A stretch of 36,607 nt of DNA from Flavobacteriales bacterium (GCA_947463065.1 CANHSF010000007.1:1-36607), one strand, 5' to 3'; counted from the first letter of the stretch, positions 1 to 36,607 are shown. Numbers and translations: made by a program. Notes: generated from the sequence alone by a model not told the origin.

Positions 1-1125
1 AAAGGGTGTATCGATGATAATGGAGACCACATTACCCGCCAAAATACCGAGTACAATACCAATGGCCCCTCCGATTTGACCGATCAAAATGGCTTCGATC
101 AAAAACTGACGTCGAATAATCGCAGCAGAGGCACCAATGGCTTTGCGTGTGCCAATTTCGCGCGTGCGTTCGGTCACCGACACCAACATGATATTCATCA
201 AACCAATGGCTGCACCGAGCAAGGTAATGACTCCAATAACAGAAGCACCCAGGGTGATACCCGAAATCAATTCATTGAGATCTTGCGCCATGCGATCGCT
301 TTTGATCAGTTCAAAACTTTCCTCCTCGCCCAAATCGTCTTTGCGAATGATACGCATCCAACCGGCAGCTTCCGACATGGCCTTGTCCAATTGGTCCACC
401 TTGTTGACCCGCACATTGATGCGGTATTCTGTTTCGTCGCTATTAAAATTCTTGCGCACGTTGCTCACAGGAATGAGACACTGATTGTCGCCTGCTATCC
501 CCAGCGTATTGCCTTTGGATTTGAGCACACCAATGATTTCATACTGAAATTGCCCGATATACATTTTTTCCCCAATGGGAGAAGGCCGATCTTTAAACAA
601 TTTCGTGATAATGTCCTGGCCCAAGATCACCACATTGCTGCCATTTTCCAACTCCGATGGCGCCAGATTGCGTCCCGATTCCAAGGTAAAACCAGAAAGT
701 TCCAAGTAACTCGGGTCGCATCCAATGACTTTGACATTGGGGTTGCTTTCGTTGCCATTGGCCTTGAGTTTGGCATTGTAGGAAGCCACGGCCGACATAC
801 TTACATTGGCATCGAAGGCGTATTGATCAATAAAAGCCTTGGCCTCTTCATAGTTGATGACTTCACTCACCCTTTGGCGCATGCCGTGCCGACCGCCTTG
901 TCCAGTTACACCAGCCGAATAAATGGTAAACGTATTGCTCCCCATGCGCGAAAACTCCTGATTGACTTTGTTTTCCAACGCTTTAGTTGCGGTAATCATG
1001 GCCACCAACGCCATAATCCCGATGGCAATAATGGCCACCGTGATGATGGTCCGCAGGGTCTGACTGCCCAAGGCCCGCCATGCAATGCGCAAATTCTCTA
1101 TGTTGGTGTGTATACTGCGGTTCAT
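1..1125 (-). CDS. ABC transporter permease, MacB/FtsX-like (partial, runs off the left edge)
   Basis: The reverse strand is open from ATG at 1125 to the window edge. It starts MNRSIHTNIENLRIAWRALGSQTLRTIITVAIIAIGIMALVAMITATKALENKV and ends ..MLVSVTERTREIGTRKAIGASAAIIRRQFLIEAILIGQIGGAIGIVLG.., the typical FtsX/MacB permease signature. It is absent from the ORF track because no stop lies inside the window. Confidence 0.9.
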   Translation of the reverse strand, partial: MNRSIHTNIENLRIAWRALGSQTLRTIITVAIIAIGIMALVAMITATKALENKVNQEFSRMGSNTFTIYSAGVTGQGGRHGMRQRVSEVINYEEAKAFIDQYAFDANVSMSAVASYNAKLKANGNESNPNVKVIGCDPSYLELSGFTLESGRNLAPSELENGSNVVILGQDIITKLFKDRPSPIGEKMYIGQFQYEIIGVLKSKGNTLGIAGDNQCLIPVSNVRKNFNSDETEYRINVRVNKVDQLDKAMSEAAGWMRIIRKDDLGEEESFELIKSDRMAQDLNELISGITLGASVIGVITLLGAAIGLMNIMLVSVTERTREIGTRKAIGASAAIIRRQFLIEAILIGQIGGAIGIVLGILAGNVVSIIIDTPF

Positions 1126-1253
1126 CCGATGCAAACGTAATCAATGCAAGCCGATCTTTGACATCTATTCCACCAATGGCCTTGAGCACAGAGGAAAGGC
1201 AAAAGACCCCGAAAAATCTCCACTAAAACATCGGAATTCGAACAAATAAAGCC

Positions 1254-1283
1254 TTTGAATTTGAGCATCCTGCCGTACATTCG
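1254..1283 (+). promoter_or_regulatory. Putative Bacteroidota-type promoter (TTTG-N18-TACATTCG) for aconitase
   Basis: TTTG at 1254-1257 and TACATTCG at 1276-1283, close to the TTTG-N19-TAnnTTTG consensus, about 25 nt upstream of ATG 1309. Confidence 0.5.
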
Positions 1284-1308
1284 CGCCTGTAAAAAATCTG
1301 CAAAATTC

Positions 1309-3576
1309 ATGAGTAAAGTTTTCGACCTCGAAATGATTCAAGCGGTATACAGCCGCTTCCCGGAGCGCATTGCTGCAGCCCGTCAAGTGGTAAACAAACC
1401 CTTAACACTCACCGAAAAAATATTGTACGCCCACCTGTGGGATGGCGCGGCAAAAGAAGCATACAAACGCGGCGGCAGTTATGTGGACTTCGCACCAGAC
1501 CGCGTGGCCATGCAAGACGCAACAGCGCAAATGGCCTTGTTGCAATTCATGCAAGCGGGCCGCAAACAAGTCGCTGTACCCAGCACTGTGCACTGCGACC
1601 ACTTGATCCAAGCCCGCGTAGGTGCTGGTCAAGATTTGCAAGAAGCCTTGAACAAAAACAATGAAGTCTTCAACTTCTTGTCTTCTATTTCCAACAAATA
1701 CGGCATCGGATTCTGGAAACCCGGTGCAGGTATCATCCACCAAGTGGTATTGGAAAATTACGCCTTCCCTGGCGGAATGATGATCGGTACCGACTCGCAC
1801 ACTGTAAATGCAGGTGGTTTGGGTATGGTGGCCATCGGAGTGGGCGGCGCCGATGCAATGGATGTTATGGCTGGCATGGCGTGGGAATTGAAGTTCCCCA
1901 AATTGATCGGAATCAAGTTGACCGGTAAATTGTCGGGCTGGGCATCGGCCAAAGACGTGATCCTAAAAGTAGCGGGTATTCTCACTGTAAAAGGTGGTAC
2001 AGGCTGCATCGTGGAATATTTTGGCGAAGGCGCGCAATCGCTCAGCTGCACCGGCAAAGGAACCATTTGTAATATGGGTGCTGAAATTGGAGCCACCACT
2101 TCCACTTTTGGATACGACGAAAGCATGGAGCGTTACCTTCGTTCGACAGGCCGTGATGCCGTTGCCGATATGGCCAATGGCATCCGCGAGCACTTGACCG
2201 GCGACGATGAAGTGTACGCCAATCCTAGCGCATATTTCGATCAAGTCATCGAAATTAACTTGAGTGAATTGGAGCCCCATTTGAACGGACCATTTACACC
2301 AGACTTGGCTACTCCAATTTCAAAAATGAAAGAAGAAGCCGCCAAGAACAACTGGCCCACCAAAGTTGAAGTCGGATTGATTGGTTCATGCACCAACAGC
2401 TCATACGAAGACATTGCACGCTCTGCAAGTTTGGCCAAACAAGCTCTGGCCAAAAACCTCAAACCCAAAGCCGAATTCAGCATTACCCCCGGTAGCGAAT
2501 TGGTGCGTTCGACCATTCAACGCGATGGTTTCATCGACACCTTTGATCAAATGGGTGCTACTGTTTACAGCAATGCGTGTGGTCCATGCATTGGAATGTG
2601 GGCGCGCGTAGGAGCAGAGAAAAAAGAAAAGAATACCATCGTACACAGCTTCAATCGCAATTTCCAAAGCCGCAACGATGGCAATCCGAATACCTTGGCC
2701 TTCGTGGCATCACCTGAGTTGACGACCGCATTGGCCATTGCAGGTGACTTGACCTTCAATCCGATGACCGACAAACTCATCAACGAAAAAGGCGAGGAGG
2801 TGATGTTGGATGCACCATCAGGCGATGAGTTGCCCACAAAAGGATTCTACGCTGACGACGCTGGTTACCAAGCTCCCGCGGCCGATGGCAGTGGCGTACA
2901 AATCGCAGTAGATCCAGCATCGGAGCGTTTGCAATTGCTCGATCCGTTTGGCGATTGGGATGGCCAAAACATCACCAATGCCCGTGTGTTGATCAAAGCC
3001 AAAGGCAAGTGCACCACTGACCACATTTCGATGGCTGGTCCATGGTTGCGTTTCCGCGGTCATTTGGACAATATCGCCAACAATACCTTGATCGGTGCCA
3101 CCAACTTCTTCAACGGCGAAATCAACAAAGTAAAAAATCAATTGACTGGCGAATACGGCGAAGTCCCAGCAGTTCAGCGTGCCTACAAAGCAGCAGGAGT
3201 TCCAACCATTGTGGTGGGCGATCAGAACTACGGCGAAGGTTCATCGCGCGAGCATGCGGCTATGCAACCGCGCCACTTGGGTGTAAAAGCCATTTTGGTG
3301 AAATCGTTTGCACGCATCCACGAAACCAATTTGAAGAAACAAGGGATGTTGGCGTTGACCTTCAGCAATGAGGCCGATTACGACAAAATCCAGGAGAATG
3401 ACCAAATCGACTTCATCGACTTGACGGCATTTGCACCAGAAAAACCATTGCATTTGAAACTCAAGCATGCAGATGGCAGTGAAGACACTATTGCAGTGAA
3501 TCACACCTACAATGCGCAACAAATCGAATGGTTCAAAGCCGGCGGAGCGCTGAACTTGATCCGCAAGAGTTTGTAA
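1309..3576 (+). CDS. acn: Aconitate hydratase
   Basis: [28 protein letters not shown]..; contains [74 protein letters not shown] 1309 is preferred over the upstream TTG at 1255, which lies inside the putative promoter. Confidence 0.97.
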
Positions 3577-3594
3577 ATTAAATCGTCTTAAAAT

Positions 3595-3628
3595 AAAAAG
3601 AGCCATCCTACGATGGCTCTTTTTTTTA
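3595..3628. terminator. Bidirectional rho-independent terminator between convergent genes
   Basis: AAAAAGAGCCATCCTACGATGGCTCTTTTTTTT: AGAGCCATC/GATGGCTCT stem with A-tract on one side and T-tract on the other. Confidence 0.9.
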
Positions 3629-3664
3629 TACCTCGAAAATACAATTCAATCCATATTGGCGCTT

Positions 3665-6600
3665 TCATCGCACATGCATCATCGGCACTCGCAATGTGTG
3701 TTGGCCATCGCTGACGATTACCGTATACCATCCTTCACTCAACTGCGCTGTATCGATGCGCACCTCCTCACCCTCGTAACGGCGCTGGATAGTTATAGCT
3801 TGCGCCACTTTGCCCATTACATCCACCACATGGATCTGGAGTGAACGATCTAAACCATGCGCACGAAGCATTGCATGAGTGGTGTTGGGATTGGGATAAA
3901 CGTGTACACCGATGTCGCTTTTACTGGTTTCATCCACCGTCACGAGATTGGTATTCCAGTTGAAGTGATGAATAATCTCTTTGCCAAAATCATTTTCAAA
4001 ATTGATGAAATCCAATCCCGAAATACGGTCCAATTTGCAGTTGCCATTGCCATCGTTGTTGGCGAAGAAACTCAATCCGTCTTCCCCTGAATCGCGCAAG
4101 TGGAACATATAACAACCGCTGTTCAATTGCAGTGTATCGCGATACGTCGTGTTGGGCGCGGGAAAATTACTCCGCTCAAATACAACATTGCCCGCACCAT
4201 CGTACAGCGTATAACTGCTCTCCAAATTGCTGGCGTTGGTTTTCAATTGAATGATCAAGCGGTTGTCATCCAAATCCGGATATTGATACGTCGCTGGGCG
4301 ATAAAAATAACTTTCACCATAATTGTTGCTCGGATTATCATCAGCTCCATCTGCGCTTAAGCCCAGTTGAATGTAAAAGGTAAGCAAGGTTTCGTCGTCG
4401 CCCCACCACATGGTATTGTCCGTGGTGGTCAATTCTACAATCTCGCTTTCCATAAAGTCCAAAGACCCCGTCCAGTGGTAGGTCTGTGGTTCGCCGCCCT
4501 CTACGCCGAAGACAATATTGAGATCTGTCAACGGCTGGGCTCCCTTGTTGCGCAATACAAACCGTGGACGATTGCACATGGGATTCCAGCGGCTATGGAT
4601 GAGCTGAGCACTGGGAGCAAGTATTTGATCAATCTCAGGATCATGTTGATGGGCTATGGGGCCGTAGCCGATCAAGGTGCCAAAGAACACGTAATTGCCG
4701 TACGGATCGGTCGTGATGTCATAATCTACCGTAAACGTATTGCCCGCTCCCACATGCGGTGTCAATTCAAACTCCTTCGTTGTGCTGTTCATGCCCGGGC
4801 ACCACCCTGCGCGATCGTAAATCCACGTGCCGCCTTGCGGATACAACGGGTTATCCGCACATTCCTGTAAAATGTCCCACGTTGCAATCGGCGTATTGTT
4901 GACCTCCACCGTTTGCATGTTGTTGCAAAACTCACCGCAATTGTTGTTGTCAAAACCGAAGCCATGCCCCGTATTGGTGGTCAACAATTTCCATGATGTC
5001 TCTCCTATTTGTTTTTCGATGGTCTGCGTTGTGACTTGCTGATCAAAAGTGGATAGATTGTAATTGCCATCCCACACTCTTTCAACACGCAATACCTCAC
5101 GTGCGGGAGTGCCTTCGATAAATACAAATTTCATGTCCAACAACTCTTGCCAATTGCCGGCTTCCAACTCCACTGAATCGCGCAGCAACGGCGCAAAATC
5201 GGTGACATCGGTAACCCATGTCCAACCGTTATCACCAAGGTCCAAACCGATTCCATACATCGTAATGAATCGATTCAATTCATAGCGATCGATGATTTCG
5301 AAAGGACGTTGATAATACGACCACGTGCTGTTTTGCAATGTGCTTTCCAAGCTTGTTGCCGCACTATCGATGATGGTTCCGTTGGCATCATAGGTATACG
5401 TATAGGCATTGGTCCACACCAAGGTGTTGCTGATCACCGTCGGGGTATAATCACTGATGATGTATTCGGTCAAAACCGAAGGGTTGTGCTCAATGGGCCA
5501 ACTCTGTTCGACCATGATTTGCGACCATGCCGCCGTACCATTGAAAAAACGCATCACAGGGCGCTCTTGATCGATGATTGCATTGCGCCACCATGTCGCT
5601 GCATCATAGTGTAAACGCTGGGGATTGCCTATCACGATGCCATGGTGATTGTTGCCGCTTTCGTCTTGCACATAGGCACTGATTGGTCCATCAAAGGAAT
5701 ACATGCACTGCAAATTGGCCCAAGCCGGATGCGAAGAGTTGATGTCGGTGTTGATCCAAGCAGCGATGGTGGCGGCATCCAACTCTACATTCCAAATGGC
5801 AAATTCATCTACCGCACCACGATAGTGATTGGTCCAACTCTTAGCCGCACCGAGTGCAAATGCGGTGATGCCAGCCATAGCATTGTCCAAATTGGAACCG
5901 CTATGCCAAAGCACGCCATTGAGATAAATTTTCATGGAACCTGTTGTGGTGTTTTTGGTAAATGCCCAGTGGTTCCAAACCCCTTCGTAACTCGATGCCG
6001 CAGCGGCTTTGTCGATGCGATCGTATCCACCATTGTTGCCCGCATCCCAATACACACGTCCATTGCTCCAAGGCAAGTGCACATTCAGTTGGCGTTCATT
6101 GCTCGCTCCTACGCCTTCAAACACGGTTCCATCGGTAGGTTGAACATCGGCATCGCCATTAATCCAAAACGCGATGGTGATTTGATCCGATACATTTTCG
6201 AATGCAGCCGCGGGCACTTCGATGCGGTCGTTTCCATTGAAATGAATATACCGTTCGTCTCCCGCGCTACCGATATGACAATCGTATGCCGCGTTCTCCA
6301 GCGCAAACAAAGGTTCTGCAACCGATTGTGGATTGGCATACGACCATTCGAGCAAAAGATCACTGGCACCATCCCATGTCCACGGATTGATGAGGGTGAA
6401 GTTGAGCCAACCATCGCTCGATACTTCTGTGACACCGTTGTACAAGGTTGTCCAATTGGCATTGTCCCATTGGGTGATGGCGGCTTGATTGACCCATTTG
6501 CCTTTGATGACCAAGGGCAAATAACTTGAAGGAACATCCACCTCCGTTGAAAGCGAAAATTGCACAATATCGCCCGCTTGCAAACCCGCATTAATCAAAT

Positions 6601-7138
6601 CGCTTGCATGGTAAAGGTATTGTTGTCTGCTCATGGCATCGCTGCGCAAAGGTCCAAGGCCCAAGGCGTTCGCATTGGAGGTGATGGCGTACGATTCGTT
6701 TTCGATGACCAATTGTCCTGCTGGCAAGGTCACATTTTGGGAATCGAATACGGGTACCGTTGAATACACAACAGCATCAAAATTCTGACCATCGATTAAA
6801 TAACGCGGATGGGTTGTCGCCACCGAATCCATTACGCCGGTGTGATCATAGAGATAGGTATACGTCAGGTAATCCCATTCACCGCAGGGGAATCCAAGAT
6901 TACCCGCTGTCCCATCCTCGAAGCACTTGAGATTGTAGTACATCAAGATTTTTTGATAGGTGATCCCATTGTCGGAAGCAGGAAATTCAAACCACCGACG
7001 ACCCGGTGAGTCATATGCCGTTTGCGGATTGTTTTGCGCTGCGTGGGTAAAGGTTTGAACAATAGTCGTGTCGGCAGTTTGAGCGACAAGCGCCTGAGCC
7101 AACACCATTGCGGATAGAAAGGTAAGCGTGCGAATCAT
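3665..7138 (-). CDS. Secreted peptide-N-glycosidase F-like protein with internal LamG/concanavalin-like domain and T9SS type-A C-terminal sorting domain
   Basis: Signal peptide MIRTLTFLSAMVLAQALVAQ. PNGase F-like motifs: PCGEWDYLTYTYLYDHTG, NRFITMYGIGLDLGDNGWTWVTDVTDFAPLLRDSVEL, KFVFIEGTPAREVLRV, GHGFGFDNNNCGEFCN, ADNPLYPQGGTWIYDRAGWCPGM. LamG-like segment: ..IHFNGNDRIEVPAAAFENVSDQITIAFWINGD..GVWNHWAFTKN..MKIYLNGVLWHSGSN..DEFAIWNVELDAATIAAWIN. C-terminus: VYPNPNTTHAMLRAHG..VVDVMGKV..GWYTVIVSDG. Confidence 0.88.
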   Translation of the reverse strand: MIRTLTFLSAMVLAQALVAQTADTTIVQTFTHAAQNNPQTAYDSPGRRWFEFPASDNGITYQKILMYYNLKCFEDGTAGNLGFPCGEWDYLTYTYLYDHTGVMDSVATTHPRYLIDGQNFDAVVYSTVPVFDSQNVTLPAGQLVIENESYAITSNANALGLGPLRSDAMSRQQYLYHASDLINAGLQAGDIVQFSLSTEVDVPSSYLPLVIKGKWVNQAAITQWDNANWTTLYNGVTEVSSDGWLNFTLINPWTWDGASDLLLEWSYANPQSVAEPLFALENAAYDCHIGSAGDERYIHFNGNDRIEVPAAAFENVSDQITIAFWINGDADVQPTDGTVFEGVGASNERQLNVHLPWSNGRVYWDAGNNGGYDRIDKAAAASSYEGVWNHWAFTKNTTTGSMKIYLNGVLWHSGSNLDNAMAGITAFALGAAKSWTNHYRGAVDEFAIWNVELDAATIAAWINTDINSSHPAWANLQCMYSFDGPISAYVQDESGNNHHGIVIGNPQRLHYDAATWWRNAIIDQERPVMRFFNGTAAWSQIMVEQSWPIEHNPSVLTEYIISDYTPTVISNTLVWTNAYTYTYDANGTIIDSAATSLESTLQNSTWSYYQRPFEIIDRYELNRFITMYGIGLDLGDNGWTWVTDVTDFAPLLRDSVELEAGNWQELLDMKFVFIEGTPAREVLRVERVWDGNYNLSTFDQQVTTQTIEKQIGETSWKLLTTNTGHGFGFDNNNCGEFCNNMQTVEVNNTPIATWDILQECADNPLYPQGGTWIYDRAGWCPGMNSTTKEFELTPHVGAGNTFTVDYDITTDPYGNYVFFGTLIGYGPIAHQHDPEIDQILAPSAQLIHSRWNPMCNRPRFVLRNKGAQPLTDLNIVFGVEGGEPQTYHWTGSLDFMESEIVELTTTDNTMWWGDDETLLTFYIQLGLSADGADDNPSNNYGESYFYRPATYQYPDLDDNRLIIQLKTNASNLESSYTLYDGAGNVVFERSNFPAPNTTYRDTLQLNSGCYMFHLRDSGEDGLSFFANNDGNGNCKLDRISGLDFINFENDFGKEIIHHFNWNTNLVTVDETSKSDIGVHVYPNPNTTHAMLRAHGLDRSLQIHVVDVMGKVAQAITIQRRYEGEEVRIDTAQLSEGWYTVIVSDGQHTLRVPMMHVR

Positions 7139-7289
7139 GATTCAAAGAAAAGCAAAAAGCTATTGATCACCGCTATCAACTGCAATGAAATCTGATAGAT
7201 CCTTGTTAGCCTGAGCCAGGAGATGCGATGGTTTACGAGTTTCATCTAGCGCCCATTCAGAAAGGCCTGAACTGTCGTACTTTTACACC

Positions 7290-7952
7290 ATGAAAATTCA
7301 CTTGGCCGCGATAATCCTTGCCTTTTGGGGCATTCAAGCTAGCGCACAATCCAACAGCTTTGCTTCTGTCGTTCACATTGGCGGGGGCATTGGATATAGC
7401 CAGTTTGGACTGTTCAGCAAGGCCCTCGAATTGGGTTCTGATGGTCAATTTTCTGAAACCAAAGTCTATCCGGCCTATACCGGGTATTTCGACTATCAAA
7501 TGCATCGTCGATTCAGCATTGGCGTCAGCGGCGGTTACCAATCTTTGCAACAACGTGTAGACGACTTTACGTATGACATCGATGGCGAACAGCAAACGGT
7601 CGAATCCTTTTATTATCGGCTCAATCGTACCAATGCGGGTATCCATTTCAGGGTTCATTATGGCAATGACGATGCGCTGGATATCTACTCCGGAATGAAA
7701 ATAGGAGTGAGTATTTTTAAATTACAATTCGATGTTAATGACGCGGCATTATTGTCGGAATTGGAAAACCGAGCAGATGTAGCCCTGTCCACACCTTCCT
7801 TTCAGTTCATATTGTGCGGTTTGCGTTATTACCCCGTGCCCGTGCTAGGCATTCATTTTGAACTGGGCCTTGGAGCACCCGCATTCGTTTCTTCCGGGAT
7901 TTCATTTCGTATTCCCACCACTTCAACCTCCCGAGGATCATCGTTGGATTGA
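7290..7952 (+). CDS. Outer-membrane beta-barrel-like protein
   Basis: Signal peptide MKIHLAAIILAFWGIQASAQ, then alternating aromatic/polar strands (YTGYFDYQMHRRFSIGVSGGYQSL, NAGIHFRVHYG, GIHFELGLGAP). Confidence 0.65.
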   Translation: MKIHLAAIILAFWGIQASAQSNSFASVVHIGGGIGYSQFGLFSKALELGSDGQFSETKVYPAYTGYFDYQMHRRFSIGVSGGYQSLQQRVDDFTYDIDGEQQTVESFYYRLNRTNAGIHFRVHYGNDDALDIYSGMKIGVSIFKLQFDVNDAALLSELENRADVALSTPSFQFILCGLRYYPVPVLGIHFELGLGAPAFVSSGISFRIPTTSTSRGSSLD

Positions 7953-8240
7953 TCTTCGAGCCGCACCAACAATCTTACACATGACCGCAACGTAAAGCGC
8001 AATCAACGTAGGAAAAACGACAATTATTCCCGCATTGAAGGCTCGAGCACCTTGCCAATCCCCGTGGAGCATATGCTGTGTGGCACGTGTTAATCCGCAG
8101 GCAAAACACTCTTGATGAAAGAGCAGCACCGATGGACAGTGGCTTTTGCCGTAATCGAAATGATCGATCGGTAGAGCTAAGAGATAAAAAGGAAGGGCTG
8201 CCCAAATGAACAGCCCGACCCATATGATCAATTTATTCAT
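7938..8240 (-). CDS. DUF2752-like membrane protein
   Basis: CPSVLLFHQECFACGLTRATQHMLHGDWQGARAFNAGIIVVFP matches the family pattern (CP.....CPGCGLTRA....HGD...A...N). Confidence 0.8.
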   Translation of the reverse strand: MNKLIIWVGLFIWAALPFYLLALPIDHFDYGKSHCPSVLLFHQECFACGLTRATQHMLHGDWQGARAFNAGIIVVFPTLIALYVAVMCKIVGAARRSIQR

Positions 8241-8245
8241 CGGTA

Positions 8246-8821
8246 TTATTTGAACAGCATCACATACAAGGCGTAAATAAGACCGCCGAAATAAGGCACA
8301 AGAATGGTCAGGATCAGGGTAATCCAGAAGTCCTTGTTGATTTTATCGTAAAACAAATACACCCCAAGAGGTGGCAAGAGAAAAGCTATAATGACACAAA
8401 CGATCAAATCCGTTTCTGTCGCTGCGTTTTCAGCTCCAGTCACCTCTTGTGGTGTCGCACGCTGACCCGACCACACTTCATGGGTTGGTTCCTTGACTTC
8501 AGCACGGCTCTTTTTGCTGGCTCTTTTTTCGGTTGCTTTTTTTGTATGAGCGTCTTCAACCACGGGGGGTGTTGGCGCATCAATAGCCACTGGTGCTGTT
8601 TCTGACTCAACAGTGGAGGTCACTGACTGCGCATCACTCTCAAGGGGTTCCGCAACATTTGCATCAGCGAGCTCCTCCTTTTCCACCTGCGTTTTGGCAG
8701 TATGCTTTTGACCCAACCATTCCACATGATATCCTTTGCGATACACGCGTTTATCCACCGAACAAGATGCCATGCCCAATGCGGCAACTGCAATAAAGAA
8801 CCACGTTTTAAACTGTTTCAT
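8246..8821 (-). CDS. YqaE/Pmp3-family membrane protein with lipoprotein-like N-terminus
   Basis: MKQFKTWFFIAVAALGMASC lipobox; C-terminal DLIVCVIIAFLLPPLGVYLFYDKINKDFWITLILTILVPYFGGLIYALYVM is Pmp3-like. Start at 8821 preferred over 8830. Confidence 0.8.
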   Translation of the reverse strand: MKQFKTWFFIAVAALGMASCSVDKRVYRKGYHVEWLGQKHTAKTQVEKEELADANVAEPLESDAQSVTSTVESETAPVAIDAPTPPVVEDAHTKKATEKRASKKSRAEVKEPTHEVWSGQRATPQEVTGAENAATETDLIVCVIIAFLLPPLGVYLFYDKINKDFWITLILTILVPYFGGLIYALYVMLFK

Positions 8822-9132
8822 AGCGACCATCTAGATGCCCAAAGCTATGCGATTTTTGGTCCCATCTAGAAAAAAAGACAAGAGTTGTTCACGATTCAAA
8901 ATGAGCTCTTCTTGCGCGTGCAATGGTCTTCGCAATTGGCTCAGCAACTTGGGTGAATGACCGAATCAGAAAAACATGATGATGGCATAACCATCTGCGC
9001 ATGCGCCATTCTTTGGCCGGTTGGTTCCATGGCCTCCAAATGCCTAAATCTGAACTTCATCTGTCCAAATCCCCCCTTCGAATGCATCAAATAATCGCAC
9101 AAAAAAGCCACGAAAGCCTTAAATTCGCGGCC

Positions 9133-10566
9133 ATGAGTTCAAAACAACGCACATTGAAGGCCCCTGTTCATTTGCAAGGGGTTGGACTGCACACCGGAGC
9201 CATGGTCAACATGACCATCTTACCCGCTCCCGAGAATCATGGTTACGCCTTTCAGCGCATCGATTTGGAGGCGCAAACCATCATCAAAGCGGATCCCGAT
9301 TTGGTGGTGGGAACACAGCGCGGCACCACCTTGGAATGGCAAGGTGCGCGGGTGCATACCACTGAACACATTTTGGCTGCATTGTATGGTAGCAAAGTCG
9401 ACAACGCATTGATCCAAATCGATGGCCCCGAAATCCCCATCATGGATGGCAGTGCTTGGTTGTTTGTCGAGGCCATCCAATCGGTGGGTTTCGAAGAACA
9501 AAATGCCGATCGCTTGTACCTTACCCTCAAAGAGAATCTTACCTATGAGGATGCCGATCGTCAAATCGAAATGTTGGCGGTGCCTACCACTGGTGGGGAA
9601 TTCCGTTTGACCGTAATGGTCGACTACAATTCGCCCGTACTCGGCACCCAGCATGCCCACATGTACCAATTGGATCATTTTGTGGAAGAAATTTCGCGCT
9701 GCAGAACCTTCGTGTTTTTGCGCGAATTGGAAATATTGGCTAAAAATGGCCTCATCAAAGGAGGAAGTTTGGATAACGCCATCGTGATGGTGGACCAACA
9801 ATACTCCGAAGCACAGATCAAAGACATCCTCAAGCTATTGGGCAAAGAGGATCTCGAAGTGCAAGTCGAAGGCATCGGTGTGCTCAATACCGTGAAATTG
9901 CAATTCGAAAACGAACCTGCGCGCCACAAACTTTTGGATATCGTTGGCGACCTTGCCTTGGTCGGTCGATTTGTGCGCGGACATATCCTAGCCGCTCGTC
10001 CCGGCCACTATGGCAATGTGCAATTCGCCAAATTGCTCAAAGGACTGATCAAAGCCGAAAAAGACGCTGCACCAGTTTTTGATCTCTACAAAAAACCATT
10101 GTACGACATCAACGACATCAGCAAAATGTTGCCCCACCGCTATCCGTTTTTGTTGGTCGACAAGATTTTGGAAATGGACGCCACAAGCATTACAGGCATC
10201 AAAAATGTGACCATGAACGAACCGTTTTTCCAAGGCCACTTCCCCGGCAACCCCGTAATGCCTGGCGTATTGCAGGTGGAAGCCATGGCACAAGTCGGTG
10301 GCATCTATGCGCTGTCGCAAGTTCCCGATCCTGAACTGTACTCCACGTATTTCATGAAAATAGATGGCGTCAAGTTCAAACAAAAAGTGCTCCCTGGTGA
10401 CACCTTGGTATTCCGCCTGACCCTGGAGAGCCCGATCCGACGCGGCCTTGTAAACATGCGCGGCGTGGCCTATGTCAACGGCAAAGAAGTTTGCGAAGCC
10501 CTCATGTTGGCGCAAGTTGTAAAAGACAAAGTAGCCGCAACCACAACCGAAACCGAAAAAGTATGA
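9133..10566 (+). CDS. lpxC/fabZ: Bifunctional UDP-3-O-acyl-N-acetylglucosamine deacetylase / 3-hydroxyacyl-ACP dehydratase (LpxC-FabZ fusion)
   Basis: N-terminal half: LKAPVHLQGVGLHTGAMVNMTILPAPENHGYAFQRID, VHTTEHILAALYG, EIPIMDGSAW, HKLLDIVGDLALVGRFVRGHI. C-terminal half: MLPHRYPFLLVDKILEMD, EPFFQGHFPGNPVMPGVLQVEAMAQ. MSSKQRTLKAPV start chosen over the track start at 9001. Confidence 0.96.
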   Translation: MSSKQRTLKAPVHLQGVGLHTGAMVNMTILPAPENHGYAFQRIDLEAQTIIKADPDLVVGTQRGTTLEWQGARVHTTEHILAALYGSKVDNALIQIDGPEIPIMDGSAWLFVEAIQSVGFEEQNADRLYLTLKENLTYEDADRQIEMLAVPTTGGEFRLTVMVDYNSPVLGTQHAHMYQLDHFVEEISRCRTFVFLRELEILAKNGLIKGGSLDNAIVMVDQQYSEAQIKDILKLLGKEDLEVQVEGIGVLNTVKLQFENEPARHKLLDIVGDLALVGRFVRGHILAARPGHYGNVQFAKLLKGLIKAEKDAAPVFDLYKKPLYDINDISKMLPHRYPFLLVDKILEMDATSITGIKNVTMNEPFFQGHFPGNPVMPGVLQVEAMAQVGGIYALSQVPDPELYSTYFMKIDGVKFKQKVLPGDTLVFRLTLESPIRRGLVNMRGVAYVNGKEVCEALMLAQVVKDKVAATTTETEKV

Positions 10567-11345
10567 GCTCCACATTTAGCATCATCGACCCCAAAGCCAA
10601 AATTGGACAAGGCGTAGAAATAGGTCCATTTACCACCATCGCCGGTGATGTTGAAATTGGCGATGGCACTTGGATTGGCCCCAATGTCACCATCATGGAC
10701 GGAGCGCGCATCGGCCGCAATTGCCGCATTTTTCCAGGCGCTGTTATTTCGGCTATTCCTCAAGATCTCAAATTCGAAGGAGAACAGACCTCAGTAGAAA
10801 TCGGAGACAACACAACCATCCGCGAATGCTGCACGATCAACCGAGGCACAAAAGATCGGTTCAAGACCACCATCGGCAGCAACTGCTTGCTCATGGCCTA
10901 TGTGCACATTGCGCACGATGCCGCAGTGGGCAACAACTGCATCATTGCCAACAGTGCCAACATCGCAGGACATGTCACCATCGAAGATTGGGTCATCATT
11001 GAGGGCGTAGTGGCCATCCAACAGTTTGTGCGACTTGGGCAACATTCGTTCATTGCTGGAGGAAGCTTGGTGCGCAAGAACGTTCCACCATACGTCAAAG
11101 CCGCTCGCGAGCCTCTGAGCTATGCCGGCGTGAATACCGTTGGACTTCGCCGAAGAGGTTTTGAAAATGAGACCATCGCCCATATTGAAGATGTGTACCG
11201 CATGATCTACGTCCACAACAGCAACATGAGCAGAGCCATGCACGCCGCCGAAATGGAATTGCCCGCTTCCAATGAAAAAGAAACCATTTTGGACTTTATC
11301 CGCCAGAGCGACAAAGGCATCATCCGCGGGCCTCAAGGACTGTAA
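10563..11345 (+). CDS. lpxA: Acyl-ACP--UDP-N-acetylglucosamine O-acyltransferase
   Basis: MSSTFSIIDPKAKIGQGVEIGPFTTI.. left-handed hexapeptide repeats; NTTIRECCTINRGT, YVHIAHDAAVGNNCIIANSANIAGHV. Overlaps the upstream stop as ATGA (10563-10566). Confidence 0.96.
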   Translation: MSSTFSIIDPKAKIGQGVEIGPFTTIAGDVEIGDGTWIGPNVTIMDGARIGRNCRIFPGAVISAIPQDLKFEGEQTSVEIGDNTTIRECCTINRGTKDRFKTTIGSNCLLMAYVHIAHDAAVGNNCIIANSANIAGHVTIEDWVIIEGVVAIQQFVRLGQHSFIAGGSLVRKNVPPYVKAAREPLSYAGVNTVGLRRRGFENETIAHIEDVYRMIYVHNSNMSRAMHAAEMELPASNEKETILDFIRQSDKGIIRGPQGL

Positions 11346-11347
11346 TA

Positions 11348-11980
11348 TTGAAGATTGAACTTCAAAATATTGGTAAAAAATACCACCGCGAATGGATTTT
11401 TCAGCATCTCTCTCAAACCATTGATGCACATTCCGCGGTAGCACTCCTCGGCGGCAACGGCTCGGGTAAATCGACCCTGCTTAAAATCCTTTCGGGATAC
11501 CTCACGCCGACAGAAGGACTCATCGCTTGGCACATCAACAGCAAAACCATCCCGCTGTCGCAACTGCACAGCCACATCGCCCTCTGCGCGCCTTATCAGA
11601 TGCCATTTACAGAATTCACCCTTCGCGAAAATGTTGAATTCTACCGCTCATTCAAGCCCCTCCAAGCCAACCTCACCACCAACGACTTTGCCCATCGCAT
11701 AGGCTTGGCCCACGCCCTCGACAAACCCTTGCACCAATTCAGCTCGGGGATGCAACAGCGCCTCAAGCTGGGGTTGGCCATCCTGAGCGACGTCCCCCTC
11801 TTGCTTCTCGACGAGCCAACTTCGCACTTGGACAAAGCAGCACAACAGTGGTATCATGAGCTACTTCTCGAACATCCGGCGCAACGCACGGTTGTAATCG
11901 CCTCCAATGAACCCGACAAAGATGTGCCTTTGCCAGCACTGACCATTGAGGTGGCGGCCTTCAAAAAAAACAAAACCTGA
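11348..11980 (+). CDS. ABC transporter ATP-binding protein
   Basis: Walker A LLGGNGSGKSTLLKILSGYL, signature FSSGMQQRLKLGLAIL, Walker B LLLLDEPTSHLD. TTG start at 11348, 2 nt after the lpxA stop. Confidence 0.9.
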   Translation: MKIELQNIGKKYHREWIFQHLSQTIDAHSAVALLGGNGSGKSTLLKILSGYLTPTEGLIAWHINSKTIPLSQLHSHIALCAPYQMPFTEFTLRENVEFYRSFKPLQANLTTNDFAHRIGLAHALDKPLHQFSSGMQQRLKLGLAILSDVPLLLLDEPTSHLDKAAQQWYHELLLEHPAQRTVVIASNEPDKDVPLPALTIEVAAFKKNKT

Positions 11981-12067
11981 AAACCGACTCGACTGGGGCT
12001 AGATCGGATGTGAAATACTCCATTTATCATGTAAATTAGCCCACTTAATTAACGCTTTCATTCGCTT

Positions 12068-13093
12068 ATGAGCACGATCAAATTTGCCGTTATTGGCGCA
12101 GGTCACATCGGAAAACGCCACGCCGAAATGGTGGTGCGCAATCCCGAGTCAAAATTGGTCGCTATATGTGATACCCGCAGCAAAGCCGAATGCGGTGTGG
12201 ACTACGATGTGCCCTTTTTCAATGACCCCAAAACCATGCTCGAAACCGTGGATTGTGACGTGGTGTGTGTGTGCACCCCCAACGGTTCGCATGCGAAAAT
12301 GGGTTTGCTCGCCCTCGAACACCACAAGCATTTGGTGGTGGAAAAACCAATGGCGTTGACCAAAGCCGATTGCGAAAGCCTAATCTTTGCGGCTTTGAAT
12401 GTGCACCGCCAAGTCTTTTGCGTCATGCAAAACCGGTACAGTCCGCCCAGCGAATGGGTCAAATCGCTGCTCACCGATAAAAAATTGGGTGAGATCTATA
12501 TGGTCAACATCGATTGCTTTTGGAACCGAGATCACCGCTACTACAAGCCCAACTATTGGAAAGGGACATTGGAAGAAGATGGCGGTACTCTGTTTACCCA
12601 ATTCTCGCATTTCATCGACATCATGTATTGGTTGTTTGGCGACATCACCAATATCCAAGCACGTTTCCGCGATTTCAACCACCAGAACAATACGGAATTC
12701 GAGGACAGCGGCATTGTCAGTTTTGACTTTGTCAATGGCGGTATTGGCAGCATCAACTTCTCCACCTCGGTGGCCAATGTCAATCTCGAAAGCAGCTTGA
12801 CCATTGTCGCCGAAAAAGGAACCGTAAAAATTGGAGGCCAATACATGAACGAGGTGCATTACTGCAACATCAATGACTACGAGATGCCAACACTCCCCGA
12901 AGGCAACCCCGCCAACGACTACGGCGCATACAAAGGCTCAGCGGCCAACCATGTGTACATCATCGAAAATGTGGTAGACACCCTGAAAGGCCGCACCAAA
13001 ATCACTACCAACGCATTGGAGGGCCTCAAAGTGGTGGATATCATCGAACGCATCTACCAAAGTGCGCCACGTATCACCAAATCGTTGAAATAA
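12068..13093 (+). CDS. Gfo/Idh/MocA-family NAD(P)-dependent oxidoreductase
   Basis: Rossmann FAVIGAGHIGKRHAEMV; VVCVCTPNGSHAKMGLLALEHHKHLVVEKPMALT; DGGTLFTQFSHFIDIMYWLFG. Confidence 0.92.
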   Translation: MSTIKFAVIGAGHIGKRHAEMVVRNPESKLVAICDTRSKAECGVDYDVPFFNDPKTMLETVDCDVVCVCTPNGSHAKMGLLALEHHKHLVVEKPMALTKADCESLIFAALNVHRQVFCVMQNRYSPPSEWVKSLLTDKKLGEIYMVNIDCFWNRDHRYYKPNYWKGTLEEDGGTLFTQFSHFIDIMYWLFGDITNIQARFRDFNHQNNTEFEDSGIVSFDFVNGGIGSINFSTSVANVNLESSLTIVAEKGTVKIGGQYMNEVHYCNINDYEMPTLPEGNPANDYGAYKGSAANHVYIIENVVDTLKGRTKITTNALEGLKVVDIIERIYQSAPRITKSLK

Positions 13094-13105
13094 ACAAGTC
13101 GGCAT

Positions 13106-14410
13106 TTGCAAAAAATCATTGGACTCCTGCAAAAAGAATTCGTCAAGAATGTACTGACATTGATGACGGGAACTGTGTTGGGCCAAGGCATTGCGCTCCT
13201 GCTTTCGCCCCTGATCACCCGCCTGTTTTCGCTCGAAGACTTTTCGGCATTCGAACAATATTCCTTTTTGCTGAGTGTGCTCTCTGTAATCATTTGCGGC
13301 AAGTACGAATACAGCATCATGCAGCCCAAAGACCAAGAAGACGCCCGTCACCTCTTGGCATTGTCGATTCGCATTGCCTTCTTTGCAAGCATCGGTGTGG
13401 GCATAGTCCTTTTGTTCACCTCCGGCATGATTGCCGACGCCTATCACAGTCCGTCACTGCGCTATCTCTTGTGGACACTGCCGGTGGCTTTGTTTCTTGC
13501 CGGCACCTTCAACGCAATCAACTATTGGTTCAGCCGCAAAAAAAACTACCGCGTGGCCGCCACCTCCAAATTGTTGTACAGCGCCGCTGGAGAGCCCTTC
13601 AAATTGGCAGCCGGTTGGATCAAACCCACACCGGCCGGACTGATTCTGTCCACTGTGATCGGACATTTGACCGCCACTTGGCAATCGTGGTTTCAACTCC
13701 GCCGCGACGAACCCCGAACCATCCGACATATCGATCGCAAACGTATGATGGACCTGGCCCGAACGTACATTCGGTATCCTCGCTTTGCCATTTGGGGAAG
13801 CATTCTCAACACCATGGCCCAATGGGCTCACGTGGCTGTATTTGGTTTCTACTACCACGAAGCCGCTTTGATTCCAATTGCCTATATCGCGCTTAGCCGC
13901 CGTATCTTCTTCAATCCGTTGGGCATCATCGCCAACTCGTATGGGCAAGTATTTTATCAGCGCATTCAGCAAATTGATGACGGTTACGCCTTGAAAAAAT
14001 TCTACATCACCAATCTGTTGCGGTTTTGTGCCTTTGGTGCGTGCATGGTGGCGGTGGTCTACCTTCTGCCCAACAACTCCCTGGGTTTTGTGTTTGGCGA
14101 AAAATGGACCGATGCCTTGGAATACCTCAAGATCCTCTGTTTCTGGTATGCCCTCAATTTTGCAATCACTTCCTTGTCCTTTATCTTCAACCGCCTGCAA
14201 TTGCAGCATTACACATTGGTTGCCGACGCCGTGCATTTTGTAGCCGTTATTGCTGCATTTGCCATCGCCTACCACACCGGAATGGATGCCAAAGGAGCAG
14301 TAACTGCAATGGTCGTCACCAAAGTGGTATACTTGTCGCTTAATTTGGTCGCGATCATTTATTTTCTTGATCGATACGCTCAACAACAAAAAACAAGAAA
14401 CACCGCATGA
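13106..14410 (+). CDS. Oligosaccharide flippase family protein (Wzx-like)
   Basis: Multiple TM helices; GTVLGQGIALLLSPLITRLFSLEDFSAFEQYSFLLSVLSVIICGKYEYSIMQP is typical of the family. TTG start. Confidence 0.88.
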   Translation: MQKIIGLLQKEFVKNVLTLMTGTVLGQGIALLLSPLITRLFSLEDFSAFEQYSFLLSVLSVIICGKYEYSIMQPKDQEDARHLLALSIRIAFFASIGVGIVLLFTSGMIADAYHSPSLRYLLWTLPVALFLAGTFNAINYWFSRKKNYRVAATSKLLYSAAGEPFKLAAGWIKPTPAGLILSTVIGHLTATWQSWFQLRRDEPRTIRHIDRKRMMDLARTYIRYPRFAIWGSILNTMAQWAHVAVFGFYYHEAALIPIAYIALSRRIFFNPLGIIANSYGQVFYQRIQQIDDGYALKKFYITNLLRFCAFGACMVAVVYLLPNNSLGFVFGEKWTDALEYLKILCFWYALNFAITSLSFIFNRLQLQHYTLVADAVHFVAVIAAFAIAYHTGMDAKGAVTAMVVTKVVYLSLNLVAIIYFLDRYAQQQKTRNTA

Positions 14411-15537
14411 AGAAAATAGCTGTTCTTGTTCTCAACAACTTTGTCAATGACAATCGGGTTCAGAAGATTGCCACCTCGCTCGGGCAAGCCGGCCACCGCG
14501 TGACTGTCGTGGCTTTGCTCAAAGGCCAAGTGCCGGAGCGCGAACAGCACGGTTCGTTCAATACCCACCGCATAAGGCTTTCCACATCGCGATTGCCCAA
14601 CAAAAACAAATTTTTCGGCGCCCTGAAATTTTTGGAATTCATTTTTCATGTCGTCCGCCATTACCGCTCGCAAGACATCATCCATTGCAATGATTTTGAA
14701 GCCATGTTTGTAGGCGTGGTGGCAAAATTGACCCGGCCATCGCTGATCCTGGTGTACGATTGCCACGAATACGAACGCGAGCGCACAGGTATGAATTTCA
14801 TCAAAAAATGGTCGACTAGAATCTTTGAACCCGTGGTCATTCGATTTGCACGGCAAGTATTTGTGGTGAGCGAAGGCATCAAAAAAGAATACCACCGCAT
14901 GTATCCCCACGCCAAAGTGGACTTGCTGATGAATCTCCCGCATATTCGATCGTTCAGCAATCGGCAGGTCTTGCGCCAGTACCTTCACTTGCGCGACGAC
15001 CAACACATTTTTTTGTACCAGGGCGCTTTGACCATGGGAAGAGGCATCGAAACATTGATTGAAACCTTTGCTTCCTTTACCGACGATCGCAAAGTGGTCG
15101 TATTCATGGGGTATGGTCCATTGACACAGCGCATTATCGACGCTGCACAAAAACACAACACCATTCACTACCATCCCGCGGTGGCCTACGAAGCGATCAT
15201 GGACTACACCTCTGGCGCAGACTTCGGACTCAACACCCCACAAAATGTAAGCAAAAGCTATTATTACTGCTTGCCCAACAAACTCTTCGAATACATCCAC
15301 GCCGAAATCCCCATTATCACCAACAATCTGTACGATTGCCGATTGCTGGTGGAAAAACACCGCATCGGAACGGTGATCGAAGAATTCACTCCCAAGGGCA
15401 TAGTGGACGCGATAGAAGCAGCCGAGCAACTGAATCGCGATGAAATCAAACAGCGCATGGCACAAATTAAAGCAACCTATACGTGGCAAAACGAAGAGCA
15501 AAAATTGATTGCTGCTTATGCCTCTCTCCATGCTTAA
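14407..15537 (+). CDS. Glycosyltransferase, GT4-like
   Basis: MKKIAVLVLNNFVNDNRVQKIATSLGQAGHRVTVVALLKG; LVYDCHEYERE; FLYQGALTMGRGIETLIETFA; LPNKLFEYIHAEIPIITNN. ATG overlaps the flippase stop (ATGA). Confidence 0.92.
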   Translation: MKKIAVLVLNNFVNDNRVQKIATSLGQAGHRVTVVALLKGQVPEREQHGSFNTHRIRLSTSRLPNKNKFFGALKFLEFIFHVVRHYRSQDIIHCNDFEAMFVGVVAKLTRPSLILVYDCHEYERERTGMNFIKKWSTRIFEPVVIRFARQVFVVSEGIKKEYHRMYPHAKVDLLMNLPHIRSFSNRQVLRQYLHLRDDQHIFLYQGALTMGRGIETLIETFASFTDDRKVVVFMGYGPLTQRIIDAAQKHNTIHYHPAVAYEAIMDYTSGADFGLNTPQNVSKSYYYCLPNKLFEYIHAEIPIITNNLYDCRLLVEKHRIGTVIEEFTPKGIVDAIEAAEQLNRDEIKQRMAQIKATYTWQNEEQKLIAAYASLHA

Positions 15538-16441
15538 AATCCAAGAAATACCGACAACGGAACGCCATCTTTTTCGCGAGCACTTCGACGATGCCTACTA
15601 TCGCGATCCGCACATCGATCAGGTGTACCAACACCGCTTGCGTTATTTCGGCATTTTTCTAGAGGGCCAATTGGCAGGTGGATTTGCGGTGTACGAAGGC
15701 GGCAAAGGGCCACTCAAAACATGGATTACACCGCCATTCTATCCGCACATCGGTCTATTTGTACTGCGCTCCGAAATCACGGTGGACAAACTCCTCTTGC
15801 AGCTTACCGCATTTGCTCGAAGTCAATACGTCTGTTATTTGAAATGGGATTTGCCCATTGCTTTTCACAGCTCCAACTTGCCGGCGCATTGGCACGAACG
15901 CTGGACTTATCGCTTGCACTTGCGGCAATCCGAATCATCGCTGATTAAAAACATTCACCCTACCATCAAGAGCAGCCATCAGAAGGCGATCAAACAAGGA
16001 TGCACCTTTGTAGCCGATACCCAAAAGCATGAGGTGATGGCCCTTATTCGCAGCAACCTTGATCAAAAAAATGTGCGCTACAAAGGCCAATTGCTGGACC
16101 AATTGCAGACCTACTACAGCGAGCACCCCAAGGCGCATTATTTCTCCACCTTTCTAGGCAACCAGCGCATAGCATGCAACATCATCTATGTGGACAATGG
16201 CATAGCGTATCATTTGTTCAGTGCCTTTGACCGTAGCTTGGCGCTCAATTATGCCAATGCAGCGCATTTGCTCGGTACATTGTTGTATCTGAAAGAAAAC
16301 TTCAGCGATATCCACACATTTGACTTTGAGGGAAGCACCGTGCCGAGTATTGATTTTTATTTCAAACGATTTGGAGGCATTCAATGCAAATACCCCAGCA
16401 TGTATTACTCACGCCTGCCCCTATTCTTTAAGGCGCCTTGA
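15530..16441 (+). CDS. FemAB/GNAT-like acyltransferase family protein
   Basis: SLIKNIHPTIKSSHQKAIKQG, GNQRIACNIIYVDNGIAYHLFSAFDRS, FDFEGSTVPSIDFYFKRFGG resemble FemAB/BioF2-like GNAT folds. ATG at 15530 overlaps the GT stop. Confidence 0.72.
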   Translation: MLKIQEIPTTERHLFREHFDDAYYRDPHIDQVYQHRLRYFGIFLEGQLAGGFAVYEGGKGPLKTWITPPFYPHIGLFVLRSEITVDKLLLQLTAFARSQYVCYLKWDLPIAFHSSNLPAHWHERWTYRLHLRQSESSLIKNIHPTIKSSHQKAIKQGCTFVADTQKHEVMALIRSNLDQKNVRYKGQLLDQLQTYYSEHPKAHYFSTFLGNQRIACNIIYVDNGIAYHLFSAFDRSLALNYANAAHLLGTLLYLKENFSDIHTFDFEGSTVPSIDFYFKRFGGIQCKYPSMYYSRLPLFFKAP

Positions 16442-16478
16442 TCCCGATAAGAACGTACAATGCTCAACCCATACAAAT

Positions 16479-16507
16479 GAAAAAAGGCACCTTTCGGTGC
16501 CTTTTTT
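16479..16507. terminator. Bidirectional rho-independent terminator
   Basis: AAAAAAGGCACCTTTCGGTGCCTTTTTTT: GGCACC/GGTGCC stem, A-tract and T-tract flanks, between convergent genes. Confidence 0.9.
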
Positions 16508-16524
16508 TATGCTGAATAAATCGT

Positions 16525-16750
16525 TTACTCGATCACCAATCGGCTGGAGCGTCCAGCATGCTGAACCGTGTAAACACCGGCTGCTGCGTCCGACAAATCA
16601 AAGGCCATCATCGGCGACGTAACTCGGAAACGGTGCACCAATTGACCTTGGGCATTCCATACCAACACATCCGAATTCAACTCCAGTGCATTCATGTTGA
16701 ATGAGCCGCGGGTTGGATTGGGATACATCGTCCATTGTGGCACCATGGTT
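16525..16750 (-). other. T9SS C-terminal sorting domain region of the giant repeat protein
   Basis: MYPNPTRGSF..VLVWNAQGQLVHRF..LSDAAAGVYTVQHAGRSSRLVIE. Confidence 0.85.
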
Positions 16751-19700
16751 TCGTTGATATTATCGGGACAATCTTGACACGCTTCGAAACACACAATTGG
16801 AACAACGATATCTGTTGTGCCCGTTTGGATAAATCGATTGTATCCGCCAAAACCATCGCCTTGGCCACATTCAAATGGTACAGTCTCCCAAATGGCTCCA
16901 TTGAGGAACTTGTAGGTCACCAATGTATTGGTGGGAACCGTAATGGTGTAGCTGTAAAGCGCTCCTCCATTCAATGCCATCTCATCCGACACGGAGTTGA
17001 ATCCGTTGAACGAACCGGCAACAAAAACACCAGCAGGCTCCACCACCTCTTCGGCCATATTGACTTGGAAGGTAATGTTCACCTCTGGTGTTACAACGCA
17101 ATCTACACAGCCACCGAAACAAACAATAGGGACAACCGCATTGACCTCGCCAGCAGTATAGGAGCGATTGATGTTGCCACCACCGTCATCGGTACCGCAC
17201 TCCGCAGGCACCGTCTCTGCGCCTGTCCAATCCATTCCATTGATGAACTTGTATCCTGCTGTTTCACCAGCCAACATCACCACCACTGCTTCATATTGAT
17301 CGGGCGCGTATTCGCTCATCTGGGTCGCTGATGGATCCCATCCGTTGAATGCACCAGCAATGTAAACACCATCGGGACTCACCGACTCGTTGGCCATATT
17401 GACACGGAATGTTATCAGCACAGGAGTGCCGCTTCCGCAAGCCGAACAAGAAGAAAAACAAACCGGACCATACACGGTATCGGCAGCATTCACTACAAGT
17501 ATACGGTTGTAACCGCCAAAACCATCGCCCTGCCCGCAATCGGAAGGCACCGTTTCGGATCCACTCCACGCATTGTCGTTGATGAACTTGAACAATACAC
17601 TGGAGTTGACTGGCACTGCGGCAGTGTATTCGTAAATGCCGTCGCTATTGGCATCGGTCATTTCTGACGTAGCCGGGTTCCAACCTTGGAAGTTTCCTGC
17701 AATGTGCACCCCGTTTGGTGAAACGGTTTGCGTAGACATATCCACTTTGAAGGTGACATCAACGGTAGTTGGCTCCACCACATCATCGCAATCTACGCAG
17801 CCTGAGAAACACACTGGGCCCACGACGACATTCTCTGTGCCGATGACCAATTCGCGGTTGAATCCGCCGAAACCATTGTCCGCGCCGCATTCAGCAGGAA
17901 CAACTTCTTGTTGGTCCCACGTGCTGCCATTGATGAACTTAAACTGAATGGTTTGATTGCCTTCGATTTGGTAGCTCAACTCATACACACCACCGCCCAA
18001 CTCGTTCATGACCGTGCCATTGGGGTTCCATCCTTGGAAGCTACCTGCAATATGTACTCCATTGGGCGAAACCACTTCATTGCTCATGTTGACCTGGAAG
18101 ACAACAGTGACCAAAGTAGGTTCGACCACGTCTTCACAGATCGTGCAAGCACCAAAACATACTGGGCCATAGCTGGCTGCTGCATTGGCCACTTCAACTT
18201 CACGATTGCCATCGGGAGCCACTGCACAATTGCCGGTGACTGTTTCGTCATTACCCCATGAATTGCCATTGATAAATTTGAACGCCGCCGTGCTATTGAT
18301 CGGAACCATGACTTCCACCATATACACGCCATCGGCATTGACATCTGTAAGCGGTGTTGTGGACGGATTCCAATCGTTGAACGTTCCAGCCACATGCACG
18401 CCATTTGCACTCACTGTTTCGTTGGTCATATCAACAGACAAGGTCAAAGCCACCATTTCGGGCTCGATCACTGGACAAGCTGCACACGACCCAAAACATA
18501 CAGGGCCCACAACTTGCGTAAAATTGCCAACGGTATACTCGCGCATTTGACCGTTTACACCGGCATCCACCGCACATTCGAATGGAATCGCCTCATCGGC
18601 TGCACCATTGGCAAATCGATATTCGATCACGGATCCAATTTCAAACAATCCGATGTACTCATATAAACCGCCACCCAAACTCGTCATGGCCACGGGGCTT
18701 GTCACATCGGGACTAGTAAAGAACACACCATCACCACTCACTACTTCATTGGTCATATCCACACGGAAAGCAATTTGAACACTATCCGCAGCAGGAAGAC
18801 AATCCAAACACTCACCGTAACATACGGGGCCATATTGTGCGGCTACATCTTGTACGTTGAAACTGCGGTTGTACCCTCCAAAACCATTGCCTATTCCACA
18901 TTCCATAGGAACAGCCTCTTCGCCGCTCCATGCATTTCCATTGATAAACTTGAACAAAATTTCACTATTGATCGGAGCAGCCAATGTCACAGTATATATG
19001 CCGTCGTTGTCCTCATCGGTCATTTCGGTCGATGCTGGATTCCAACCCTGAACACTTCCTGCTAGATGCACACCATTGACATCGACAATTTCATTTTGCA
19101 TATTCACCATAAACGTCACATCCACTGTGGTGGGCTCTACGATATCCTCACAATCTACACATGCCCCAAAGCAAACGGGACCAAAAATGCTATCGTTGGC
19201 CAATACCTCGAAACTGCGATTCAAATCATTGGTCACACCACATTCTGCAGGAACACTTTCGTTTTGCCCCCAAGCATTGCCGTTGACGAATTTGAATTGC
19301 AATTCTGAATTGGCTTCTACTTCGATGGTGACTTCATAAACTCCGTCGCTATTGGCATCGGTCATTGCTGTGGTAGCGGGATTCCAGCCTTGGAAATTTC
19401 CTGCTACGTGAACACCATCGGCACTTACCGTTTCGTTTTGCATATTCACCAACAAGGTCACATTGACCAAAGTTGGATCAACGATAATGGGTTCGCAATC
19501 CGCACATGCACCAAAGCATACTGGACCAAAAACCACATCGGTATCGGCGATATCGATGGAGCGATTGAGATCGTTGTCCGTATCGCATTCTACCGGTACA
19601 ATTTCATTCTCCGCCCACGTATTGCCATTGATGAATTTGAATTGCACCTGCGAAGCAACTTCCGCCTCAAAGGTGTATTCATAAATGCCATCGTTGTTGG

Positions 19701-21948
19701 CGTCAGTCATAGCAGTAGCAGCAGGGTCCCATCCTTGGAAATTGCCTGCTACATGCACCCCATTCGGGCTCACGGTTTCATTTTGCATGTTTACTAAAAG
19801 CGTAACACTGACAAAAGTGGGATCCACGATGATCGGCTCACAATCGAGACATTCCCCAAAACACACTGGACCATATACCGTATCATTGTCCAATACGTTG
19901 ATGAAACGATTCAAATCGTTGGTGATACCGCATTCGGCTGGCACACTTTCGTTTTCGCCCCATGCATTGCCATTGATGAACTTAAACTGAGCTTGGGCAT
20001 TGGCTTCCACTTGCACTTGAACTTCATAGATGCCATCGTTGTTGGCATCGGTCATGGCCGTAGATGCGGGATCCCAACCTTGGAAACTGCCCGCTACGTG
20101 CACTCCGTTGGTGCTAACCGTTTCATTTTGCATGTTGACCTGTAGGGTCAGGTTGACAAAAACTGGCTCAACCGCGGGCAAACAAATGTCGCAAGTCGAA
20201 AAACACACCGGGCCAAACGCAATATCATTGCTGCCGGTTTCGAGCAAACGGTTGTTGCCGCCCACGCCATCAGGCAATCCGCAAGCCGATGGTACTGTCT
20301 CTGCACCATCAAACGTATCGCCATTGATGAATTTGAAAGAAAGATTGGCCCATTCGTCCAATTCCAAAGTCACTTCGTACACCCCGTCGTTGTTGGCGTC
20401 GAGCAATTCGTCTGAAGCAGGATTCCAACCGTTGAAGTTACCAGCAATATGCACGCCTTGCGGAGAAACGGTTTGTTGCGACATGTTCACTTTAAATGTG
20501 ATCAGATTTGTTGGTTCATCGATGATGATACCACAGTCTTCGCATTGCGCAAAACACACCTCAGGTACGATGGTATCGTTTTGGGAAGTGTAAATCACAC
20601 GGTTAAAATTGCCCTGGCCGTCGCTGAGTGAACATTCGGCAGGCAATACCTCTTCGTTGCCCCAGCTATTGCCATTGATGAATTTGTAGAACACTTGCGC
20701 ATTGGCATCCACTTCTACAGTGGCCGTGTACACTCCATCGGTATTATCATCGGTCATCGGTGTTGCACTTGCACTCCAATCATTGAACGGACCAGCGATA
20801 TGAACCCCATTCGCACCTACGGTTTGTTGGGACATATCCACATGCAAAGTGACCATTACGGTCTCGGGCAACACACATGCCACACAGCTCGAGAAACACA
20901 CAGTGGCTGCAGTGGTATCATTCAAACCGGACAATTCCAATCGACGATTGATACCGCCGAAACCATCGTCCACACCACATTCGGCAGGAACCGATTCTGC
21001 GACATCAAAGGTGATTCCATTCAAAAATTTGTAATCGATCGTTGAACCAGCTGTCACTTCCATGATGTGTTCGTACACCCCGTTTCCGGCAGGTGACATG
21101 ACCGGACCAGGCAAGGTCCAGTTCTGGAACGTACCGACAATGTGCACGCCGTTGGGGTCGACGGTTTGTTGGGACATATCCACGCGAATCGTCACCTGCA
21201 CCATCTCCGGATCAGGGAGTGTGGTGCACGCTGCACAAGAACCAAAACAAACACTGCTTCCGGGTACATCGGCGGTTTGCACCGACAAGGTGCGATTGTA
21301 GCCACCAAAACCATCGCCCACACCGCATTCAGCAGGCACTACTTCGGATTGAGGCCAATCGTTACCATTGATAAACTTGTAGTTGATGGATGTGTTTTCG
21401 GTCAATTCAAAAGTATAACTGTATAGCCCATTACCGATGGCCGTCATGGCGGTAGCCGATGGATTCCAACCTTGGAAAGAACCCGCGACATGAACCCCAT
21501 TAGGGCTTACGGTTTGTTCAGACATATCTACCATCAATGTCACCGATACCGTTCCTGGCTGATCGTTGCACGCAAAACACGAGGCGAAGCATACTGGACC
21601 AACGGTGATGGGGTTATTGCCACCGATATTTACAGTGCGATTGTAACCACCGAATCCATCGCCTGCACCGCAGGCAGCAGGAACCGATTCGGCTTGAGGC
21701 CAGTCGTTGCCATTGATAAATTTGTATTGATAGGTACCCGCTGGGATAGACAAGGTGACACTATATATTCCATTGCCTTGATTGGTCAATGCGGTAGAAG
21801 CTGGGTTCCAATTCTGAAATGAACCCGCTACATGCACGCCATTGGGACTAACCGTCTGTCCGGTCATATCCACTTGAAACGTGACATTCACTTGCGCCCA
21901 AGTCAAAACCGACCAGAGCATACAACACAGTACAAGTACTTTTTTCAT
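16525..21948 (-). CDS. Giant secreted multidomain protein: 15 tandem CBM20/CBM48-like modules plus T9SS type-A sorting domain
   Basis: Signal peptide MKKVLVLCCMLWSVLTWAQ. I count 15 modules of the form V.VTF.V(D/N)M..(Q/E)TVS.NGVH(V/I)AG.FQGWNP..T.MTD.N.DG(I/V)YE.T..V.....(F/Y)KFINGN.W...E.VPAECG...GFGGYNR..........GPVCFG.C..C. C-terminus: WTMYPNPTRGSFNMNALELNSDVLVWNAQGQLVHRFRV..FDLSDAAAGVYTVQ. Confidence 0.92.
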   Translation of the reverse strand: MKKVLVLCCMLWSVLTWAQVNVTFQVDMTGQTVSPNGVHVAGSFQNWNPASTALTNQGNGIYSVTLSIPAGTYQYKFINGNDWPQAESVPAACGAGDGFGGYNRTVNIGGNNPITVGPVCFASCFACNDQPGTVSVTLMVDMSEQTVSPNGVHVAGSFQGWNPSATAMTAIGNGLYSYTFELTENTSINYKFINGNDWPQSEVVPAECGVGDGFGGYNRTLSVQTADVPGSSVCFGSCAACTTLPDPEMVQVTIRVDMSQQTVDPNGVHIVGTFQNWTLPGPVMSPAGNGVYEHIMEVTAGSTIDYKFLNGITFDVAESVPAECGVDDGFGGINRRLELSGLNDTTAATVCFSSCVACVLPETVMVTLHVDMSQQTVGANGVHIAGPFNDWSASATPMTDDNTDGVYTATVEVDANAQVFYKFINGNSWGNEEVLPAECSLSDGQGNFNRVIYTSQNDTIVPEVCFAQCEDCGIIIDEPTNLITFKVNMSQQTVSPQGVHIAGNFNGWNPASDELLDANNDGVYEVTLELDEWANLSFKFINGDTFDGAETVPSACGLPDGVGGNNRLLETGSNDIAFGPVCFSTCDICLPAVEPVFVNLTLQVNMQNETVSTNGVHVAGSFQGWDPASTAMTDANNDGIYEVQVQVEANAQAQFKFINGNAWGENESVPAECGITNDLNRFINVLDNDTVYGPVCFGECLDCEPIIVDPTFVSVTLLVNMQNETVSPNGVHVAGNFQGWDPAATAMTDANNDGIYEYTFEAEVASQVQFKFINGNTWAENEIVPVECDTDNDLNRSIDIADTDVVFGPVCFGACADCEPIIVDPTLVNVTLLVNMQNETVSADGVHVAGNFQGWNPATTAMTDANSDGVYEVTIEVEANSELQFKFVNGNAWGQNESVPAECGVTNDLNRSFEVLANDSIFGPVCFGACVDCEDIVEPTTVDVTFMVNMQNEIVDVNGVHLAGSVQGWNPASTEMTDEDNDGIYTVTLAAPINSEILFKFINGNAWSGEEAVPMECGIGNGFGGYNRSFNVQDVAAQYGPVCYGECLDCLPAADSVQIAFRVDMTNEVVSGDGVFFTSPDVTSPVAMTSLGGGLYEYIGLFEIGSVIEYRFANGAADEAIPFECAVDAGVNGQMREYTVGNFTQVVGPVCFGSCAACPVIEPEMVALTLSVDMTNETVSANGVHVAGTFNDWNPSTTPLTDVNADGVYMVEVMVPINSTAAFKFINGNSWGNDETVTGNCAVAPDGNREVEVANAAASYGPVCFGACTICEDVVEPTLVTVVFQVNMSNEVVSPNGVHIAGSFQGWNPNGTVMNELGGGVYELSYQIEGNQTIQFKFINGSTWDQQEVVPAECGADNGFGGFNRELVIGTENVVVGPVCFSGCVDCDDVVEPTTVDVTFKVDMSTQTVSPNGVHIAGNFQGWNPATSEMTDANSDGIYEYTAAVPVNSSVLFKFINDNAWSGSETVPSDCGQGDGFGGYNRILVVNAADTVYGPVCFSSCSACGSGTPVLITFRVNMANESVSPDGVYIAGAFNGWDPSATQMSEYAPDQYEAVVVMLAGETAGYKFINGMDWTGAETVPAECGTDDGGGNINRSYTAGEVNAVVPIVCFGGCVDCVVTPEVNITFQVNMAEEVVEPAGVFVAGSFNGFNSVSDEMALNGGALYSYTITVPTNTLVTYKFLNGAIWETVPFECGQGDGFGGYNRFIQTGTTDIVVPIVCFEACQDCPDNINETMVPQWTMYPNPTRGSFNMNALELNSDVLVWNAQGQLVHRFRVTSPMMAFDLSDAAAGVYTVQHAGRSSRLVIE
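16750..21891 (-). repeat. Array of 15 in-frame protein-coding tandem modules (~330-350 bp each)
   Basis: Recurring reverse-strand coding of NGVHVAG.FQGWNP, FKFINGN.W, VPAECG and GPVCFG.C..C through the whole ORF. Confidence 0.92.
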
Positions 21949-21982
21949 TTTGTTGAATAAGGTAAATTAAGGATTTGCGCCA

Positions 21983-21990
21983 CAAATATA
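21983..21990 (-). promoter_or_regulatory. Putative -7 element TATATTTG upstream of the giant repeat protein gene
   Basis: Reverse complement of CAAATATA; exact match to TAnnTTTG, 35 nt upstream of the start codon. The -33 element is not convincing. Confidence 0.45.
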
Positions 21991-22029
21991 TGACTAAGTG
22001 TCTATTATACACCAACATACCCCTTTCCC

Positions 22030-23667
22030 CTACTGCGCGGGAACTTTATAGACTGTAGACAAATCGATCATATTGATGGCGTTGGTTTGAAAACCGCGTA
22101 CCTGCTGCGCCACAAAATGAGACACCTGATCATAATAAAGCGGTATGACGGGCATGTCGCGCTGCAACAAATCGTTCATCTCGCCATACAGCGCCAAACG
22201 AAGACTGTCGTTGGTTTCAGCGATGGCACGGGCATACAAGGCATCGAAATCTGTCGACGTGTAATGCATGTAATTGGGGCCGGCGGGCGAAAACCGATTG
22301 GACCTGAAAATGGCCAAAAAATTCTCTGCGTCTGGATAATCGGCGAGCCAACTTTTTCGAAACACAGGAAGTTTGGCCTGACTGGTTTGGTCCTTAAAAT
22401 TTGCACTTTGCAAGATTGACACCTCCGCGCGGATACCGACCTTTTCCAATGCGTGTTGGATGTACTCCAAAAGATCGGCATAGTCGGCGGTAGCAAACAT
22501 TTGGATGTGTAGCTGTTCGTTGGTCAATCCCGCCTTCACCAGCAATTCCTTGGCTTTATTGGGATCATGGACGGACGCACTCGGTGTTGTTTTGCCCAAC
22601 AAAACGGGTGGAACGAATCCGTCGTTGGCAGGCATTACGGTATTGTTGCGCAAATATTTGACCATGGCGGCCTTGTCGATCGCCAGTTCAATGGCTTGTC
22701 GCATCGCGGGCTCAAGAATGGCCCTTTGTGCAGGCTCCAAGAGTTGTTCATCCAACATAAAACCGATGTAATCGGTCTTGATAAAAGGTGTTTTTTGAAA
22801 GCGAATGATGTGGTGAAACGCATTATCCAACTCGCCATTGGGCGTCAACAACTCATCTTTGAATGCCGCATGAATTCCGCTCATAAAGTCATATCGACCG
22901 CTGAGCAGACCTTGGTATTCCACGGTCATGTCTTTTACAAAATCAATTTTGACGGCATCGAGATAAGGCAGTTGCACCCCTTGCTCATCGTACTTCCAAA
23001 ACTTGGGATGTCGATGAAACACCAGAGCAATTTGTTCATACCAAAATGCAAATTGGAAGGGCCCAGTGCCGATGGGATGCTCGCGAAAATCGGCGCCAAA
23101 GTGTTCGACCACTTCGTGTGGCACCACGTTGGCATATTGGGTGGAGAGCAATCCAATAAACGGCTGAAACGGTTGCTTGAGGCGCAACTCCAAGGTGGAA
23201 TCGTTCAATGCCTTTACGCCCTGTTCGTCCAAATGCTCAAAAATCCAAGCACCCGGCGACGCGACTTGCGGATCTAAAATTCGTTGAAAGCTGTACACAA
23301 AATCCTGGGCAGTGACCAAACGATCATCGGGGCGTTGAAAGAACTCAGAGGCATGAAAACGCACATCGGTTCGCAGACGAAACGTATAACAAAGTCCATC
23401 GCTGGAAATGTCCCAACTCCGCGCAATGCAGGGCTTGGGCCGCAGCATGGAATCCAATTCCACCAGCCCATCGAAAAGCTGATTGGTGGCCCACATGGTT
23501 TCGAGATCGCGCGCAAATGCCGGATCCAGGGAAGAAATGGCGTTGCTCTCGTTATAATAAAACACTTTATTGCGATCTTCGGCTTTGTCCGGGCCACATT
23601 GCACCACAAAAAAAGACATGAGCACAACCCATGTCTTTAATTTATATGATTCCGAAAAAATGTTCAC
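22030..23667 (-). CDS. Peptide/oligopeptide ABC transporter substrate-binding lipoprotein (SBP family 5, OppA/DppA-like)
   Basis: Lipobox-like FFVVQC; SLDPAFARDLETMWATNQLFDGLVELDSMLRPKPCIARSWDISSDGLCYTFRLRTDVRFH; TAQDFVYSFQRILDP; HPIGTGPFQF. Confidence 0.92.
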   Translation of the reverse strand: MNIFSESYKLKTWVVLMSFFVVQCGPDKAEDRNKVFYYNESNAISSLDPAFARDLETMWATNQLFDGLVELDSMLRPKPCIARSWDISSDGLCYTFRLRTDVRFHASEFFQRPDDRLVTAQDFVYSFQRILDPQVASPGAWIFEHLDEQGVKALNDSTLELRLKQPFQPFIGLLSTQYANVVPHEVVEHFGADFREHPIGTGPFQFAFWYEQIALVFHRHPKFWKYDEQGVQLPYLDAVKIDFVKDMTVEYQGLLSGRYDFMSGIHAAFKDELLTPNGELDNAFHHIIRFQKTPFIKTDYIGFMLDEQLLEPAQRAILEPAMRQAIELAIDKAAMVKYLRNNTVMPANDGFVPPVLLGKTTPSASVHDPNKAKELLVKAGLTNEQLHIQMFATADYADLLEYIQHALEKVGIRAEVSILQSANFKDQTSQAKLPVFRKSWLADYPDAENFLAIFRSNRFSPAGPNYMHYTSTDFDALYARAIAETNDSLRLALYGEMNDLLQRDMPVIPLYYDQVSHFVAQQVRGFQTNAINMIDLSTVYKVPAQ

Positions 23668-23715
23668 CGCATCAAAGTTTGCGCTAAAATAAACGCGAAT
23701 GCGGTATTCCCGGTA

Positions 23716-24153
23716 CTATTCTTCTTCGTCGTTTTTTTCGAGCTCCATCGCCTCGCGAATCTTGTTGGCGCTTTCCACTGGATAATAGCGATCTGCCTTT
23801 CGTTTTCCCGATGGTTCAAACCGTTTCCAATTGCCCACCTTGACACCGCGATCAAATTCGCCCTCACTCTCGATTTGCCCATTGGCATAATAATACGTGA
23901 AATGTCCATCTTCGAGCAGTCGCTTATTGATACGGATGTAGCGGCCTTTGGCTTTGACCTCTCCAGAAAAATCATAAATCGTTCCGTTGTAAACATCCCC
24001 GCCGACCTTGGTGAGTTCCAGCTTGTAGTCGGAGTTGGCCTGTGAAGTATTTTTCATCAGCGCATCCAAGTAAACCATTTCAGTGGTTTGGGCTTTTGCT
24101 GCGATGGTGCAGAACAGGAATAAAGAAAAAAATATGTTGAGCTTCACATTCAT
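23716..24153 (-). CDS. Small secreted protein with MORN/YwqK-like repeat
   Basis: Signal peptide MNVKLNIFFSLFLFCTIAAKAQ; GHFTYYYANGQIESEGEFDRGVKVGNWKRFEPSGKR is typical of MORN/YwqK-like repeats. Confidence 0.7.
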   Translation of the reverse strand: MNVKLNIFFSLFLFCTIAAKAQTTEMVYLDALMKNTSQANSDYKLELTKVGGDVYNGTIYDFSGEVKAKGRYIRINKRLLEDGHFTYYYANGQIESEGEFDRGVKVGNWKRFEPSGKRKADRYYPVESANKIREAMELEKNDEEE

Positions 24154-24385
24154 GTTACTTTTGTTTTAGGTTTTTAGAAATCAGTTCACCTTGTTGAACG
24201 GCAACGGTCAAAAAGAGGTTACATACAAAATTGTTAATGGCATTTATCCGAATCGAAAAGTGTGGAGAAAAAACCAATGCAATTGGGCAGCAGAATCACA
24301 AAAAAAAACAATGAAGACTGGAGCCAAGGGCTTCTGTTGCAGACCTTAAGAAACACCGAACAAAAGAGCATTACGCATATTCCCC

Positions 24386-25465
24386 ATGAAATTTGACACC
24401 AAATCCTTGAAGCAATTCATCAACTCACTCATCAAAAATTGTTCTGCGCAGCGTTTCATCATTGCTGCAATTGCAATCGGTGTTACAAGTTGCCAGAACG
24501 GCAATAAGGTAACCAGCACGGAAAAAAACGATACTTCCATGGTGATCGGTTTTTACAACGTAGAAAACCTTTTCGACACCACCAACGATCCCACCAAAAA
24601 CGACGAGGACTTTACGCCACAAGGAAAATTGCAATGGGACGATGCGCGCTACCAGACCAAACTGCAGCACATTGCGCAGGTCATGGACTCGTTGCCCGGC
24701 GCACTGCCTGTTGCCATGGGCGTATGCGAAATCGAAAACCGCGCAGTGTTGGAAGATTTGATTCGTCAACCGCTTTTGGCATCGGGGCAATACGGCATTG
24801 TGCACCAAGACAGTCCTGACGAGCGCGGCATCGATGTCGCCTTGTTGTACCGAAAAGACCTGGCAAAAGTGCAATCCTCCGAATTCATCACCGTTGCATT
24901 GCCTACCCCCAACGACCCCTACACCCGCGACATACTCTATTGTGTGCTGCGCATCCAAGGAGAGGATTTGCACGTTTTTGTCAATCACTGGCCCAGTCGC
25001 GGCGGCGGACAAGCCGAAACCGAAATCAACCGGCTTGAGGTGGCTCAAGCATTGCAGCGCAAAATTGCATCCATCGCATCAACCCAGCCCGATGCAAAGA
25101 TTCTGCTCATGGGCGACTTCAACGATTACCCCAGCGACAAAAGCATTCAAAGCGTTCTACAAGCAGGCAGCACCAAACCGTCAGCGCTTTACAACTACAT
25201 GCACGAAGCCGCTTCGAAAAATGAAGGAACACATTTTTACAAAGGCGAATGGGGCGCGCTCGACCAATTTATGGCCTCGTGGTCATTGGTAGAATCGGCC
25301 AAAGGATTGCGCGCACCCGCAGGAAGTCAACACCGTTTTTACAATGACTTGGTCCTTTTTAAGGACAAAGAAGGGCAATCGCGTCCCAATAGAACATATG
25401 TCGGCGACAGTTACAAAGCCGGCTATTCGGATCATTTGGCGATCTACCTGCAAATTCAATTCTAA
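24386..25465 (+). CDS. Endonuclease/exonuclease/phosphatase-family lipoprotein
   Basis: IGVTSC lipobox; VIGFYNVENLFDTTNDPTKNDEDFTP, MGVCEIENRAVLEDLI, VFVNHWPSRGGGQAETEINRL, ILLMGDFNDYPSDKSI, YSDHLAIYLQI. Confidence 0.92.
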   Translation: MKFDTKSLKQFINSLIKNCSAQRFIIAAIAIGVTSCQNGNKVTSTEKNDTSMVIGFYNVENLFDTTNDPTKNDEDFTPQGKLQWDDARYQTKLQHIAQVMDSLPGALPVAMGVCEIENRAVLEDLIRQPLLASGQYGIVHQDSPDERGIDVALLYRKDLAKVQSSEFITVALPTPNDPYTRDILYCVLRIQGEDLHVFVNHWPSRGGGQAETEINRLEVAQALQRKIASIASTQPDAKILLMGDFNDYPSDKSIQSVLQAGSTKPSALYNYMHEAASKNEGTHFYKGEWGALDQFMASWSLVESAKGLRAPAGSQHRFYNDLVLFKDKEGQSRPNRTYVGDSYKAGYSDHLAIYLQIQF

Positions 25466-25691
25466 AAAAACTCCTATAACGAGCGGGCTGCAAATCAGAA
25501 AACCAGTGCTCGTGGCGGCTTTGTGTCAATGCTTATGCACCTGCATGGTGCATCGCTTTCCGCTGCATCACAAAATCACAACGAAATGGAAGGCTGGGCT
25601 CTCCTTGAAATGAGCGATCGTTGCCACTAGAATTGACCACACCCGTGTACGATATTGGAGGAGGTCATGATCTACGAAAACACAGGGCAAC

Positions 25692-25718
25692 AAAAAACCC
25701 TGCCGAAGCAGGGTTTTT
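25692..25718 (-). terminator. Rho-independent terminator downstream of the Lys/Ala-rich gene
   Basis: Minus strand: AAAAACCCTGCTTCGGCAGGGTTTTTTG, a perfect stem with TTCG loop and T-tract, 24 nt after the stop. Confidence 0.85.
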
Positions 25719-25742
25719 AAGATGCAATTAAGATCTGCAATA

Positions 25743-26033
25743 TTATTTGCCAGCCTTCTTAGGAGCAGCCTTCTTAGCAGCAGCCTTCTTTGGAGCAGCT
25801 TTCTTAGCAGCAGCTTTCTTAGGAGCAGCAGCTTTCTTAGCAGCAGCTTTCTTAGGAGCAGCCTTTTTAGCAGCAGCCTTCTTAGGAGCAGCTTTCTTAG
25901 CAGCAGCTTTCTTAGGAGCAGCAGCTTTCTTAGCAGCAGCTTTCTTAGGAGCAGCAGCTTTCTTAGGCGCAGCCTTCTTAGCAGCAGCCTTCTTTACTGC
26001 CTTTGGGGCAGCATTTGACTTTGTTGTCTTCAT
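25743..26033 (-). CDS. Lys/Ala/Pro-rich histone H1-like (HC1/HC2-type) DNA-binding protein
   Basis: MKTTKSNAAPKAVKKAAAKKAAPKKAAAPKKAAAKKAA...PKKAGK; near-pure (A)PKKAAAKKA repeats. The internal ATG at 26033 is preferred, as upstream codons are not low-complexity and look non-coding. Confidence 0.8.
   Translation of the reverse strand: MKTTKSNAAPKAVKKAAAKKAAPKKAAAPKKAAAKKAAAPKKAAAKKAAPKKAAAKKAAPKKAAAKKAAAPKKAAAKKAAPKKAAAKKAAPKKAGK
25749..25995 (-). repeat. Low-complexity coding tandem repeat (GCTCCTAAGAAAGCTGCTGCTAAGAAG-type units)
   Basis: Visible on the plus strand as repeated cttcttaggagcagc / ctttcttagcagcagc units. Confidence 0.9.
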
Positions 26034-26268
26034 TTTAGTAACGGTTGATTTGTTTACGTTATTAGAAAAACTCACTCCACTTGCTCCCGTGTACATTGAG
26101 ACGTTCACAAAGCCGAGTGTTTCGTTCGATGAAAAATAAGTCACCTCTTCCGACCTCGCCTCGGCGGTGTCATGCTGGAATAGGTTGGACAAATTGTTCA
26201 TCATTATTTTTTATATTCTGCGTTCTAACGCGTTTAACTCAAATTTGTTTCTTCGACGAAATTGAACT

Positions 26269-27162
26269 TCAAAAAAAGACCGCGTGCATTTTTATTTTTC
26301 CATCACTTCGTATTTCAAATGTCGGTGCCGGTATTTTTATGAAGCTTAAAATTTTCACTGTTTGCTTCAACCATTTTCTCTTCCATCGAAGACGATTCAA
26401 ATCTGCATCAAATGAGAGATAAAATTCACGCGTGCGATTAAAATTATTAACATCGACATCGTTGATTCTCGCAGTGGTCATTTTGGTCGCTCCATAACCG
26501 ATTGCAACATTCAACCAACGCGGGAAAGCCTTGTCAGACGCGACAAACGACGACATATTGCAACTCAACCAATACGTCTGTGCATTGTAGTCCTTGAACA
26601 ATCGTTGTTGAAAATTGCGACCCAATTGCTCAGAATTCAACATCGCATACGGTGAATTCGAGTAAGAAAATTTCATTTGAATGCGTTGATCGTGCCATTT
26701 CAATTGCTGCATCAAAAACAAACTTGATCCACATGTATTGGCCAACATATCGCTCCAACTCCATCCCCATTGCGCACTATATCCATCGAGCAATTCGATG
26801 CCCGACAAATACATCATGCTCGTAGATGCAGCCAACCATGCGGCTTTGCGATCACTCATTGCATTTTTCGTCAACACATAATGGTACTGATCGCTCAAGG
26901 TGTAAGCCGAAAAAAAATGTCCCATCTTATCCATCTGCAACCATTCATCGTGATCGTCAAACGAATGCAAGGGCGATCTCGGATAATCGGCATACCACAA
27001 ATCATTCAACAAATAAAAGGAGGTCAATGCCGCTGTCGTGGTCACACCAATGACCGATGCTCTGCGGCATTCATAACATGCTGAATCCTTTGCTGCTTGT
27101 CCGCTACACACCTGTGCAACGGATAATGCGAAGCAGAAAAGAACGATCATTCGACTCCACAT
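26269..27162 (-). CDS. DUF2279-like exported protein
   Basis: Signal peptide MWSRMIVLFCFALSVAQVCSG; DDHDEWLQMDKMGHFFSAYTLS, GIELLDGYSAQWGWSWSDMLANTCGSSLF match the DUF2279 pattern. Start 27162 preferred over 27204. Confidence 0.75.
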   Translation of the reverse strand: MWSRMIVLFCFALSVAQVCSGQAAKDSACYECRRASVIGVTTTAALTSFYLLNDLWYADYPRSPLHSFDDHDEWLQMDKMGHFFSAYTLSDQYHYVLTKNAMSDRKAAWLAASTSMMYLSGIELLDGYSAQWGWSWSDMLANTCGSSLFLMQQLKWHDQRIQMKFSYSNSPYAMLNSEQLGRNFQQRLFKDYNAQTYWLSCNMSSFVASDKAFPRWLNVAIGYGATKMTTARINDVDVNNFNRTREFYLSFDADLNRLRWKRKWLKQTVKILSFIKIPAPTFEIRSDGKIKMHAVFF

Positions 27163-27255
27163 CGAATGACGAATCCAAAAAATATGTCTGCCCCATGTAA
27201 CCATCTATCAATAGTGCAAGTATAAGAGCAAGAACCCGAAGAATCAACATTATCG

Positions 27256-29319
27256 ATGTACGGACTGATTAGTCAAGTCAACACCGGAGGCAACATACGC
27301 TTCTATCGTGCCATGGCCTTAGGCGGTGTCGTTACGTCGCTGTTCTTCGCCCTGGTGTTTCATGCATTTCTGGACAACGTCAAGGAATTGGTATTCGACC
27401 GAATGCTCGTTTTGGCATATTGCATTGTCGTTTTCCTATTTGGCCTCAAAAAGAAAATTGATCATCGTGCATATTCCAAGTGCATGTACATCGGATTCTA
27501 CCTCTACACCGCACAGAGCTTGATCGCGTGCTGGCACAACGACTTCACCGGCGCATACTTCCCCGTCTATATTCTTGTGACGTTGATTTGTGTGTATGCT
27601 TTTCGCAAAAACCACGAGTCCCTGATTTTTATTTTGGTGTTTACCATTGGTGCTCTCTTGCTCATTTGGGAAAACAACCATATCGGCATGAATGAAAAAT
27701 GGGTGTATGTGGCCACCGTTCTTACCAGCAATGCACTGAGCTATTTCACGGCGCGAATCAAAAACAAGTTCATGCACGAAATGAAGTTGAACCAACGGAT
27801 TCTCAAATCACTCATCACGCGAAGCGAAGACGGCATGTTTGTCACAGACACCACCGGTTTGATTTATGACTTGAATCAGCGGGCTATCGAACTCTTTGGA
27901 TTTTCGAAAGAAGAAATGCTCGACGTTGATTTTAGAGTCTTGCGCAAGGATCCGCTCACGCCAGAGGAAATCGAAGAGGGTTTTATGAAACTCAATGAAG
28001 AACATTTTTGGACCCAAGAGACCATGCTCACCAAAAAGGATGGATCCGAATTTGCAGCGCGCATTGCCATCATTCAGTTGTATTCACAAAAAACAAAATT
28101 CCTCGTCTACCGTGTGCAAGACATTTCCAATCTCAAAATGTATCAAGAGGAACTTTTGTTGGCAAAAGAAAAAGCTGAACAAGCCGCCAAAGCCAAAAGC
28201 AATTTTTTGGCCATCATGAGCCACGAAATCAGAACGCCCCTCAATGGTGTCATCGCCACCTCAAGCTTGCTCAAGCAAAGCGAACTCAATGCGGAGCAAA
28301 ACGATCAACTCGACACTATATATAGGAGTGGTCAAAACCTGCTCATGCTCATCAATGATATTTTGGAATTCTCCAAAATGGAAAACGGCAAACTCGTTTT
28401 GGATCCTCGACCAAGCAATATTCAATTGGCCATTCTCGATGTTGCCGGTTTGTTGCGTGCATCGGCCGAACAAAAGGGCATTCAGCTCGAGGTGCGCGTG
28501 CATTACAACATGCCTTCCTCTCTGGTCATCGACGATCACCGACTCAAACAAATTTTGCTCAACCTTACCGGCAATGCCATCAAATTCACTTCGGAAGGCA
28601 AGGTCACGATCGACTGCGGAATCGAGAAGTCCATCAAAGATCGCCATTTGATTTCATTCAAAATCACCGACACTGGAATTGGCATCGCCCAAGATAAATT
28701 GCCCATGTTGTTTCAATCGTTCACACAAGTGGACGCCGGTATTTCGCGCAAATACGGCGGCTCAGGTCTTGGCCTTACCATCAGCAAACAATTGGTCGAG
28801 TTGATGGGAGGTGAAATCCAAGTCTGCAGCGAAATTCGAAAAGGAACCTGTTTTTCGTTCAGCATTTGGTGCAATGAAAAGATCATTCAGAACAACATCA
28901 GCGAAGCCGACACCTCCACCACCGACTATTCCAACCTCAATGTGCTCATTGCAGAGGACAACAGAATCAACATCCAAGTATTTAGATTCATTTTAGATCG
29001 CCTCAACATCAACGCCGATTTTGCAGAGAACGGATTGGAGGCTGTGGATGCCTACCGCAAAAAAGCCTACGACTTGATCTTTATGGACATGCAAATGCCC
29101 GAAATGGATGGTCTCGAAGCTACACGCGCAATTCGCAATTTGGCCACCCAGCAACCCATCATCATCGCCATCAGCGCCAATGCCTATCCCGAGGACCGAA
29201 TCAAATGTGCGGATGCCGGCATGAACGATTTTATGCCCAAACCCTTTGAGTTGGATAAAGTCTCCTCCATGCTGAGAACCTACTTCTCTGGACAATCAGC
29301 GGAGAAACCAGCCGCTTGA
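27256..29319 (+). CDS. Hybrid sensor histidine kinase (multi-TM sensor, PAS, HisKA, HATPase, REC)
   Basis: N-terminal TM helices; PAS LITRSEDGMFVTDTTGLIYDLNQRAIELFGFSKEEM; H-box FLAIMSHEIRTPLNGVIA; N/G boxes [97 protein letters not shown]. Confidence 0.95.
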   Translation: MYGLISQVNTGGNIRFYRAMALGGVVTSLFFALVFHAFLDNVKELVFDRMLVLAYCIVVFLFGLKKKIDHRAYSKCMYIGFYLYTAQSLIACWHNDFTGAYFPVYILVTLICVYAFRKNHESLIFILVFTIGALLLIWENNHIGMNEKWVYVATVLTSNALSYFTARIKNKFMHEMKLNQRILKSLITRSEDGMFVTDTTGLIYDLNQRAIELFGFSKEEMLDVDFRVLRKDPLTPEEIEEGFMKLNEEHFWTQETMLTKKDGSEFAARIAIIQLYSQKTKFLVYRVQDISNLKMYQEELLLAKEKAEQAAKAKSNFLAIMSHEIRTPLNGVIATSSLLKQSELNAEQNDQLDTIYRSGQNLLMLINDILEFSKMENGKLVLDPRPSNIQLAILDVAGLLRASAEQKGIQLEVRVHYNMPSSLVIDDHRLKQILLNLTGNAIKFTSEGKVTIDCGIEKSIKDRHLISFKITDTGIGIAQDKLPMLFQSFTQVDAGISRKYGGSGLGLTISKQLVELMGGEIQVCSEIRKGTCFSFSIWCNEKIIQNNISEADTSTTDYSNLNVLIAEDNRINIQVFRFILDRLNINADFAENGLEAVDAYRKKAYDLIFMDMQMPEMDGLEATRAIRNLATQQPIIIAISANAYPEDRIKCADAGMNDFMPKPFELDKVSSMLRTYFSGQSAEKPAA

Positions 29320-29566
29320 TCCATACTTTGACCTCTTGGCAAAGTCCTTTTTCACACACACTATATAATAAGGTGTATTTGATCGCCGCATTGCCGCATT
29401 TTTCTAAATCCGCACACCATTGCGATAGAAACACAAGCACATGAATCTTCGGCGCTGAATTCCAGAGCCTTTTGGTCCTAGGGCCACCTCGGGGTGCAAG
29501 CTGCCAAAGACACCGCGCTAAATCCTTAACAGCTCGTTATTGATTCGGTGGGGTAAAAACTATACC

Positions 29567-29574
29567 TATATTTG
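29567..29574 (+). promoter_or_regulatory. Putative -7 element TATATTTG upstream of the second hybrid kinase
   Basis: Exact TAnnTTTG match about 100 nt upstream of ATG 29671. TTG at 29540-29542 is spaced longer than usual. Confidence 0.4.
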
Positions 29575-29670
29575 TATCCTAAGGGGATGAGGCACTCAAG
29601 ATACTGCGCCCCCGAATGAACTACCGTCCGAAAATGGTAGCCATGAAACAACCAAATTGAAGGCACTCTC

Positions 29671-31866
29671 ATGATCGATGCGAAACACCTCAGCATCCGG
29701 GTAAAAATATTACTCGCCATTGCACTTCTCATACTCATGAGTTGTGGGGCCATGATTTATTACAATACGGATATTCAATCCTCCTACGCCTCAAAAATCA
29801 GCCTGTCTGCTCGTCAAAAAGAACTGGCAGCAAACATCAATCGCCTTGCACTTACCATTTATACCAAATCGGGCAGCAAAACCGACTTCCAACAAGAAGT
29901 CAAGGATATTGTGCTCACCACCGATAAACTAGAGAATGCGCAAAAGGCATTGCTCAATGGCAGTGAACAATATGGCACTTCCTACCGCAACAGCGTGACC
30001 ATCGAAGCCCAGCTTCAATCGGCCTCCCCGAGTTTTGTGCAAACCCGCGATTGGGTGCACGACCATTCCAAAACATTTCACCAAGTGAGCCAAGCCGATA
30101 TCGACGTGCTTCAAGCTTCAATCGCGCAATACAACGATCAAATGAGCACCGTGGTGGGCAGCTATTTGAGCGAGGCCAAAGTTTACAACAGCATGGTGAG
30201 TAGCTACAGTTATATCGCTATCGGCATAAGCATTTTGCTCATTGTTGTGCTCGCCATCCGCATCATACGTCCATTGCGCCACTTGCACGAAATCACCTCG
30301 GACGCCATCGAAAACCTCAACAAAAATCTGGAGGAATCGCATCAGACCAAAGCCGACTTCTTGGCCAACATGAGCCATGAAGTGCGGACTCCACTCAACG
30401 GTGTATTGGGCATGTCAGAACTGTTGGTGCGCACCAAACTGGACGAGGAACAGCGCAATTACGCCCGCAACATCCACAGCAGTGCGCAAAACCTACTGGA
30501 TGTGGTCAATGATATTTTGGACCACTCCAAGTTGCAATCGGGCAAATTGGAACTCCATAAAGAACGCTTCAACCTATCCGACGTGATTGATCAGGTCATC
30601 GATTTGATGAAGCCAACAGCCCAGAACAAGCGATTGGAATTGATGAGCGATCTCGACAATGCCATTCCGACCGAACTCATCCACGACGAGCGCCGTCTGC
30701 GCCAAGTGCTCATGAACTTGGTCAACAACGGCATCAAATTCACCGACAACGGCGAAGTTTTGATAAAAGTGGAATTGGTGAATCGCGAATCGGAGTTTGT
30801 TCAACTCAAATTCAGCATCAAAGACACGGGCATTGGAATCGACGAAAAAGCAATCGATCAGCTTTTCCAATCCTTCTACCAAGTGGACTCGAGCATTTCG
30901 AAAAAATACGGCGGCTCGGGATTGGGGTTGTCCATCTGCAAAGATCTCATCCAAGCCATGGGCGGTCGCATTTGGGTAGAAAGCAAACCCGGCCAAGGAA
31001 GCACATTCTTCTTCACCATCGTAGCAGAAAGCACCAGCAGCACACAACAGCACAAAATCGATGCGCTTCAAGGCATGCGCGCGCTTATCGTGGACGACAA
31101 CAAAACCAATCTGAAAATTTTGGTGAAGCAACTCTCTGCTTGGGGCATTCAAGCCACGCCATTCAATAGTCCAGAGTTGGTGGCCGAGATCATGAACAAT
31201 TTGCACAAATTCGATTTTGTGATCATGGACATGCAAATGCCGGAAATGGACGGAAAGGCGCTTTCCAAAAAAATACGGGAACGCTACAGCGAAAAACAAC
31301 TGCCGCTTATCGTATTGTCCTCTGTGGGTGAACACCTGATGACCGATGGCAGCGAAATGTACAATGCCTACCTCACCAAGCCGGTCAAACAAGCCAAGCT
31401 TTTGGACACCATTATCGACGTCATGCGCATCAGTCCCTTGGCAAAGGCCAAAGAAAATGTGAGTCGCGGCAATGTCGAAATCAAGCCGCTCAACAGCAAG
31501 ATCAAAGTTTTGATTGCACAAGACAACGAACTGACGCGAGCAGTGACCACCCGCACCTTGGACTTATTGGGACACAAATACGACGCCGCCCAAAACACCA
31601 AAGACGCTCTGGACAAAGCTGCGGTTACCCATTATGATCTTATCTTGGTCGATGTTGATCAAAGCAATGGCAGTGGCAAAGAAACCACGCGCAAGCTGAA
31701 AAAGACTTTTAACAAAAACAACGCGCCCGTGATTTTTGGGGTCACCGAAAACGAAGTGCAAGAGCACCAAAGTTGTATCGAAGCAGGAATGGACGACACC
31801 TTGGCCAAGCCGGTCCGACCTGAAGTATTGCAAGAGAAAATCTTGCATTGGCTAGACGTAGACTGA
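29671..31866 (+). CDS. Hybrid sensor histidine kinase (periplasmic PilJ/NIT-like sensor, HisKA, HATPase, two REC domains)
   Basis: TM-periplasmic-TM N-terminus with [23 protein letters not shown]-box [46 protein letters not shown]1 [32 protein letters not shown]2 [42 protein letters not shown]. Confidence 0.94.
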
Positions 31867-31927
31867 CCCCATTCCCGTTCGCCGCAATTTTCCAACCCTC
31901 TGAACCAAAATCCGTCGCTATTGGTAT

Positions 31928-31935
31928 TACTTTTG
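31928..31935 (+). promoter_or_regulatory. Possible -7 element TACTTTTG just upstream of the thioredoxin-like gene
   Basis: TAnnTTTG match ending 6 nt before ATG 31942. No clear -33, and it may be chance or imply a near-leaderless transcript. Confidence 0.25.
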
Positions 31936-31941
31936 TTGACC

Positions 31942-33372
31942 ATGACAAAAAACATCTCCATGTTCGTTTATTCCATCATCGCCGCATTAGGCTTGGCCTT
32001 TGTCGGCTGCAATGAATCGGCCTCTCCTACTGCAACCGCCGCACCCGCAGCGGTCAAAGAAATTCAATTCGTCAACGGCATCACCGACGCCAACAAAGGA
32101 CTGCGCAAAGGCCCTGTATCGATCAATGGGACAGTGGCTGGCAACGCCAAAGGAAAATTGTATTTGTGGGAAACCTCAGGCAAAGTCACTGAACTCATCG
32201 ATAGTACATCACTCGAAAACGGCCAATTCAATTTCAAGAGTCAAGAACTTGAAAGTGGCATCTACATGGTTGGTTACAATACCAACAACATGGCCGCATT
32301 CATCGTCAGCACAACAGAACCTACCGTCGACTTGCAATTCAAAGCCAACAAACTCGAGGGCAATATGGCATCGAGCGGTTCACGCGAAAATCAAGGTTGG
32401 GTGAAGTACATGGCGCAAGAACCTATCCTACTCAAAGCCATCAAAGATGCACGCGTAGGTGCGCACAAAAACCCAGGCATGAAAGGCCAATTCGATCAAC
32501 AAGCCGCCATGAAAGAGGCCGAACTCGCCACCTTGCAACACACCATCATCCAAGAATATCCAGCGACATTTTTGGCCAAAATCATGACGTGGAAACAAGA
32601 GCCCAACAAAACGGATATGGCCAAATACTTCGACAATATCGACTTTACCGATGAGAGCATCATCCACACCAAAGTCATGTCGGACCGCATCGAAACCTTC
32701 ATGCGTTCGTTCAGCAAGGGCGAAGAAAGTGGTTTTATCCAATGCATTTCTACGGTAGCTGAAAAAACCAAGGTCAACGATCGCGTATTGGAGTTCAGCC
32801 TCAACCAAATGCTGGTGGGCTTCTACGAAAGCAACATGGAAAATATCTGCATGTACATCATCGACAACTACATCAATGGTGAATCGTGCGGCGATTCGGA
32901 CTTGTCGAATGTGATCAAATCCACTGCGAGCAGCATCAAAAACTTGAGCGTGGGCAATACGCCACCGAACATCCAAATGACAACATCTACGGGAGGTAAA
33001 TTCGATTTGTATCAAACCGCTGCAGCACACAAATACACCTTGGTGATGTTTTGGAGCAGTTGGTGCGAACACTGCAAAGGCGAAGCCCCCGAAGTGCGGG
33101 CCTGCTATGATCAATGGAAGTCCAAAGGATTTGAAATTGTGGGCGTAAGCCTTGACAAAAACAAACAAGCTTGGACCAATGCCATTGCGGAGCGCGGCTT
33201 CACGTTCCCACAAGTGTGTGGAATGAATGAATACCAGTCGCCGGTTGCCAAAGATTACAGAGTAAGCAAAACACCGACCTTCTATCTCCTCGACGCCAAT
33301 CAAAAGATTGTACTCAAACCCAAAGGTATTCGCGAAGTACAGACCTTTCTGGCGCAAAACGTGAAGGGGTGA
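31942..33372 (+). CDS. TlpA/ResA-like thioredoxin-family lipoprotein with DUF4369-like N-terminus
   Basis: Lipobox GLAFVGC; N-terminal NGTVAGNAKGKLYLWETSGKVTELIDSTSLENGQFNFKS; thioredoxin motif LVMFWSSWCEHCKGEAPEVRA and VSKTPTFYLLD. Confidence 0.9.
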   Translation: MTKNISMFVYSIIAALGLAFVGCNESASPTATAAPAAVKEIQFVNGITDANKGLRKGPVSINGTVAGNAKGKLYLWETSGKVTELIDSTSLENGQFNFKSQELESGIYMVGYNTNNMAAFIVSTTEPTVDLQFKANKLEGNMASSGSRENQGWVKYMAQEPILLKAIKDARVGAHKNPGMKGQFDQQAAMKEAELATLQHTIIQEYPATFLAKIMTWKQEPNKTDMAKYFDNIDFTDESIIHTKVMSDRIETFMRSFSKGEESGFIQCISTVAEKTKVNDRVLEFSLNQMLVGFYESNMENICMYIIDNYINGESCGDSDLSNVIKSTASSIKNLSVGNTPPNIQMTTSTGGKFDLYQTAAAHKYTLVMFWSSWCEHCKGEAPEVRACYDQWKSKGFEIVGVSLDKNKQAWTNAIAERGFTFPQVCGMNEYQSPVAKDYRVSKTPTFYLLDANQKIVLKPKGIREVQTFLAQNVKG

Positions 33373-34295
33373 AAAACCTATTCTATACAAGTCTCATCTT
33401 CATTTTGGCACAATGCCAACCACCTGCCGTGCCCAATACAACTTTCCATATTCACGGACACCGCGGTTGCAGAGGACTGCGGCCCGAAAACACCATACCC
33501 GCATTTATTCATGCCATGGAGTGGGGTGTCGATGCGTTGGAATTGGATGTTGTGATTACTGGAGATAGCCAAGTGCTCGTTTCGCATGAGCCCATCATGC
33601 TGCCATTGATCATGGCTAATCCCGATCCCAGCAAGGGTGCTGCAAACGGCGAGAACATCTACACAATGACCACAGCTGAGGCCCAATCTTATCGCTGCGG
33701 TACACAAACCCATCCCCGATTTCTGGAGCAGGTGAGCATCCCTACGTTCAAGCCCTTGTTGCGCCAAGTGGTGGACACGGTTAGCGCCTTCATTGCACAG
33801 CGCGGCAGCCAACACCCCTTGTACAACATCGAATTAAAAACCGTTTGTGAGCAAGACAGCCAAGGGCATTGGATTTTCGGCGACGACGTTTACCACCCCC
33901 AACCTTCGCGTTACGCGGAAATCTTTTTGCGCGAAATGAAATCGCTCCGCATTCAAGATCATGTGGTATTGCAGAGCTTTGATCCCCGCATATTGGAAGC
34001 ATTGCACCAACAAGCGCCAGATATACCGCTAGTTTTTCTCAGCGAGGACACGCTCAAAACAGCAGCAGCAAAGTTGTCCGAACTCAGCTTTGTGCCCCAT
34101 GGATTCAGTGTGTATTATCCGATGATCGATGCAGCATTGGTGGAATATTGCCAAACACGCGGCATCCAGTTGATTGCTTGGACGGTGAATGAAACCAGCG
34201 ATATCGAACGATTGGTGCAACTTGGTGTTCAAGAAATCATCACGGATTATCCCGACCGGGCCTTGGAAGTGCGCAACAAACTTGGCCAGAAATGA
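33369..34295 (+). CDS. Glycerophosphodiester phosphodiesterase family lipoprotein
   Basis: FILAQC lipobox; HGHRGCRGLRPENTIPAFIHAMEWGVDALELDVVITGDSQVLVSHEP; AWTVNETSDIERLVQLGVQEIITDYPD. GTG start overlaps the upstream TGA (GTGA). Confidence 0.93.
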   Translation: MKNLFYTSLIFILAQCQPPAVPNTTFHIHGHRGCRGLRPENTIPAFIHAMEWGVDALELDVVITGDSQVLVSHEPIMLPLIMANPDPSKGAANGENIYTMTTAEAQSYRCGTQTHPRFLEQVSIPTFKPLLRQVVDTVSAFIAQRGSQHPLYNIELKTVCEQDSQGHWIFGDDVYHPQPSRYAEIFLREMKSLRIQDHVVLQSFDPRILEALHQQAPDIPLVFLSEDTLKTAAAKLSELSFVPHGFSVYYPMIDAALVEYCQTRGIQLIAWTVNETSDIERLVQLGVQEIITDYPDRALEVRNKLGQK

Positions 34296-34309
34296 CACAA
34301 CGTGTACAA

Positions 34310-34343
34310 TAAAAAAAGGCCGATCAATCGATCGGCCTTTTTT
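34310..34343. terminator. Bidirectional rho-independent terminator
   Basis: AAAAAAAGGCCGATCAATCGATCGGCCTTTTTT: GGCCGATC/GATCGGCC stem between convergent genes. Confidence 0.92.
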
Positions 34344-34365
34344 AATTTATCGTATCGCGGAGCGC

Positions 34366-35610
34366 TTATGCCCAGCTCGCAATTTTCTCTGCTTTGTAGG
34401 CGCCAGCTTCCAATTTTTCGCGCACTTTGACGAAACATTCGATGGTGTAATCCACGTCTTTTTCGCTGTGCACCACGGTTGGAATCAAACGCAACATGAT
34501 CACATCTTTGGGCACTACGGGGTACACTACGATGCTGCAGAACAAACCGTAGGTCTCGCGCAATTCCAAGGTCACATTGGTCGCTTCGCCCAACGAACCT
34601 TTGAGGAAAACGGGAGTCACAACCGAGTTGGTATGACCGATATCGAAACCGGCTTGGGTCAAACCGTTTTGCAAACGCTTGGCGATATACCACAAACGTT
34701 CTTGCAATTCGGGTTGTGTGCGCAACATTTCCAAACGCTTCAATGCACCGATCACGATGGGCATCGGAAGAGCTTTGGCGAAGGTTTGCGAGCGCATGTT
34801 GTAGCGCAAATATTCGATCACATGTTCGTCGGAAGCTACGAAAGCACCAACGGTGGCCATGGCTTTGGCGAAGGTACCGAAATACACATCGATGTCCTTT
34901 TGAACACCTTGGGCATCGCCCGCACCGCGACCGTTTTCACCGATGCTACCGAAGCCGTGTGCATCGTCGACAAACAAGCGGAAGCCGTATTCTTTTTTGT
35001 AGGAGACAATTTCTTTCAATTTGCCTTGGTCGCCTGCCATACCGAATACCCCTTCGGTCAACACCAAAATACCGCCACCCGTTTGATCGGTGATGGCCTT
35101 GGCGTGTTTGAGTTGTTTTTCGAAGCTGGCCATATCGTTGTGTTGGAAAACAAAACGTTTGCCGTGGTGCAGGCGCACACCGTCGACCATGCAGGCGTGG
35201 CATTCGCTGTCGTAGACGATCACATCGTGACGACCCACTAGCGCTTCGATGGCGCTTTGGCAACCTTGATAACCGTAGTTCAACAAGAACGCATCGTCTT
35301 TTTGCATGAACGAGGCCAATTCTTGTTCGAGTTGTTCGTGGTACTTGGTTTGACCGCTCATCATACGCGCACCCATAGGATACGCCATACCCCATGCAGC
35401 AGCAGCTTCAGCGTCTACCTTGCGGATATCGGGGTGATTGGCCAAACCAATGTAATTGTTGAGACTCCAAACCAAAACAGGTTTGCCACGGAAAGTCATA
35501 TGCGGGCCCAATTCACCTTCCAATTTTGGAAAAGTAAAATAACCGTGAGATTCTTTAGAATGTTGGCCAAGCGGTCCGCGATTCTGTTTGATGCGTTCAA
35601 AAATATCCAA
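34366..35610 (-). CDS. Alpha-oxoamine synthase-family PLP enzyme (2-amino-3-ketobutyrate CoA ligase / serine palmitoyltransferase / cysteate acyltransferase-like)
   Basis: WSLNNYIGLANHPDIRKVDAEAAAAWGMAYPMGARMMSGQTKYHEQLEQELASF; DAFLLNYGYQGCQSAIEAL; LFVDDAHGFGSIGENGRG; DVYFGTFAKAMATVGAFVAS. Confidence 0.9.
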   Translation of the reverse strand: MDIFERIKQNRGPLGQHSKESHGYFTFPKLEGELGPHMTFRGKPVLVWSLNNYIGLANHPDIRKVDAEAAAAWGMAYPMGARMMSGQTKYHEQLEQELASFMQKDDAFLLNYGYQGCQSAIEALVGRHDVIVYDSECHACMVDGVRLHHGKRFVFQHNDMASFEKQLKHAKAITDQTGGGILVLTEGVFGMAGDQGKLKEIVSYKKEYGFRLFVDDAHGFGSIGENGRGAGDAQGVQKDIDVYFGTFAKAMATVGAFVASDEHVIEYLRYNMRSQTFAKALPMPIVIGALKRLEMLRTQPELQERLWYIAKRLQNGLTQAGFDIGHTNSVVTPVFLKGSLGEATNVTLELRETYGLFCSIVVYPVVPKDVIMLRLIPTVVHSEKDVDYTIECFVKVREKLEAGAYKAEKIASWA

Positions 35611-35643
35611 GGGATCTGTACTTTTAAGTTATACGAATGGAGG

Positions 35644-35651
35644 CAAAGATA
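35644..35651 (-). promoter_or_regulatory. Putative -7 element TATCTTTG upstream of the alpha-oxoamine synthase gene
   Basis: Reverse complement of CAAAGATA; exact TAnnTTTG match, 34 nt upstream of the start codon. Confidence 0.5.
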
Positions 35652-35831
35652 CAAAAATCCCTATTAAAATGTGGTCTAAACCACCGAGTTATCAGCCATG
35701 CATATTGGATATTGGGAGTTTACACGCATAGGAAAATTCTTCGATTTCAAGAGTCCATTGTAGTAAACCGTGACAGCTGTGCGTCATCTATTGGGACGAA
35801 GGCGGGTCATCTACCAAAGGATTTTCTTTTG

Positions 35832-35839
35832 TACCTTCG
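35832..35839 (+). promoter_or_regulatory. Possible -7 element TACCTTCG upstream of bamD
   Basis: TAnnTTcG variant 22 nt before the TTG start at 35861. No clear -33. Confidence 0.35.
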
Positions 35840-35860
35840 CACCTTTATTGATTTTTTAGT

Positions 35861-36607
35861 TTGAACGCAATTATCCGACGAAACATATCCTTTTCCGGCC
35901 TTTACATGGTCGCTGCTTTGCTTTTTGTGGCAGCCCTATTCCATTCATGCAGTGAATACAGCAAAATTCTGAAAAGCACCAATATCGAAGAAAAGTACAA
36001 TTATGCTGTCAAAGCATACAACAATCAAGAATACTACAAAGCACTGCCAATACTCGAAGAGCTGATCGGAGTAACACGGGGTACGGGCCGCGCAGAAGAT
36101 GTATTTTACTATTACGCCAAAACCCACTTGGCCGTGGAGGACTTTTATTTGGCCAACTACTACTTCAAAAGCTTCACCAAGACCTTTAGTCTGAGTCCCC
36201 GAGCAGAAGAATGCCAATTCCTGGCGGCCTATTGTTCCCAAAAAGTAAGTCCAGAAAGCTCGCTGGACCAAACCGACACCCGCAACGCCATTGACGAGTA
36301 CCAACTCTTCTTGGACAAGTACCCCACCAGCAGCCTCCGAGATTCGGCGAATAAAATGATCCTAAACCTAAACAAAAAACTGGAAATCAAAGACGTAGAT
36401 ATTTGCAGGCAGTATGTCAAAACCCGACAGTACCAAGCGGCTGTATCGCGCATCGATCGATTTTTGCAGGAATATCCCATGAGTTCATACCGTGAGGAAC
36501 TGCTTTTTATGAGCGTGGAGAGCCATTATGAATTCGCCAAAGGCAGTATCGACAAGAAGAAGATTGAGCGTTTTCGCACAACTATCGAAACTTATATTAC
36601 ATTTGCA
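35861..36607 (+). CDS. bamD: Outer membrane protein assembly factor BamD (partial, runs off the right edge)
   Basis: MNAIIRRNISFSGLYMVAALLFVAALFHSC lipobox; CSEYSKILKSTNIEEKYNYAVKAYNNQEYYKALPILEELI..YYYAKTHLAVEDFYLANYYFKSFTKTF; TPR-like YfiO. TTG start at 35861 or ATG at 35906. Absent from the track because it is open at the edge. Confidence 0.88.
   Translation, partial: MNAIIRRNISFSGLYMVAALLFVAALFHSCSEYSKILKSTNIEEKYNYAVKAYNNQEYYKALPILEELIGVTRGTGRAEDVFYYYAKTHLAVEDFYLANYYFKSFTKTFSLSPRAEECQFLAAYCSQKVSPESSLDQTDTRNAIDEYQLFLDKYPTSSLRDSANKMILNLNKKLEIKDVDICRQYVKTRQYQAAVSRIDRFLQEYPMSSYREELLFMSVESHYEFAKGSIDKKKIERFRTTIETYITFA

Follow-up and report, generated by a model that had tools for sequence, protein, structure and literature searches.

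The window (the whole 36,607-nucleotide stretch of Flavobacteriales DNA analysed here) carries a gene for what is probably an exported, enzyme-free, multivalent alpha-glucan tether, a reading supported by the protein's architecture, its predicted fold, the conservation of its putative sugar site and a genomic link to alpha-glucan use. The gene occupies 16525..21948, exactly as the earlier note had it, and lies on the minus strand (21948-16525), which the note had left unstated. Its 1807-aa product had been described as 15 tandem modules of about 110-115 aa between a signal peptide and a T9SS tail, with no catalytic domain, and this description holds. The 15 modules (106-117 aa each) fill residues 20-1728, the sorting domain is recognised by Por_Secre_tail (1.7e-8) and TIGR04183 (6.9e-12), and profile searches over the whole length of the protein returned no catalytic domain match. 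By eye, the leader MKKVLVLCCMLWSVLTWAQ looks like an ordinary signal peptide, not a lipoprotein leader. T9SS-dependent export is predicted from the sorting domain; Por_Secre_tail has 122 matches across the array-bearing genome. The mature protein, of ~190 kDa, is strongly acidic (pI about 4.05). No cohesin or dockerin domain was found in it by Pfam search, and neither SusE nor SusF Pfam families matched at E<=0.1; a weak T9SS_plug match, at half its cut-off, was taken as shared fold only. The features of the gene are as follows.

16525..21948, minus strand: ORF, 1807 aa; signal peptide, 15 CBM48/AMPK1-type modules and T9SS tail, no catalytic domain (profile searches, translation)
21983..22015, minus strand: possible Bacteroidota promoter, TTG, 22 nt, TATATTTG, in the 81-bp upstream gap (read from sequence)
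21892..21948, minus strand: signal peptide MKKVLVLCCMLWSVLTWAQ, residues 1-19 (read by eye)
21550..21891, minus strand: module 1, site W K W F N
21202..21549, minus strand: module 2, site W K W F N
20860..21201, minus strand: module 3, site W K F F N
20509..20859, minus strand: module 4, site W K W Q N
20158..20508, minus strand: module 5, site W K F V N
19813..20157, minus strand: module 6, site W K W - N
19468..19812, minus strand: module 7, site W K W - N
19126..19467, minus strand: module 8, site W K W - N
18781..19125, minus strand: module 9, site W K W F N; without orthologue in the sister species' array
18454..18780, minus strand: module 10, degenerate; without orthologue in the sister species' array
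18112..18453, minus strand: module 11, site W K W - N; without orthologue in the sister species' array
17764..18111, minus strand: module 12, site W K W F N
17422..17763, minus strand: module 13, site W K W F N; modelled alone
17083..17421, minus strand: module 14, site W K W G N
16765..17082, minus strand: module 15, site F K W F N; clusters with the last module of other genera's arrays
16546..16728, minus strand: C-terminal T9SS sorting domain of type A, residues 1741-1801 (above the cut-offs of Por_Secre_tail and TIGR04183)
16480..16507, minus strand: terminator-like hairpin, 12 pairs then a T run, just 3' of the stop, separating the array from the polysaccharide genes convergent to it

Bacteroidota promoters follow the consensus TTTG / TAnnTTTG, the yardstick for the upstream candidate; a scan with the sigma-70 consensus, which is uninformative for Bacteroidota, gave fewer matches than in shuffles. 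Elsewhere in the window, a surface-polysaccharide locus at 9001-16441 (plus strand: LpxC/FabA fusion, LpxA-type, oxidoreductase, flippase, glycosyltransferase and GNAT-like genes) is convergent to the array, an order kept in the sister species. A T9SS protein of 1157 aa, encoded at 3665-7138 (minus strand), combines a Laminin_G_3 domain with a peptide-N-glycosidase F C-terminal domain.

The 15 modules share 27-74% pairwise identity, with 15 positions invariant over all of them (all four cysteines included) and very short linkers, about 1-5 residues separating profile matches. Their assignment to CBM20/CBM48/AMPK1 folds had been made by motif; curated HMM cut-offs, AlphaFold2 modelling with Foldseek, and the glucose-contact residues of AMPK now agree with it. 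Over the array protein, CBM_48 reached 5e-52 (174.6 bits, cut-off 22.4) and AMPK1_CBM 1e-51 (173.4 bits, cut-off 26.8), and Pfam X25_BaPul_like and CBM_20 likewise exceeded their cut-offs. Module 13 alone, modelled by AlphaFold2 with the 15 modules as alignment input, was predicted to adopt a CBM20-like fold (pLDDT 94.6, pTM 0.87); a non-CBM fold was not found. Foldseek against the PDB gave this model 42 matches at E<=0.001 with starch-binding CBM20s on top, those of cyclodextrin glucanotransferases (E 5e-5 to 1e-3), and the SNF1/AMPK beta subunit lower in the list (E 4e-3). Against PDB sequences, the module profile matched starch-binding SusF best (3e-5), followed by the AMPK beta glycogen-binding domain. 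Together, profiles and models support the module as a CBM48/AMPK1-type starch/glycogen-binding-like domain. Only its first half had been thought CBM-like, a division that the module 13 model does not bear out, since the second half forms a Cys-stapled extension of the same beta-sandwich. In a two-module AlphaFold2 model (pLDDT 96.5, pTM 0.63), the modules are well folded singly and their mutual orientation is not fixed, like beads on a string.

In AMPK, W100 and W133 stack on the glucose of cyclodextrin, and K126 and N150 hydrogen-bond to it (PMC9788615). W100, K126, W133 and N150 align with module columns 28, 59, 66 and 86, and this four-residue site is kept in 14 of the 15 window modules, three of which have F for one W. 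The exception is module 10, where the site W, W and N are gone and arginine replaces lysine, with the four cysteines retained. The ring-piercing L146 of AMPK is replaced or missing in many modules. Across the 464 full-length modules from fetched loci, W28 is present in 89%, K/R59 in 93%, an aromatic at 66 in 86% and N86 in 90%. Each module would have a single, shallow putative alpha-1,4-glucan site made of two stacking aromatics, a lysine and an asparagine.

Could the modules instead be E-set-like spacers of a structural stalk or adhesin, or binders of something other than carbohydrate, with the sugar site a relic? The loss of the site in module 10, the differing module counts of close relatives (15 vs 10) and the presence of modules together with LTD, fn3, Kelch or FG-GAP domains in other proteins would all suit such a protein. 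We nevertheless regard it as quite unlikely: when the 110 columns are ordered by conservation over the 464 modules, three of the site come 11th, 12th and 15th and the fourth comes 38th, and the site persists in 14 of the 15 copies, whose identity has otherwise fallen to about 40-50%.

The four cysteines of each module (C1-C4; C76, C102, C106 and C109 in the numbering of module 13) have no counterpart in ordinary CBM20/48 domains, and all four are present in 431 of the 464 modules. Where they are lost, they tend to go in pairs. C2 and C4 are jointly missing from the L131/L134/L121 group of loci, L123 and L113, and C1 and C3 from three modules of L138. Such joint losses in different lineages suggest that C1 bonds to C3 and C2 to C4.

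In a sister species, known from a pond metagenome bin (E1_MAG_00075), an orthologous array of 10 modules sits in the same place between orthologous genes, which confirms that the array is more than a chance occurrence. Most modules pair one-to-one: sister modules 1-5 correspond to window modules 1-5 and sister 7-10 to window 12-15, whereas sister module 6 is the single counterpart of window modules 6-8, one duplicated type (69-74% identical), and window modules 9-11 are unpartnered. Between orthologous modules, dN is 0.175 and dS is saturated, so that dN alone, and not dN/dS, is usable for this comparison. Modules 14 and 15 cluster, with moderate support, with the last two modules of other genera's arrays. 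The array therefore evolves by gain and loss of inner modules, the remainder being held by selection.

The array-bearing genome (3.06 Mb in 283 contigs, 87% complete) encodes further module proteins on contigs C66, C4, C82 and C12. The module is present in 28 of the 40 genomes of the relatives search (own genome counted). A contig scan with four modules as the query showed cultured carriers, namely Schleiferia thermophila, Thermaurantimonas aggregans and Hymenobacter amundsenii. The long array without an enzyme had been put forward as exceptional, but it is the standard architecture of this family: in 47 of the 99 fetched module-bearing proteins, modules make up 70% or more of the protein and no catalytic domain was detected. 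No glycosidase was found in the remainders of these 47, most of which carry T9SS tails. The remaining 52 proteins yielded three GH13 domains and one GH16 domain. Fifteen is the largest module count in the 99-protein set, followed by 14 and 12.

Several members of the family differ in arrangement. The 14-module array at L067 3663-9254 has seven nearly identical first modules, a very recent tandem expansion, and some arrays (e.g., L067, L124, L130, L107) have an extra N-terminal domain. Among the remainders of the pure arrays (alignment A3), Pfam recognised Reeler in three members and a plastocyanin-like copper domain in one. Three proteins of one relative (L149 8918-12013, 12314-16225 and 16176-18392) have C-termini with a single dockerin-like motif and no Por_Secre_tail, a replacement also seen in L107, L108, L129, L109, L115 and L151; an example of the motif is DLNNDGIVNAADLLQFLAGFGTMC. 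In Flavobacteriales it may serve as a further C-terminal signal for sorting or attachment. An SprB-repeat protein with a T9SS tail, of the gliding-adhesin type, is encoded directly downstream of a 4-module array (L199 7847-10213). In cultured Hymenobacter amundsenii, two family modules are N-terminal to a GH13 amylase with a T9SS tail (L113 7566-10169), which makes this strain a convenient place to obtain a single module linked to an enzyme.

The earlier note's multivalent surface glycan binding remains the best-supported reading on the sequence and model evidence, and the ligand it left open can be narrowed, by genomic association, to alpha-glucan. One locus of the array's own genome (contig C111) encodes SusC, SusD and a T9SS-exported CBM48-GH13 amylase, and it holds the only SusD-like_3 match detected in this genome; the array itself, on contig C7, is outside it. 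Of the 40 genomes, 26 of the 28 module-bearing ones have a full-length orthologue of the amylase (E<1e-100), as against none of the 12 module-free ones (Fisher p = 1.6e-8, which overstates the evidence because the genomes are related and not independent samples). The two exceptions are G003 and G018, with modules and no amylase. Outside the window's own family, f4, f5, f8 and f9 have both modules and amylase, and f2, f3, f6, f7 and f10-f12 have neither. GH16, the control, was found in 22 of 28 module-bearing and 7 of 12 module-free genomes (p=0.25).

A survey of homologue neighbourhoods, as the earlier note proposed, revealed physical links in relatives. In one (L133), a 9-module array lies 230 bp from susC, with susD behind susC and the amylase on the array's other side, and in another (L206) a single 19-kb stretch brings together the PUL amylase, an array, PGI, a SusA-like gene and two further GH13 genes. 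A GH13 gene occurs <=1.5 kb from the array in 14 of 45 relatives' array loci (13 of them head-to-head with a 4-module array), loci that were picked by module matches, although some of their GH13 neighbours were already known. Two of these genes, checked by Pfam, are of cyclomaltodextrinase/neopullulanase (SusA-like) type. By contrast, no adjoining GH13 or Sus gene was found beside the window array or related arrays (the sister's, and those of other genera at L144 and L146-L148), so the link of the window array to the amylase is phyletic and not physical.

These associations also bear on whether the ligand might be some other polysaccharide, or another glucan such as laminarin or a mixed-linkage beta-glucan. 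GH16 occurs commonly in the family, and a relative (L149) has three modules fused to GH16. That fusion prompted us to consider a beta-glucan, a candidate weakened by the divergence of the fused modules, which are without the second tryptophan (those fused to GH13 retain the site signature), and by the lack of a phyletic link, module presence tracking the amylase and not GH16. The families that share the fold and site are alpha-glucan binders, and a ligand of another kind is very unlikely.

A further alternative accepts the ligand and changes the purpose: the array would bind alpha-glucan of its own cell or of neighbours and cross-link cells into flocs or biofilm instead of feeding them. The cell has the means to make alpha-glucan, as GlgE, a maltokinase-like (APH) protein and GlgB are encoded by adjoining genes (L166 4888-10483, contig C3), a trio for GlgE-type alpha-glucan synthesis in a Flavobacteriales genome. 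Moreover, polysaccharide-export type genes are convergent to the array here and in the sister species, and the cultured array-bearer Thermaurantimonas aggregans (L085) is called an aggregating bacterium in a title cited in PMC7214798. However, the GlgE route usually leads to intracellular glycogen, the phyletic and physical links point to glucan-degrading genes, and the polysaccharide-gene synteny is confined to the sister species, for which reason a functional tie between the array and these genes was dropped. An aggregation role is accordingly judged unlikely.

An alpha-glucan tether for feeding has partial counterparts in known systems. In Bacteroides thetaiotaomicron, SusE and SusF have two and three X25/CBM58-type starch-binding modules, respectively (PMC9112005). 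Like them, the array consists of enzyme-free tandem beta-sandwiches (starch-binding by homology), probably at the surface, in a Bacteroidota cell with SusCD and an outer amylase, and SusF is the best PDB match of its module profile. Unlike these lipoproteins, it has 15 modules instead of 2-3, four cysteines per module, no SusE/SusF Pfam match and a T9SS export route, and it lies outside the sus locus in its own genome (inside it in the relative L133). The same genome also encodes a candidate SusE/F-like lipoprotein of 477 aa (L143 9098-10531, contig C12), which combines a lipobox-like leader (LFAAC) with four AMPK1-type CBMs that have no cysteine staple. The CBM48/AMPK beta module shares with the array an over-cut-off profile and the four main glucose-contact residues; it is usually a single copy in GH13 enzymes or kinase subunits, and it has neither the C-terminal CF..C..C staple nor the C of the PAECG loop, both of which are found in the array modules. 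Repeated starch-binding modules of Lactobacillus amylases are attached to a catalytic GH13 and belong to another CBM family. They resemble the array in being several in tandem, going by a title cited in PMC9112005. Ruminococcus bromii Sas20, Sca5 and Sca3 are enzyme-free, multi-X25 surface proteins for starch adherence, and Sas/Sca proteins show that tandem X25 modules bind starch without catalysis (PMC9112005). In contrast to the array, the R. bromii amylosome is a cohesin/dockerin assembly of a Gram-positive organism with no T9SS, and its X25 modules act in pairs, are fewer and have no Cys staple described. Membership of an amylosome scaffoldin was rejected for the window protein, which is without cohesin or dockerin, although a dockerin-like motif closes the module proteins of some relatives. 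In Sca5, single X25 lobes fail to bind alone (PMC9112005), and by analogy a module pair, not a single module, may be the binding unit of the array.

Under the tether reading, the protein would cross the inner membrane via its signal peptide and the outer membrane via the T9SS, and it would be retained at or near the cell surface. T9SS cargo can be released as well as surface-held. Each module would be a CBM48/AMPK-type beta-sandwich stapled by two disulfides, and 14 weak sites on a long acidic chain could give high-avidity capture of branched polymers, presumably starch, glycogen or phytoglycogen. The captured glucan would then be cut by the CBM48-GH13 amylase, itself exported separately, and the SusCD pair encoded beside this amylase would import the oligosaccharides.

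The domains and the role are of a known kind; what appears undescribed is the Cys-stapled module type, the valency, the export by T9SS and how widely the family extends, and our search of open-licence literature found no description of this module family. The module or a weaker relative occurs in 149 of the 297 Bacteroidota genomes sampled, and many enzyme-free arrays are built from it, yet Pfam splits it over several families. If alpha-glucan is bound, the natural series of 3 to 15 modules with orthologous positions would make the effect of valency on glycan capture measurable, and the Cys-stapled CBM type would be useful as a modular affinity polymer. It would also suggest a way for T9SS bacteria to hold starch and glycogen that does not rely on SusE/F-type lipoproteins. 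We tentatively raise the possibility that Schleiferiaceae/Cryomorphaceae-type Bacteroidota, and others beyond them, have a second, undescribed starch-utilisation architecture, in which a distinct disulfide-stapled CBM, constituting a new CBM subfamily, is strung into long T9SS-exported polymers. These would fill the role of lipid-anchored SusE/F, their length tuned by module gain and loss, and form a surface net that traps algal or cyanobacterial storage glucans.
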